Positions 1 through 64,000 of a DNA stretch of 64,000 bases are shown here, in pieces (positions within the stretch are counted from its first letter, which is position 1; each line of letters opens with the position of its first letter). Origin of the DNA: Gallionellales bacterium GWA2_54_124 (GTDB taxonomy: Bacteria > Pseudomonadota > Gammaproteobacteria > Burkholderiales > Gallionellaceae). A program made the position numbers and the translations under genes. Location of the stretch: assembly GCA_001801025.1 (NCBI GenBank), contig MGWO01000013.1:16476-80475 (forward strand). The letters run 5' to 3'. The notes under the pieces were generated by a model, which was not told the DNA's origin, searched no databases, and saw only the letters and a list, made by a program, of their open reading frames with translations.

Positions 1-128
1 TCGCCGCCAAACTTCTTGCACAAAACCATCGTGATCGCCGCTGTCAGCGTTGTCTTACCGTGATCCACGTGACCGATCGTACCGACGTTGACGTGTGGTT
101 TGGTGCGTTCGAATTTACTTTTTGCCAT
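1..128 (-). CDS. tuf: Elongation factor Tu, N-terminal fragment (runs off the window)
   Basis: This is the first 42 codons of EF-Tu, the GTPase that delivers aminoacyl-tRNA to the ribosome. The reading frame starts at the ATG complementary to 126-128 and begins [20 protein letters not shown], followed by the P-loop GHVDHGKTT, which fixes the identity. A GGA-rich ribosome binding site lies just upstream. The gene follows tRNA-Tyr, tRNA-Gly and tRNA-Thr on the same strand, the arrangement of the tufB locus of many proteobacteria, so the tRNAs and tuf are probably one transcript. The rest of the gene lies to the left of the window. Confidence 0.97.
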
Positions 129-173
129 GACTTTTCCTTATCAATGTCAAACGTTAACAATAATTACTCAATT

Positions 174-248
<75 letters not shown>

Positions 249-258
249 GGAATTTTAC

Positions 259-332
259 TGGAGCGGGTGAAGGGGATCGAACCCTCGTCGTAAGTTTGGA
301 AAACTTCTGCTCTACCATTGAGCTACACCCGC
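259..332 (-). tRNA. tRNA-Gly (anticodon TCC)
   Basis: On the minus strand the molecule starts GCGGGTG and ends CACCCGC plus TCCA. The D arm is AGCTCAATGGTAGAGC. The anticodon loop TTTCCAA gives anticodon TCC. The T arm contains GGTTCGATCCC. The 3' CCA is encoded. Confidence 0.95.
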
Positions 333-391
333 AAGCATTCCTATCAAACAACGCCATCAAGACTGCACTACCTGCCAGACTTAACCTAAAT

Positions 392-478
<87 letters not shown>

Positions 479-492
479 AAAACTGGAGCAGC

Positions 493-521
493 ATTATGAT
501 AATCTTAGACTCGATTGTCAA
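493..521 (-). promoter_or_regulatory. Strong sigma-70 promoter of the tRNA-Tyr/Gly/Thr-tuf operon
   Basis: On the minus strand a consensus -35 box TTGACA (516-521) is followed, 17 bp on, by a -10 box CATAAT (493-498) and then a GC-rich discriminator. This is the usual design of growth-rate and stringently controlled stable-RNA promoters. The predicted start is near 486, just before tRNA-Tyr. Confidence 0.8.
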
Positions 522-529
522 TAGCTTTT

Positions 530-1831
530 TTAATTTATTTCACTTCTGTACAGAGCCGATTGCGCATGCGCCTGCAAACCTTCGCCAAAAGCCAGCGTTG
601 CCGCAATTTTCCCCAGCGTCTTTGCACCCTGCGGCGAGACCTGTATCAGACTGCTGCGCTTTTGAAAGTCGTATACGCCCAGCGGCGATGAAAAACGTGC
701 CGTCCCCGAGGTCGGCAGGACGTGATTCGGACCGGCACAGTAATCTCCGAGGGATTCGGATGTATAACGCCCCATAAAGATCGCACCGGCATGCTTGAGT
801 TTTGGCAGATACTCCTCCGGCTTTTCAACCGACATTTCCAGATGCTCGGGCGCAATCCGGTTACTGATTTCGCACGCCTCATCCAGACTGGCGACATGGA
901 TCAACGCACCGCGATTTTCGAGCGCGGTTCGAATAATGTCACATCGCGGCATTTGCGCTAGCAGACGATCTGCACTGTCAGCAACGGCACGGATAAAATC
1001 TGCATCCGGCGAAAGCAGAATGGCCTGCGCGAGCTCATCGTGCTCCGCCTGCGAGAACAAATCCATCGCGATCCAGTCAGGATTTGTATGTCCGTCGCAA
1101 ATCACCAGAATTTCCGAAGGCCCTGCGATCATATCGATGCCGCAAATGCCGAATACACGACGTTTGGCTGCGGCCACGTAGGCATTACCGGGACCCACAA
1201 TCTTATCGACCTTTGGAATGGTTGCCGTACCGTAGGCCAAAGCCGCCACTGCTTGCGCGCCGCCTATCGTAAATACCCGATCCACACCCGACAGATAAGC
1301 TGCCGCGAGCACCAACTGATTTTTAAGTCCATCAGGTGTCGGCACCACCATAATCAGTTCCGCCACCCCCGCCACCTTAGCTGGCAGGGCATTCATCAAC
1401 ACCGATGAAGGATAAGCCGCCTTTCCCCCCGGAACATACAAACCCACGCGATCAAGCGGCGTCACCTGCTGACCCAGCAACGTGCCGTCCGCATCCTGAT
1501 AACTCCAGGACGCCTGCAGCTGCTTCTGATGGTACTCAGTCACACGCGCTGCTGCAGCCTCTAATGCCGCGCGTTGCTCAACAGGCAAGCCGTCAAAGGC
1601 TGCGCGCAATTCTTCTCGCGGCAACTCCATTCCTGCGGCATCAGCTAGCGTCAGACGGTCAAAGCGACTGGTATAGTCCAGCACGGCTTCATCGCCACGT
1701 TTTTTAACATCCGACAGGATGGCCGCGACAGTCGCTTCTAATTTTTCATCCGCCGTTTCTTCAAAAGCCAGCAACGCATCCAACTCTGCACTGAAATTGG
1801 CACTGCTGCTCGATAATTCTCTTATTTTCAT
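530..1831 (-). CDS. hisD: Histidinol dehydrogenase
   Basis: The gene encodes 433 residues, the normal length. The enzyme makes the last two NAD-dependent, zinc-dependent oxidations of histidine synthesis, L-histidinol to L-histidine. Family signatures are visible: [12 protein letters not shown], the [12 protein letters not shown] nucleotide-binding region, [17 protein letters not shown] and the catalytic/zinc segment RIAPEHLEM. The start is the ATG complementary to 1829-1831, nine bases after the hisG stop, so the two are co-transcribed. The stop lies close to the promoter of the tRNA-tuf operon and no clear hairpin terminator separates them. Confidence 0.96.
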
Positions 1832-1840
1832 AACCGCACC

Positions 1841-2479
1841 TTATTTAACGAGGGCCTGCGCGAAGGCATCGAGCATGGGCTGAATTTTATTGCGCTTTAA
1901 TTTAAGCGCAGCCTGATTCACCACCAGACGGGACGACACATCACTGATGTGCTCGACCGCCTTCAGGTGATTAGCGCGCAAAGTACCGCCGCTGCTGACC
2001 AGATCAACTATGACATCAGATAATCCGACCAGCGGCGCCAATTCCATCGAGCCATATAATTTGATTAAATCGATATGCACACCCTTGGCCGCAAAGTGTT
2101 CGCGCGCCGCGTTGACATACTTGGTCGCAACGCGCAGCCGCGCACCCTGCGTGACTGCAGACTCGTAATCAAAATCGTCGCGCACCGCAACCATCATCCG
2201 GCAGCGCGCAATATTTAAGTCCAGCGGCTGATACAAGCCTTGTCCGCCGTGCTCATTCAATACATCCTTGCCCGCCACACCGATATCGGCCGCACCATCT
2301 TGCACATAGGTCGGCACATCAGAGGCTCTGACGATAATCAGGCGCACATCGCTGCGGTTGGTATCCAGAATCAGCTTGCGCGACGTTTCAGGATCATCCA
2401 GCGCAGTGATTCCTGCTGCGGCCAGCAAGGGCATGGTTTCTTCAAAAATACGGCCTTTGGACAGCGCAATCGTAATCAT
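1841..2479 (-). CDS. hisG: ATP phosphoribosyltransferase, short form
   Basis: This enzyme catalyses the first step of histidine synthesis, joining ATP and PRPP. At 212 residues it is the short HisGS type, which lacks the C-terminal regulatory domain and works as a hetero-octamer with HisZ. No hisZ is in this window. Recognisable segments are [14 protein letters not shown] at the N-terminus, ADIGVAGKD, and the PRPP-loop region [18 protein letters not shown]. The gene lies nine bases behind murA and nine ahead of hisD on the same strand. Confidence 0.95.
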
Positions 2480-2488
2480 CTCAATCTC

Positions 2489-3797
<1,309 letters not shown>

Positions 3798-3813
<16 letters not shown>

Positions 3814-4046
3814 GTTTTCTCCCATTCTTCCGATGTATAGGTTTTCATCGACAGCGCGTGAATTTCACCCTTCATCCTGTCACCCAGCGTCTTGTAGACC
3901 AACTGCTGGCGGCCGATGCGGCTCTTGCCTGCAAATTCATCGCTGACCACGACCGCCTCAAAATGCTGACCATCGCCGACAACGGTTAAATGTGTCGTCG
4001 CCATGTTTTGCGCGATGTCCTGCTGTATGCTTTCCGGGGTAACCAT
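3798..4046 (-). CDS. ibaG: BolA/IbaG family protein
   Basis: This is an 82-residue BolA-like protein. Family members bind monothiol glutaredoxin with a [2Fe-2S] cluster and act in iron-sulphur handling and envelope stress. The class II KH-like fold is recognisable from DGQHFEAVVVSDEFAGKSRIGRQQLVYKTLG and GEIHALSMKTYT. The ATG at 4044-4046 (MVTPESIQQD) is chosen because the upstream part of the open frame is shadow of mlaB. The final residues VSSK and the stop are encoded by the 7-bp repeat element, so the ancestral C-terminus was probably slightly different. It lies between the mla operon and murA, as in many proteobacteria. Confidence 0.92.
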
Positions 4047-4096
4047 TAAAATCCTAAATTGAGTTAAAACAACAACGTTCCGATGCGCAGATATTG

Positions 4097-4375
4097 TTAA
4101 TTCGGCAGCATATCGGCCACGCCGTATAAGTTTGCCAGTGTCAGCAACGACGCCGGAATGCCGGTAACACGCAACGCACCCTGACGAGCCTGAGCTGCTC
4201 TTGACCACCCCAGCAGCATACTGACCGCTGCGGAATCGACCGTCTCGACTCGACTCATATCCACCTGCAAATCTTTTTCTGAGAGGACTTTCAACCCGGA
4301 TTCATAGAGGGCCGGCACGGTCGACATCGTCAAGCGACCGCTCAGCAACAACGCATCTTCCGTTAGCTCGATCAC
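4097..4375 (-). CDS. mlaB: STAS-domain protein of the Mla phospholipid transporter
   Basis: The 92-residue single STAS domain matches MlaB, the small cytoplasmic subunit that stabilises the MlaF ATPase in the inner-membrane MlaFEDB complex. The conserved loop is VETVDSAAVSMLLGWSRAA, where the S after VD corresponds to the usual STAS serine/threonine. The start is GTG (4373-4375) and overlaps the mlaC stop by four bases (GTGA), which suggests translational coupling. Confidence 0.88.
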   Translation of the reverse strand: MIELTEDALLLSGRLTMSTVPALYESGLKVLSEKDLQVDMSRVETVDSAAVSMLLGWSRAAQARQGALRVTGIPASLLTLANLYGVADMLPN

Positions 4376-4989
4376 TTAGCGTCTGCCTTGCGCACTGAGC
4401 CCGCATTCATTCCGGACAATTCCTTAATCAAGCCGTCGATACCCGACTGCTGTATCGTCGTCGCAAATTGCCCGCGATAATTGGTCACCAGACTCACCGC
4501 TTCAATCACGACATCGTAGACCTTCCAGCCATCCGCCTCTTTTTCCATTTTGTAATCAACCAGAGTCGGCTGACCACTGGATTTAATGATGCGCGTGTTC
4601 ACGACAACCTCTTTATCGCCCGCATTCATTTTGACCGGCCTGACTTCAATTTTCTGATCGCGGTACAGCGACAAGGCATTCGCATAGGTACGCACCAGCA
4701 TATTGCGGAATTCGGCCACCAGTGCTTTTTGCTGCTCAGGCGTCGCCTGCTTCCAGTAGCGCCCGACAGCCAACTGCGTCATGTGGGTAAAATCAAAATT
4801 GGGCAGCACACGCGCATCGACCAGTGCCAGAATCTTCTTCTGATTCTCCGCCTTGCTGCCAGCATCCTGTTTAATGATGACGATGACTTCCTGAGCCACA
4901 TCCTTGATCATTGCATCGGGTGCCTGTGTTTCAGCCTGTGCCGAAAAGCACGACAAACCCACCGCCATACTCAATAAAATACGCTTCAT
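4372..4989 (-). CDS. mlaC: Periplasmic phospholipid shuttle MlaC
   Basis: The 205-residue protein begins with a cleavable signal peptide (MKRILLSMAVGLSCFSAQAE) followed by the MlaC/Ttg2D fold: RVLPNFDFTHMTQLAVGRYWKQATPEQ near residues 57-83, then VRTYANAL and DGWKVYDVVIEAVSLVTNYRGQF. MlaC carries phospholipids through the periplasm between the outer-membrane MlaA complex and the MlaFEDB complex. It overlaps mlaD and mlaB by four bases on each side. No mlaA gene is present next to it. Confidence 0.93.
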   Translation of the reverse strand: MKRILLSMAVGLSCFSAQAETQAPDAMIKDVAQEVIVIIKQDAGSKAENQKKILALVDARVLPNFDFTHMTQLAVGRYWKQATPEQQKALVAEFRNMLVRTYANALSLYRDQKIEVRPVKMNAGDKEVVVNTRIIKSSGQPTLVDYKMEKEADGWKVYDVVIEAVSLVTNYRGQFATTIQQSGIDGLIKELSGMNAGSVRKADAK

Positions 4990-5462
4990 TTCGACTCCTC
5001 TTTTGCAGGCTCTGAGGCCTTGCTATACATAAATTTACTGATCAAATCTTCCAGCACCATCGCCGATTGCGTTTGTTTCAAAAGATCGCCGTCTTTGATC
5101 ATTTCAGTCTCACCCCCCGGCACCAGACCGATGTATTGCTCACCCAGCAAGCCTGAAGTCAGAATATTGGCGAAGGTATCTTTGGGAAACTGATAACGCT
5201 TGTCCACGCTCATGACCACATTCGCCTCATAACGTTCAGTATCGAGCGAAATGGAGGTCACGCGCCCGACCAGCACCCCGGCACTGCGGATCGATGCTTT
5301 AGGCTTTAGTCCACCGATATTGGAAAAATAGGCATGCACCTGATACGTTTCGGACACATTGTAGGTACCCAAATTACCGACTTTCATCGCCAACATCACC
5401 AGTGCACCGATGCCTGCCACCACAAACATACCCACCCATAAATCCAAAGTTGTCCGTTCCAT
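4986..5462 (-). CDS. mlaD: MCE-domain protein MlaD
   Basis: A 158-residue protein with one N-terminal transmembrane helix (about residues 8-28) and a single MCE domain. Typical segments are VSETYQVHAYFSNIGGLKPKASIRSAGVLVGRV and the ASILTSGLLGEQYIGL-like FANILTSGLLGEQYIGL. MlaD forms the hexameric periplasmic ring on the MlaFE transporter that passes lipids to or from MlaC. It sits in the uninterrupted mlaFEDCB operon with a 3-bp gap from mlaE. Confidence 0.94.
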   Translation of the reverse strand: MERTTLDLWVGMFVVAGIGALVMLAMKVGNLGTYNVSETYQVHAYFSNIGGLKPKASIRSAGVLVGRVTSISLDTERYEANVVMSVDKRYQFPKDTFANILTSGLLGEQYIGLVPGGETEMIKDGDLLKQTQSAMVLEDLISKFMYSKASEPAKEESK

Positions 5463-5465
5463 CTC

Positions 5466-6254
5466 TTAAGCCCCTCTAAACATGATTGCAGTCAATACAA
5501 AGTCCAACATCAAAATCGCCAGCGATGATGTTACAACGGTGCGCGTGGTCGCACCCGACACCCCTTCAGCCGTAGGCGGTGCATCGAATCCCTCGAACAA
5601 GGCAATCACCGTCACCACCGTCCCGAATACGACACTTTTGATAATCCCGTTCATGATGTCTTCACGAAAATCAACCGCCGCCTGCATCTGCGACCAGAAT
5701 GAACCTTCATCCACGCCGATCTGCACCACCCCGACCAGATAACCGCCGAAAATCCCCACCGCGCTAAACAACGCCGCCAGCAGCGGCATGGAGATCACCC
5801 CCGCCCAAAAACGCGGCGCGACGATACGTGCGATCGGGTTGACGGCCATCATCTCCATCGCCGAAATTTGTTCGGTCGCCTTCATCAAGCCGATTTCAGC
5901 GGTCATCGCAGATCCTGCGCGGCTGGCAAACAGCAAGGCGGCCATCACGGGTCCTAACTCGCGCACCAATCCTAACGCCACCATCACACCCAGCGCCGAC
6001 TCAGAACCATAGCGCTTGAGCGTTTCATAGCCTTGCAGCCCTAATACCATCCCGACAAACAACCCCGCCACGATGATGATGATCAAAGACATCACACCGG
6101 TCGAGAACAATTCCTTGATGACTAAATGAAAACGCCTTAGACAGTTCCCTGAATACAGTAAAGTCAAAAAGAAAAAACGCGCCGCCACACCGATACGCCA
6201 AACGGTGTCAACGATGCGATGACCAATTGCACTTATAGTTTTAACGACTGCCAT
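5466..6254 (-). CDS. mlaE: Mla transporter permease
   Basis: The 262-residue polytopic membrane protein belongs to the MlaE (DUF140) permease family. The hallmark regions are GMVLGLQGYETLKRYGSESALGVMVALGLVRELGPVMAALLFASRAGSAMTAEIGLMKATEQISAMEMMAVNP and FEGFDAPPTAEGVSGATTRTVV. It is the membrane core of the MlaFEDB phospholipid transporter. The gene starts four bases after mlaF. Confidence 0.95.
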   Translation of the reverse strand: MAVVKTISAIGHRIVDTVWRIGVAARFFFLTLLYSGNCLRRFHLVIKELFSTGVMSLIIIIVAGLFVGMVLGLQGYETLKRYGSESALGVMVALGLVRELGPVMAALLFASRAGSAMTAEIGLMKATEQISAMEMMAVNPIARIVAPRFWAGVISMPLLAALFSAVGIFGGYLVGVVQIGVDEGSFWSQMQAAVDFREDIMNGIIKSVVFGTVVTVIALFEGFDAPPTAEGVSGATTRTVVTSSLAILMLDFVLTAIMFRGA

Positions 6255-6258
6255 AATT

Positions 6259-7062
6259 TCAAGCCCGTAAATTTAAAGCCTGGCGATAATCAACGCCGGG
6301 ATAATGAAATGGTACCGGCCCGTCCATCTCGCCGTGCACAAACTGACGTACAAAATCCGTGTCGCAGGCGCGAAGTTCATCCGGCGTACCCTCCGCGACA
6401 ATCACGCCGTTTGCCATAAAATAAACATAGTCGACGATCTTGAGCGATTCCTGAATATCGTGCGTGACGATAATCGAGGTCGCACCCAGCGCATCGTTCA
6501 GACTGCGGATCAAATCGCCAATCACCGTCATCGAAATCGGGTCAAGACCCGCGAACGGTTCGTCGTACATCACCAGCATCGGATCCAGCGCCATCGTACG
6601 GGCCAGCGCAACACGACGCGCCATTCCGCCGGACAACTCAGAGGGCATCATATGCTGCGCGCCGCGCAAACCCACTGCATTGAGTTTCATGACGACCAGA
6701 TTGTGTATCATCTCTTCAGACAAATCGGTATGTTCACGCATTTGAAACGCGACATTGTCATACACCGACATATCGGTAAACAGCGCGCCAAACTGAAACA
6801 GCATGCCCATTTTTCGGCGCATCAAATACAGCCCCTTAGCGTCGAGCTCATGCATCACCTGACCGTCAAATTTGACATAGCCGCGTGTCGGCTTCAAAGC
6901 ACCGCCGATGTGGCGCAGCAAAGTCGTCTTGCCGCAACCGCTCAGCCCCATGATTGCAACCAACTTTCCTTTCGGAAACGTCATATTGATACCCTGCAGG
7001 ACAGGGCGTTTATCATAGGTGAAGTTAAGGTCGCGAATTTCGACTAAGGCGGGCGCAGGCAA
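6259..7062 (-). CDS. mlaF: Mla transporter ATPase
   Basis: A 267-residue ABC ATPase with Walker A GLSGCGKTT, Q-loop in LFQFGALF, signature LSGGMARRVALAR, Walker B LVMYDEPFAGLD and the switch histidine in IVTHD. It energises the MlaE permease. The start is TTG at 7060-7062; an in-frame stop upstream and the absence of any upstream ATG support it. A plausible promoter lies at 7090-7119, so this is the first gene of the mla operon, possibly read through from the yihY-like gene 80 bp upstream. Confidence 0.93.
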   Translation of the reverse strand: MPAPALVEIRDLNFTYDKRPVLQGINMTFPKGKLVAIMGLSGCGKTTLLRHIGGALKPTRGYVKFDGQVMHELDAKGLYLMRRKMGMLFQFGALFTDMSVYDNVAFQMREHTDLSEEMIHNLVVMKLNAVGLRGAQHMMPSELSGGMARRVALARTMALDPMLVMYDEPFAGLDPISMTVIGDLIRSLNDALGATSIIVTHDIQESLKIVDYVYFMANGVIVAEGTPDELRACDTDFVRQFVHGEMDGPVPFHYPGVDYRQALNLRA

Positions 7063-7089
7063 GTTTGAATTCCAATGATCAATTCGTGC

Positions 7090-7119
7090 ATTCTAAACGA
7101 TAGCACAGCCTATGCTCAA
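7090..7119 (-). promoter_or_regulatory. Candidate promoter of the mla operon
   Basis: On the minus strand TTGAGC (7114-7119) and TAGAAT (7090-7095) are separated by 18 bp. The predicted start near 7083 leaves a leader of about 20 nt before the mlaF TTG codon. Confidence 0.5.
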
Positions 7120-7142
7120 CTATTACCTGCGGGAGACATCGG

Positions 7143-9665
<2,523 letters not shown>

Positions 9666-9708
9666 ACGGATACAGCCCTGCACGAATACTTAAACAACAC
9701 ACAAATAT

Positions 9709-9737
9709 TTGCGCAGTGACCGTGATTTATGGATAAT
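9709..9737 (+). promoter_or_regulatory. Candidate rpmE promoter
   Basis: TTGCGC (9709-9714) and GATAAT (9732-9737) are separated by 17 bp. The predicted start near 9744 gives a leader of about 57 nt before rpmE. Confidence 0.5.
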
Positions 9738-9800
9738 GCTCGGCTGGATTACAACCCGAATGCGCACACCCGCCGCATCAAATTACCTGCTAGGAAAAAA

Positions 9801-10013
9801 ATGAAAGCCAATACACATCCCGATTACCACGAAATTACCGTCACTTGCAGCTGCGGCAATTGTTTCAAGACAAATTCATCCATGGCTAAGACCACATTGA
9901 GCATTGAAGTCTGCTCTGAATGCCACCCGTTCTATACCGGCACACAGAAAATTGTTGACACTGCAGGCCGTATTGACAAGTTCCGTCAAAAATACGCAAC
10001 AAAGGCGGCTTAA
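9801..10013 (+). CDS. rpmE: 50S ribosomal protein L31 (zinc-binding type)
   Basis: A 70-residue L31 protein. It has the zinc-ribbon cysteines of the C+ type: C16 and C18 in TCSCGNC and C38/C41 in [10 protein letters not shown], followed by [10 protein letters not shown]. The ATG at 9801 is preceded by AGGA at good spacing; the longer open frame upstream is leader. A rho-independent terminator follows 45 bp downstream, so the gene is monocistronic. Confidence 0.96.
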
Positions 10014-10057
10014 ATATAGCCGCCACGCGAGGGAACCCTTCGCACAGAACCTCATCG

Positions 10058-10088
10058 AAGGGCAGCTTGAGCTGCCCTTTGTTGTTTT
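10058..10088 (+). terminator. Rho-independent terminator after rpmE
   Basis: The perfect stem AAGGGCAGC/GCTGCCCTT with a short TTGA loop (10058-10080) is followed by a T-rich tract (gttgtttt). Confidence 0.85.
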
Positions 10089-10117
10089 AAACATCCAATT
10101 TTCGAATAGGAATACCG

Positions 10118-11536
10118 ATGCGCTTTCTGATCATTCCCCTGATTGTTGCACTGCTGTCCGGTTGTGCACAAAATCCCGTGACCGGCTCAAACGATTTTGT
10201 GATGATGTCGGAGAAACAGGAAGTCGCCATCGGTCGCCAAAACGACGAGCAAATCAAAAAGCAATATAAAGTTTACGGCTCACGTGCACTGCAGGACTAC
10301 GTGAACGCCGTCGGACAAAAAATAGCGAAGCAAAGCCATCGCCCCGGCTTGCAATACCACTTCACTGTGCTCGACACACCCGACATCAACGCGTTTGCGC
10401 TGCCGGGCGGCTACATCTACATCACGCGCGGCATCATGGCCTATCTCAACTCGGAAGCTGAGCTCGCAGCCGTTCTGGGCCACGAAATCGGCCACGTGAC
10501 CGCGCGCCACGGCGTGCGTCAGCAAAGTGCCGCACAAGCAGCCAACATCGGCATGACGATCGCATCGATCTTCGTACCCGGAATCAACACCATGGGCGGC
10601 AGCAATCTGACTAACCTGATTGGCGGCGCATTGCTGTCAGGCTATGGGCGAGACCACGAACTAGAAGCCGACAAACTGGGTGCCGAGTATCTGGCGCGTA
10701 CCGCCTACGATCCGCAAGCGATTATCACCGTGATCGGCGTGCTGAAAAATCAGGAACTGCAAGATGCCATACTCGCCAAACAGGAAGGGCGCGAGCCGCG
10801 CCGCTATCATGGCGTATTTGCCAGCCACCCGGACAATGACACGCGCTTGAAGCAAGCAGTTGCCGAATCAGACAGGCTCGCCTCTGCCGTCCATTTTACC
10901 GGACGCCGCGAATTCCTTGCCGCCACAGAAGGCCTGGTATTCAATGAAAACAGCGATCAGGGCGTCGTCCGCTACAACGCCTTTTATCACGGCGAACTGG
11001 GCATCGCCCTGCAATTCCCCAAGACATGGCAAATACACAATCTGCCGACTTCACTGATTGCCGTCAGCCCGAACGGTGACGTCAAAATGCAGATGAAACT
11101 GGACGAGACACCAAAGGGCACGCCCGAAGAATACACGCGTCGCATGACAAGCTATAGCGCTCAAATTACCAACACCTACATCAATGGATTACCCGCAGCA
11201 CTGTTCGAGCAGCCCGATGCAGCCGGCGGCGTTGTGTTCCACGATAAGCAAGCCTTTGTACTGCAGGCCAAGGGAAAGGACACCACCCTGCTCGCCGCGC
11301 ATCGCGATGAAGTGATCAGCACGGTCAAGAGCTTTCACGCCATCACCTCCACTGAGCGCCAGTTTCTCAATCCGCTCACGCTGCACGTGATCACAGCGAA
11401 AAAGGGAGACAGCTACGCGGAGCTGGCGCAAGACTCACCGCTGGGTCAGTCGGCTGAAAACTATTTACGCCTGATTAATGCGAACTTTCCGGATGGCGAG
11501 CCTGTGGCCGGTCAGCAAATCAAACTGGTCAGATAA
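10118..11536 (+). CDS. M48-family periplasmic lipoprotein metalloprotease
   Basis: The 472-residue protein starts with a lipoprotein signal ending in the lipobox LLSGC (Cys16). The M48 domain follows, with the zinc motif HEIGH at residues 122-126 and the third ligand Glu in HELEADKLGAEYLAR (about residue 183). Residues 255-405 form a region with no zinc site. The C-terminal 60 residues (ITAKKGDSYAELA... VAGQQIKLVR) look like a LysM-type segment. Relatives such as BepA and LoiP control outer-membrane protein quality. The next gene starts nine bases later, so the two may be co-transcribed. Confidence 0.88.
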   Translation: MRFLIIPLIVALLSGCAQNPVTGSNDFVMMSEKQEVAIGRQNDEQIKKQYKVYGSRALQDYVNAVGQKIAKQSHRPGLQYHFTVLDTPDINAFALPGGYIYITRGIMAYLNSEAELAAVLGHEIGHVTARHGVRQQSAAQAANIGMTIASIFVPGINTMGGSNLTNLIGGALLSGYGRDHELEADKLGAEYLARTAYDPQAIITVIGVLKNQELQDAILAKQEGREPRRYHGVFASHPDNDTRLKQAVAESDRLASAVHFTGRREFLAATEGLVFNENSDQGVVRYNAFYHGELGIALQFPKTWQIHNLPTSLIAVSPNGDVKMQMKLDETPKGTPEEYTRRMTSYSAQITNTYINGLPAALFEQPDAAGGVVFHDKQAFVLQAKGKDTTLLAAHRDEVISTVKSFHAITSTERQFLNPLTLHVITAKKGDSYAELAQDSPLGQSAENYLRLINANFPDGEPVAGQQIKLVR

Positions 11537-11545
11537 CAAGCCGCC

Positions 11546-13192
11546 ATGTATTTCATTAAGCCCACAGACCCGAATCCCGTCACGCCCGCCAAGGCTGTGA
11601 TGCTGGCGCTGCTCTGCGTCATCTGGGTCGCAACAGGGCTAGTCGGCCATGATCCCTGGAAACCAGAAGATGCCTACAGTTTCGGCGTGATCTATAGCAT
11701 GCTGCAAAACGGCAACTGGTTAGTCCCGACGCTGGCAGGCGAACCGTTTATGGCCAACCCGCCACTGTATTACTGGACAGCGGCCCTGACGGCCAAGCTG
11801 TTCTCGCCAGCACTGGCCTTACACGATGGCGCGCGGCTGGCAAGCGGCTTATACAGCGCGCTCACCCTGCTGTTCATCGGCCTTGCCGGTCGAAAGTTGT
11901 ATGGAGAAAATCGCGGCTGGGCTGCCAGCATCATCCTGATCGGCTGCATCGGCATGCTGGTCAGATCCCACGAAATGATTACCGATCTTGCACTGCTCAC
12001 AGGCTGTTCAATGATGCTCTACGGATTTTCGCACAGCCAGGAGCGCGCATTACGCGCCGGCATCTGGACGGGACTTGGCTGCGGCATCGGATTTTTATCA
12101 AAGGGCTTCATCTCACCGCTGCTGTTTGTACTGATCGCCGCCCTGCTGCCGGGCCTATTTCAGAACTGGCGCTGCCGTACCTATCTGTTCAGCATCGGCC
12201 TAGCCACCCTCGTCGCACTGCCGTTTCTGACAGTCTGGCCTTACCTGCTGCATCAGCAGGAACCAAAATTATTCTCCGAATGGGCCTGGTCGCTCAATAT
12301 AGGCGGCTGGCTTTCCTTCATTCAAAAGGGCCCCAACACAGACGCCTTTTATTACCTGAAAAGCTTACCCTGGCTCGCCTGGCCTGCCCTGCCGCTGGCC
12401 GTATGGGCCGTATGGCGGGAGCGCAAGCGCTTAGCTCAACGCGATGACTTGCAACTCCCCCTCGTCACCTTCGGGGTGATGCTGATCGTTTTGAGCCTGT
12501 CGACCAACGTCAAGGAAGCCTATGCACTGCCGATGCTGCTGCCTGTTGCACTATTAGCGACCGCCTCGCTGTCCATGCTCAAGCGGGGGGCTGCTAACGC
12601 ACTGGACTGGTTCGGCCTGATGACCTTCGCGCTGTTAGCCATCCTGCTGTGGTGGGGCTGGGCAGGCCTCCTGCTGGATAATCACGCCAAAGTCACCTCA
12701 CTGATGAAAGAATATCAGCCGGGCTTCGTACCGGTGTTTCAAAACCCTGCCGTCGCCATCGCCTTCATTTCAACGATTTTGTGGCTGGTACTCGTCTGGC
12801 GTGTGGGTCGTTCGATGCGCCGCGCCGTCGTTAACTGGGCCTCCGGCATCACATTGATCTGGATACTCGCGATGACCTTGTGGCTCCCGTGGCTAGACAG
12901 CGGCAAGAGTTACCGCGGCATGGTCGCCTCCCTCAGTGCCGCCATGCCGGCAGATGCAAACTGCGTGGCTCGCAACGCCTCTCTGGGAGATGCTCAGCGC
13001 GCCATGCTGCATTATTATGGCAATATTATCACCCGGCGCGACCCGGCGCGTTTCTGTGAATTACGCCTGATACAGGGCGAAAAGATCTCCCGCCCGCTGA
13101 TGGATGAGCGTCGCTATGAAAAAATTTGGGAGGGAAGCCGGAAAACCGACAACCATGAGCAGTACCGGCTCTATAAGGAAATCAAGAAATAA
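11546..13192 (+). CDS. ArnT/PMT-like polyprenyl-phosphate glycosyltransferase
   Basis: A 548-residue integral membrane protein with about 12 hydrophobic helices. The first periplasmic loop HDPWKPEDAYSFGVIYSMLQNGNWLVPTLAGEPFMANPPLYYW is characteristic of GT-C enzymes of the ArnT/PMT family and carries the acidic residues expected at the active site. Such enzymes transfer a sugar from undecaprenyl phosphate to lipid A, protein or another periplasmic acceptor. The acceptor here cannot be told: no arn genes or target proteins are adjacent. It meets the next gene tail to tail with a 3-bp gap. Confidence 0.82.
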   Translation: MYFIKPTDPNPVTPAKAVMLALLCVIWVATGLVGHDPWKPEDAYSFGVIYSMLQNGNWLVPTLAGEPFMANPPLYYWTAALTAKLFSPALALHDGARLASGLYSALTLLFIGLAGRKLYGENRGWAASIILIGCIGMLVRSHEMITDLALLTGCSMMLYGFSHSQERALRAGIWTGLGCGIGFLSKGFISPLLFVLIAALLPGLFQNWRCRTYLFSIGLATLVALPFLTVWPYLLHQQEPKLFSEWAWSLNIGGWLSFIQKGPNTDAFYYLKSLPWLAWPALPLAVWAVWRERKRLAQRDDLQLPLVTFGVMLIVLSLSTNVKEAYALPMLLPVALLATASLSMLKRGAANALDWFGLMTFALLAILLWWGWAGLLLDNHAKVTSLMKEYQPGFVPVFQNPAVAIAFISTILWLVLVWRVGRSMRRAVVNWASGITLIWILAMTLWLPWLDSGKSYRGMVASLSAAMPADANCVARNASLGDAQRAMLHYYGNIITRRDPARFCELRLIQGEKISRPLMDERRYEKIWEGSRKTDNHEQYRLYKEIKK

Positions 13193-13195
13193 AGC

Positions 13196-13699
13196 TTACC
13201 GCCTAGGCGTTCGATATACCAACCAGACGCCGGCCGCGATAATCAGCAACCAGCCAGTCGCGCGCACCAGAACTGCAATCCCCGTATCCCAGTCCAGCAC
13301 ACCCCAGCGACTGAAAATTTCTGTCCAGTCGTGTTCGCCGTTCCCCACCAGCGGTAAAAGCTGCACGCGCGCATCGGCCATATACACGGCGATATTGAAC
13401 AAATTTTCGCCCAGCCATAACACGGCAAAAGCAACTGAGAGTGCTTCACCCCGGCGGTAAAAACTAAAACCTGCGGCCAGCGGAAACGCCAGTTGCATCA
13501 GCGTGCCGCCATACACAGTGAGCCGCTCGCTGATCAGGCTCAATACCGGATGTCCTGCCTCGTGCAATGCCAGATTCGCGTTGTCGAGCAGAAAAACCCA
13601 GTGCCCTTCGGTATGCGACAGCCATAAGATGAGCAGCGCAAAAAACAGATAGATTGCCACGCCCCACCCTGTGACGGGTTTCCACTCTCCGTCTTTCAC
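13196..13699 (-). CDS. Small membrane protein with HEAGH zinc-protease-like motif
   Basis: This 167-residue protein has about four hydrophobic helices. LALHEAGHP (HExxH at residues 46-50) lies at the edge of the second helix, followed by GGTLMQLAFPLAAGF. A later segment GENLFNIAVYMADARVQLLPLVGNGEHDW supplies further Asp/His residues (D109, H123, D124). The pattern resembles a minimal M50 site-2-protease fold, but the usual LDG/NxxPxxxxDGG motif is absent, so activity is uncertain. Its start overlaps the stop of the upstream gene by four bases. Confidence 0.6.
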   Translation of the reverse strand: MKDGEWKPVTGWGVAIYLFFALLILWLSHTEGHWVFLLDNANLALHEAGHPVLSLISERLTVYGGTLMQLAFPLAAGFSFYRRGEALSVAFAVLWLGENLFNIAVYMADARVQLLPLVGNGEHDWTEIFSRWGVLDWDTGIAVLVRATGWLLIIAAGVWLVYRTPRR

Positions 13700-14178
13700 A
13701 GCGACTTGATCTGATTACCGCGCTGTTTCGATGCCTGCTGCACCGCTCTCACAATTTCTTCAGCAGATGCGTGAGCTTCATCATCGGGAAATCTGGCTAA
13801 CACCTGGCGGGCGAACTCACTGATGACAGACAGATTGCTTTGATCTTTAGATATCGGGGGCGCGGCCTGAATATACAACAGGCCCGCTCGCCGCGTGATC
13901 GCCAGCAGATAGCACTCAAACCCGTGCGATGAAACCTCGCTGTCGCGAACTTCAAAATAGTGCGTCTCTGTATTGGCAGGCACATCCGCTAGATCGGCTA
14001 TCTGTCCGGCAATGGCCTCAAGAAAGGATTGCGCGAGATTGAGTTGCGGCGCCAGCGTCAGGTAATACTGTCCGGGACGTTCAATAACCAGCGGATTGCC
14101 TAACGGCGGCGTCTTGCCCGGCCGAAAAAACATCAGATACAGCATGCACAAGGTAATCAGCGTCGCGGTTTCAATCAT
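13696..14178 (-). CDS. Unrecognised 160-residue membrane-anchored protein
   Basis: The product begins with a single hydrophobic helix (MIETATLITLCMLYLMFF) and continues as a soluble domain of about 140 residues. The start of that domain, NPLVIERPGQYYLTLAPQLNLAQSFLEAIAGQIAD, suggests a periplasmic or cytoplasmic mixed alpha/beta fold. I do not recognise a family. The ATG at 14176-14178 is chosen; the upstream open frame is translated repeat element. The 4-bp overlap with the HEAGH protein suggests the two proteins work together. The gene is probably the third cistron after aroC. Confidence 0.6.
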   Translation of the reverse strand: MIETATLITLCMLYLMFFRPGKTPPLGNPLVIERPGQYYLTLAPQLNLAQSFLEAIAGQIADLADVPANTETHYFEVRDSEVSSHGFECYLLAITRRAGLLYIQAAPPISKDQSNLSVISEFARQVLARFPDDEAHASAEEIVRAVQQASKQRGNQIKSL

Positions 14179-14190
14179 GGCATCTAAATT

Positions 14191-14245
14191 CAGGATTGAG
14201 GATTGAGGGTCGAACGGGGATTTCCCCCGTTCACGACTTGCCACT
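14191..14245. repeat. 7-bp-unit repeat element with hairpin, aroC downstream gap
   Basis: On the plus strand aggattg/aggattg/aggg units lead into a perfect hairpin GAACGGGG...CCCCGTTC (14212-14232), followed by the opposite-sense units CACGACT and TGCCACT. The vocabulary (GGATTGA twice, AGTGGCA, AAGTCGTG) recurs at 34941-34980, 48828-48910 and 3748-3813. The element overlaps the aroC stop codon. Confidence 0.65.
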
Positions 14246-15341
14246 AAATACTTCCCGCAATCTTAGGCGTCGCACAAGCGACATCGGCGTTCTGCGCACG
14301 CTGGCGCAGCGCATGATCAATCAGCACCAGTGCCAGCATCGCTTCAGCGATGGGCGTCGCGCGTATACCGACGCAAGGGTCGTGACGACCGTGCGTCTCC
14401 ACCATCACAGGCTCCCCTGCTGCATTGATCGAGTGGCGTGGAATGCGAATACTTGAAGTGGGTTTAATTGCGAGGCGCGCCACGATATCCTGACCCGTTG
14501 AAATACCGCCCAAAATACCGCCCGCATGATTAGAGAGAAACCCTTCAGGCGTCATCTCATCGCCATGAAAACTACCCTTCTGCGCGACGCAGGCAAAACC
14601 ATCGCCGATTTCCACGCCCTTAGCCGCATTGATTCCCATCAAGGCATAGGAGATTTCCGCATCCAGCCTGTCGTACACAGGCTCCCCCCAGCCCACGGGA
14701 ACATTTTGGGCTACGACCGTCAACGCAGCGCCGATCGAATCGCCCGATTTGCGCAAGGCATCCATATAGTCTTCCAGAGAAGCGACCACCGATGGATCAG
14801 CCGAAAAGAACGGGTTGTCGTTCACGCCCTCCCAGCTCACGAACGGCATCTCGATTTCGCCCAGTTGAGAAATATAACCGCGTATGACCACACCGTAACG
14901 CTCATTCAGCCATTTCTTGGCAATGGCGCCTGCCGCCACACGCACCGCGGTCTCGCGTGCCGATGAACGACCACCGCCGCGATGATCGCGAAAACCGTAT
15001 TTTTGCGTGTAGGTGTAATCGGCGTGTCCGGGACGGAAAGTCTCGCTGATATTGCCGTAATCGCGGCTGCGCTGATCTTCGTTGCGGATCAGGAGCGCAA
15101 TCGGTGTGCCGGTCGTCTTACCCTCAAACACACCTGACAAAATTTCGACCGTATCCGACTCGCGCCTTTGCGTAACGTGACGCGATGTGCCGGGCTTCCT
15201 CCTGTCCAGATCGTGCTGAATGTCCGATTCAGTTAACGCCAGCCCCGGCGGACACCCATCGACCACACAGCCGATCGCGGCGCCATGCGATTCGCCGAAT
15301 GAGGTAACGGTAAAAATAAGACCAAAGGTGTTTCCTGACAT
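14244..15341 (-). CDS. aroC: Chorismate synthase
   Basis: AroC converts 5-enolpyruvylshikimate-3-phosphate to chorismate with reduced FMN. The 365-residue protein shows all three signature regions: [37 protein letters not shown] and [24 protein letters not shown]; the catalytic histidines fall in GESHG and near [21 protein letters not shown]. The start at 15339-15341 ([10 protein letters not shown]) is the family start; 21 further open codons upstream are not used. It is divergent from the tatD-like gene. Confidence 0.96.
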
Positions 15342-15422
15342 AAGCAATCCAGTCGAAAAGATGCGCAAATAAGTCGCACAGTTTAACATAGTCACCTGCC
15401 TCATTAAAAAACGAGCTTTGCA

Positions 15423-16223
15423 ATGACCTGTAATTCTGAGCCTGTAGCCATCGCGTTAATCGACACGCACTGCCATCTGGATGCAGCCGAATTTGCCGGT
15501 CATCAGGCAGAAATCATGCGGGCTGCGAAAACGGCTGGGATCAGCCATATCGTGGTACCGTCTGTTACACGCGATCGTTTCGCCGGGGTTAGCGCACTGT
15601 GCGATCAGCATCCTGAGTGTTCGGCCGCCTTCGGCATCCATCCGATGTTTATCGAATCTGCAAAGCCCGACGATCTGCTCGTCTTGCGCGAAACGTTACT
15701 CACCGAAAATCCTGTCGCCGTCGGCGAAATCGGACTGGATTTTTTTGTCACAAGCGATAACAGAGCGAGACAAGAATACTTTTTCGTTGAACAACTCAAA
15801 CTGGCGCGCGAATTCGATCTGCCGGTGCTGCTGCACACACGTCGCGCAACAGACACCGTGTTAAAGCATCTTCGGCAAAATGCGGTTCGCGGCGGGATTG
15901 CCCATGCATTTTCTGGCAGCCGGGAGCAAGCGGACGAGTTCATCAAACTGGGTTTTAAATTAGGCTTTGGCGGCGCCGCCACTTTTTTGCGAGCCACCCG
16001 CCTGCGCGAACTGGCAACGACGCTGCCGCTCTCCTGCCTCGTACTGGAAACCGATGCGCCCGACATGCCCCCTGAATTTGTGCTGCGCGGGTCCCCCAAC
16101 AAGCCTGAATATCTGCTGCACATCGCGGAAACACTGGCAAGCTTGCGCGGTATTTCATTGACGGAACTTGCGCTGGCCACGACAGCAAACGCCCGCTCAG
16201 TGCTTGCCGGACTGCCGCGTTAA
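15423..16223 (+). CDS. TatD-family metal-dependent hydrolase
   Basis: The 266-residue TIM-barrel protein has the metal-binding DTHCHLD motif (D14, H16, H18), the GEIGLDF glutamate (about residue 102), HTRRATD, HAFSG and the ETDAPDMPP aspartate. TatD enzymes are 3'-5' exonucleases or, for the YjjV/YcfH branches, uncharacterised phosphodiesterases. The form GEIGLDFF fits the YjjV branch. A terminator follows directly. Confidence 0.88.
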
Positions 16224-16228
16224 ACACA

Positions 16229-16248
16229 GGCGGCTGCCGCCTTTTCTT
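16229..16248 (+). terminator. Terminator after the tatD-like gene
   Basis: GGCGGC-T-GCCGCC (16229-16241) is followed by TTTTCTT. It lies between convergent genes and ends transcription of the tatD-like gene before purL. Confidence 0.65.
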
Positions 16249-16257
16249 AACTAAGGA

Positions 16258-19200
16258 TTAGCCAACCCAGCGTCTGGCATTCTGAAACATCTTCAGCCAT
16301 GCGCCGTTTTCCTGCCAGTCACGAGGATGCCATGAATGTTGCACAGCACGGAACACGCGCTCAGGATGAGGCATCATGATCGAGAAGCGCCCATCCGGTG
16401 TAGTCAGTCCCGTGATCCCCTGCGGAGAACCATTCGGATTCAACGGATAGGTTTCAGTTGCAACGCCGCGATTATCCACATAGCGCAGCGTCACCTGCGC
16501 GGCATTCATTTTTGCCTCGCTGCCGAAATCGGCATAGCCTTCGCCATGCGCGACCACGATCGGCATGCGACTGCCGGCCATGCCATCGAAGAAGATCGAC
16601 GGGGATTCCTGCACTTCCACCATCACGAAACGCGCCTCGAACTGCTCGGACTGATTGCGCGAAAAATGCGCCCAGTTTTGTGCGCCTGGGATAATTTCAT
16701 GCAGATTGCTCATCATCTGGCAACCGTTGCACACGCCTAGCGCCAGCGTATCGTCGCGATTAAAAAACGCTTCGAATTCATCACGCGCGCGGTTGTTTAA
16801 CAGGATGGATTTTGCCCAGCCCTCACCCGCACCCAGCACGTCACCATAGGAGAAGCCGCCGCAAGCTGCAACACCCTTAAAGTCGCTCAAATTAACGCGA
16901 CCGCTGATAATGTCGCTCATGTGTACGTCGACCGATGCGAAGCCTGCCCGATCGAAGGCTGCCGCCATTTCCACCTGACCGTTCACCCCCTGCTCACGCA
17001 GGATGGCCATTTTAGGACGGCTCTTCAAGATTGCAGGTGCCGCGTTGATGTCAAAGGTCAGCTTTGCATGCAAGCCCGGATCAGTTGCATCCAGCAGCCC
17101 GTCAAATTCCGCCTGCGCGCAGTCCGGATTGTCACGCAGCTTCTGCATCTGATAAGTTAACTCAGACCAGATGCGTTGCAGGTTAACCCGCGTATCGGAA
17201 AACAGCGTATCGCTACCACGCGACACTTGAATCAGGCCGCTCTGGGTTGTGGTTGCGACGGAATACGCCGCAATGCCGGCACCGCGCACCGCGTGCAGAA
17301 CACCGGCCAACTCGCTGTTTTTAACCTGAATGACTGCGCCCAGCTCTTCATTGAACAGCGCGCTCAAGGTATCGCCCGGCAATTCATCCAGTTGAATAGC
17401 AAGGCCCAGATGCGATGCAAATGACATTTCGCATAAGCTGACAAACGCGCCGCCATCCGAACGATCGTGGTAGGCCAGCAGTTTTCCCGCCGAGTTAAGC
17501 GATTGAATCAACTCAAAGAACGATTTTAATTGAGCGGCTGAATCGACATCGGGTGCGGTATCGCCCACCTGTTTGTAGACTTGCGCCAGGGCCGATCCGC
17601 CCATGCGGTTCTGACCATTCCCCAGATCAATCAGCAGCAGCGTGGTGTCCGCATCGTCTGCCAGTTGAGGCGTCATCGTGTCGCGCGTATCGGCACAGGG
17701 TGCAAAAGCGGTGACGATCAGAGACAAGGGGGAAGTCACGGACTTATTCTCGCCGCCATCAGTCCAGGTCGATTTCATCGACATGGAATCCTTACCGACC
17801 GGAATGCCAATGCCCAGCGCCGGGCACAGTTCCATCCCCACCGCATGCACGGTATCGAACAGCGCAGCGTCTTCGCCGTGGTGCCCTGCGGCGGCCATCC
17901 AGTTCGCCGACAACTTAATGTCGCCGATCTTGGCAATCCGTGCGGCAGCAATATTAGTCAGCGCCTCGCCTACCGCCATGCGCCCTGAGGCAGCCGCATT
18001 GACCAGTGCCAGCGGCGTGCGTTCGCCCAAGGCATAGGCTTCACCCAAATGGGTATTAAAACCCATCAAAGTGACGGCCACATCCGCTACCGGCACCTGC
18101 CAGGGGCCGACCATTTGATCGCGCGCGGTCATGCCGCCCACGGTACGATCGCCGATGCTGATCAGGAACGTCTTGCTGGCCACGGCAGGCAAACGCAATA
18201 CGCGTTCGATTGATTCTTTTAAATCCAGCGTAGCCGTATCGAACGCGGTCAGTTGGGGCGTTTCACGCACCACGTTGCGCGTCATTTTCGGCGGCTTTCC
18301 CAGCAACACCGACAAGGACATATTGACCGGATCGTTATTAAATTCAGTGTCGTGCACGATCAACTGATCATCCTCAACCGCTACACCCACGACCGCAAAC
18401 GGACAACGTTCACGTTCGCAAAATGCGCGGAACTCGGCAAGACGTTCAGGCGCAATCGCCAGCACATAACGTTCTTGCGACTCGTTACACCAGATCTGTC
18501 TTGGCGACATGCCGGTTTCATCCAGCGGAATCTTACGCAATTCAAACGTTGCACCGCGACCTCCGCCATGCACCAGTTCAGGCAGCGCATTGGACATCCC
18601 GCCCGCACCCACATCGTGTATCGACAGAATCGGATTATTCTCGCCCAACTGCCAGCAGCGGTCGATCACTTCCTGCGCCCGGCGCTGCATCTCAGGATTG
18701 CCGCGCTGCACAGAATCGAAATCCAGATTTTCCGCATTGCTGCCGGTGTCCATACTGGATGCCGCCCCGCCCCCTAAGCCGATCAGCATACCCGGCCCGC
18801 CCAGATGCACCACCAATGCGCCTACCGGCAGATCGTGTTTATGGGTATGAATTGCAGAAATACTGCCCACGCCGCCTGCCAGCATGATGGGCTTGTGATA
18901 GCCGCGCATCTCGCCGCCGACCTGCTCTTCAAAGGTACGGAAATAACCGGTCAGATTCGGGCGGCCGAATTCATTGTTAAATGCGGCCCCGCCCAACGGA
19001 CCCTCCAGCATGATCTGCAATGCGGTGACGATACGCGATGGTTTGCCGTAATCGTCCTCCCAAGGCTGCTCGAATCCCGGAATATTCAAATTTGACACGG
19101 AGAATCCTGTCAATCCGGCTTTAGGCCGCGAACCGATACCGGTCGCACCCTCGTCGCGAATCTCGCCGCCCGATCCGGTCGCAGCGCCTGCAAAGGGCGC

Positions 19201-20106
19201 AATCGCAGTCGGATGGTTATGCGTTTCCACCTTCATCAAGGTATGCGTCAGCTCTTCACTAAAAGCGTATGCACCGCCCTCGCGCGGATAAAAACGCTCG
19301 ACACTCGCGCCTTCAATGACCGACGAATTGTCGGAATACGCAACCACGGTGCCTGTCGGGCTGAGCTTATGCGTGTTGCGTATCATGCCAAACAGCGAGA
19401 TCTCCTGCGCCACACCATCGATTACCCAGTCGGCATTGAAAATCTTATGTCGGCAATGCTCGGAATTGGCCTGAGCAAACATCATCAGCTCAACGTCGGT
19501 CGGATTCCGATTAAGCTTTTTGAAGTTTTCCACCAGATAGTCGATTTCATCGACAGACAGCGCCAACCCCATCTCGCGGTTAGCCACAGCCAGTGCCTCA
19601 GTGCCGCCCTGCAGGATATCCACGCTCGCCAGCGGTTGCGGCTCACCGTGCATGAATATTTTTTCTGCCGCATCCTCAACCGATGAAAGCACCGATTCAG
19701 TCATACGATCATGCAGCAACGGCAACGCTTTTTTAACCTCGGAGAGTTTCCCGCCGTTTTTTGCCGACAGATAGTAAATCACACCGCGCTCGATGCGCAC
19801 CACGCCCGTCAGACCGCAATGCTGCGCGATGTCGGTAGCCTTGGTCGACCAGGGCGAGATCGTACCCAGACGCGGCACAACCAGCACAGGCTCGCCTGCA
19901 GGCACTTGTTCTTGCCCTGTCAGCCCCAGCACTTTATCCAGCACAGCCGCTTGCGCAGCATCGAGTGTGGCGCCTTGCAGGGCGCTGAAATAACAATGGC
20001 GCGTATCGGCAACCACGACATCGGGGGCTGCCGTTTTTAGGGCGGCACGCAATTTTTCCAAACGAAAGGCGGACAAGGCAGGACTGCCGACAGAGACTTT
20101 AAACAT
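16258..20106 (-). CDS. purL: Phosphoribosylformylglycinamidine synthase
   Basis: This 1282-residue large-type PurL converts FGAR, glutamine and ATP to FGAM in purine synthesis. The N-terminal domain is followed by two AIRS-like synthase halves. Visible motifs include [52 protein letters not shown] and [10 protein letters not shown]. The C-terminal glutaminase domain holds the nucleophile in [10 protein letters not shown] and the His-Glu pair in MPHPERV. A TATAAT-like -10 box on the minus strand (20140-20145) lies about 35 bp upstream of the start. The gene stands alone. Confidence 0.97.
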
Positions 20107-20185
20107 AGCGGTGGCGGTGAGAATAAAATTCGGGACGCGATTATACTATGCACTGCCGCTTACCTGAGCATTTAACGAAGACAGC

Positions 20186-21022
20186 ATGAATCCACAACGC
20201 ATTGACCAACAACGGCTCGTAAAACGACTGCCGGCACGGACGCTGGACAGCCACAAGGGTTTGTTCGGGAAAGTTGTCGTCATCGGCGGCGCCTCCGGCA
20301 TGACGGGCGCTGCCATTCTGGCCGCACGGGCAGCGCTAAAATCAGGCGCGGGGAGCGTGTATGTCGTCCTGCTGACCGGCAATCCGCCCGCAGTGGATTT
20401 CATACAGCCCGAACTGATGCTGCATGACGCAACAACCCAGCTGCCATATGCCACCGTGCGGATTGTCGGCTGCGGCATGGGTTGCGATGCGGTCGCACGA
20501 AACTTTTTGCAAGACTCGCTGCAAAGCCAGAGCGCTCTGGTGCTCGACGCCGATGCACTGAATTTAATCGCACTGCATGCCGAATTGCGCGAATTGCTTG
20601 CGCAGCGCAACGCACCCACCGTGCTGACACCGCATCCGGGAGAAGCCGCCCGACTACTCGCGTGCAGCACAGAAGATATCCAGAGCGACCGCATCACTTC
20701 AGTTCAAAAACTGGCTAAAATTTTTTCCTGTACCGTGATTTTAAAAGGTGCCGGCAGTCTGTGTGCCACGCGCGAAGGGCTCTACATCAACACAACCGGC
20801 AATCCTGGTATGAGCGGCCCCGGCATGGGTGATGCACTGGCAGGTATGATTGCTGCCTTCATCGCACAGGGAATGAACACCGATGACGCGGCATTACTAG
20901 CGATATGCCTGCACGGCGCTGCGGGCGATGAATTATCAAAACAGGGCATTACCATTGGCATGACCGCCTCAGAACTGACCGATCAGGCGCGCCAGCTGTT
21001 AAATCAGTGGCGCTCAATTTAA
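20186..21022 (+). CDS. nnrD: ADP/ATP-dependent NAD(P)H-hydrate dehydratase
   Basis: NnrD repairs hydrated NAD(P)H. The 278-residue protein is the ribokinase-like dehydratase domain alone, without the NnrE epimerase domain found fused in E. coli YjeF. Motifs are HKGLFGKVVVIGGASGMTGAAILAARAALKSGAGSV, TPHPGEAARLL, VILKGAGSL and the catalytic NPGMSGPGMGDALAG. The last has SGPGMGDALAG where ATAGMGDVLSG is more common, but the catalytic Asp is kept. The spermidine-synthase-like gene starts 20 bp downstream. Confidence 0.92.
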   Translation: MNPQRIDQQRLVKRLPARTLDSHKGLFGKVVVIGGASGMTGAAILAARAALKSGAGSVYVVLLTGNPPAVDFIQPELMLHDATTQLPYATVRIVGCGMGCDAVARNFLQDSLQSQSALVLDADALNLIALHAELRELLAQRNAPTVLTPHPGEAARLLACSTEDIQSDRITSVQKLAKIFSCTVILKGAGSLCATREGLYINTTGNPGMSGPGMGDALAGMIAAFIAQGMNTDDAALLAICLHGAAGDELSKQGITIGMTASELTDQARQLLNQWRSI

Positions 21023-21042
21023 CCCCCCACTGACCACTCAAC
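21023..21042. repeat. Short remnant of the 7-bp-unit element
   Basis: The 20-bp gap between nnrD and the next gene contains ACTGACC and ACTCAAC as adjacent 7-bp units, similar to the ACTCACG/ACTTACC units at 3748-3813. It is short, so the relation is tentative. Confidence 0.35.
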
Positions 21043-21798
21043 ATGACTACCCCTATCGACATCTCCGAAAAAGACGGCATACGTTATCTGCACTTTGGTT
21101 CCTCCTGGGTACAAGGCGCTATGCGCATCAATCGTCCGTGGAATCTGGAACTTGAATACACACGCGAAATGATGGCCTCCCTACTGCTGCGCAAGGAATC
21201 TCGCTGGCCCCGCAAAATTTTACTGATCGGTCTGGGCGCCGCCTCCTTAACCAAATTCCTGTATCGCTATCGCCCCGATGCGCACCTGACCATCGTCGAA
21301 ATCGAACCTGACGTTGTCGCCGCCGCACGACATTTTTTCAAGCTGCCGGAAGATGACAAGCGCATTCACATGATCATCGGCGATGGCGCTGAATTTGTGC
21401 TCAGCACTAATAAAAAATTCGATCTGATTCTGGTCGACGGCTTCAACGAACACGCGCACCCGGGTCAGCTTAACAGCCTGCCGTTTTATCAGGCATGCAG
21501 AAGCCGCCTGTCGGATCAGGGCATCATGGCGGTGAATCTCTTGGGACTATGCAAAGGCGTGCTGGGCGGCTTCGCGCACATCCTTACCGCTTTCAATGAA
21601 CGCGCACTCCTGTTCCCGTCCTGTGAGAGCGGCAACACCATCGCCTTTGCGACAGAAGGCGAATTGGTCAATATCAATCTGGAAGATTTAAAAACGGCAG
21701 CGATCGCCTTACAAGAAGATACCGGCCTGAATCTGCTGCCGACGCTGTCCCGGCTCGAAAAATCAAACATATGCACAAATAGCACATTGATTATATAG
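21043..21798 (+). CDS. Spermidine-synthase-like methyltransferase-fold protein
   Basis: The 251-residue protein has the Rossmann fold of the spermidine synthase family: LLIGLGAASLTKFLYRYRPDAHLTIVEIEPDVVAAARHFF, IGDGAEFVL and FDLILVDGFNEHAHPGQLNSLPFYQACRSRLSDQGIMAVNL. The expected aspartates of the aminopropyltransferase site (GGGDG, DxxD) are not in their canonical form, so it may be a paralogue rather than a true SpeE. It ends the nnrD operon and converges on the response regulator at 22308. Confidence 0.75.
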   Translation: MTTPIDISEKDGIRYLHFGSSWVQGAMRINRPWNLELEYTREMMASLLLRKESRWPRKILLIGLGAASLTKFLYRYRPDAHLTIVEIEPDVVAAARHFFKLPEDDKRIHMIIGDGAEFVLSTNKKFDLILVDGFNEHAHPGQLNSLPFYQACRSRLSDQGIMAVNLLGLCKGVLGGFAHILTAFNERALLFPSCESGNTIAFATEGELVNINLEDLKTAAIALQEDTGLNLLPTLSRLEKSNICTNSTLII

Positions 21799-22307
21799 AA
21801 AATACATAAATACAGGCCGCTGCATATGATGGCAAAAAAGCGCATGCAAATTCAACGACTGGTGATAAAACGCTATCAATAAGGCCATAAAACAGGCAGC
21901 CTGATAAAAACCTATGCTGCACAGCAGGTTAAGCGGTTAACCCACACAGGAATCCACAACGTTATCCACACAATATGTGGGTAACTATTAACGATTGATT
22001 TCAAATCGGGCACTTTAGACTGCCGTCCGTCCATCCTGCGCAAGAAATTGAAAATCAACACAAAATTTTTCGCAGATAAAGCGCAACAATATGATTAATA
22101 ATCAGATATTTTAAACTGCAAATTAGGCACACCGTTAAAATCCCTTACCCGACAACAGCTTAGCAGCCCAATCCACACAACCGCCCACACCCTTATCCAC
22201 AGTTTTTGTGGGTAACTCTTCATTCACAGCCGTTACAAACACACAACACCCGATACTCCACCTGCGACAACAACAATACAGAATGGGGAATTGACATCGC
22301 TGCCAGA
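21799..22307. other. 509-bp gene-free convergent gap with two DnaA-box modules
   Basis: No gene is seen here. Two copies of TTATCCACA-N5-TGTGGGTAA lie at 21962-21984 and 22193-22215, exactly 231 bp apart in direct orientation. TTATCCACA is the perfect high-affinity DnaA box; TGTGGGTAA is the reverse complement of TTACCCACA, one mismatch from it. Each module is preceded by an AATCCACA partial box (21951-21958 and 22170-22177). Between them lies an AT-rich stretch (about 22041-22140). Both flanking genes point into the gap, so promoter function is unlikely. It could be a DnaA-titrating or origin-like locus. Confidence 0.7.
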
Positions 22308-23432
22308 TTAATTACGTGCCTTATCAAGCTGCTCAAGGATGCACTCCATATGTTCGTCAATTTCCAACCCTTCGTCGTACAGCGCTTTTGCCTGCACGAT
22401 CGCGGTCTCGAGCATGCCAGCCAATTCTTCCTCCTGTGACTGAGTAATCCCTATCGTTAGCATCGCCTGATCGAATTTCCTTTGCAGTTCCAGAAATATC
22501 CTGCTGCTTCTAATCTCCTGATTGCGATGGCGTTGATCAATGCGCTGCAGTGCCTGATGCGTACGTTCCAGCAACACTTTATTAGCTGCGTGCTGCCTGA
22601 CAACTTCAGCGTTAGTCTCAATAGAAACGACCCGCGCATTAGCGCCTTCGGCCAGCCAGGCCAGATTGTCCTTCATACGGCCATGTCGCTCAGGATCATC
22701 GCGAGAGTTACTCTTCACGATAATGGTAATGTGCTCATAACTGCATGACGTACGAGAACCGAACTCAAACAGCCGCGCCTGAAGCGACATATTAGTCAGC
22801 ACCGACTCCTCCAGCGCCGAACAAGGTCCGTTAGACGATAGAGCAACATACCCCTCACGCCCGTGAATTTTAACGCTGGCCTCAAATCCGTAAGCACACA
22901 GCGTATTCAAGACTTCGCGGCACAGACTTTCATAATCCGGGCAGCTAAAACTATTGCGCATGAATTGCAGTACCGCACCCATCTCAGCGGAACTCGACAT
23001 CGCCGTCATCGCCGTGGAAAAAGCACTGAAAAGATCCGTCTTAAGACGCTGACGCTCAGTACGATTGGCCAGCGCCAATTTAATTTTTGAGCGCAACTCA
23101 TCGACCGCTACCGGCTTGGTCAGATAATCGTCACCGCCAGCCTCGTAGCCTGCCAAACGGTCTTCATCACTGAGCCTGCCCGAGAGAAAAATAATCGGTA
23201 ACTCGCCTATTGCATGATCTTCACGCAAGGTGCGACATACTGCGTAGCCTGACATTCCGGGCATCTCGACATCGAGCAACAACAAGCAAGGCTCCGCCTT
23301 AACAATGATCTCCAACGCCGCGGCACCACTCTCAACATGCCGGATATCGTATTCTGAAGCCAGCATTTCCACCGTCACAAGTGCTGAAAATTCATCATCA
23401 TCAATTAGGAGTATGTAAGGTTTTTCGTTCAT
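22308..23432 (-). CDS. Response regulator with unassigned C-terminal region
   Basis: The 374-residue protein has an N-terminal receiver domain (residues 5-122) with acidic pocket DDD (11-13), phospho-acceptor D54 in LLLDVEMPG, S84 in LSG and K106 in TKPV. A linker follows, then a region of about 100 residues (150-260) that may be a sensory-like alpha/beta domain (FEASVKIHGREGYVALSSNG). The last 100 residues are predicted long helices, possibly coiled coil. No DNA-binding, GGDEF, EAL or kinase domain is seen. The ATG at 23430-23432 has a good AAGGA site. It is divergent from another regulator. Confidence 0.82.
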   Translation of the reverse strand: MNEKPYILLIDDDEFSALVTVEMLASEYDIRHVESGAAALEIIVKAEPCLLLLDVEMPGMSGYAVCRTLREDHAIGELPIIFLSGRLSDEDRLAGYEAGGDDYLTKPVAVDELRSKIKLALANRTERQRLKTDLFSAFSTAMTAMSSSAEMGAVLQFMRNSFSCPDYESLCREVLNTLCAYGFEASVKIHGREGYVALSSNGPCSALEESVLTNMSLQARLFEFGSRTSCSYEHITIIVKSNSRDDPERHGRMKDNLAWLAEGANARVVSIETNAEVVRQHAANKVLLERTHQALQRIDQRHRNQEIRSSRIFLELQRKFDQAMLTIGITQSQEEELAGMLETAIVQAKALYDEGLEIDEHMECILEQLDKARN

Positions 23433-23530
23433 GATTAATCCTTTGTATGACAAATTAAAATCCCCGGATGGATACACAGTCATTTAGCGCTCAAATTAAC
23501 CCTAATAATAAAAGTTCTTTTCACCTGCGG

Positions 23531-23552
23531 CTATTAGCCATATGGCTACTAG
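23531..23552. promoter_or_regulatory. 22-bp inverted repeat between divergent regulators
   Basis: CTATTAGCCAT and ATGGCTACTAG form an inverted repeat with 10 of 11 positions matching; the central 14 bp TAGCCATATGGCTA is a perfect palindrome. It lies 51 bp upstream of the HTH-receiver gene and about 98 bp upstream of the other regulator. Its placement suggests an operator, perhaps for the LuxR-type HTH encoded next to it. Confidence 0.55.
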
Positions 23553-23602
23553 TTCGCAAATTTATATGGCAAAATAGGGCGCAATGACAATGTGTAAAAT
23601 GT

Positions 23603-24211
23603 ATGACTATTTTTGAAACGATGCGTCCGCACTTTGAATCGCTCACCCCGCGTCAGAGAGAAATCGCACGCCTGCTGGTGAGTGGCATGACGAATCTCCA
23701 AGTTGCCGGGCAGCTTTGCATATCAGTCCACACCATCAAAGCGCACCGCGCCGAAATAATGAGCCGGATGCAGGTAAACTCCTTCGCCGAACTGGTTAAT
23801 CAGTTCAACAGATTACAAACAACGCTGCCTGCACGAACAACGCCCTTGCACGTCATCGTGGTTGAAGATGACGAGTGGTATCGAGACTATCTGACAGACA
23901 ACCTGAGCGAACGCGGCTACAGCAGCATCGGCGTCGTCGATGGGGAGGGACTGCGCTCAGCCTGGGCTCAAAAGCCAGCCGACGTGGTCATTTTGGATAT
24001 CGAACTGGGGCAAGGGAAAGAAAACGGACTGGCGCTTGCAGCACGTATCCTGTCCAACTGCCCGTGCGGCGTCATCATGGTCACGGCCAAGGGTGCGCAG
24101 GATGAACGGCTCGAAGGCTTAAGCATCGGCGTGGACGCCTATTTCTCAAAGCCGGTCAACATCGACGAACTCTCCATTACGCTCACCAACTTAGGCCGCA
24201 GACTGCGCTAA
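23603..24211 (+). CDS. Response regulator with reversed order: LuxR-type HTH then receiver
   Basis: The 202-residue protein begins with a LuxR/GerE helix-turn-helix (residues 14-68: LTPRQREIARLLVSGMTN, VSVHTIKAHRAEIMSRM-like core). A complete receiver domain follows (82-200) with acidic pair in VVEDDE, phospho-acceptor D132 in VILDIEL, T161 in MVTAKG and K183 in FSKPV. NarL-type regulators have the opposite order. No histidine kinase is nearby. A strong terminator follows. It is divergent from the regulator ending at 22308. Confidence 0.88.
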   Translation: MTIFETMRPHFESLTPRQREIARLLVSGMTNLQVAGQLCISVHTIKAHRAEIMSRMQVNSFAELVNQFNRLQTTLPARTTPLHVIVVEDDEWYRDYLTDNLSERGYSSIGVVDGEGLRSAWAQKPADVVILDIELGQGKENGLALAARILSNCPCGVIMVTAKGAQDERLEGLSIGVDAYFSKPVNIDELSITLTNLGRRLR

Positions 24212-24212
24212 T

Positions 24213-24240
24213 AAAAAAGGACACCGAAGTGTCCTTTTTT
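24213..24240 (+). terminator. Rho-independent terminator after the HTH-receiver gene
   Basis: AAAAAAGGACAC-CGAA-GTGTCCTTTTTT is a perfect 12-bp stem with a T run. Being symmetrical with A and T runs, it can also stop the cytochrome b561 transcript from the other side. Confidence 0.9.
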
Positions 24241-24258
24241 TAGCGCGCAATACCAGTG

Positions 24259-24783
24259 TTACTTGCGACGCGGCAGCATGCGTTCCATCAGCCCGTCTTT
24301 CGCAATAAACTGATGTTTCATTGCACCCAATACATGCACAATCACCAGCAAAATCAGCGTCGTAACCAGCACCTCATGCACCTCATGGGCAAATACATGC
24401 TCATAACCGCCATCTACAGGTAACAGACTCGCATCGCCTGACAGCAAAGCGCGCCCTGCATCGCTGCTGACAATCGTGATCATACCGCTTACCGGCAACA
24501 GGAACAGCACGGTGTAGAGCGTATGGTGTATCCCCTTGGCGACCTTATCCATCAACGTATCGCCGATGGCCGCCGGCGTGCCGTCTTGACGACGAAAAAG
24601 CAGACGCAGAACGGTCAGCAGCAACACCGAACCACCCACGATTCCGTGAACCAGATATCCCGCGATCGTGGCCTGACTTTCATCTGTCGCTTCTGCTAAC
24701 TCTTCCCCCAAAAACCACGCAGCGACAAGCAATGCCAGCGTCAGCCAGTGTACGAATATCATGCGATTACTATATTGCGTCAT
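24259..24783 (-). CDS. Cytochrome b561 family protein
   Basis: The 174-residue four-helix membrane protein begins with RMIFVHWLTLALLVAAWFLGE and ends with a fourth helix LVTTLILLVIVHVLGAMKHQF. Heme-ligand histidines are available in FVHW, YLVHG, GIHHTLY and VHEVLV/IVHVLG. Bacterial b561 proteins pass electrons between quinol and periplasmic acceptors such as oxygen or superoxide. The start has a strong AGGGGGA ribosome binding site. Confidence 0.9.
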   Translation of the reverse strand: MTQYSNRMIFVHWLTLALLVAAWFLGEELAEATDESQATIAGYLVHGIVGGSVLLLTVLRLLFRRQDGTPAAIGDTLMDKVAKGIHHTLYTVLFLLPVSGMITIVSSDAGRALLSGDASLLPVDGGYEHVFAHEVHEVLVTTLILLVIVHVLGAMKHQFIAKDGLMERMLPRRK

Positions 24784-24817
24784 ACCATTCCCCCTTAATT
24801 TTGACAGAACCCATCTG

Positions 24818-24839
24818 ACTTATATCTGAGCAGATAAGT
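24818..24839. promoter_or_regulatory. Inverted repeat between cytochrome b561 and ilvE
   Basis: ACTTATATCTG-AG-CAGATAAGT is an inverted repeat with one 2-bp insertion in the left arm. It lies 35 bp upstream of the cytochrome b561 start and may be an operator. The rest of the 278-bp divergent spacer shows nothing I can name. Confidence 0.3.
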
Positions 24840-25061
24840 TCCCTGTTTGTGACCGCTGCGAAATTTACCTTAAATAAACACCGCAAACAACTAGGAGTTA
24901 ACTTTGGCCCCCGCCGGGTGAGTCGCCGTTCTAACGAAGATACACTTCCGCCCGCACACAACCTAAAAAACAATTTTCCGTCAGGCTTGCAGGCATGCAA
25001 AAAGTCCGCGAGGCTGCTAGAATCCAACCTTTGCAACCGACCCATCTTAAGGAATACGAAT

Positions 25062-25982
25062 ATGTCCATGTCCGACCGCGACGGTTTTATCTGGCACGAC
25101 GGCAAGCTTGTGCCCTGGCGCGATGCTACCACCCATGTACTGACCCATACCCTGCACTACGGCATGGGGGTATTCGAAGGGGTACGCGCCTATAAGGCTG
25201 CGGAAGGCACGGCGATTTTCAGACTGCGCGAGCATACCGAGCGCCTGTTCAATTCGGCACACATTTTTCAGATGAAAATGCCGTATGACAAAGAAACAAT
25301 CATGGAAGCGCACCGCGAAGTCGTGCGCACCAACAAACTCGAATCCTGCTATATCCGTCCGATCTGCTTCTATGGTTCCGAGGCGATGGGCATTGCTGCA
25401 ACCACCCTGTCCACTCACGTGGCCATTGCCGCCTGGCCGTGGGGCGCCTATCTGGGTGACGAAGGCATGCAAAAGGGCATACGTGTGAAGACGTCCAGCT
25501 TTACCCGTCACCATGTCAACGTCAATATGTGCCGCGCAAAATCGGTGACAACCTACGCCAATTCAATTCTGGCGCATCAGGAAGTCGCCAACGACGGTTA
25601 CGATGAAGCGTTACTGCTGGATGTGGACGGCTATGTGGCCGAAGGCGCGGGCGAAAACCTGTTCATCGTAAAAAAGGGCAAACTCTACACGCCGGATTTA
25701 ACGTCCTGCTTAGAAGGCATTACCCGCGATTCCGTCATCACACTCGCCAAAGAAATGGGCATCGAAGTGATTGAAAAGCGCATCACACGCGATGAAATTT
25801 ATTGCGCGGAAGAAGCCTTCTTTACCGGCACGGCAGCGGAAGTCACCCCGATACGCGAACTGGATCAGCGCCAGATTGGCGCAGGTTCACGCGGCCCGAT
25901 TACCACTTTGCTGCAACAGGCGTTCTTCGATTGCGTGGCAGGAAAACACCCGAACCATACCGACTGGCTGGACTACGTATAA
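25062..25982 (+). CDS. ilvE: Branched-chain amino acid aminotransferase
   Basis: A 306-residue class IV PLP aminotransferase that forms valine, leucine and isoleucine from their keto acids. Typical parts are [17 protein letters not shown] near the N-terminus, [14 protein letters not shown], the PLP-lysine region [32 protein letters not shown] and [18 protein letters not shown]. The ATG at 25062 is preceded by AAGGA; a second ATG two codons later is equally possible. The open frame reaches 71 codons further upstream but has no family similarity there. Confidence 0.95.
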
Positions 25983-25987
25983 GGAGA

Positions 25988-26188
25988 ATGAACGTGAGCA
26001 CAATCACCCACCGTCAAATCGAGGTCACCACGCATGATCTGCCGCTGACCTGCCCGATGCCGTCTGCCAAGCTGTGGAATGCCCATCCCAGAGTTGCGCT
26101 GGCGCTCAATGCGGAGGGTGAAGCTCATTGCCCGTATTGCGGTACGCTCTACAAGTTTAAAGGCGAACGTCCCAAGGGACATCACTAA
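25988..26188 (+). CDS. Zinc-finger domain protein (zf-CHCC type)
   Basis: A 66-residue protein with a CHCC zinc site: Cys in LTCPMP, His in WNAHPRV, and the pair in AHCPYCGTLYKF. Its homologue in mitochondria is the C-terminal part of the complex I subunit NDUFS6; the bacterial role is unclear. The ATG at 25988 follows the ilvE stop by five bases with GGAG in between, so it is translated from the ilvE message. The order ilvE-zf-CHCC-waaF is common in betaproteobacteria. Confidence 0.88.
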   Translation: MNVSTITHRQIEVTTHDLPLTCPMPSAKLWNAHPRVALALNAEGEAHCPYCGTLYKFKGERPKGHH

Positions 26189-26232
26189 GCAGGTTCTGCC
26201 GTACAATCGGCAACACGCGGGAATACATCAGC

Positions 26233-27246
26233 ATGCATAAAATCTTAGTCATCGGCCCGAGCTGGGTGGGCGATTGCATGCTGATGCAGCCGATGCTGAT
26301 GCGACTGAAGCAACGCCATCCGGACTGTCTGATTGATGTGTTAGCCCCGCCCTGGACCGCCGGATTGCTGCATGCGCTACCGGAAGTCAATCAGGCCATC
26401 GTCAATCCCTTCGGGCATGGCGCGTTAAATATCAAAGAACGCTACCGGCTGGGCGTTGAGCTGCGAGCCGGCCAATACGATTGGGCCATCGTACTACCTA
26501 ATTCGCTCAAATCCGCACTGATACCTTTTTTCGCCAACATCCCGCTGCGCACCGGTTTCGTTGGCGAGCTGCGCTACGGCCTGCTCAACGATGCCCGTCC
26601 ACTCAACAAGCGCCATCTGCCGCTGATGGTCGAGCGTTTCGCCGAACTGGCCGAAGATCGCGATGGCATCATCCCGCGCCCGCTGGCGAATCCGAAACTG
26701 AGCATCTCTGAAGCACAACAAGATGCCACACTCAGTAAGCTTGCCCTCACGCTCGAAAAACCCGTTGCTGTCTTCTGTCCGGGCGCGGAATACGGTCCTG
26801 CCAAACGCTGGCCGATCGCTTATTTTGCCGAAACCGCCCAGCGACTGCACGATCAAGGGTATGCGGTCTGGCTGGTCGGCTCTAATAAAGACCGCGAAGT
26901 GGCGGAAAAAATTATCGCCCTCGGCAACCCCGAAACGCGCAATCTTTGCGGCAGCACCGATTTGAGCGATGCCATCGCATTGCTCTCGGTTGCAAATCTC
27001 GTGATCAGCAACGATTCCGGCCTGATGCATCTGGCCGCCGCGCTCGATCGCAGGCTGATCGCACTGTTCGGCTCAAGCAGCCCCGAATTCACTCCGCCGC
27101 TGTCAAAATCCGCACAGGTCGTCAAACTCGACATTCAATGCAGCCCCTGCTTCAAACGAGTCTGCCCGCTGGATCATTTCAACTGTATGAATCATCTGAC
27201 GCCTGATCTGGTGTGGAAAAAAATACAGCAGGCTATCAAGAGTTAA
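26233..27246 (+). CDS. waaF: ADP-heptose:LPS heptosyltransferase II
   Basis: The 337-residue GT9 enzyme adds the second heptose to the inner core of LPS at the cytoplasmic face. Characteristic parts are ILVIGPSWVGDCMLMQPM, AIVLPNSLKSALIPFFANIPLRTGF, CPGAEYGPAKRWP, NLCGSTDLSDAIALL, VISNDSGLMHLAAAL and LFGSSSPEFTPPL. The gene is 44 bp behind the zf-CHCC gene and probably in the same transcript. The following phosphomannomutase can feed LPS or exopolysaccharide sugar supply. Confidence 0.94.
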   Translation: MHKILVIGPSWVGDCMLMQPMLMRLKQRHPDCLIDVLAPPWTAGLLHALPEVNQAIVNPFGHGALNIKERYRLGVELRAGQYDWAIVLPNSLKSALIPFFANIPLRTGFVGELRYGLLNDARPLNKRHLPLMVERFAELAEDRDGIIPRPLANPKLSISEAQQDATLSKLALTLEKPVAVFCPGAEYGPAKRWPIAYFAETAQRLHDQGYAVWLVGSNKDREVAEKIIALGNPETRNLCGSTDLSDAIALLSVANLVISNDSGLMHLAAALDRRLIALFGSSSPEFTPPLSKSAQVVKLDIQCSPCFKRVCPLDHFNCMNHLTPDLVWKKIQQAIKS

Positions 27247-27378
27247 ATCGCACTGCACTTCTTACACTTGCTGCTTGAAACCGTAAGCAAACTCCCCCTG
27301 TCTCAAGAATTTTTTATATGCTCTGATTTATTTTTGCTCGCACGCGCGAGATTTTCATCTGAATTTGAGGACATCTGA

Positions 27379-28767
27379 TTGAAAGCGAACTCTGGCGTAC
27401 TGCCCGCAGAAATATTCAAAGCCTACGACATACGAGGCATCGTCGGAAAAACCCTGACCACAGCGGGTGTCGAAGCCATCGGTCACGCCATCGGTTCGGA
27501 AGCCGTTACACGCAACCAACACACCATCGTAATCGGTCGTGATGGTCGCGTATCCGGCCCGCAACTGATACAAGCGCTTACACTCGGCATCCAAAAAAGC
27601 GGCATTGACGTCATCGACATCGGCTGCGTGACAACGCCGATGGCCTATTTCGCCGCTTTCCATCTGAATACCAGTTGCTGCGTGGTGCTGACCGGCAGCC
27701 ACAACCCTGCCGACTACAATGGTTTAAAAATCGTACTGGCAGGCGAAGCGTTATACGGCGACGCCATACAGGCGTTGCGCCATCGCATCGAACAAAACGA
27801 TTTAAGCCACGGCAACGGTCACTATTGCCAACAAGATATTAGCCAAGCCTATCTTTACCGCATCATATCCGACGTTAAACCGGCGCGCCGAATGAAACTC
27901 ACCGTCGACTGCGGCAACGGTGTGGCGGGTGCCTATGTCGCCGAACTCTACCGGCAACTGGGTTGCGAAGTCGTGGAACTGTATTGCGAAGTGGATGGAC
28001 GATTTCCTAACCATCACCCGGATCCGTCTATCCCCGAAAACCTGCAAGACCTCATTGCAGCCGTCCAATCCAACGGCAGCGAACTGGGACTGGCATTCGA
28101 CGGCGATGGCGACCGCCTGGGCGTTGTCACACGGACAGGTGACATCATCTATCCTGATCGCCAGCTGATGCTGTTTGCCGCCGATATGCTAAGTCGCAAT
28201 CCGGGCGCAACGGTCATCTTCGATATCAAATCGACCCGCCATCTGTTCGACTGGGTAAGATTGCACGGCGGCGTACCTGTCATATGGAAAACCGGCCATT
28301 CGCTGATCAAGGCGAAGATGCGTGAAACCGGCGCACAGCTTGCGGGTGAAATGACAGGCCACCTGTTCTTTCAAGAGCGCTGGTACGGCTTCGATGACGG
28401 ACTCTATGCGGGCGCGCGTCTTTTGGAAATCTTAAGCAAGAGCGCAGATCCTTCCGCTGTCCTCAACGCGCTGCCTGATTCATGCAGTACGCCTGAGCTG
28501 CACATCAAGACGCAGGAAGGCGAAAACCACGCACTGCTGGCTGAACTGAATGAAACCGCCCATTTCGCAGATGCGCTGGAGATCATCACGATAGACGGGC
28601 TGCGCGTCGAATACAAAGACGGCTTCGGCTTAGCGAGAGCTTCGAACACCACACCCGCTATCGTACTGCGTTTCGAAGCCGATTCAGAAATCGCACTGCG
28701 GCGCATTCAGGACGCGTTTCGCAGCCTATTCCAACAGACAGCGCCCCACCTCAACCTGCCGTTCTAA
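27379..28767 (+). CDS. Phosphomannomutase/phosphoglucomutase
   Basis: A 462-residue alpha-D-phosphohexomutase of the AlgC/ManB type. The four domains show KAYDIRGIVGKTL, the catalytic phosphoserine loop LTGSHNPADYNG, the metal loop FDGDGDRLG, the sugar-binding GEMTGHLFF and the C-terminal phosphate-binding RASNTTPAIVLRFEA. It interconverts hexose 6- and 1-phosphates for LPS and exopolysaccharides. The start is TTG at 27379 with GAGG eight bases upstream; no in-frame ATG is nearby. A bidirectional terminator follows. Confidence 0.92.
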   Translation: MKANSGVLPAEIFKAYDIRGIVGKTLTTAGVEAIGHAIGSEAVTRNQHTIVIGRDGRVSGPQLIQALTLGIQKSGIDVIDIGCVTTPMAYFAAFHLNTSCCVVLTGSHNPADYNGLKIVLAGEALYGDAIQALRHRIEQNDLSHGNGHYCQQDISQAYLYRIISDVKPARRMKLTVDCGNGVAGAYVAELYRQLGCEVVELYCEVDGRFPNHHPDPSIPENLQDLIAAVQSNGSELGLAFDGDGDRLGVVTRTGDIIYPDRQLMLFAADMLSRNPGATVIFDIKSTRHLFDWVRLHGGVPVIWKTGHSLIKAKMRETGAQLAGEMTGHLFFQERWYGFDDGLYAGARLLEILSKSADPSAVLNALPDSCSTPELHIKTQEGENHALLAELNETAHFADALEIITIDGLRVEYKDGFGLARASNTTPAIVLRFEADSEIALRRIQDAFRSLFQQTAPHLNLPF

Positions 28768-28769
28768 AT

Positions 28770-28802
28770 AAAAAAGGCATCCGGTTAGGGATGCCTTTTT
28801 TA
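28770..28802. terminator. Bidirectional terminator between phosphomannomutase and alaS
   Basis: AAAAAAGGCATCC and GGATGCCTTTTTT form a long stem around a short loop between two convergent stop codons. The A and T runs on both sides allow it to end both transcripts. Confidence 0.9.
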
Positions 28803-28822
28803 ACTTTTCAGCTGCGATCAGT

Positions 28823-31444
28823 TCACAGCTTGCCGCGTACCCAGTCAGGCACGGAGGCTAAGGCCGCCGCCAAATGCTCAGGCTGCGTACCGCCCGCCTG
28901 CGCCATGTCGGAACGACCGCCGCCTTTGCCACCGACTTGCTGCGCTGCCATGTTCACCAGTTCGCCGGCTTTCACCTTGGCCGTCTGATCCGCCGTGACA
29001 CCCGCTATCAACGCCACCTTGCCGTCTGTTACCGAAGCGAGCAAAATAACTGCCGATTTGAGCTTATCTTTCAACTTATCCAGCGTCTCGCGCAGGATCG
29101 CCGCATCCGCCCCCGGCAATAAGGCGGCCAGTACTTTGACGCCGTTAATATCCTGCGCCTGAGCTACCAGTTCGTCACCCTGAGCCGAGGCCAGCTTGGA
29201 TTTGAGCGCAGTCAATTCTTTCTCAAGCGACTTCTGGTGATCGAGCAATTGAGCAATTCGGCCAGCGGCCTCATGAGGCTGCGCCTTCAGCGCATCCGCA
29301 ACGGCGCGCAACTGGCGTTGCTGCATCTGGATAAGATCGAGCGCCCCCTCGCCAGTGACCGCCTCAATGCGACGCACCCCTGCCGCAACACCACTCTCGG
29401 CGACAATCTTGAACAGCCCGATATCCCCCGTACGTGCAACGTGCGTACCGCCGCACAGCTCAATCGAGCTACCGATATTCAGCACGCGCACTTCATCGCC
29501 GTATTTCTCGCCGAACAACATCATCGCGCCGGTCTGCTGCGCATCTTCTATCCCCATCACACGCGACTGGCTCGCCGCATTGGACAGTATTTCAGCATTG
29601 ACAATGGACTCGACTTTTAAAACTTCACTATTCGTCACCGGCTGGCTGTGCACAAAGTCGAAGCGTGTTTTATCCGCATCGACTTGCGACCCCTTCTGCT
29701 GCACATGAGTACCCAGCACTTCCCTTAACGCTTTATGCATCAGATGGGTCACCGAGTGATTACGCTCCGTCGCGCGCCGCGCCGCCATGTTTACGCGCGC
29801 CTGAACGCCATTGCCGACCATCAGTTTCCCTGTTTTTAACACGCCATGATGACCGAAAACGCTGGCCTGAATTTTCTGCGTATCTTCTACCGCAAAGATG
29901 CCGTGCGAACTGCGCAGCTCGCCGCAGTCACCGACCTGACCGCCTGATTCTGCGTAGAAAGGCGTGTTATCGAGCACGACGACACCGGTGTCGCCTTCAT
30001 TCAACTCGCTCACCGACACACCGTCTTTATACAGCGCCAGTACACAGCCTGCATGTTCAAGGGTCTCATAACCGTGAAACAGCGTTGCAGGTCCTTCATA
30101 TTCAAGATTAGCCGCCATTTTGAATTTGCCAGCCGCACGCGCTTGTTGTTTTTGCTGCGCCATTGCGGCATCGAATGCGGCGACATCGACAGTCACACCG
30201 TGTTCGCGGCAAACATCCGCTGTCAGATCGACCGGAAAGCCGAACGTATCATGTAATTTAAAGGCCGTCTCGCCGTTGAATACGGTGTTGCCAGCCTGAT
30301 TCATTGCAAGTAAATCGGCTTCCAAAATCGCCATGCCGTTTTCGATGGTGGCAAAGAAACGCTCTTCTTCCAGCTTCAATACGCCCTTCACGCGATCCTG
30401 AGCCGCAGCCAGTTCAGGATAAGCCACCCCCATCTGTGCAACAAGATCCGGCACCAGCTTATAGAAGAAGGCCTCGCGCGCACCCAGCTTATAGCCGTGA
30501 CGGATGGCGCGGCGGATGATGCGGCGCAACACGAAACCGCGACCTTCATTGCCGGGAATTACGCCGTCGCTAATCAGGAACGAACAGGCGCGAATGTGAT
30601 CTGCCAGCACTTTAAGCGAGGGCGAATCCATATCGCTGCAATTCGTTTCACGCGCTGCGGCGTTAATCAGCGCCTGAAACAGATCGATTTCATAGTTGGC
30701 GTGCACATGCTGCAACACGGCAGAGATGCGTTCCAGCCCCATACCGGTATCAACCGACGGTTTAGGCAGCGGATGCATCACGCCCGCCTCGTCGCGATTG
30801 AACTGCATAAAGACGTTATTCCAGATTTCGATGTAGCGGTCGCCGTCTTCTTCAGGCGTACCGGGCAACCCGCCGGGAATATGTTCGCCGTGATCGTAGA
30901 AAATCTCGGTGCAGGGGCCGCAGGGGCCGGTATCGCCCATCATCCAGAAATTATCCGATGCGTAGCGCGCGCCTTTGTTGTCGCCGATGCGAATCACGCG
31001 GGACGCTTCGAGCCCCATCTCTTTGGTCCAGATATCGTAAGCCTCGTCGTCCTCGGCATACACCGTGACGTAAAGACGATCTTTAGGCAGTTTGAATACC
31101 TCGGTGAGCAATTCCCACGCAAAAGCAATCGCATCGCGCTTAAAATAATCGCCGAAGCTGAAATTGCCCAGCATTTCGAAAAAAGTATGGTGTCGTGCGG
31201 TATAGCCGACGTTCTCCAGATCGTTGTGCTTACCGCCTGCTCTGACGCATTTCTGGCTCGAGGTCGCGCGTACATAGGGACGCTTGTCAAAACCTAAAAA
31301 TACATCTTTAAACTGGTTCATTCCCGCGTTGGTGAACAACAAGGTAGGATCATCATGCGGCACCAGAGAGCTGGAGGCGACGACCGCATGGCCTTTTGAG
31401 GCGAAAAAGTCTAAAAACTTCTGGCGGATTTCACTGCTTTTCAT
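28823..31444 (-). CDS. alaS: Alanyl-tRNA synthetase
   Basis: The 873-residue protein has the class II catalytic domain ([45 protein letters not shown]), the tRNA-recognition region, the editing domain with HxxxH in HSVTHLMH and Cys-His in [10 protein letters not shown], and the C-terminal DHHA1-like domain ending [15 protein letters not shown]. It charges tRNA-Ala and removes misacylated Ser and Gly. The frame has two ATGs three codons apart (31453 and 31444); the second gives the usual [10 protein letters not shown] start. It lies downstream of recX-recA. Confidence 0.96.
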
Positions 31445-31652
31445 AATTTTCATCCATCACTGATCGTAGCTACTGGCGGCATGAGCGCACACCTGACAAG
31501 GTGCGCATCATACCATCCGGCACGCTTTTCGAGCCACAGGGAAAAAGATCTTAACACTCGAACCTGTTTTCCACACATGAAAATATAGAGACGCTGCCGA
31601 ATTCAGGTTGTTGAAAATAAAAACGTATCACCATGAATAAAGACGGCCATTG

Positions 31653-32132
31653 TCAATCATCCACGTCAGGCGCTTGCAACACCTTTAAAATGACATCAAA
31701 GCCGAAACCGCGGGATTGCAAGAAACGCATCTGTTTCGCTTTTTCCTTTGCATCCTGAGGCAGCATGCCGAATTTTCGCTGCCAAACATCGCGTGCCGTA
31801 TCCAGCTCGGACGCTTTCAAGGCGGGCAAGGCATCTGCGATCAGCTCTTCACTCAAGCCCTTCTGATGCATTTCATGGGTAATACGATGGGTCCCGAAAC
31901 GAGGACGTCTGGCATGAAGAATCTGCGTGGCAGCACGCTCGTCGGATAAGTAGCCGGAGTCTACCAGACTGTCCAAGACAGATTCTAAATCAACGGGTTG
32001 CACTTGTTCAAAATCATCTTCAACCTGTGCGTAGGGTCGAAGTTTTGCCGCCAGTTCGGCACGGGTGTACTCGCGGCGCGCCAGATATTGCATGGCGCGC
32101 CCGCGTAAACTAATTTCAGGCTTTTTCTTCAC
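31653..32132 (-). CDS. recX: Recombination regulator RecX
   Basis: RecX binds RecA filaments and limits their activity. The helical repeats are visible: [85 protein letters not shown]. The start is uncertain: the GTG at 32130-32132 overlaps the recA end by 17 bp and fits the family length (159 residues); another GTG at 32187-32189 would add 19 residues. The 199 bp to alaS hold a weak hairpin (31487-31508) and no gene. Confidence 0.9.
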
Positions 32133-33192
32133 CTGCAAGTGCCAGTTTTTCGGCCGCTTTGGCTTTCGCTGCCGCCTTCGGGGACTCACCAGCTTCGATC
32201 AGCGCAACGCCGACGATCGTGCGAATCTTGTTTTCAATTTCGAACGCCATTTCCGAACGCGTACGCAAAAATTCACGCACATTGTCTTTGCCCTGACCGA
32301 TTTTCTCGCCGTTGTAGCTGTACCACGAACCGGATTTTTCGATCAGCTTGTGCAATACGCCCAGATCGATAATTTCGCCTTCGCGGGACGTCCCTTCGCC
32401 GTACAGAATATCGAACAAGGCTTCTTTGAACGGCGGGGCCACCTTGTTTTTGACGACTTTTACACGCGTCTCGTTGCCGATGACTTCATCGCCCTTCTTG
32501 ATCGCACCGATGCGGCGAATATCCAGACGTACTGACGCATAAAATTTCAGCGCATTGCCGCCGGTGGTCGTTTCAGGATTGCCGAACATCACGCCGATCT
32601 TCATACGCAACTGGTTGATAAAAATCACCAGCGTGTTGGAGCGTTTAATATTAGCGGTCAGCTTACGCAGCGCTTGCGACATCAACCGTGCATGCAAGCC
32701 CATCTGCGAGTCACCCATTTCGCCTTCAATTTCAGCCTTAGGGGTTAACGCCGCAACCGAGTCGATGACCACCACATCAACGGAAGCTGAACGCACCAGC
32801 ATGTCGGTTATTTCCAGCGCCTGCTCGCCATTGTCCGGCTGCGAGATCAACAGATCTTCAACCTTAACACCGAGCTTTTGAGCGTATTGCGGATCGAGCG
32901 CATGTTCCGCATCGATAAAGGCCGCCGTGCCGCCCAGCTTTTGCATTTCCGCGATAACTTGCAAGGCCAGCGTCGTTTTACCCGAGGACTCAGGACCGTA
33001 AATTTCGATCACGCGACCGCGCGGTAAGCCGCCGACACCCAGTGCAATGTCCAATCCTAATGAGCCGGTCGATACAACCTGTATATCCTGCGCAACTTCG
33101 TTTTCACCCAGACGCATGATTGAGCCTTTGCCGAACTGCTTCTCAATCTGACTTAAAGCCGCCATCAACGCCTTGCTTTTATTCTCATCCAT
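32116..33192 (-). CDS. recA: Recombinase RecA
   Basis: The 358-residue RecA has the Walker [32 protein letters not shown], loop L2 region [31 protein letters not shown] and a C-terminal acidic/alanine-rich tail. It forms filaments on single-stranded DNA for recombination and triggers LexA self-cleavage. The ATG at 33190-33192 (MDENKSKAL) has an AAGGGA site. The control region holds a GAACGATCGTTC palindrome and a CATAAT -10 box (33221-33226). RecX is translated from the same message. Confidence 0.97.
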
Positions 33193-33249
33193 GGGATATC
33201 CCTTCAAAATTAGTTCGCGGATTATGGCACATCAATTCACTTATGAACA

Positions 33250-33261
33250 GAACGATCGTTC
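33250..33261. promoter_or_regulatory. Putative LexA operator of recA
   Basis: GAACGATCGTTC is a perfect palindrome (extending to AGAACGATCGTTCT) located 58 bp upstream of the recA start, about 24 bp upstream of the CATAAT -10 box, in the -35 region. It matches the GAACG-N2-CGTTC LexA motif described for Sideroxydans and Gallionella, and resembles the Bacillus SOS box. No CTGT-N8-ACAG site is present. Confidence 0.75.
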
Positions 33262-33272
33262 TTTTTATGCTT

Positions 33273-33764
33273 TTAGGCAGTTTGGCTACGCGAGTTCAGC
33301 AAATCAATCACGCCCTGCAGGGCAATACGCACCGCTTGTTTGCGAACTTCACTGCGGTTGCCTGCCAGTTGATGACGCTGCGTCATTATCGTTTCATCTT
33401 GAATGCCCCAGGCAAACCAGACGGTACCCACCGGCTTATCAGGCGTACCACCGTCAGGCCCGGCGATACCGCTAACTGCTAAGGCTAGCTGAGCCGCGCT
33501 GAACCGCAATGCACCCGCAACCATTTCGCGCACGACAGCTTCAGAGACGGCACCGTACAGTTCGAGTGTAGCGGCTTCAACGCCGAGCATCTGCTGTTTG
33601 GATAAATTTGAATAGGTTACAAATCCGCGTTCGAACCAGAGCGAACTACCGGCAATTTCGGTTATCGCCTGAGCCACACCGCCGCCGGTACAGGATTCAG
33701 TGGTGGCTAGCATCAAGCTGTGCGATTTCAGCAATCCACCGACCTGAGCAGCTAACACATCCAT
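33273..33764 (-). CDS. pncC: Nicotinamide-nucleotide amidase (CinA C-terminal domain family)
   Basis: The 163-residue protein is a stand-alone CinA C-terminal domain, the PncC amidase that converts NMN to nicotinate mononucleotide. Motifs are TTESCTGGGVAQAITEIAGSS, the catalytic Ser/Thr region at its start, FERGFVTYSNLSKQQMLGV and AVSGIAGPDGGTPDKPVGTVWFAW. Its start shares one base with the metZ stop, and recA follows on the same strand. The pncC-recA-recX order is widespread in proteobacteria. Confidence 0.93.
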   Translation of the reverse strand: MDVLAAQVGGLLKSHSLMLATTESCTGGGVAQAITEIAGSSLWFERGFVTYSNLSKQQMLGVEAATLELYGAVSEAVVREMVAGALRFSAAQLALAVSGIAGPDGGTPDKPVGTVWFAWGIQDETIMTQRHQLAGNRSEVRKQAVRIALQGVIDLLNSRSQTA

Positions 33765-34939
33765 CAGACGTTTAAGCCGCGCGCCAGATCGTTTTGGATA
33801 TCGACGATTGCCTCCAACCCCACCGCGATGCGTATTAGTCCATCTGAAATACCGGCAGCGGCGCGCGCCTCAGGGCTGATACGCGCATGGGTCGTGCTGG
33901 CCGAATGGCAGATGGTGGTACGCGTATCGCCCAGATTGGCGGTAATCGACAGCAGTTTGGTATTATCGATTACGCGCCATGCTGCCACCTTACCCCCCGC
34001 CACCTCGAAGGCCACGATGCCGCCGCCTGTTTTCTGTTGACGCATCGCCAATTCATGCTGAGGATGCGACGGCAGGCCGGGATAAAAGACACGCGCCACA
34101 TTGGGCTGTGCTTCGAGCCAAATCGCCAACTGCAAGGCGGATGCAGAATGGGCATCCATACGGATTTTCAGCGTTTCCATGCCTTTCAAAAACACCCACG
34201 CATTGAACGCACTCATGGTAGGACCCGTTGTGCGCAAAAATCCGTAAACCCCTTCCATGTTCTTGCGAGTACCCAGCACCGCGCCGCCCAGCACACGCCC
34301 CTGCCCGTCCAGATATTTGGTTGCCGAATGAATGACGATATCAGCACCCAGTTCCAGCGGTCGCTGCAAGATCGGCGTGCAAAAGCAGTTATCTACCGCT
34401 AGCAGGGCGCCACAGCTTTTCGCCACTACCGAGATAGCTGCGATATCGGAAATTTCCGTCAGCGGATTGGAGGGGGTTTCGAGAAAAAATAACTTAGTAT
34501 TTGGTCGCACCGCCGCCTGCCATTCAGACACGTCGGTTGCCGAGACATAGGTCGTTTCGACGCCGAATTTCTTAATGACGTTGTTAAACAGATTGACGGT
34601 AGAACCGAACAGACTTTGTGAGGCAACAATATGGTCACCTGCCTTCAACAGGCCCATCACGCACGCTAAAATTGCCGACATACCGGAGGCGGTAGCGACG
34701 CATTGCTCAGCCCCCTCCAGTGCTGCCAGCCGCTCTTCGAACATGGTGACCGTCGGATTCGTGAAGCGCGCGTAAATATTGCCCGGCTCCTCACCGATAA
34801 AACGCGCGGCGGCCTGAGCTGCGCTGTCGAATACGAAGCTGGACGTTAAAAACATAGCCTCAGAATGTTCACCAAACTGGCTGCGTACGGTTCCGGCTCT
34901 GATGGCCAGCGTTTCAGGCTGATAGTTTTCTTCGTTCAT
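33764..34939 (-). CDS. metZ: O-succinylhomoserine sulfhydrylase
   Basis: A 391-residue PLP enzyme of the Cys/Met metabolism family that makes homocysteine directly from O-succinylhomoserine and sulfide. The PLP lysine is in HSATKYLDGQGRVLGGA; other signatures are YARFTNPTVTMFEERLAALEGAE, LFFLETPSNPL and VDNCFCTP. The pattern GQGRVLGG is typical of MetZ rather than MetB. The start at 34937-34939 (MNEENYQPETLAIRAG) is chosen; the frame upstream is translated repeat. It follows purF, as in many betaproteobacteria and pseudomonads. Confidence 0.92.
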   Translation of the reverse strand: MNEENYQPETLAIRAGTVRSQFGEHSEAMFLTSSFVFDSAAQAAARFIGEEPGNIYARFTNPTVTMFEERLAALEGAEQCVATASGMSAILACVMGLLKAGDHIVASQSLFGSTVNLFNNVIKKFGVETTYVSATDVSEWQAAVRPNTKLFFLETPSNPLTEISDIAAISVVAKSCGALLAVDNCFCTPILQRPLELGADIVIHSATKYLDGQGRVLGGAVLGTRKNMEGVYGFLRTTGPTMSAFNAWVFLKGMETLKIRMDAHSASALQLAIWLEAQPNVARVFYPGLPSHPQHELAMRQQKTGGGIVAFEVAGGKVAAWRVIDNTKLLSITANLGDTRTTICHSASTTHARISPEARAAAGISDGLIRIAVGLEAIVDIQNDLARGLNV

Positions 34940-34940
34940 C

Positions 34941-34980
34941 TTCCGCACTCCTAAATGCTCAATCCTCAATCCTGCCACTT
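34941..34980. repeat. 7-bp-unit repeat element between purF and metZ
   Basis: On the minus strand the 40-bp gap reads AGTGGCA, GGATTGA, GGATTGA, GCATTTA: consecutive 7-bp units. GGATTGA pairs and AGTGGCA are also present at 14191-14245. The last bases hold the metZ ribosome binding site (AGGAG). Confidence 0.6.
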
Positions 34981-36507
34981 TTACATCGATGAAGCGCTCA
35001 TCGCCAGCTCCAGCTCCATCTGATCGTCGTCCGCCGACTTATTAGCTTTGCCAGCCGAACGCCCGCGTTCGACCTTATCAAGATAAGCCGGTGTGATGTC
35101 ACCCGTAATATAGACACCGTCAAAACAGGAAGCTTCGAATTCAACGATAGCCGGATTAGCCTTGCGTACCGAGGATTTCAAATCTTCCAGATCCTGATAG
35201 ATCAGCGCGTCGGCACCGATCTCACGGCAGATTTCCTCATCGGTACGCCCTGTTGCGATCAGCTCCGCGCGACTTGGCATATCGATGCCATAGACGTTAG
35301 GGTAGCGCACCGGTGGCGCGGCGGAGGCAAAATACACTTTCAGGGCACCCGCATCACGCGCCATCTGAACGATCTCGCGACTGGTTGTGCCGCGTACGAT
35401 GGAGTCATCCACCAGCAACACATTCTTGCCCTTGAACTCCAGACCGATCGCATTGAGTTTCTGGCGCACCGACTTCTTGCGCATCGCCTGTCCCGGCATG
35501 ATAAAGGTACGGCCAATGTAACGATTCTTGACGAATCCCTCGCGGAACAGAATATTCAGGCGGTTTGCCAGTTGCAGCGCACTAGGGCGGCTCGAATCCG
35601 GAATCGGGATGACTACATCGATTTTGACATCAGGCCAAATACGCGCCAGTTTATCAGCCAGATATTCGCCCATGTACAAGCGCGACTCATGCACAGAGAT
35701 ACCGTCAATGACCGAATCCGGACGCGAAAAATATACGTATTCAAAAATACACGGGCTCAGCTGGGCGTTATCGCTGCACTGACGCGTGTACAGACGCCCC
35801 TGGAAGTCGACAAACACAGCCTCACCGGGGGCGACATCGCGCAGAAATTTAAAACCCAGCGTATCGAGCGCAACGCTCTCAGATGCGATCAGATACTCGT
35901 TACCCTCTGGCGTTTCGTTGACACCGATCACTAAAGGGCGAATGCCGTAAATATCGCGAAACGCCAGCAAACCATAGCCTGCAATGATCGCCACAACCGC
36001 ATATGCACCGCGACAACGTTGATGCACACCCGACACAGCGGCAAAAATACTGTCCGCATCCAGACGCAATCCCTTGGATTTTGACTGCAATTCATGCGCC
36101 AACACATTGAGCAGCACTTCGGAGTCTGAATTGGTATTGACGTGACGCAAATCCTGCACAAAAAGCTGTTTCTTCAACTCTTCCGCATTGGTCAGATTAC
36201 CGTTGTGTCCCAGCACGATACCAAACGGGGAATTCACATAAAACGGCTGCGCCTCATTGTGATCAACGGCAGATCCGGCTGTCGGGTAGCGGACATGCGC
36301 AATGCCGGTATTTCCCTGCAGTGCACGCATATTTCGGGTGCGGAACACATCGCGCACCAGGCCGTTGCCCTTATGCAAATGTATCGTATCGCCATCCATC
36401 GTCGCAATACCCGCAGCATCCTGACCACGATGCTGTAAAACTTGCAAACCATCATACAAAAGCTGATTGGCGGGCGAATACGAGACCACTCCGAGAATGC
36501 CACACAT
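34981..36507 (-). CDS. purF: Amidophosphoribosyltransferase
   Basis: PurF makes phosphoribosylamine from PRPP and glutamine, the first step of purine synthesis. The 508-residue precursor starts MCGILGVV with the nucleophile Cys2 at once exposed after Met removal, so no propeptide. The glutaminase half has [13 protein letters not shown] and [12 protein letters not shown]; the PRPP site is [14 protein letters not shown]. The gene is 12 bp downstream of cvpA, and metZ follows across a 40-bp repeat element. Confidence 0.96.
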
Positions 36508-36519
36508 GTTGAGTTCCTT

Positions 36520-37014
36520 TTAATTTCTATTTCTGTAATGGATGCGCGCGGCAATATCATCCGGCAACACCACTTTGGAAAGCAGTGCCGCATCTTCTGC
36601 CCACTTGCTGAATTTTGCATCAAGCCAAAAACGTTGTTCGGGCAGGCTGGAGGTGCCCGCCAGCCACACCAGTATCAGTATCACCAGCATTCCGCGCAAC
36701 AACCCGAACAAACTGCCCAGCAAGCTATCGATCAAACCCAAGCCCACCGCTTTGATGAGTTTGGTAAATATCCACACCAGCATTGCCCACACGACTAACA
36801 CGGCAATAAACACCAGCGCATAGGCTAAGGCGATACGCGCCTCATCCTGACTGACCGGCAACATAGGTGCCACCACACCGGAAAACTGGCGACTGATCAG
36901 ATAGGCGAGCGGCCACCCCAGCAGGGATAATACTTCGTACACCAGACCACGCCACACTCCCAGTAACAGTGAGACCAGCATGATGCCTATCACTGCATAA
37001 TCAAAACCCGTCAT
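36520..37014 (-). CDS. cvpA: CvpA-family membrane protein
   Basis: The 164-residue protein has four hydrophobic helices and the family start FDYAVIGIMLVSLLLGVWRGLVYEVLSLLGWPLAYLISR, followed by LVWIFTKLIKAVGLGLIDSLLGSLFGLLRGMLV. CvpA was named for colicin V production; it contributes to envelope integrity but the mechanism is not known. It overlaps the SPOR gene by four bases and precedes purF, the standard position. Confidence 0.92.
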   Translation of the reverse strand: MTGFDYAVIGIMLVSLLLGVWRGLVYEVLSLLGWPLAYLISRQFSGVVAPMLPVSQDEARIALAYALVFIAVLVVWAMLVWIFTKLIKAVGLGLIDSLLGSLFGLLRGMLVILILVWLAGTSSLPEQRFWLDAKFSKWAEDAALLSKVVLPDDIAARIHYRNRN

Positions 37015-37685
37015 TTAACTGCCGTTACCGCCGGATGCAAGCCGTGCTTTTCCAGCATTTTGCGCACATCGTCCGCCTTACTGCGATCAACATACGGCCC
37101 TACCCGCACCCGTGTCGTACCCGCAATGACTTCTGTATAGGCCTTAAAACCCCAACCCTTCAATTTATCGGCTTCCTGTGCCGCCTTGTCTGCATTTGAA
37201 AATGCACCTACCTGAACCACATAGCTTCCAGCAGGCTTTTCACTCGGTTTTTCACTCACCGGTTTTTTTTCGGTTTTCTTGTCCTCAACAGGCTTCGTTT
37301 CTACTGACTTAATTTCTACAGGCTTAACCTCACGCACTTCAGCCGCTTTGATCGCTACAACTGGTGTCTCAACAACCGGCTTATCCTTTACTTCAGCAAC
37401 CGTAATTTTTCCCGATGCCACAGGAAGCACTTCTGACGCCGCAACAACGGCCGATTCAATCTGCACGGGCGCTTCTGGCACTTCCGACAACGTCACGCCC
37501 GGCACAAACGCTCCCGCTTTATCTGCCGCGGGGATGCGCAGTTCGATATCCTGACCGGTTATTTTCGGTTCACTGTCCAGCACCATCGGCAAGATCACCA
37601 CAACTGCAAGTGCGAGCGCAATCGCACCGATCAGGCGACGACGCGCCCGGCTTTTAATATTCTGATCCTCAGGTTGCTTTGCCAT
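37011..37685 (-). CDS. DedD-like SPOR-domain protein
   Basis: The 224-residue protein has a cytoplasmic basic N-terminus, one transmembrane helix (RRLIGAIALALAVVVILPMVL, about residues 16-36), a Pro/Lys/Val-rich low-complexity linker (about 95-150) and a C-terminal SPOR domain (SYVVQVGAFSNADKAAQEADKLKGWGFKAYTE...RVRVGPYVDRSKAD). SPOR domains bind denuded septal peptidoglycan; DedD helps cell division. It lies between folC and cvpA. Confidence 0.9.
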   Translation of the reverse strand: MAKQPEDQNIKSRARRRLIGAIALALAVVVILPMVLDSEPKITGQDIELRIPAADKAGAFVPGVTLSEVPEAPVQIESAVVAASEVLPVASGKITVAEVKDKPVVETPVVAIKAAEVREVKPVEIKSVETKPVEDKKTEKKPVSEKPSEKPAGSYVVQVGAFSNADKAAQEADKLKGWGFKAYTEVIAGTTRVRVGPYVDRSKADDVRKMLEKHGLHPAVTAVK

Positions 37686-37745
37686 TGATTGAAACCTTTA
37701 ATTGCATCAAACCTGCTCTCACACAGGCATTCCAAATATTTCCAC

Positions 37746-39014
37746 TCAAACTACGCGGAGTTTTTTTGCGTCCATCACATCCGCTACCGTGTAGAACGAT
37801 CCGAAGGCCGCGATTCTATCATTTTCACCCGCCGCATTACAGGCATGCGCAAGTGCATCGGCAATACTGGCAAACTCGATCACCTCACCCGCCCCCCCCG
37901 ATTCCGCCAGCACCTGCGCCAATTCGCGCCCGCTAGCACCGCGCGGCACTGCGAGTCCCGCGACCAGCCAGGTATCAATGCAGGGCTTTAATGCCGCCAC
38001 GACACCGGCGATATCCTTGTCTTTGAGCATCCCGAACACGGCATAGGTGTGCGGACAGGGCGGCAAACTCCCGAGATTATGTGCCAGCGAGCGGGCCGCA
38101 TGCGGGTTGTGTGCCACATCCAGTATCAGCTGCGGCTTACCCGGCACGAACTGAAAACGCCCGGCTAACTGCACTTCTGTCAAACCGCGACGTATCGCCG
38201 CCATACTGACAGGCAGCCGATCCTGCAAGGCATCGAGCGCGGCTAAAACTGCGCTGGCATTATTTAATTGAAACGCACCCCGCAAGGCAGGATGTGGCAA
38301 CGCGCTGCGCGCGCAGGTCCGGCTACGATAATCCCATTGCCCCTGATGCAGTTTAAAACCGAAGTCCACACCCGCACACCAGAGCACGGCGCCGATTGCC
38401 TGCGCATGATCGGCAATCGCCTTGGACAGTTCGCTATCAGCAAAGATGGCCACGCGATCGGGGCGAAAAATCCCCGCCTTTTCATAAGCGATCGCCTCGC
38501 GCGTCTCGCCCAGATAATCCGTGTGATCAATGTCCACCGAAGTCACGATCGCACAATCGGCATCGAACACATTGACCGAATCCAGACGCCCGCCCAAACC
38601 CACTTCGAGTATGGCGACATCAACCTTGTGATCGATAAATAGCTGCATCGCAGCGAGCGTGCCGAACTCAAAATAAGTGAGCGGGATATCACCACGTACC
38701 CGTTCAATCTTCTCGAAAGAAGCACACAGTTCATCGTCGGATGCCGCAAGCTTACCAGTGCGCACCCGTTCGTTGTAGTGCAGCAGATGCGGCGAAGTAT
38801 AGCAGCCGACGTTATAGCCTGCCGCATACAATACCGATTCAAGCATCGCACAAACCGACCCCTTGCCATTAGTCCCGCCCACCATGATGACCGGAAAACC
38901 AGGTTCGAGCTGCAGCCGCTGTGCGACCTCACCGATGCGCTCTAACCCCAGCGCAATCGTCTTGGGATGCAGCGATTCAAGATAGGTGAGCCAATCGGCT
39001 AAGTTTTCAGGCAT
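37746..39014 (-). CDS. folC: Bifunctional dihydrofolate/folylpolyglutamate synthase
   Basis: FolC joins glutamate to dihydropteroate and extends polyglutamate tails. The 422-residue Mur-ligase-type protein shows the P-loop MVGGTNGKGSVCAMLESVL, TSPHLLHYNERVR, LEVGLGGRLDSVNVFDADCAIVTSVDIDHTDYLG and LILDVAHNPHAARSLA. The ATG at 39012-39014 (MPENLADW) is preferred over a TTG at 39026. It follows accD with a 12-bp gap. Confidence 0.94.
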   Translation of the reverse strand: MPENLADWLTYLESLHPKTIALGLERIGEVAQRLQLEPGFPVIMVGGTNGKGSVCAMLESVLYAAGYNVGCYTSPHLLHYNERVRTGKLAASDDELCASFEKIERVRGDIPLTYFEFGTLAAMQLFIDHKVDVAILEVGLGGRLDSVNVFDADCAIVTSVDIDHTDYLGETREAIAYEKAGIFRPDRVAIFADSELSKAIADHAQAIGAVLWCAGVDFGFKLHQGQWDYRSRTCARSALPHPALRGAFQLNNASAVLAALDALQDRLPVSMAAIRRGLTEVQLAGRFQFVPGKPQLILDVAHNPHAARSLAHNLGSLPPCPHTYAVFGMLKDKDIAGVVAALKPCIDTWLVAGLAVPRGASGRELAQVLAESGGAGEVIEFASIADALAHACNAAGENDRIAAFGSFYTVADVMDAKKLRVV

Positions 39015-39026
39015 AGGGTAGGTCAA

Positions 39027-39908
39027 TCAGGCCGCGTCCGGCTCCACAACAGCGGGCTGACGTGTCAGCAGCGTGATCAACGTTGCCAGTTGATTGCGCA
39101 TTTCGCGCCTATCGATGATCATGTCAACCGCACCGTGCTCCAGCAGAAATTCAGCACGCTGAAATCCCTCCGGCAGCGTTTCGCGCACCGTCTGCTGAAT
39201 CACCCGAGCACCGGCAAAGCCGATTAGCGCACCGGGTTCCGCAATCACCACATCGCCCATGAAGGCGAAACTGGCGGATACACCACCCATCGTCGGGTCG
39301 GTCAGCACAGAGATGAACGGCAGTTTTTCTTCGGACAACTGCGTCAGTGCGGCGCAGGTTTTTGCCATCTGCATCAAGGAAAGCAAGCCTTCCTGCATAC
39401 GCGCGCCACCGCTGGCGGCGAAGCAGACAAACGGACATTTTTGCTCCAGCGCAACTTGCACGCCGCGCACAAAACGCTCGCCCACCACAGAGCCCATCGA
39501 TCCGCCCATGAAGGCAAATTCAAAGCAGGCAACCACGACCGGCACATCCCTGATGCAGCCTTGCATCACGACCAGCGCATCGTCCTCATCCGTGCTTTTC
39601 TTGGAGGCGATCAGCCGCTCGGAATACTTGCGGCTGTCCTTAAATTTGAGCGTATCGACTGGCAATACTTCAGCGCCAATCTCAAAGCGCCCTTCGCCGT
39701 CCAGCAGCCAGTCCAGTCTCGTGCGCGCACTGGCACGGTGGTGATGGCTACACTTGGGACAGACGCCCAGATTCTTTTCCAGATCCGAGTGATACAGCAC
39801 GGTCTCACAGGAAGGGCATTTACTCCACAGCCCTTCGGGTACATTTTTCTTGGCATCGCCTTCACGGCGGTTGATTTTCGGCGGTAATAATTTTTGAAAC
39901 CAGCTCAT
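39027..39908 (-). CDS. accD: Acetyl-CoA carboxylase carboxyltransferase, beta subunit
   Basis: AccD with AccA transfers carboxyl from biotin to acetyl-CoA, giving malonyl-CoA. The 293-residue protein has the N-terminal four-cysteine zinc ribbon ([23 protein letters not shown]) and the crotonase-like core [63 protein letters not shown]. It lies 10 bp after trpA and leads into folC. Confidence 0.96.
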
Positions 39909-39918
39909 GCTATCTCCT

Positions 39919-40719
39919 TTAGGCCTGATCTACAGCCAGCCTTAATTCTTTAATCAATGCACTTACGTGATCGATCACGTTGGCTTCATTCGAATTTTCG
40001 ATTTCCTGTACGATGCGACTCCCCACTACCACACCGTCACACAGACGGGCAACGGCTGTCGCCGTGGCTGCATCGCGTATGCCAAAACCCACCCCAATCG
40101 GCAGTTTGATGTGCTGACGCAACTGAGGTAATTTTTGTTCGATCGCCGACAGATCGATACTGCCTGATCCTGTGACCCCCTTGAGCGACACATAATACAC
40201 ATATCCGCGTGCCAGCTTGGCGACCTGCCTGATGCGCGCCTCTTCGGTGGTCGGCGCCAGCAAAAAGATCGGATCGATGCCGTGACGCTGCAGATGTTCG
40301 AAGGCTTCGCTGCTCTCTTCAGGCGGAAAATCAACCGTCAGCACGCCGTCGACACCGACATCAGCACAACGCTGCGCAAACTTTGCCCAGCCCATCGCCT
40401 CGATCGGATTGCCGTAACCCATCAACACGACAGGCGTTGCATCATTGGTACGACGAAATTCAGCTACCAGATCCAGCACACCGCGCAGCGACATACCCTG
40501 TTTGAGCGCGCGTTCGGAAGCGCGCTGGATAGTCGGGCCATCCGCCATCGGATCGGAGAACGGCACACCCAGCTCAATGACATCAGCACCGGATGACGCC
40601 AGCGCATGCATCAAGGGCACGGTCACCGAAGGACTCGGGTCGCCTGCCGTAAAAAACGGAATCAGCGCACGGCGCTGCTGCTGTTTGAGTTTCTCGAACG
40701 TTCCCTGTATGCGACTCAT
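39919..40719 (-). CDS. trpA: Tryptophan synthase alpha subunit
   Basis: TrpA cleaves indole-3-glycerol phosphate and passes indole to TrpB. The 266-residue TIM barrel has the catalytic Glu in [22 protein letters not shown] and Asp in [14 protein letters not shown], plus [12 protein letters not shown] and [12 protein letters not shown]. Its start overlaps the trpB stop by four bases, so the two subunits are translationally coupled. Confidence 0.96.
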
Positions 40720-41912
40720 AGCGTGATCCCCGACAAACGCGCGACGGTATTGATATCCTTATCGCCCCGACCGGACAGATTAACCAGCAAAACCTTGTCC
40801 TTGCTCATGCCGGGTGCAATTTTCGCCGCATGCGCCAGGGCGTGACTCGATTCGAGCGCAGGAATAATACCTTCGAAACGGCACAGGTCGTGGAAGGCGG
40901 ACATCGCCTCATCATCATTGATCGCAACATATTGAGCGCGTCCGATGTCTTTCAGCCAGCAGTGCTCTGGCCCGACGCCGGGATAATCCAGGCCTGCCGA
41001 AATCGAATGCGTTTCTTTGATCTGCCCGTTCTCATCCTGCACCAGATTCACCTTGTTGCCATGCAGCACGCCCACCGGACAGTTTGCAGTCAGTGGCGCG
41101 GCATGCATGCCGCTTTCAACCCCGTGACCGCCGGCTTCCACGCCGATAATCTGCACATCAGGCACGTCGATATAAGGATAAAACAGACCAATGGCATTTG
41201 ATCCGCCGCCGACACAGGCAATCACCGCATCGGGCTGACGACCGATCATCTCAGGCATCTGGATTTTGGCTTCATTGCCGATGACGCACTGAAAATCGCG
41301 CACCATCATTGGATAGGGATGCGGGCCTGCTGCCGTACCGAAAATATAAAAAGTACTCTCGACATTCGTGACCCAGTCGCGAATCGCTTCATTGCATGCG
41401 TCTTTGAGCGTTCTGGAACCGCTGGTGACGGGCACAACGGTCGCCCCCAGCAGCTTCATGCGATACACATTAGGTGACTGGCGCTGAATATCCTCAGCGC
41501 CCATATAAACGATACACTCCATACCGTAACGCGCGGCTACGGTGGCTGTTGCAACGCCATGCATCCCGGCGCCCGTCTCGGCGATTACGCGCTTCTTTCC
41601 CATGCGACGGGCAAGCAGGGCCTGACCGATCGCGTTATTGATCTTGTGCGCACCTGTGTGGTTCAAATCTTCACGCTTGAGATAAATCTGCGCACCGCCT
41701 AAGCGGTCCGACCAGTTTTTCGCGTGATAAATCGGACTGGGACGCCCGACATAGTGTTTGAGTTCATAGGCGAACTCAGCCTTAAATTCAGGATCGTCGC
41801 GGTAGCGCAAATACTGCACGCGCAATTCCTCCACGGCGGGAATCAGTGTCTCCGCCATGTATATGCCGCCGAACTGCCCGAAATGGCCAGTGATATCAGG
41901 ATAATCGTACAT
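40716..41912 (-). CDS. trpB: Tryptophan synthase beta subunit
   Basis: TrpB condenses indole with serine using PLP. The 398-residue protein has the PLP lysine in [36 protein letters not shown] and the phosphate-binding VGGGSNAIG. The ATG at 41910-41912 has an AGAGGT site, which lies within the end of trpF; the two genes overlap by 17 bp. Confidence 0.96.
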
Positions 41913-42537
41913 TCTTAACCTCTTGCATGAAACGGGCGATTTTCGCCGCGTCTTTGACACCCTTCAGGGTGCTAATTCCGTTGTCAGCCTCTACCCCGCT
42001 CGACACATCGACGGCATAGGGGCGAACCTGCTCAATTCCGGCCGCGACATTTTCCACATTCAATCCGCCTGATAAAATCAGCGGCAGCGAAATCTGCTGA
42101 GGAATCAACGTCCAGTCAAACACCGCACCCGTACCGCCTGGAACGCCCTCTACGTGCGCATCGAGCAACAATCCCTGCGCCTTATGAAAATCCGCCGCGC
42201 ATTGTAACAAATCCACGCCCGGCTTGACGCGAATTGCCTTCAGATACGGCTTATTGAACTGAGCGCAGTACTCGGGCGTTTCATCACCGTGAAATTGCAG
42301 CACATCCAGCGGCACGCGATCCATCACCTCACGCACATCATTTGCGCTGGCATTAACAAACAGGCCGACGACGGTCACAAAGGGCGGCAACACGGCAAGC
42401 AGATGCGCCGCCAGATCGCAATCGACAAAACGAGGACTCTTGCTGTAAAACACCAGCCCGATGGCATCTGCGCCGCAGGCGGCAACAGCCAGCAAGTCCT
42501 CGCGCCGCGTAATACCGCAAATTTTCACACGTATCAC
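41896..42537 (-). CDS. trpF: Phosphoribosylanthranilate isomerase
   Basis: TrpF isomerises phosphoribosylanthranilate. The 213-residue TIM barrel starts [30 protein letters not shown], with the catalytic Cys in KICG and the Asp in the [20 protein letters not shown] region, and [13 protein letters not shown]. The start is GTG at 42535-42537, overlapping the truA stop by four bases (GTGA); the longer open frame upstream is shadow of truA. Confidence 0.94.
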
Positions 42538-43301
42538 ATCATCTCCTGCTGGGGTAAACACCACTTCGGGTCGTATTGTATGCGACGCAAGTATAAGCCA
42601 TCCGGCGCAAAGGTCGGTGCCGCCAGACGACGCTCTTTTGATGCCAGCACACTCCCGATCCATGCCGGCGGATATTTCCCCTTGCCAACATAGACCAAGC
42701 AACCCACAATATTTCTCACCATATGATGCAAAAAAGCATTCGCTTCCAAATCAAAAACGATCACATCACCATTCAAATAAATATCGATCTTATTCATACA
42801 CTTGACTGGAGATTTCGCCTGACATTCTGCCGCACGAAATGCGCTGAAATCATGCTCTCCCAGTAAATACTGTGCCGCCTCGCGCATCAAAGAAAGATCC
42901 AGCGGCAGATGAAACCAGCCCGCTTTTCCGGCATGAATCGCCGAGCGAACCGGCTTATTAATGAGCAGATAGCGGTAACTGCGCCCCTGCGCTGAAAATC
43001 TGGCATGAAACTCATCTGTAACCGGATGAGCCCATCGCACCACAACACTGGGCGGCAACATCGCATTAACGCCTCGCACCCATGCAGTCAGAGGCCGACA
43101 CGCCTCAGTATCAAAATGCACGACTTGCTCCAGCCCATGCACGCCGGTATCGGTACGCCCTGCCGCATTCACCGCAACGGGCGCATCGGCAATATGACTC
43201 AATGCCGACTGCAGTGTATCCTGCACGGTCTGGCCGCCGGGCTGACTCTGCCAGCCCCAATAAGGTTTTCCATCGTATTCCACACCTAGCGCAATTCTCA
43301 T
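42534..43301 (-). CDS. truA: tRNA pseudouridine(38-40) synthase
   Basis: TruA makes pseudouridine at tRNA positions 38-40. The 255-residue protein starts [20 protein letters not shown], with the catalytic Asp in [18 protein letters not shown] and later YRYLLINKP and [20 protein letters not shown]. The ATG at 43299-43301 overlaps the stop of the ECF-T-like gene by four bases. It leads the trpFBA-accD-folC series. Confidence 0.95.
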
Positions 43302-43915
43302 CTCACGACCTGCCATAACAATATTACCATCGCCGCCAGCAACCATTTATCCCACCATGAGAAGCTATGAAGCGTGAGCTCCATCGTCCTGTTTTCAGCT
43401 GCCTCCCCATTTGGAGCCGTTAAACTGCGCAAACTGTCCTGCCATGAGCTCCCGCGTAACATACCTGCCTCGGCGTAGTACAGTGTTAGCGCGAGGCGCA
43501 CCGCAAGACGCTCCCGCGACAGACCGAAACAGCTCAAGGGCGCAAACAAACAATACAATCCGGACATTAAAGCCTGCCGGTGCAATCGATCCAGCAGCAA
43601 CGCCAGCCCTGCCAATGCGGCAACCAGCCGCATCAACTGCAGCCCGCCATCCGCCAGCCCCTCAAGACTGGGGCTCAAATCGCCAAGCCTCTCCAATACA
43701 GGCGTACCGATGGTGGTGTAACCATAAATGAGGAACAGCGAGAACATAATCCAGCGCGTGCGCGACAACAACTGGACTAACTTATGCCGTGACACCATAA
43801 AGGCAAACGTCAGAATGCATGAACCCGCAACCAGCAGCGCATCGGGCGATATGAACTGCATGACCGTCAGTAAAACGCACCAGATCAGAATTTGCGTGGC
43901 CGGATGCAAGCGCAT
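43298..43915 (-). CDS. CbiQ/EcfT-like transmembrane protein without partner genes
   Basis: The 205-residue protein starts MRLHPATQILIWCVLLTVMQF and has four to five hydrophobic helices in the pattern of the energy-coupling-factor T component (CbiQ family). The coupling region LSRERLAVRLALTLYYAEAGM carries an ALxLYYAE segment instead of the classical ARG signatures. No ECF ATPase or substrate subunit gene is nearby. The 4-bp overlap with truA and the hairpin terminator of fimV just upstream make it the first gene of this transcript. Confidence 0.65.
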   Translation of the reverse strand: MRLHPATQILIWCVLLTVMQFISPDALLVAGSCILTFAFMVSRHKLVQLLSRTRWIMFSLFLIYGYTTIGTPVLERLGDLSPSLEGLADGGLQLMRLVAALAGLALLLDRLHRQALMSGLYCLFAPLSCFGLSRERLAVRLALTLYYAEAGMLRGSSWQDSLRSLTAPNGEAAENRTMELTLHSFSWWDKWLLAAMVILLWQVVR

Positions 43916-43924
43916 TGTCACTCC

Positions 43925-43956
43925 AAATAAAAACGGCAGCTCACAGTGAGCTGCCG
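43925..43956 (-). terminator. Rho-independent terminator after fimV
   Basis: On the minus strand CGGCAGCTCAC and GTGAGCTGCCG form a stem around a short loop (43934-43956), followed by TTTTTATTT. It separates fimV from the EcfT-like gene, although it lies only 10-40 bp upstream of the latter's start. Confidence 0.85.
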
Positions 43957-43974
43957 TCGATTTAAATAACAAAA

Positions 43975-46461
43975 TTAACCTAACTGCTTGATCAGCAGTT
44001 CCGCTTCATGCTGCTGTGCGGCATCGCCTTCTCGCATGACTTCGTCGAGAATTTCCCGTGAACCCACCTCGTCGCCCATTTCCTGATAGGCTCGTGCCAA
44101 ATCCAGTTTGGTTGCGACTTCGTGCCATTGCTCGCTCTTCGGTGCTTCGCCGACTTCGGCGACTGGCGCAGCGATATCGTCCATATCCAGACTGATATCG
44201 GACAAATTAATCGCCGGTGGCGCAGCCGCTTCCTTAACGTCATCGAGCGGAAAATCGAGGGTAAACTCCATGCCATCGTCTTCCGACTCCGAAGCAATAG
44301 ATGCCGCCGCTTCAGCACTGGCCGAATTTGATGACGTCACATCAAAAATGAGATCATCTAGACTAGGCAGTGCTTCCTCAGGCTCTGGCACGGAAGAACT
44401 TGTCGCCACATCAAAGTCCAGCACATCCGGAACTGCAGGACTCGTCGATGTCACATCAAAATCTACTTGGGGCACCGGGTGTGTTGAAGTCACATCGAAG
44501 TCCAGCGTCTCGGCTACGATGGGCGGCTCAACTTCCGGCTCTAGTTCAGCTTCCAGTTCTGGCTCTGCGAATTCCGGTATCGCCGCTACCGGCTCCTCAA
44601 CAGGTTCCAAATCATGCGCTTCAACTTCGAACGCATCCATCAATTGCGTGGCTGTACCGGCGTCCTCGATAGACGCATCAGCGAGCTGCATCGCAAGTAT
44701 TCCTGCCTGCTCGATGGCATCACGATCCCCCGTTTTTTCCAGCAACCCGGATATTTCGGCAAACGCTGCAGCATTTTGATGCTTAGCGTAAATTCCCAAG
44801 AGTTTCAAGTGAATTTCATGGTTATCGGGTGAATGGCGCAGCGCGTCTTTCAACACTTCTTCGGCCTGCTCATCCCGTCCGAAGTTGAGAAACAGATCAG
44901 CTTCACTGATCGGATCAACCTCATCCGAGGGCGGCGCGACCTCATCAGCACCGGTCGTTGTAAAATCGCCCGTATCAGGAGACGGCATAACAGGCACAGT
45001 CAACAGTCCGGTTGAAGATCCGGTGTCCACCTCGGCCGGTTTTCCAGCCGACTGCCGGCGTCGCTTGATCGCAATCCCAAGACCTGACAATGTCAGCAAA
45101 GCTGCCGCCCCCAAACCTAACAAGGTGGCATTCTCCTGCAGCCTATCCAGCAATGAAGGCGCTTCGGCTTCAGCCGCTACCGGCGCACTGGCTGCCACGA
45201 CTTCACTTGCCACTGCGCTCGCTGCCACCACGTCACTGACGGCGGCGACGGCACTTTCCGCCGCCACTACTTCGCTCACAACCGCGACTTGAGAGGCGGC
45301 ACCGGCAATCAGCGCGGCCGCTTCTGCCTTGAGCTGTGCGAGTCGCTGCATATCTTTCATATTCGCTTCCAGCAATGCAGCACGGGCTTGTTCCTCTTTG
45401 TCTGCCTGTGCTTTTGCGATTTCCTCTTCGGCTGCCGCATTGCGTTTATCCTGATCGGCACGCGCCGCCTCAGTGCGCTTGTTCCCCGGCATTTCGCCTT
45501 TAGACAAACGCAATACTTCTTTGGCGGATTCCGTCGCTAACGGTGTTTTATCCAGCGCAGGCGCAGAAATTTTCCCGGTGGCAACCTGCTTATTGCTCTC
45601 AGAACGAGGCGTCGTTAACGCGGCGCCCGCGAGTTTCTGACGATAGCTGTTCCAGTCAGCCGATTGCGCATGAATTTCCCTGACCGCATCAGACTGCACA
45701 AGATGTGTGAGCTCATCGCGATCCGGCATACGCAATATTTTTCCGGTTTTAATCCGGTTCATATTTTTTCCGTCGAACTGGTCGGCATTCGCCCGGTACA
45801 AGGCAACTAACATGCGCTCAAGACTGATATCAGCGGGCTTGACTTCAGAGGCAATTTTGTTAAGCGTATCACCGGACTTAACCGTAATTTCATCGGATGA
45901 TGATCGGGATGCCCTGACCGCCGGCCTGCTAACGGCTTTCTCCACTGGCGTGGCAACCGGAACGGCTTCTTCCCGTTTTACAGGTGCCGCTTCCAGCGGC
46001 GTCGACTCAACGACAGATGCTGCCATCGGTTCTACGGCAGCCGGTTTAGGTTGTGCAACGACATAGCCTGGCGGATCAAGCAAGAAGGTATATTCGCGCA
46101 TCAACCTGCCGGATGACCATGATAGTTCGACCAGCAAGCTGACAAAGGGATCGTTGATTTCGTGATTACTGTTTAGCTTAAGGTAGGGATCGCCATTGGC
46201 TCGACTCCCCACTTCAAAACTGTATTTCACCCCGAAAGGATACTCAAGACCGGCACCCTTGTAGGCATCTGGGGAAGCCAATCGCGCCACCAGACTAGGC
46301 TTATCAGCGCCGCTCACAGCGACCAGCTCGATTTCCGCCTTCAGCGGCTGCCCCAAGGCAGACACCACATTGATGCCACCCAATCCTACCGCATAACTCA
46401 ATACGCTAAGGGACAATCCAGCTGTCATTCCGAGCAGTTGCAACATCAACTTGCGAGGCAT
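43975..46461 (-). CDS. fimV: FimV-like polar/pilus assembly protein
   Basis: The 828-residue protein has a signal peptide, the FimV N-terminal domain (ALGQPLKAEIELVAVS, FLLDPPGYV), a LysM domain (EITVKSGDTLNKIASEVKP, about residues 185-240), an Ala-rich coiled region, one transmembrane helix (ATLLGLGAAALLTLSGLGIAI), an acidic cytoplasmic part with TPR-like segments, and a C-terminal FimV domain (DLARAYQEMGDEVGSREILDEVMREG). FimV scaffolds type IV pili and twitching at the cell pole. The cytoplasmic part holds four FDVTST-type repeats. The ATG at 46459-46461 is chosen; 25 open codons upstream are possible but lack signal-peptide character. Confidence 0.9.
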   Translation of the reverse strand: MPRKLMLQLLGMTAGLSLSVLSYAVGLGGINVVSALGQPLKAEIELVAVSGADKPSLVARLASPDAYKGAGLEYPFGVKYSFEVGSRANGDPYLKLNSNHEINDPFVSLLVELSWSSGRLMREYTFLLDPPGYVVAQPKPAAVEPMAASVVESTPLEAAPVKREEAVPVATPVEKAVSRPAVRASRSSSDEITVKSGDTLNKIASEVKPADISLERMLVALYRANADQFDGKNMNRIKTGKILRMPDRDELTHLVQSDAVREIHAQSADWNSYRQKLAGAALTTPRSESNKQVATGKISAPALDKTPLATESAKEVLRLSKGEMPGNKRTEAARADQDKRNAAAEEEIAKAQADKEEQARAALLEANMKDMQRLAQLKAEAAALIAGAASQVAVVSEVVAAESAVAAVSDVVAASAVASEVVAASAPVAAEAEAPSLLDRLQENATLLGLGAAALLTLSGLGIAIKRRRQSAGKPAEVDTGSSTGLLTVPVMPSPDTGDFTTTGADEVAPPSDEVDPISEADLFLNFGRDEQAEEVLKDALRHSPDNHEIHLKLLGIYAKHQNAAAFAEISGLLEKTGDRDAIEQAGILAMQLADASIEDAGTATQLMDAFEVEAHDLEPVEEPVAAIPEFAEPELEAELEPEVEPPIVAETLDFDVTSTHPVPQVDFDVTSTSPAVPDVLDFDVATSSSVPEPEEALPSLDDLIFDVTSSNSASAEAAASIASESEDDGMEFTLDFPLDDVKEAAAPPAINLSDISLDMDDIAAPVAEVGEAPKSEQWHEVATKLDLARAYQEMGDEVGSREILDEVMREGDAAQQHEAELLIKQLG

Positions 46462-46575
46462 ATTTGTACACTTCACCTCACCTCCCGATGAGACAGCAAG
46501 AGGTGAGTCGGGTCGTTTTAGCGGTGTTTTTTGCACGGCATTGCCTCGCTTGTTTATTGAGCAGCTAATTGGGTA

Positions 46576-46603
46576 ATCATAACAAGATGTTACCCACTGA
46601 CAA
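46576..46603 (-). promoter_or_regulatory. Candidate fimV promoter
   Basis: On the minus strand TTGTCA (46598-46603) and TATGAT (46576-46581) are 16 bp apart. The inverted repeat GGGTAA...TTACCC (46571-46595) overlaps the -10 box and spacer. The leader to fimV would be about 108 nt. Confidence 0.5.
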
Positions 46604-46647
46604 AAGTCAAATCCAGATATTCGGCAACTAATTCAGATACACGGCGA

Positions 46648-47670
46648 CTACTTTAAATAGTCGGCGATGAGAATTTCAGCGATTTGCACACTGTTGAGTG
46701 CAGCGCCCTTGCGCACATTATCGCTCACCACCCACATATCCAATCCCATCGGATGCGATAAATCCTCGCGGATACGCCCAACATAAGTCGCATCCGTACC
46801 TGCAGCATCAACTGCTGTCGGCCAGCCGCCCGCCACACGCTCGTCCATCACGATCACACCGGGTGCTTTTTCCAGCAAAGCACGCGCTTCTGCTGCCGTG
46901 ATCTTCTTTTTGGTTTCGATGTGTAATGCTTCGGAATGACCGTAGAAAACCGGCACGCGCACCGCCGTCGGATTGACCATGATGGTGTCATCTTCCATGA
47001 TCTTCTGAGTTTCCCAGACCATCTTCATTTCTTCCTTGGTGTAGCCGTTTTCCATGAACACGTCGATCTGCGGCAACACATTGAAAGCGATACGCTTAGG
47101 ATAAACCTCTACTTCAACATCTTGCGAACTAAACAGGGCGCGGGTCTGATTGGCCAACTCTTCAATCGCTTCCTTGCCGGTACCGGAGACCGCCTGATAG
47201 GTCGCTACATTGATACGAGAAATCCCTACCGCATCCTTAATCGGTTTCAGTGCCACCAGCATCTGGATGGTCGAGCAATTCGGATTGGCGATGATGCCGC
47301 GATGGGTGTATTGCGCAATGGCGTGCGGATTGACTTCAGGCACGACCAGCGGAATATCACGGTCATAACGGAAATGCGCCGTATTGTCGATCACGACGCA
47401 ACCGGCAGCTGCCGCGATCGGCGCATATTTTTCAGAGACACTGCCGCCGGCCGAAAACAAGCCGATTTGCGCAAGCGAGAAATCAAAGCCTTCTACATCC
47501 AGTACGGTTAATTCTTCGCCGCGAAAGGAAATCTCCGTGCCTGCGGAGCGGCTGGATGCCAACAGATACAGATTGCGCACCGGAAACTTGCGTTCTTCCA
47601 GTATCGCCAGCATCGCTTCGCCCACCGCGCCGGTCGCACCCAAAATACATACGTCGTATTGCTTGCTCAT
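46648..47670 (-). CDS. asd: Aspartate-semialdehyde dehydrogenase
   Basis: The enzyme reduces aspartyl phosphate to the semialdehyde for lysine, methionine and threonine. The 340-residue protein has the NADP loop LGATGAVGEAML, the catalytic Cys in IANPNCSTIQMLVAL, YQAVSGTGKEAIEEL and the active-site His in VPVFYGHSEALHIET. The second of two ATGs (47668-47670) is chosen because AAGGA lies at proper distance from it and directly on the first. It lies between leuB and fimV. Confidence 0.95.
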   Translation of the reverse strand: MSKQYDVCILGATGAVGEAMLAILEERKFPVRNLYLLASSRSAGTEISFRGEELTVLDVEGFDFSLAQIGLFSAGGSVSEKYAPIAAAAGCVVIDNTAHFRYDRDIPLVVPEVNPHAIAQYTHRGIIANPNCSTIQMLVALKPIKDAVGISRINVATYQAVSGTGKEAIEELANQTRALFSSQDVEVEVYPKRIAFNVLPQIDVFMENGYTKEEMKMVWETQKIMEDDTIMVNPTAVRVPVFYGHSEALHIETKKKITAAEARALLEKAPGVIVMDERVAGGWPTAVDAAGTDATYVGRIREDLSHPMGLDMWVVSDNVRKGAALNSVQIAEILIADYLK

Positions 47671-47725
47671 GTTTCTCATTCCTTAAAATCAAATTGTGTA
47701 AAGCCGGCCACTGTCAGCAAACAGA

Positions 47726-48790
47726 CTACAGCGCCTTAACGACCGCATCGCCCATCGCCGTGCAGCCGACTTTCTGCATGCCCGCTTCGAAGATGTCACC
47801 GGTACGTAAACCTTGCTGCAAGACGCTGCGTACTGCACCTTCGATGCGCTGCGCGACATCTTCACGTGCAAAAGTGTAACGCATCATCATCGCAACCGAC
47901 AAAATCGTGGCCAGCGGATTAGCGATATCCTGTCCTGCGATATCGGGTGCCGAACCGTGGCAAGGCTCATACAGCCCCTTGTTGTTTTCATCGAGCGATG
48001 CGGACGGCAGCATGCCGATGGAACCGGTCAGCATGGATGCTTCATCCGACAGAATGTCGCCGAAAATATTGCCCGTCAGAATCACGTCAAACTGCTTGGG
48101 TGCACGCACCAGCTGCATCGCCGCATTGTCCACATACATATGCGACAACACAACTTCCGGATAGTCGCGCGCCACATCCGTGACGATCTCGCGCCAGAAC
48201 ATACTGGTGTCGAGTACGTTGGCCTTATCCACCGAACACAGTTTGTAACTGCGCTTCATCGCGCTCTTAAAGCCGACATGCGCCACGCGACGAATTTCAG
48301 ATTCAGTGTAATGCATGGTGTCAAAACCCTGACGCTCGCCGCTTTCCAGCGTGCGGATACCGCGCGGCTGACCAAAATAAATGTCGCCTGTCAGTTCGCG
48401 CAGAATCAAAATATCTAAACCTGATACCAGTTCAGGCTTCAGACTGGAGGCATTTACAAGCTCTGGATAAACCATCGCAGGACGAAGGTTTGCAAACAGA
48501 TTCAATGATTTACGAATTCTAAGCAAGCCCTGCTCAGGGCGCATAGCACGCGGCAAGGCATCGTACTGATAGCCGCCGACCGCACCCAGCAACACCGCAT
48601 CGGACGCCTTGACCAGATTTTCGGTCGCCGCCGGAAACGGATCACCGGCCGCATCATAGCCCGCACCGCCCAGATGGGCGTATTCGGTCTCGATGTGCAG
48701 CCCGTCGCTCTTCAATGCATCCAATACCTTCGCAGCCTGCGCTACGATCTCAGGTCCAATGCCGTCACCCGGCAAAACTGCAATTTTCAT
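47726..48790 (-). CDS. leuB: 3-isopropylmalate dehydrogenase
   Basis: LeuB oxidatively decarboxylates 3-isopropylmalate in leucine synthesis. The 354-residue protein starts [19 protein letters not shown] and shows [49 protein letters not shown], the metal-binding [26 protein letters not shown] and [18 protein letters not shown]. It is the third leu gene of the leuC-leuD-leuB operon and is separated from leuD by a 120-bp gap containing a repeat element. Confidence 0.96.
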
Positions 48791-48827
48791 TTTAATGTCC
48801 TAATCAATTCTTAAAAACAGGAAATAT

Positions 48828-48910
48828 GGGGAGTGGAACAGCACTGTTTGCCTCAGTGGCGAGTGGCAAGTCAAAACCACAATCCCACTTTCTACTTTCC
48901 ACTTGCTATT
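48828..48910. repeat. 7-bp-unit inverted element between leuD and leuB
   Basis: On the minus strand three units AAGTGGA, AAGTAGA, AAGTGGG run into a GATTGTGGTTTTG turn and then opposite-sense units ACTTGCC, ACTCGCC, ACTGAGG. The architecture is that of the 3748-3813 element with a different unit sequence; AGTGGCAAGTC is shared with 14191-14245. A small hairpin AACAG-CA-CTGTT (48837-48848) lies at the leuB side. Confidence 0.65.
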
Positions 48911-49543
48911 TCACAACCAGGGCTGTGCCGCGCGGTGCTTCGCTTCAAACGCGGAAATCTCATCCATGTGCTGCAACGTCAGGCCAATGTCGTCAAGTCC
49001 ATTGAGCAGACAATGTTTGCGGAACGCATCAACGATGAACGGATATACCGTACCCTCAGGCAACGTAATGGTTTGCGCCTCAAGATCGATCGCAAGCTTA
49101 AAGTTCGCCGTGACCGCTTCGGCCTTAAACAGGGCATCAACCGTATCGACATCAAGTTTGATCGGCAACAGGCCGTTCTTAAAACAATTGTTGAAAAAGA
49201 TATCGGCAAAGCTCGGCGCAATAATCACCCTAAAACCGTAATCTTCCAGCGCCCAGGGTGCATGTTCGCGAGAGGAGCCACAACCGAAATTCTCGCGGGT
49301 CAGCAAAACCTGTGCCCCCTGATAGCGCGGCTGATTAAGAACGAACTCCGGATTAACCGGACGCGTTGAATTATCCATACCCGGCTCGCCGTGGTCCAGA
49401 TAACGCCATTCATCAAACGCATTCGGGCCGAAACCGGAACGCTTGATGGATTTCAAAAACTGCTTAGGAATAATCGCATCGGTATCGACGTTAGCGCGAT
49501 CCAGCGGCACGACCAGCCCGTTGATTTGTGTAAACTTTTCCAT
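48911..49543 (-). CDS. leuD: 3-isopropylmalate dehydratase small subunit
   Basis: LeuD with LeuC isomerises 2- to 3-isopropylmalate. The 210-residue protein starts [39 protein letters not shown] and contains the aconitase swivel signature [45 protein letters not shown]. The end of the gene touches the intergenic repeat element. Confidence 0.96.
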
Positions 49544-49660
49544 TTATTTTGCTGCCTTTTCAATTTTCTCGCCGCCTCTTTTGAGGTCTTTGCCGATACC
49601 TTCTACGGTATTACAACCGGCCAAAACAAACACGGCCAACAACAATGCAATCGTTTTCAT
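49544..49660 (-). CDS. Entericidin A/B-type small lipoprotein
   Basis: A 38-residue lipoprotein: MKTIALLLAVFVLAGCNTVEGIGKDLKRGGEKIEKAAK-type layout with lipobox LAGC (Cys16), a short TVEGIGKD motif and a basic amphipathic tail. Entericidins are small membrane-active or toxin-antidote lipoproteins in enterobacteria; the betaproteobacterial versions are untested. The ATG at 49658-49660 has an AGGAG site. It lies between leuC (10 bp) and leuD (adjacent), so it must be expressed with leucine genes. Confidence 0.88.
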   Translation of the reverse strand: MKTIALLLAVFVLAGCNTVEGIGKDLKRGGEKIEKAAK

Positions 49661-49670
49661 CACCGCTCCT

Positions 49671-51071
49671 TTAAATTTTGCTGACATCGACAAAATGCCC
49701 GGCAATCGCTGCCGCGGCGGCCATCTCGGGGCTGACCAAATGGGTGCGACCGCCCTGACCTTGCCGGCCTTCAAAATTACGATTAGAAGTCGAGGCACAA
49801 CGCTCGCCCGCTGCCAGTTTGTCATCGTTCATCGCCAGACACATCGAACAGCCCGGATCGCGCCACTCAAAACCCGCCTCGATAAAGATTTTGTCCAGCC
49901 CTTCCTGCTCGGCCTGCAATTTAACCAGACCGGAGCCGGGAACGACTAACGCCTGCATGACATTAGCTGCCACTTTTTTACCCCGCGCCACTGCAGCTGC
50001 CGCACGCATGTCTTCAATACGCCCGTTGGTACAAGAACCAATAAACACCTTGTCGATTTTGATCTCTGTGATCGGCGTATTGGCCTTTAAATCCATGTAA
50101 ACAAGCGCACGTTCCGCGCCTTCACGCTTATCCTGACCCATCGATGCAGGATCAGGCACACAACCGTCGACGGACACCACCATTTCAGGCGAGGTACCCC
50201 ATGTTACTTGCGGTTTGATTTGCGCCGCATCAAGCTGCAGCGTCGTATCGAATACCGCGCCCTCATCGCTGTGCAGATTGCGCCAGCTGGCGACCGCCTG
50301 CTCCCACATTGCACCTTGCGGCGCAAAGGGACGCCCCTTGAGATAGGCGAAAGTCGTGTCATCCGCAGCAATCATGCCGGCGCGTGCACCCGCTTCGATC
50401 ACCATATTGCACAAAGTCATGCGGCCTTCCATGCTGAGGCCGCGCACCGTGCTGCCGGTAAATTCGATCGCATAGCCTGTGCCGCCCGCAGTACCGATCA
50501 GCCCGATCACCGCCAGGGCAATATCCTTAGCCGTCACGCCATGACCCAGCACGCCTTCAACGCGCACTTCCATGGATTTTGATTTTTTAGCCACCAGACA
50601 CTGGGTCGCCATCACGTGTTCGACTTCAGAGGTCCCGATGCCGTGCGCCAGCGCGCCAAAAGCACCGTGCGTACTGGTATGAGAATCGCCGCAAACGACC
50701 GTCATGCCGGGCAGGGTCGCGCCTTGCTCCGGCCCCATCACGTGTACGACCCCCTGACGAATATCACCCATCTTGAATTCAGTGATACCAAATTCGGCGC
50801 AATTGGCGTCCAGCGTTTCCACCTGAATACGTGAAACAGGGTCCGTGATACCGGCAGCGCGATTCGTGGTCGGCACATTGTGATCCGGCACGGCCAGCAG
50901 TGATGCAATACGCCAGGGACGGCGCTTGGCCAGCCTCAGACCTTCAAAAGCCTGCGGACTGGTCACTTCGTGGACCAGTTGGCGGTCGACGTAAATCAAC
51001 GCCGTACCGTCCGCATCCTGCCGAACCACGTGAGAATTCCAGAGTTTGTCGTAAAGGGTTTGTGCGCTCAT
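49671..51071 (-). CDS. leuC: 3-isopropylmalate dehydratase large subunit
   Basis: The 466-residue aconitase-family protein carries the [4Fe-4S] cluster of the LeuCD enzyme. Cluster cysteines are in [12 protein letters not shown] and [11 protein letters not shown]; other signatures are [32 protein letters not shown] and [34 protein letters not shown] box on the minus strand (51113-51118) could be the -10 of the leu operon. The 231-bp upstream gap to bcsG shows no other feature. Confidence 0.96.
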
Positions 51072-51302
51072 TTTATTTCGCCTGACTGATACACGGTTTT
51101 ATAGAGCGCGCGATTATGACACAACACAGGCTATTTGACAGCTTATGCGCTTACCGACAACTCAAAAGCAGACCGGCAACGACATTTTTTTCATCGATAC
51201 AGCACATCAAAATCACCGGCGCCCGATCGTATGATTAAACTCAACGTCCATCAGCAAAACTGACTTTTAAGTACCCGGCAAAACAACTTTGCTTTCACAT
51301 TG

Positions 51303-53447
51303 CTAGCGCCCGGCTTCAAGGGTGTTGAATTCCGTATAAGCCTCCCACTGGCTCGCACCGCGGCTCAGATAATACTGACCTTGTGATTCGGCAACCGTGA
51401 CCGTTTCATTTTGCGAAACAAACCGGGTATGGGGGTAATTTTGCACATAGTCGGCAGATCTGAAACGGCCATTCGAAAATGGCGACTGCTCCAGCGTACG
51501 TTCAATGATATGTGAAATAGCGAGGTAGCTGGTTGGCTGATCGATCGTCAGCGCGTCTCCCTCACGCTGCACGCCGCCACCGACTATCTTGACACCCACC
51601 GGCACCAGCGAAATCGATGGCGTTGGTATTTCCCGCAGACCGGCTATCTGCCGTTTATCTCCGCGTATAGCCGCCCCGTGTTCGGGCACCATCACCACCA
51701 CCGCCCGCCGTCCTGAGGTCTCCAGTTTTTGCAGGAAGCGATCCGTCTCATCCAAAAATTTGCTCAAACGGTTTTTATAGTTGACCAGCGTATCAGGCGA
51801 CGCATCAGCGCCCGACACATGATTTCCATCATGCATACTGACCGTGTTGTAGTACATCGCGACGCGCGAACTGGCGGACGCCTGTCTCGTTTTCAGCCAG
51901 CGATCCAGCACGGAAAAGTCGTCATAGACAGGTGACTTATCAAAGGCGTGCTGAGCAACATCAAGCCCTTCTAGCGACATCGGTGGCGCATTCAGACGGC
52001 CGTGTTTTTTCAACTGACCCAGAAAATCATCAAATTTTCCGTCGTGATTGAGCACCAGATTAGGTTCAAAGCCACTCAACTGAAGACTGTTCATCAAATA
52101 GCACTTATCGGCCACTGTCGTATACATGACACCATGCTCTGTCTGACCGCACTTGGCACGCATGAAATGAATGGCAGCAGGCCCGCTGTAGGATGCCGCT
52201 GAATTAAACCTCTTCATCAGAATATCGAAACGCTGCCATAACGGGTGATCGTCAAGCCCTACAGCCCGCACATCATCCCAGGACAGCGAACAGACATGAA
52301 TAAAAATCACATCAAATGGAACTGCATCCGTTTGCGGCGTGACAAACAGCGTCGAACGTTGCGCCTCTTTTAGAAAGAAGTCTTGCAGCACTTTATTCAT
52401 ATCAAGATCCGCGTTTAGGGTCGCTTTATCAGCACTGAGCCTTGCCGCATTCTGCCATCCCCATAACATCAGCATACTCAGCACAATAAACACCCCCACC
52501 CTGATGCGGCGCGAGACGATCCAGTAAGCGATCGACAGGGCTAACACCAGGCCTGTGATCTGCCAGCTGAAAAAACGCCCGGATAACTCTACCGCATAAG
52601 CCCAGCTAAAGTCGGAAAGTTGCGATGCCTGAGTGATCAAACGTCCGACATCAGGCAACCATGAATCATAGTAGAGCAGCGCCAACGCCAGCAGCGTTGC
52701 GAATATGGCTCTGAGCCGAGATAAAAGGCGCGACGAAACGGGCAGCAACAGCAAAGCGGCAAACAGCAGATTTTCCATCGGATGGAAAGAAATCGCACCA
52801 AGACCGAACAGCGCCAGCTTGGCCGCGAAGTAATACCCCCAGATCCCCAATGAAATATGTGCATAAGCGATTTTTTCCAGCGGATCTGCCACACGGCGCA
52901 AATTAACCACCAGTCGCCCCAGCAAACGAGGCGCGAAATATCGCCAACGCCCCCTGTCCAATCGTGTATTCGCAATCGACTCAGACGATGATTGACCGCG
53001 ACGCTGCCGGGGGCCGGTGCGCCTGTCGCCAATCGGTCTTCGGATCCCATAGGCCGGCACAGAACCCTGCGCTTTGGCAGCCTTCGCCACACCCGGCTTG
53101 AGCTGCTGCCCGAGTTTTAGCAGATAAGCCGACCACGCAGGCAATTCGTTCGTATGCTCGACAGGTTGCACACCCTCGGCCTGCATGAGCGCACGGCGTT
53201 GCTCCGCACTCATGCGCCGGTCGCCACGCGGACTGCGTACACGATGCTGAGGTGCCGGTTTTAATTCTGACGCATCGGTGGTCGACACGCGAACAGACTC
53301 ACCGGTCCAAATATTCGTGCTGGCCGTTTTTCTAACCTGCTCGCCCAGCCTGTCCAGATAACCTGACCAATAGGGCAACTCACGCCCGACAGCTCGAGAG
53401 ACATCATCATTATTTGAAACGTCGGGTTTGTAAGTTGCGTGATTCAA
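51303..53447 (-). CDS. bcsG: BcsG-like cellulose phosphoethanolamine transferase with N-terminal repeats
   Basis: BcsG transfers phosphoethanolamine from lipid to cellulose in the periplasm. The C-terminal alkaline-phosphatase-fold domain shows HVCSLSWDDVRA, the nucleophile Ser421 in ASYSGPAAIHFMR, CGQTEHGVMY, SPVYDDFSVLDRWL, YYNTVSMHDGNH, VVVMVPEHGAA and GLREIPTPSISLVPVG, all as in E. coli BcsG. About five transmembrane helices precede it (residues 195-335). The protein has 714 residues against about 559 in E. coli: the extra 145-155 at the cytoplasmic N-terminus contain two copies of a W(S)xYLxxLGxQ...GDRR motif (23-86 and 101-151). The start is TTG at 53445-53447 with GAGGTG seven bases upstream. 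Confidence 0.9.
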   Translation of the reverse strand: MNHATYKPDVSNNDDVSRAVGRELPYWSGYLDRLGEQVRKTASTNIWTGESVRVSTTDASELKPAPQHRVRSPRGDRRMSAEQRRALMQAEGVQPVEHTNELPAWSAYLLKLGQQLKPGVAKAAKAQGSVPAYGIRRPIGDRRTGPRQRRGQSSSESIANTRLDRGRWRYFAPRLLGRLVVNLRRVADPLEKIAYAHISLGIWGYYFAAKLALFGLGAISFHPMENLLFAALLLLPVSSRLLSRLRAIFATLLALALLYYDSWLPDVGRLITQASQLSDFSWAYAVELSGRFFSWQITGLVLALSIAYWIVSRRIRVGVFIVLSMLMLWGWQNAARLSADKATLNADLDMNKVLQDFFLKEAQRSTLFVTPQTDAVPFDVIFIHVCSLSWDDVRAVGLDDHPLWQRFDILMKRFNSAASYSGPAAIHFMRAKCGQTEHGVMYTTVADKCYLMNSLQLSGFEPNLVLNHDGKFDDFLGQLKKHGRLNAPPMSLEGLDVAQHAFDKSPVYDDFSVLDRWLKTRQASASSRVAMYYNTVSMHDGNHVSGADASPDTLVNYKNRLSKFLDETDRFLQKLETSGRRAVVVMVPEHGAAIRGDKRQIAGLREIPTPSISLVPVGVKIVGGGVQREGDALTIDQPTSYLAISHIIERTLEQSPFSNGRFRSADYVQNYPHTRFVSQNETVTVAESQGQYYLSRGASQWEAYTEFNTLEAGR

Positions 53448-53541
53448 TTAAAACACCTCAGTACGACGCAGGTTATGCGGTTATTTAAACTCATCATATC
53501 TTAAGCATCTTAGCCGAAGGATACATGAACCACCCCTTGAG

Positions 53542-54705
53542 CTAATGAGCAGCCTCAGACAAACGTCCGGATGAACTCCATCCGACCAGAATCAACCCCA
53601 GCAAAGCCATGACAGCACTGCAGGTGTACAACATATTCGCACCATAATATTGCCATACCGGCCCGCTGATCAAGCCGCCCAGCATTCCTCCCGCCCCGTA
53701 AGTTAAGCTGCCAAACATCGCCTGCCCGCGCGATTGATGCTTGCCCTGAAACAGCTCATGTATCAATCCGACCGAAGCGGCATGATAAGCGCCGAACGTT
53801 GCCGCATGCAGCAGCTGAGCGATGAGTAGCAACAACAGGAAATCGACACACCACCCTATCATCATGAATCGAATGACCGCCAGTGCAAAGCTGGCGATCA
53901 AGATGCACGTAAATCCGTATCGTTTCGCTAACCGCGGCATCAGGATAAAAACACCGATTTCACAGATTACGCCAAGCGCCCACAAACCGCCTACCGCACT
54001 TTTCGCGTAACCATGCTCGACCAGATAGATTGAAAAAAATGTGTAATAGGGCCCGTGCGCCGCCGACATTAAAAAACAGGCACCGAACAGCATCATCACG
54101 GACGGTCGCAAGAGAATCCGCAGAATAGGCTGCTGATCGGTATGGTGGGGCACAACCTGCGTTTCGGGCAACTGCCGGGAAAACAACAAAATACCTAATT
54201 CGCAGATTAACCCTGCCCACAACAGCCATGAAATTGCAATATAATCAAACGCGTAGCCTAATCCAACCACCGAGCCGATAAATCCAACCGACCCCCAGGA
54301 ACGCAACCGTCCATAGCGTGCCGTGTGTTTCCCCAGATAACTTAAGGTGGTGGCCTCGACCAGCGGCATCGAAGCGCTCCAGAAGAAGCTCATCAACGCC
54401 AACACCATCAGCATCCCCCAGAAACTGGTGGTCACAAAGACGCCGAGATAAAATACCGCGCTCAGACTGGCGGCGACTTGCACCACTAGCAGTCGCTTGC
54501 CCGTATGATCAGCGAGCCACCCCCACAAACTGGGCGCGAGCATCCGCATCACCGGTTGTACCGACATTAAAATACCAATCTCGACCGCACTAAAACGGAT
54601 CGATTGCAGATACAAACTCCAATAGGGCGCGAACATCCCGATGAAGGCGTAATAAAAGAAGTAGAAACCGGCAATACGCCAGTAATAATTTTTGAGCTGG
54701 GTCAC
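53542..54705 (-). CDS. MFS transporter (HcaT/MFS_1-like)
   Basis: The 387-residue protein has 12 predicted helices and begins YYWRIAGFYFFYYAFIGMFAPYWSLYLQSIRFSAVEIGILMSVQPVMRMLAPSLWGWLADHTGKR, the pattern of the MFS_1-like/PPP (HcaT) subfamily. Those members import aromatic or nucleoside-like compounds, but the substrate cannot be read here. The start is GTG at 54703-54705 with a weak ribosome binding site. It lies 94 bp upstream of bcsG on the same strand; whether it serves the polysaccharide locus is unknown. Confidence 0.82.
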   Translation of the reverse strand: MTQLKNYYWRIAGFYFFYYAFIGMFAPYWSLYLQSIRFSAVEIGILMSVQPVMRMLAPSLWGWLADHTGKRLLVVQVAASLSAVFYLGVFVTTSFWGMLMVLALMSFFWSASMPLVEATTLSYLGKHTARYGRLRSWGSVGFIGSVVGLGYAFDYIAISWLLWAGLICELGILLFSRQLPETQVVPHHTDQQPILRILLRPSVMMLFGACFLMSAAHGPYYTFFSIYLVEHGYAKSAVGGLWALGVICEIGVFILMPRLAKRYGFTCILIASFALAVIRFMMIGWCVDFLLLLLIAQLLHAATFGAYHAASVGLIHELFQGKHQSRGQAMFGSLTYGAGGMLGGLISGPVWQYYGANMLYTCSAVMALLGLILVGWSSSGRLSEAAH

Positions 54706-55003
54706 TTAATATGGTGAAATAATCAGATCGTCGTGCATCCCAAGGAAGCACTAATTTATTCGTCATGCTGCACGGCAGCATATTCAGCTTATCGATTTAA
54801 CTGAATTACGTCCTGCACGAGAAATAACGACTCAGTATCTCCAAAATAAAAACAAAATAAATTTGAATCCGCGATTGCTATTGGCACCCGTAAAGAGTCA
54901 CGGGTTAAGCTTGCGCTATTAAATGCAGATACTATATATTGTTGCATTGGGTTTCATCGGGCATCAATTTTTAATGCTCTATAATCATTTACAGGTGGAT
55001 GCC
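54706..55003. promoter_or_regulatory. Divergent control region of the cellulose-acetylation genes
   Basis: This 298-bp AT-rich spacer separates the MFS/bcsG genes from the AlgF-like gene. A consensus TATAAT (54980-54985) on the plus strand would start transcription about 12 nt before the AlgF-like ATG; no good -35 box is found at the usual distance, so an activator may be needed. A short inverted repeat CCCGT...ACGGG (54890-54906) lies in the middle. No known riboswitch core was found. Confidence 0.4.
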
Positions 55004-55714
55004 ATGCTTTTTTTTGACTGTGTAAGGCGAAATCTGTACTCGTTACTGGCGGTTATGATGTGCTGCTGCCTGTTCGGAAAAGTCAATGCGAATGAGGCTT
55101 TGCTCTATGATCCTGAGCCACCAGCTGACTCTACTTATTTGCGGATTATACACACCGGCGCTCAACGCGCAGTCGATGTTCACATTGACGGACATTTACG
55201 TATGGCAAATTTGCGTCCTGCCACGCCGAGCGCCTATATTATATTGCCCCCCGGGAAACATGAGTTGACGATTCGTACCGCGGGCAAGTCACAGATACTC
55301 GTTACCACGCCTTTAATCCTTGAAAGCGGGCGATCTATGACGATCGCCTACAACACATTAAGTACCAGCATAAAACCGCTGCTATTTAACGATAAACTCA
55401 ATGCTAACCACCTGAAAGCCATGTTGTCGGTTTACAATCTGACCGGCAGGAATGGTACGTTTGATATTCTCACCGCAGATGGAAAGACAACCGTGTTTTC
55501 CAGTATTCACTCTGGAGAAAATATGGATTTACCGGTGAATCCAGTTTCGGTTGAACTTATTCTGACGAAAACAGGCAATAAGGTGGCGCGCGGGAAAATA
55601 CCGATATCTATGATAGCGGGTGCAGCATATAGTGTCCTGCTGCTACCGCGAGAAGGCGAAAATCCTTTGATTTACATCGGTCAGAATAAAACGGAACGTT
55701 ACACAGCTAAATAA
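55004..55714 (+). CDS. AlgF/WssG-like polysaccharide acetylation protein
   Basis: The 236-residue periplasmic protein has a signal peptide (LYSLLAVMMCCCLFGKVNA, cut near residue 26) and two beta-sandwich-like halves: YLRIIHTGAQRAVDVHIDGHLRMANLRPATPSAYIILPPGKHELTI and AMLSVYNLTGRNGTFDILTADGKTTVFSSI. This is the layout of AlgF and WssG, adaptor proteins needed for O-acetylation of alginate or cellulose. The ATG at 55004 is preferred over one at 54923 because of the AGGTGG site and the signal peptide. The next gene follows in four bases. Confidence 0.82.
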   Translation: MLFFDCVRRNLYSLLAVMMCCCLFGKVNANEALLYDPEPPADSTYLRIIHTGAQRAVDVHIDGHLRMANLRPATPSAYIILPPGKHELTIRTAGKSQILVTTPLILESGRSMTIAYNTLSTSIKPLLFNDKLNANHLKAMLSVYNLTGRNGTFDILTADGKTTVFSSIHSGENMDLPVNPVSVELILTKTGNKVARGKIPISMIAGAAYSVLLLPREGENPLIYIGQNKTERYTAK

Positions 55715-55718
55715 GGAA

Positions 55719-57137
55719 TTGATGATGAATAGTTTAGTTGGAATCAATTTAAGCAAGTGGTTCATGTATTCAATGGCGGCACTCATCGGTTATGGCTTAC
55801 CGTGCACTAATGCTACCGCAGACGAACAGATGGTCATTGTTGGTCGTGATGGATGGCTGTATTTTAGTCATGAGATGACAAAAGCTGCCGTCGAGAAACC
55901 CGGAATTGCGACTTCGCTAGAAATTATCGACAAATTTAATCGTATCCTGAAGCGCAAGGGGATCACACTGACCATCGCTATGGTTCCGTTGAAAGTTAGA
56001 ATCTACCCGGAGCATTTACCCCCGGGTGCCAACCTATCGAATGACCTCATTACTAATTATGATCGCGCGCTGTCGATACTAAAAGCCGACGGGGTCAATA
56101 TGATCGACCTGAATAGTGCGTTTTTGAGGAATAAACCAAAAAACAGCAGCGATCTGCCACTGTACTATCCTTTAGATACACACTGGTCTCCTGCCGGCGC
56201 GCTGCTCGCAGCAGAAACCATTGCGGCAGCGATTGAAAACACCCCTTCCTTAAAAGAAAAAATAAATACAATTCCGCCAACGAAATATAAATTCACCTGG
56301 CTCGAAGCGAGCGAAACACCCCAAGTATCCGCCAGCACTTTCGATCTGGTCAAGCATTTACCCAAAGCATCGCAAAATTTCCCGTTACAGAATGATCGTC
56401 AGTTCAGAGTTTCCAAACAGACATCAAGCGGAAACAGTTTAATGGGTGAGGTCAATAAACCCGACATTACCCTGATGGGAAGCAGTTATAGCGGAGCCTG
56501 GACCAAGTTTCCGGCAGGACTGCGATATACCCTGCAACGCAACATTCTTGACATCTCAGTCGAGGCACCTCATGGCTCATGGTATGGCATGGAACTGTAT
56601 TTACGCAACGAAGCCTTTCAAACACACAGGCCCAAACTGCTCATATGGGAAATGCCTGAACGCGATCTGATTGCACCACCGGATTACCAGTATCGTGAAG
56701 CGCGCTATCAAAGCGACAACGATGAGTGGTTGTTGCGTGTAGGTGCGCAGACAGAAACCGTTTGCATCCCTTCATCTACGATAGCCAAGCTTGAAAAAAG
56801 CAATAATGCGACAGGGAGCAGCACAGCGCTGGCGAACAGTGCTTCCAATGATTTTGTTCAAATCAATCTGAACCGTTCACTCGATAAGCTGGACTATCTG
56901 GCGGCCAATGTCAGTACCACGGGTTCAGGTAATCTCATGTTAGAAGCAGTAGGGAACGGGGAAATCCGTCACTTCAGTGCGGTGGTAGCGAACGATGGAG
57001 CGCCGCATGCCGTTAAATTTCCGTTGACAGTAAGTGGTCAGAACATTACCAAGGTACGTATTTTCCCCGGTAAGACCAAAGGCTTTTCAATGGATTCCTT
57101 AATGGTATGCCGGCAATCGTTTGACCCGACAAAATAG
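55719..57137 (+). CDS. AlgX/AlgJ-like SGNH O-acetyltransferase
   Basis: A 472-residue secreted protein with signal peptide (about residues 1-34). The SGNH domain of the AlgJ/AlgX family starts VGRDGWLYFSHEM and contains the Asp-His pair in LDTHWSPAGA (D153, H155) and the serine in LMGSSYSG (S255/S256). Residues 340-465 form a beta-rich domain (LDYLAANVSTTGSGNLMLEAVG) resembling the carbohydrate-binding module of AlgX. Such proteins take acetyl groups passed through the membrane by an MBOAT partner and put them on the polysaccharide. The MBOAT is probably the gene at 63262. Confidence 0.83.
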   Translation: MMMNSLVGINLSKWFMYSMAALIGYGLPCTNATADEQMVIVGRDGWLYFSHEMTKAAVEKPGIATSLEIIDKFNRILKRKGITLTIAMVPLKVRIYPEHLPPGANLSNDLITNYDRALSILKADGVNMIDLNSAFLRNKPKNSSDLPLYYPLDTHWSPAGALLAAETIAAAIENTPSLKEKINTIPPTKYKFTWLEASETPQVSASTFDLVKHLPKASQNFPLQNDRQFRVSKQTSSGNSLMGEVNKPDITLMGSSYSGAWTKFPAGLRYTLQRNILDISVEAPHGSWYGMELYLRNEAFQTHRPKLLIWEMPERDLIAPPDYQYREARYQSDNDEWLLRVGAQTETVCIPSSTIAKLEKSNNATGSSTALANSASNDFVQINLNRSLDKLDYLAANVSTTGSGNLMLEAVGNGEIRHFSAVVANDGAPHAVKFPLTVSGQNITKVRIFPGKTKGFSMDSLMVCRQSFDPTK

Positions 57138-57283
57138 CCAAGCCTGATTGTATTTTATACGTTAGGCATAGTGAGTTTCAGTTTTGTCGTTCCTGAGCAA
57201 GCAAAACCTTTAAAAAGGTTCTTAATTCCTTAGGAAATAACAAACAAATCAGCGTTTTTTATCGATACACTCGGAGAATTTTC

Positions 57284-57997
57284 ATGTCGAAGTTACTGGT
57301 TAGTGTTGCACTACTCGCGCTCAGCGCAAATACCCGCGCTGCCGAGCAGCCGCTAAGCGGACTCAATATTCTTGCGCTGGGTGAAAGCCATATGTCCATC
57401 AGCAATTATCTTATTTCCAGCCTTCCTAACGAACTGGTAGCACAGGGCGCAAAAGTATTTTCCTATGGTGCATGCGGAGCATCAGCAGGAGACTGGCTCA
57501 AAACAAAGTCCGTACCCTGCAGCGCAAGCCGCGTAGATGTGGGCACTATTAGAGAACGTCCTAGCGATGTAGCCACCACTCAGCCTATCAGCAACTTAAT
57601 TGCCAAGCACCATCCCAACCTTATCCTGCTCATCATGGGTGATACGATGGCCAGCTATGATGCCAGTACCATACCAAAAAGCTGGGTCTGGCAGACTGTT
57701 TCAGCCCTGACCCATGAAATAAAAGCGCAGGGAACGCGCTGCGTCTGGGTAGGCCCCGCCTGGGGCGAAGAAGGTGGTAAATACAAAAAAAACAATGCGC
57801 GCGCCAGAGAGTTTTCAGACTATCTGTCCACGATCGTCGCCCCCTGCACCTACATCGACTCGTTGTCTTTCTCCAAAATAGGCGAATGGAAAACTTTCGA
57901 CGGTGAGCATTTCGACAAGTGGGGTTATGAAAACTGGTCTAAAAGCATCGCCAATGCACTCATAGAGCCTGAAATGCTAAAGACATTAAAACAATAA
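57284..57997 (+). CDS. Small secreted SGNH-hydrolase-like protein
   Basis: The 237-residue protein has a signal peptide (cut near AAE, residue 20) and an SGNH fold with noncanonical blocks: block I LALGESHMS (Ser35; GES in place of GDS), block II YGACGASAGDW, block III MGDTMA (where GxND is usual) and block V DGEHFDKWGYENW (D206, H209). The position between the AlgX-like gene and bcsZ suggests a cellulose acetyl-esterase or second acetyltransferase. Four cysteines (64, 79, 153, 188) may form disulfides. The ATG has a GGAG site. Confidence 0.72.
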   Translation: MSKLLVSVALLALSANTRAAEQPLSGLNILALGESHMSISNYLISSLPNELVAQGAKVFSYGACGASAGDWLKTKSVPCSASRVDVGTIRERPSDVATTQPISNLIAKHHPNLILLIMGDTMASYDASTIPKSWVWQTVSALTHEIKAQGTRCVWVGPAWGEEGGKYKKNNARAREFSDYLSTIVAPCTYIDSLSFSKIGEWKTFDGEHFDKWGYENWSKSIANALIEPEMLKTLKQ

Positions 57998-58175
57998 CGC
58001 ACACACACCGGCAACTTAAAACGCTTACCCGATCAACACAAGCGTGCTGTTATTTTCAGGGCATAGATCTAACCTGACATACGCTTTATTTTATTAACCC
58101 ACGAAAGTCGCTCACTTTTAATTTCATCGTGCCTTTCATCCAAATTAGGCCAAAAATTTAGCAAAAACAGATCGA

Positions 58176-58204
58176 TTGCAAATTTTATACACGTTGCGTA
58201 ATAT
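58176..58204 (+). promoter_or_regulatory. Candidate promoter of bcsZ-bcsC
   Basis: TTGCAA (58176-58181) and TAATAT (58199-58204) are separated by 17 bp in the 342-bp gap before bcsZ. The leader would be about 130 nt. The leader contains two short inverted repeats: TTGC-AAC-GCAA (58280-58290) and TGCAAT-TAAT-ATTGCA (58295-58310), close to the bcsZ start, that may be operators. Confidence 0.5.
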
Positions 58205-58339
58205 TGTCCGGTGATCGGGGCGGTACAATGCTGTCCGTGCATGGTTAATTTAAAGCCAAAAATATGGCTAACAGACCAGTTGCAACGCAAACGATGCAAT
58301 TAATATTGCAATATCTTTCAACCTCAAGGCGCACTTTGA

Positions 58340-59494
58340 ATGTCAAATAGTTCAATAAATCTCTGCGGCGCACTGCGGTTTGCAGCATTCCTATGGTTTT
58401 TCACTCTGAGTTTTTACGCACATGCGGCAACGTGTGACACCTCATGGCCTGAATGGGATGCCTTCAAGAAAAATCTGATCAACGAGAATGGCCGCGTTGT
58501 CGACGGCAACACAGAAGACTCGCACACGACGTCGGAAGGACAATCCTACGCGCTGTTTTTTTCACTGGTCGCTAATGACCAAGCGACTTTCGAGAAACTT
58601 TTGAACTGGACGGAAAAAAATCTTTCCGAAGAAGACATCATTACGCACCTGCCCTCCTGGGTACTGGGCAAAAAGGAAGACGACAGCTACGGCGTCTTAG
58701 ATACCAATTCCGCCTCTGACTCCGACCTGTGGATAGCCTATACGCTAGGTGAGGCGGGAAGACTATGGGAGAACCGCCGCTATGTTGCGCTCTCTTCTCT
58801 GCTGGCTAACCGTATACTCAAAAATGAGACGCTTGACATACCCGGGCTGGGCACCGTTTTATTACCCGGAGCCGCCGGATTCACCCCGACGACGACCAGC
58901 GCCCGCTTAAATCCGAGCTATGTGCCTCTGCAATTGATGCACTGGTTTAACACTCACAGCAACGATCCCCGCTGGGCTTCTTTGCTCAATTCATCAAAAG
59001 AGTTGATCGTAAAATCTTCGGTCAAAGGCTATGCACCCGACTGGACGATTTACCAATACAACAAGGGATTTCAGCCCGACACGGGCAATGAAAGAGCGGG
59101 GCTGGGTTCGTACGACGCAATCCGTGTCTATCTTTGGGCAGGGATGCTCAACAAAGACAGCCCTGAATATAAAAGCGTGATGGAAGCCTTAAAACCGATG
59201 GCAAAACTAGTCGCAAAAACGGGCGTCCCGCCCGAATTTGTCAACGTAGACTCGGGAGACACCCATGGTCAGGGATCCAGCGGATTTTCAGCGGCCATGG
59301 TGCCATTTCTGATGGCCGAAGGATACGACAAAGTCGCAGAACAACAACTCATGCGCATCGATGCGCAACCCATTGTAAAAGACCGTTATTACGATCAAGT
59401 ATTAAGCTTGTTTGCGCTGGGCTGGCAAAAAAACTTATACCGCTTTGATTCAAAAGGTAACCTAGCCCCGAGATGGAAGTCAAAATGCCAATAA
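58340..59494 (+). CDS. bcsZ: Periplasmic endo-beta-1,4-glucanase BcsZ (GH8)
   Basis: BcsZ trims cellulose chains in the periplasm and is needed for normal export. The 384-residue GH8 enzyme has a signal peptide (cut near AHAA, residue 30), the catalytic acid Glu66 in TTSEGQSYALFF, DSDLWIAYTLGEAGRLW and the base Asp259 in GLGSYDAIRVYLWAGM. The end, GDTHGQGSSGFSAAM, is also conserved. The gene overlaps bcsC by 10 bp, as in a normal bcs operon. Confidence 0.95.
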   Translation: MSNSSINLCGALRFAAFLWFFTLSFYAHAATCDTSWPEWDAFKKNLINENGRVVDGNTEDSHTTSEGQSYALFFSLVANDQATFEKLLNWTEKNLSEEDIITHLPSWVLGKKEDDSYGVLDTNSASDSDLWIAYTLGEAGRLWENRRYVALSSLLANRILKNETLDIPGLGTVLLPGAAGFTPTTTSARLNPSYVPLQLMHWFNTHSNDPRWASLLNSSKELIVKSSVKGYAPDWTIYQYNKGFQPDTGNERAGLGSYDAIRVYLWAGMLNKDSPEYKSVMEALKPMAKLVAKTGVPPEFVNVDSGDTHGQGSSGFSAAMVPFLMAEGYDKVAEQQLMRIDAQPIVKDRYYDQVLSLFALGWQKNLYRFDSKGNLAPRWKSKCQ

Positions 59495-62400
59495 ATTTAC
59501 ACGCGCTCTCTATGGTTCTTGTCCTGTCCGGACTGATCTCTCAACCCGTCTTAGCCGCCGAATCGTCTACCGATACATTGTTGCGCGGTGCGAAAAAATG
59601 GGTAGAAAAAGACCGCGCGGACATCGCCAAAACCATGTTAAAAAAGGCGATACTATTAGACCCGAACTCTCAGGAAGCCCTATACATGATGGGCCGCATC
59701 GAGCTTAAAGACGGCAAATCTGATGAAGCCACGAAATACCTGCATAAACTGGAGCAGACCGCACCAGACAGCAAACGCACGCAAGAACTGAACGCTGCGA
59801 TCTACGGGAAGGTAGCGCCTACCGTGAAGGCGCCAACGGCATCCTTTGTCAAACCGGCACCCGCTCTGCAAGCGCCTACCGCCTCCCTCGTCAAACCGAC
59901 CAAGCCGGTCACAAAGCTCAGGGTTGCAACTGTAAAAAACGATCAGAGCAAACAAGTTCAGCAAATCAAAAAAACCAGACAAAACGAACCGGAACCCTCT
60001 CCCAAAGTAGAAAAATTCGATGCGGATGAAGCGGCTGTCCGCCTCGCCAACGACCCAGATATCATCGCACGCACCGACGCACTGGATGCACTGGCAGATG
60101 GCAACCTCGAGCAGGCCGAAGCGTCATTGCTGGACATTATCAAGCGCAGACCCAATGACCCTGAAGTCATTGGCGGATTGGGCCTGGTGCATCAAAAACG
60201 CGGCAATTTTATTGAATCTGAAAAATATTTTATACAAGCCGTGGCAGCGGCTCAGGGTGAAGAAAGCGAAGCTGGCAGATGGGAGAGTCTGATCCGAACT
60301 GCAAGATTCTCACAGTACATGACCAATGCTAAAGCCTTGCTGAATGAAAATAAACTTCCTGAAGCGGAGGCTGCGATTGAACAAGCCATCGCGTTGCAAC
60401 CTGGCGACCCGGACACCCTAGCCGTTCGAGGCAACATTAAAACTGCAGAAAATAACTTTCCTGAGGCCGAGCGCCTGTACCGCGAAGCATTAAAAATTGA
60501 AGGGTACAATTCATTTGCTACGAGGGGATTAGCAAATTTACTTGTACGCATGGGGCGCAGTGAAGAAGCGCTTAGTTTTATTGAACGGGTTCTGAATGAC
60601 TACCCCAACGAATGGCGCAAGAGTCCCTATAGTCAAGCCAGCCTGCTACGCGAAGCAGGTAATTTATACCTTGCAGCCCACCGTCCAAGCTACGCTGTCA
60701 AAGCATTCGAACAGGCTGTCAGTGTCGATCCCAAAAACCCCTGGGTTCGCTTCTCGCTAGCCAAGCACTATATCAGTCTGGATCTAATCCCTTTGGCGCG
60801 CGGTGTCGTACAAGAAGGCGTCAATTTATCACCTAACGATCCGGCCATGCATCAGGTGCAAGCACTGGTGCTGCTCAGCATAGACGACTATCAGGGTGCT
60901 TTGGACTCGCTCAACCAGATCCCTGAAAATCAACTCACACAGGATCTGCGCGAAACGAAAAACAGTGCACTGATAAAATATTACTTACTGCAAGCCAACG
61001 AAAAGATTGCGCAAGGCAACCGTAAAGAAGCCATGCGCATCATGTCGGTCGCTCAGATACAGGCGCGAGGTGACTATTCTGCGACCGAACAGGTAGCGGA
61101 AGCCTGGTTCAGACTGGATCAGCAAAAGCTGGGGCTAGCCGCTATCCGCGCGCTCCCGCAACCCGCTCCCTTACAGACTCAGGTACACTTTGCCTCCTTG
61201 CTCAATCGCGCAAAGATAGACCAGGAACTCGAAGAGTATCTGCCTACGCTGCGCATACCCGAAGGCAACGACGACAATCTCAATCAGTACCGCTCGACCA
61301 TACAAAATATCGAATTTGCGATGGCAGGACGGCATTACGATAAGCTGATGAAAGCTGGCAAGACCGAGCAAGCTCAGCAATTCGCTGACGCCATCATGAA
61401 TGCCAATCAACTGAGCACTTCTGACTATTTCAGATTTCACCGCAGCTACTTTTCCAGAGCGAAATTACCTGAAAATGCCATCGCGCTGCTGAATCAGGAA
61501 AAAGACAAATCTCCGGATGACCTGAACGTACGCTATGACTTAGCCTACGCCTACTATCAGGACAAACAGAACAGCAACTCGCAAAGAGAAATACAGGAAC
61601 TGCTGGCGCTGACGAAAAACGACGATATCGACATGCGCCTGCGCATCGCCAGTTTGCAGCAAAGCGTCGGAGACGACAACGGCGCCAGACAAACCGTACG
61701 CGACTTGACCAGCCGCTTCCCGAATAACACCGATGCGCTGGTTCAGGCGGGGAATATCGCACGCTCGAGCGGTAAATATAATCAGGCAATGCGTTATTAC
61801 CAGAAATCCAAAGCACAATCTTTGCAACCGCAAGCCTCAGGCGACACCGTTAAAATCGCGGATCAACCTTCAGGCACCTTGCTCAACCTGTTACCCACTG
61901 CACAGAATAAACCTGCGACGAAGCCAATCGCACTGGTCAGCAGCACAGAGAGCGAGAGCATTTACCGTTCAGCGCTGGCAGCAGAGACCGGCAAAGCGAA
62001 ACCGAAAATGGTCGGTTTAACCGCAGTCGATGAGGCGATGAACAGCATCGCAGCGCAGCGCAGCGCAAAAATTGAGGCAGGGCTCGATATTCAGTCCAAA
62101 ACTGCAGGCAATGGCACCTCGACCTATAACTCAATAGAAGCTCCCGTGCTTGCACGCTTCCCGATTGGTTACGAGGCACATGGCACAGTTCAGATCGACA
62201 AGCTCAGCGTCGATGCAGGCTCTTTGCCAGCGGCTTTCAACGATGCCGCCTTGTTCGGAAAAATTCATCTAATCCAGAGTCCACTTGCTGCCCCGCTCGC
62301 GCAAACGGCATCGGGTACCTCTATCGGCTTAGGTTATGAGCAATCCGGTGTCAAAGCCGATATCGGTCTCGTAGGTCAGGGTTTCCCCGTCAGAAATGTG

Positions 62401-63201
62401 GTGGGCGGTATACGCACCGGCGGAGAAATAGGTGGTTTGAGTTATTCACTGACGCTGTCACGCAGACCCTACACAGGATCGCTACTCTCCTACGCAGGCA
62501 CCAAGGATCCGATTTCAGGCATGACTTGGGGCGGCGTGACCAATACAGGCTTATCGCTCTATATGTCGACAACCTTGGGAGACTTTAATGTATCGGGTAT
62601 GGGCTCCTACGGATTACTGCGAGGACAAAATGTGCTGAATAACAGTCGATTCTACTTGCGTGCGGCGATTGACACAGACATTTACACCAGCGATGACTCG
62701 ATTCTCAATATCGGCCTGAGCGCTAATTATACGAGTTTTGCCAAAAATCAGGCCTTTTACACCTTTGGCCACGGTGGCTACTACAGCCCGCAAAGCAGCC
62801 TGAGTTTTAGCCTGCCTGTTGAACTAAGGGGACGCGAAGACTTGCTGTCCTATCAGGTCAGAGCCAGCGTATCGTATTCCCGCACCCAAGAAGATGCGGC
62901 CGTCTTTTATCCGACCGATGCAGCCTTGCAAGCACGGGCAGCAGCCGGACCGTTCTTCCCGCCTGGCAATAGTCAGGCAATCTATCAGGGGGGCACGGGC
63001 GGCGGCTTCGGCTATGGCTTGCTTGCCGCTACAGAATACCGGTTAACGCCGAACTTAGCGCTGGGAGGACGCTTTACGATGGATCGTTCAGCTTACTATG
63101 CCCCTAATACCCTGTTCTTCTACGGCAGATACCTGTTTAACCCTGAAACAGGACCGGTAAAACTGAGACCCGATCCGGTCACGCCCTACTCTCAATACTA
63201 A
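59485..63201 (+). CDS. bcsC: Cellulose export outer-membrane protein BcsC
   Basis: The 1238-residue protein has a signal peptide, a long array of TPR repeats (about residues 28-790) and a C-terminal outer-membrane beta-barrel (BCSC_C, about 850-1238; for example YNSIEAPVLARFPIGYEAHGTVQIDKL and FGYGLLAATEYRLTPNLALGGRFTMDRS). It conducts cellulose across the periplasm and outer membrane. A Pro/Ala/Lys-rich linker near residues 110-150 has the doublet APTASFVKP/APTASLVKP between the first and later TPRs. The ATG at 59485 (GGAAG site) is preferred to the one at 59473. Confidence 0.93.
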   Translation: MPINLHALSMVLVLSGLISQPVLAAESSTDTLLRGAKKWVEKDRADIAKTMLKKAILLDPNSQEALYMMGRIELKDGKSDEATKYLHKLEQTAPDSKRTQELNAAIYGKVAPTVKAPTASFVKPAPALQAPTASLVKPTKPVTKLRVATVKNDQSKQVQQIKKTRQNEPEPSPKVEKFDADEAAVRLANDPDIIARTDALDALADGNLEQAEASLLDIIKRRPNDPEVIGGLGLVHQKRGNFIESEKYFIQAVAAAQGEESEAGRWESLIRTARFSQYMTNAKALLNENKLPEAEAAIEQAIALQPGDPDTLAVRGNIKTAENNFPEAERLYREALKIEGYNSFATRGLANLLVRMGRSEEALSFIERVLNDYPNEWRKSPYSQASLLREAGNLYLAAHRPSYAVKAFEQAVSVDPKNPWVRFSLAKHYISLDLIPLARGVVQEGVNLSPNDPAMHQVQALVLLSIDDYQGALDSLNQIPENQLTQDLRETKNSALIKYYLLQANEKIAQGNRKEAMRIMSVAQIQARGDYSATEQVAEAWFRLDQQKLGLAAIRALPQPAPLQTQVHFASLLNRAKIDQELEEYLPTLRIPEGNDDNLNQYRSTIQNIEFAMAGRHYDKLMKAGKTEQAQQFADAIMNANQLSTSDYFRFHRSYFSRAKLPENAIALLNQEKDKSPDDLNVRYDLAYAYYQDKQNSNSQREIQELLALTKNDDIDMRLRIASLQQSVGDDNGARQTVRDLTSRFPNNTDALVQAGNIARSSGKYNQAMRYYQKSKAQSLQPQASGDTVKIADQPSGTLLNLLPTAQNKPATKPIALVSSTESESIYRSALAAETGKAKPKMVGLTAVDEAMNSIAAQRSAKIEAGLDIQSKTAGNGTSTYNSIEAPVLARFPIGYEAHGTVQIDKLSVDAGSLPAAFNDAALFGKIHLIQSPLAAPLAQTASGTSIGLGYEQSGVKADIGLVGQGFPVRNVVGGIRTGGEIGGLSYSLTLSRRPYTGSLLSYAGTKDPISGMTWGGVTNTGLSLYMSTTLGDFNVSGMGSYGLLRGQNVLNNSRFYLRAAIDTDIYTSDDSILNIGLSANYTSFAKNQAFYTFGHGGYYSPQSSLSFSLPVELRGREDLLSYQVRASVSYSRTQEDAAVFYPTDAALQARAAAGPFFPPGNSQAIYQGGTGGGFGYGLLAATEYRLTPNLALGGRFTMDRSAYYAPNTLFFYGRYLFNPETGPVKLRPDPVTPYSQY

Positions 63202-63261
63202 ACTGGTCAGCCCTCTTTTAATTTAATGACACAGACTCGGACAAAAAATACATAAAACAAT

Positions 63262-64000
63262 ATGTTACGCAAGCCTGAATTCCAATCTCTGCTGTTCTGT
63301 GTCGTTTCATATGCCGCAGTTATTACACTTAAAGGCTGGAGTACGGGCATCTTTACGTTGATGCTTGGGATTTCAGCTTTAATTTTTGTCGAATTATTTA
63401 CTGTCCCAACAAAATTACGAAAATTTATCGCCTATTGCATTTTTTTTGTCACCCCATTTTTAACTGTGATCGGACAGGTTGGCGTCTTGACAGGCTTGGG
63501 GAGAAGTTCTGTTTCACTACCTTGGCAAGGTATTGCTTTTGCGACATCAGGCATTGCCTTTCAAATCTATCAAGGGAAGCTGGGTTTTAACCAGCTGTTT
63601 GGCAGTATTTTGCAGCCATTACGACTGATTTCAGGACCTTTGGCAATTTCCATTGAACCGTTCAAACGATTGAATGTTAAGCGAATACGAATATATTTGG
63701 GATGGATTGTTTTAGGAGGCTTCTTTTATGGTGTACTGGCCTCAGGAATAGCTTCATTACTTGTTTTTAAAGAATCCACTGAATCTTTCGATATTTTACT
63801 TTTTTCAATCATTTTTGAAATGTACGTGTACTTTAATTTTTGCGGCATTTCATTGATCGTATTAGGCGTTTTAAACCTAGTGGGAGCACGTACCGCATTA
63901 AATTTTAATGCACCCTTCAGCGCTAATAATCTAATCGGATACTGGCAACGATGGCATATTAGCTTTGCCCATGTATTAAAAAATCTTTTTTTTAAACCAT
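63262..64000 (+). CDS. MBOAT-family acyltransferase, 5' part (runs off the window)
   Basis: An open frame of 246 codons without a stop runs from the ATG at 63262 to the edge. It is strongly hydrophobic and contains the MBOAT core: LPWQGIAFATSGIAFQIYQ, FEMYVYFNFCGISLIVLGVLNLVGARTALNFNAPFSANN and YWQRWHIS with the conserved histidine. This is the pattern of AlgI, WssH and PatA, membrane proteins that pass acetyl groups to periplasmic SGNH partners. It follows bcsC by 60 bp. The DNA is noticeably richer in A and T than bcsC. Confidence 0.82.
   Translation, partial: MLRKPEFQSLLFCVVSYAAVITLKGWSTGIFTLMLGISALIFVELFTVPTKLRKFIAYCIFFVTPFLTVIGQVGVLTGLGRSSVSLPWQGIAFATSGIAFQIYQGKLGFNQLFGSILQPLRLISGPLAISIEPFKRLNVKRIRIYLGWIVLGGFFYGVLASGIASLLVFKESTESFDILLFSIIFEMYVYFNFCGISLIVLGVLNLVGARTALNFNAPFSANNLIGYWQRWHISFAHVLKNLFFKP

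Follow-up and report, generated by a model that had tools for sequence, protein, structure and literature searches.

In Escherichia coli, the sites DARS1 and DARS2 convert ADP-DnaA into ATP-DnaA by stimulating the release of ADP, and initiation is promoted; datA, together with IHF, stimulates the hydrolysis of DnaA-bound ATP. The activity of DARS2 requires Fis sites. In the parts of the literature consulted, DARS are described as sets of three DnaA boxes with the same spacing at DARS1 and DARS2, box I being opposite in orientation to boxes II and III (PMC5742627, PMC8682772), and intervals of 2-3 bp between boxes favour the head-to-tail assembly of DnaA (PMC8682772). According to the same parts, IHF is common to datA and DARS2 (PMC5742627), the spacing of DARS2 is conserved in beta- or gammaproteobacteria (PMC5742627) or in gammaproteobacteria (PMC4245941), and accessory elements have been described for related gammaproteobacteria (PMC4245941, PMC8682772). 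DARS1- and DARS2-like sequences are conserved in many proteobacteria according to the consulted part of a review (PMC10380432), so this kind of site is already known. In the literature searched, which covered few subscription journals, we found neither DARS in Gallionella nor tandem DARS cores reported, and no paper linking DARS2 with xseA.

The locus analysed here is a gap between convergent genes (Table 1) in the window, that is, the whole stretch of 64,000 nt under study (MGWO01000013.1, contig C13 of a genome of 2.90 Mb in 14 contigs). An earlier note on this DNA had described in the gap two copies of TTATCCACA-N5-TGTGGGTAA, at 21962-21984 and 22193-22215 and 231 bp apart, and had read them as a DnaA-box cluster of the datA or DARS type outside oriC. 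Both copies, their distance and the convergent genes were located again in the sequence, and the reading is partly supported: the boxes are arranged as in the E. coli DARS cores, and dnaA lies on another contig. As the layout was not found in the datA stretch of E. coli, the choice between datA and DARS is narrowed toward DARS. We consider it probable that the gap is a duplicated DARS2-type DnaA-reactivating site with two tandem cores, a prediction made from the DNA sequence.

The whole genome has three occurrences of the motif (18 fixed bases), two of them in the gap and one upstream of an xseA-like gene; the latter presumably encodes XseA, the large subunit of exonuclease VII, and is divergent from what we take to be ExbB/TolQ- and ExbD-like genes. 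As a control, the pattern read backwards has no occurrence in the whole genome. The motif is present in 24 of 61 genomes, the own one included, and its backward control in 0 of 61. In addition, TTATCCACA with up to one mismatch is found 23 times in the window against 10.5 expected, a number reached in none of 100 shuffles.

Position of the gap relative to oriC and to the neighbouring genes

The position of dnaA and the GC skew both agree with the view of the earlier note that the gap is not the replication origin. A full-length dnaA is located on contig C3; immediately downstream of it, before a gene that we take to be dnaN, is a gap with five exact TTATCCACA boxes (from 161618 to 162091). The GC skew stays below zero in each 2-kb step across the window; for these two reasons the oriC reading was rejected. 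A spacing-tolerant search for the core pattern gave no match at the dnaA-dnaN gap of the own genome.

It is also very improbable that the gap is a transcription element, whether a promoter region under DnaA control or a terminator that serves both of the converging genes. Most xseA-linked copies of the module sit between divergent genes, where promoters are expected, and the palindrome of module 2 was flagged as terminator-like. However, both genes flanking the gap end in it and 0 promoter-like sites were predicted in 21600-22500, which bears out the earlier judgement that a promoter role is unlikely, and the single terminator-like site of this interval compares with 1.1 expected by shuffling, so that a terminator was discarded as no more than chance. 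Moreover, the hairpin does not include box III, and copies of the module are found beside other neighbours. No Rfam RNA family was found in 21000-23000 up to E 1.

As regards the surrounding genes, the loci closest by protein are labelled Gallionella. The C-terminal part of the response regulator has no Pfam match, its paralogues in the same genome are 29-31% identical to it, and its best match elsewhere among the 61 genomes reaches 48%. This gene was tried and abandoned as an anchor for finding the locus in relatives because it has too many paralogues and its best relatives elsewhere are 48% and 32% identical. A gene for NAD(P)HX dehydratase lies near the locus (20186-21022 of the window, and L094), and E. 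coli datA adjoins queG-nnr, with the same enzyme activity, a coincidence probably due to chance.

Anatomy of the modules and comparison with the E. coli sites

Read on the minus strand, each module starts with box I, followed after 5 bp by box II in inverted orientation and then, at intervals of 3 bp, by boxes III and IV (Table 1).

Table 1. Features of the gap and its flanking genes (positions in the window)
Feature	Position	Strand	Sequence or remark
Spermidine-synthase-like (speE-like) gene	21043-21798	+	left neighbour, ends at 21798
Convergent intergenic gap	21799..22307		houses both modules
Module 1 Fis consensus, 1 mismatch	21883-21897		GCCTGTTTTATGGCC, overlaps TGCYY element
Module 1 TGCYY element	21894..21898	-	TGCCT, offset 51 beyond box III
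Module 1 box IV	21938..21946	-	TGTGGGTTA, 3 bp from box III
Module 1 box III	21950..21958	-	TGTGGATTC, at the same 3-bp distance from box II as in DARS1 and DARS2 of E. coli
Module 1 box II, perfect DnaA box	21962..21970	-	TGTGGATAA
Module 1 box I	21976..21984	-	TTACCCACA, inverted to box II across 5 bp
Module 2 IHF consensus, one mismatch	22084..22096	-	AATCATATTGTTG, offset 84 beyond box III
Module 2 TGCYY element	22125..22129	-	TGCCT, offset 51 beyond box III
Module 2 box IV	22169..22177	-	TGTGGATTG
Module 2 box III, degenerate	22181..22189	-	TGTGGGCGG, 4 mismatches to consensus, position kept
Module 2 box II, perfect DnaA box	22193..22201	-	TGTGGATAA
Module 2 box I	22207..22215	-	TTACCCACA
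Response-regulator gene	22308-23483	-	right neighbour, coding strand ends at 22308

Since TTACCCACA departs from the DnaA consensus at position 4, box II is the only perfect box in each module. The earlier note had placed AATCCACA before each module; this holds for module 1, where it lies 3 bp from TTATCCACA, in the position of box III. In module 2 it lies 15 bp from TTATCCACA, which is the position of box IV, and the slot of box III is filled by CCGCCCACA. Of the 15 speE-linked cores, 11, both window modules included, have a fourth box (up to 3 mismatches) 3 bp past box III, as do 2 of 19 xseA-linked cores of the genus and 5 of 25 cores of other families. For module 1, no IHF consensus with up to one mismatch occurs at the conserved offset.

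Three DnaA boxes, with box I inverted relative to II and III, were found in both window modules and in two other cores of the genome, the xseA-linked one and a fourth on contig C1, which also fit the box I-N5-II-N3-III layout. The spacing of 5 and 3 bp is that of DARS1 and DARS2, as measured on E. coli K-12 DNA and in the window, and the locus is intergenic and away from oriC. The fourth core (L096:1497-1531, G000 contig C1) lies in a large gap preceded by a gene that, by eye, we take to be an EAL-domain gene; it has TGCCT at 51 and an IHF consensus with one mismatch at 85.

The K-12 DNA of the DARS1, DARS2 and datA regions was compared under a fixed mismatch limit. The DARS1 stretch contains a single such arrangement, TTATCCACT-N5-TGTGGATAA-N3-TGTGTATTA between bioD and uvrB, and the DARS2 stretch also a single one, TTATTCACC-N5-TGTGGATAG-N3-TGTGAAGAA upstream of mutH; we identify them as the DARS cores because of their place and of the description in the consulted parts of PMC5742627 and PMC8682772. 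In the datA stretch, the box I-N5-II-N3-III arrangement was not found within the mismatch limit.

With DARS2, the window locus shares the order of the core boxes, the 5/3-bp spacing and an IHF-like site downstream on the same side, at offset 74 past box III in E. coli (which may correspond to the footprinted IBS1-2) and at 84 in module 2, module 1 having none within one mismatch there. At 40 in E. coli there is AGCCC, compared with TGCCT at 51 in the window; thus the step from this element to IHF is of 34 bp in E. coli and 33 here, and the E. coli pair lies about one helical turn nearer to the core. However, DARS2 has one core, whereas the window locus has two, plus the fourth 3-bp-spaced box; the TGCYY element of the window is not recognisable with confidence as a Fis site; and the consensus DnaA boxes found in E. 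coli at 176, 271, 295 and 422 past box III have no clear counterpart in the window except the neighbouring core. DARS1 shares the order and spacing of the core boxes and, unlike the window locus, lacks an IHF consensus (up to one mismatch) or a TGCYY-like element at these offsets. datA also has DnaA boxes outside oriC, with a tandem, 3-bp-spaced pair that resembles II-III, but no head-to-head box I within 5 bp. By its anatomy the locus thus appears to be of DARS type, closest to DARS2, and it is from this likeness that we infer its activity; the tandem cores, the fourth box and the phased TGCYY element would be variant features of such a locus.

Conservation of the core and of the accessory elements

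A profile built from 46 modules outside the genus was searched over 428 kb. It finds both window modules (E 3.4e-10 and 7.4e-9), E. coli DARS1 (E 2.4e-8) and, weakly, DARS2 (13.0 bits, E 0.013); datA matches with 21.0 bits (E 4.5e-5) from box II onward, without box I. Ten shuffled copies (4.28 Mb) gave a sole hit up to E 10, with 7.0 bits. As datA scores above DARS2, the profile separates the two poorly outside the inverted pair. This match to the tandem box pair of datA, together with the IHF that datA and DARS2 have in common (PMC5742627, part consulted), speaks for a datA-like site or a plain DnaA sink, where the locus would repress initiation by titration or by ATP hydrolysis with IHF. We regard this alternative as unlikely, since the inverted box I at exactly 5 bp was not found at E. 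coli datA, whereas both DARS have it and so do 55 of the 60 distinct matches, and since fixed distances to TGCYY and IHF would be needless for a sink.

The spacing itself was evaluated by a search that tolerated I-II intervals of 2-8 bp and II-III intervals of 0-6 bp (49 combinations). A match at any allowed spacing was obtained in 26 of 41 genomes of the genus and in 124 of 300 of the order, compared with 0/41 and 1/300 for the backward control. The five of the 60 distinct matches in the fetched loci that are not N5/N3 have spacings 3/3 (two), 4/3, 3/1 and 6/2, and in the order-wide search other spacings account for 10 among the matches listed (hand count). A first control, mismatch-tolerant and made on loci partly chosen for N5, had given 54 sites with 5/3, 26 with 7/3, 16 with 5/5, 8 with 5/1, 4 with 5/4, 4 with 7/5, 3 with 5/6 and 1 with 7/1; the sites other than 5/3 are read as putative 2-bp register slips in CACA repeats, and the claim on spacing rests on the later, spacing-free searches instead. 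It should be noted that duplicate sequences were removed before the counts of the 60 matches, of the accessory elements (64 cores) and of the profile, and that several fetched loci evidently come from the same genomes (e.g. equal core sequence).

Box I reads TTACCCACA in 26 of the 55 N5/N3 cores. As in the genus it is mostly this sequence, off the DnaA consensus, the palindrome has a fixed sequence of its own, which would suit some other protein that binds the TTATCCACA/TGTGGGTAA palindrome and is unrelated to DnaA. Such a binder has hardly any likelihood, because in other families box I varies outside CCACA, with a perfect box II (by the search pattern) and a DnaA-like box III being kept, and because the E. 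coli counterparts are characterised DnaA sites (PMC8682772, part consulted).

The offsets of the accessory elements were picked after inspection of the sequences. Of the 39 genus and speE-linked cores, 37 have TGCYY at 48-51 beyond box III and 22 have the IHF consensus (up to one mismatch) at 83-86; among the 25 cores of other families, each of the two elements is present at these offsets in 17. E. coli is not among these 64 cores, and since the counts demand the exact box II TGTGGATAA, the L074 core (TGTGGGTAA) and the second L073 core (TGTGTATAA) were left out. At offsets 85-124, the IHF consensus (up to one mismatch) occurs in 27/64 cores against a shuffle mean of 1.9 and a maximum of 6. 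The Fis consensus is weakly above chance with one mismatch (40/64; shuffle mean 25.8, maximum 36) and is found exact in 6/64 (mean 1.8, maximum 6). A Fis-consensus-like sequence covers the TGCYY element in part of the cores; such matches are weakly above the shuffles, and the element is a possible Fis site.

In a class-wide search that allowed TGCCY at any of 31 distances, 21 of 369 genomes matched, the own one included, with 0 for the backward control. All four matching cores of the own genome share one distance although 31 were allowed. The 21 matches in the other 20 genomes have lengths, counted by hand from the listed coordinates, of 84-87 (13), 97-98 (5) and 74-76 (3), classes that differ by steps of about one helical turn. 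In 20 loci selected by TGCCY, none of them chosen for IHF, the IHF consensus lies at 84-86 in nine, at 75 in one (L190, with TGCCY at 39, as in E. coli DARS2) and at 97 in one (L197), and nine have none; in L206 and L208 TGCCY has moved by one turn and IHF has not. Furthermore, an exact distal box TTATTCACA is present at 157-159 in 10 of 19 xseA-linked cores; the window has none, but counted from box III of module 2, box II of module 1 is found at offset 210.

Concerning the proteins, the own genome has two IHF-alpha and one IHF-beta over the cut-offs, a stand-alone Fis-family protein of 81 residues just under the curated cut-off (117.8, cut-off 122), and, probably as Hda, a short second match to DnaA.

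On the E. coli model, ADP-DnaA would bind box II and, head to head with it, the weak inverted box I, and boxes III and IV, in 3-bp steps, would take up further DnaA molecules head to tail. IHF, about 85 bp away, would bend the DNA so that the DnaA complex meets the binder of the TGCYY element, Fis or another factor; DnaA would drop its ADP, leave and rebind ATP, and more ATP-DnaA would be available for the next initiation at oriC. Two tandem copies could give the locus a greater capacity, and the neighbouring core may act as the distal DnaA box. By analogy, then, we infer that DnaA, IHF and Fis would bind at the gap, with ADP release and an effect on initiation.

The spacing rules (N5, N3, about 50 to TGCYY and about 85 to IHF) offer a sequence test by which DARS-like sites can be sought in many uncultured bacteria. 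They also draw attention to an accessory element not singled out in the consulted parts of the literature on DARS. It is tempting, and so far quite tentative, to suppose that the DnaA reactivation sites of Gamma- and Betaproteobacteria share an unnamed third part, TGCYY, which would keep its helical phase relative to the core and would be the binding site of Fis or another factor, and that the Gallionella modules are repeat units multiplied in tandem and across the chromosome, whose copy number would set the rate of DnaA recharging. The natural variation in the number of cores (one, two, three, dispersed) is a way to ask whether DARS dosage sets the timing of initiation.

Genomic place and number of cores

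The 28 loci used here were picked by their speE-like protein, that is, without selection for the core. In 11 of them one to three cores lie downstream of the speE-like gene, all in the orientation of the window relative to it, so that the boxes, whose conservation beside the same flanking gene the earlier note had proposed as a check, do recur in relatives. TGCYY is at offset 51 in 15/15 of the speE-linked cores of these 28 loci, 14 of which were listed regardless of TGCYY. The other 17 loci have no complete module, some of them being short on that side (e.g. L070, L066), and one (L071) has a box pair without the other parts. Nine further speE-like stretches, partly overlapping the 28, carry cores in three cases, and among the other six, L188 has near by only an xseA-linked core.

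Next to xseA, a core is present in 19 of 30 genus loci (18 on the 5' side and L115 on the 3' side) and in 12 of 30 order loci, from six other families, with a further family in L006. The xseA-side place is older than the speE-side place. In the closed relative G064 (2,572,603 bp), dnaA is at 352, the xseA-linked core at 1,005,464 and the speE-like gene at 1,717,374; the last two are on different arms, having covered about 78% and 67%, respectively, of the distance from dnaA to the point facing it. The speE-like stretch of G064 has no core, so the chromosomal position of the window by analogy with this genome is a guide only.

Several cores together were observed in 4 of 12 loci: the window, L064 (232 bp), L065 (216 and 255 bp) and L073 (201 bp). 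Outside the genus, core-to-core distances of 276 bp (G199; also G160 among the matches listed) and 465 bp (G043) were found. The earlier note had attached importance to the 231 bp as 22 helical turns, and this part was not supported, as only L064 agrees (22.1 turns); the distances of 216, 255, 201, 276 and 465 bp correspond to 20.6, 24.3, 19.1, 26.3 and 44.3 turns. Helical phasing between the two cores, kept in this one relative and not in others, was dropped; the register is kept inside each module rather than between modules.

Such a distribution raises a further alternative, namely that the locus is a duplicated, partly decayed and functionless spare and that the xseA-linked copy does the work. 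Module 1 is without a good IHF site and module 2 without a good box III; many relatives do not have the locus, and in G028 and G033 the modules have clearly been scattered as units. Nevertheless, we find this rather unlikely in view of the constant TGCYY offset of the speE-linked cores and of boxes I and II, which are intact in both window modules; the duplicated DARS2-type site remains the preferred reading.

In G028 (L214, L215, L216) and G033 (L217, L218), about 230-300 bp around the core are repeated at separate places with 78-82% identity, and nothing is shared beyond these 230-300 bp apart from short stretches at chance level; two of the copies in G033 are in inverted orientation, 382 bp apart. 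The modules of these genomes thus have the look of dispersed units, for which the xseA gap is the probable source. Finally, L133:1497-1543, from a genome of 1.2 Mb (G232), presents a symmetric double core, with a box III at 3 bp on both sides of the head-to-head pair.
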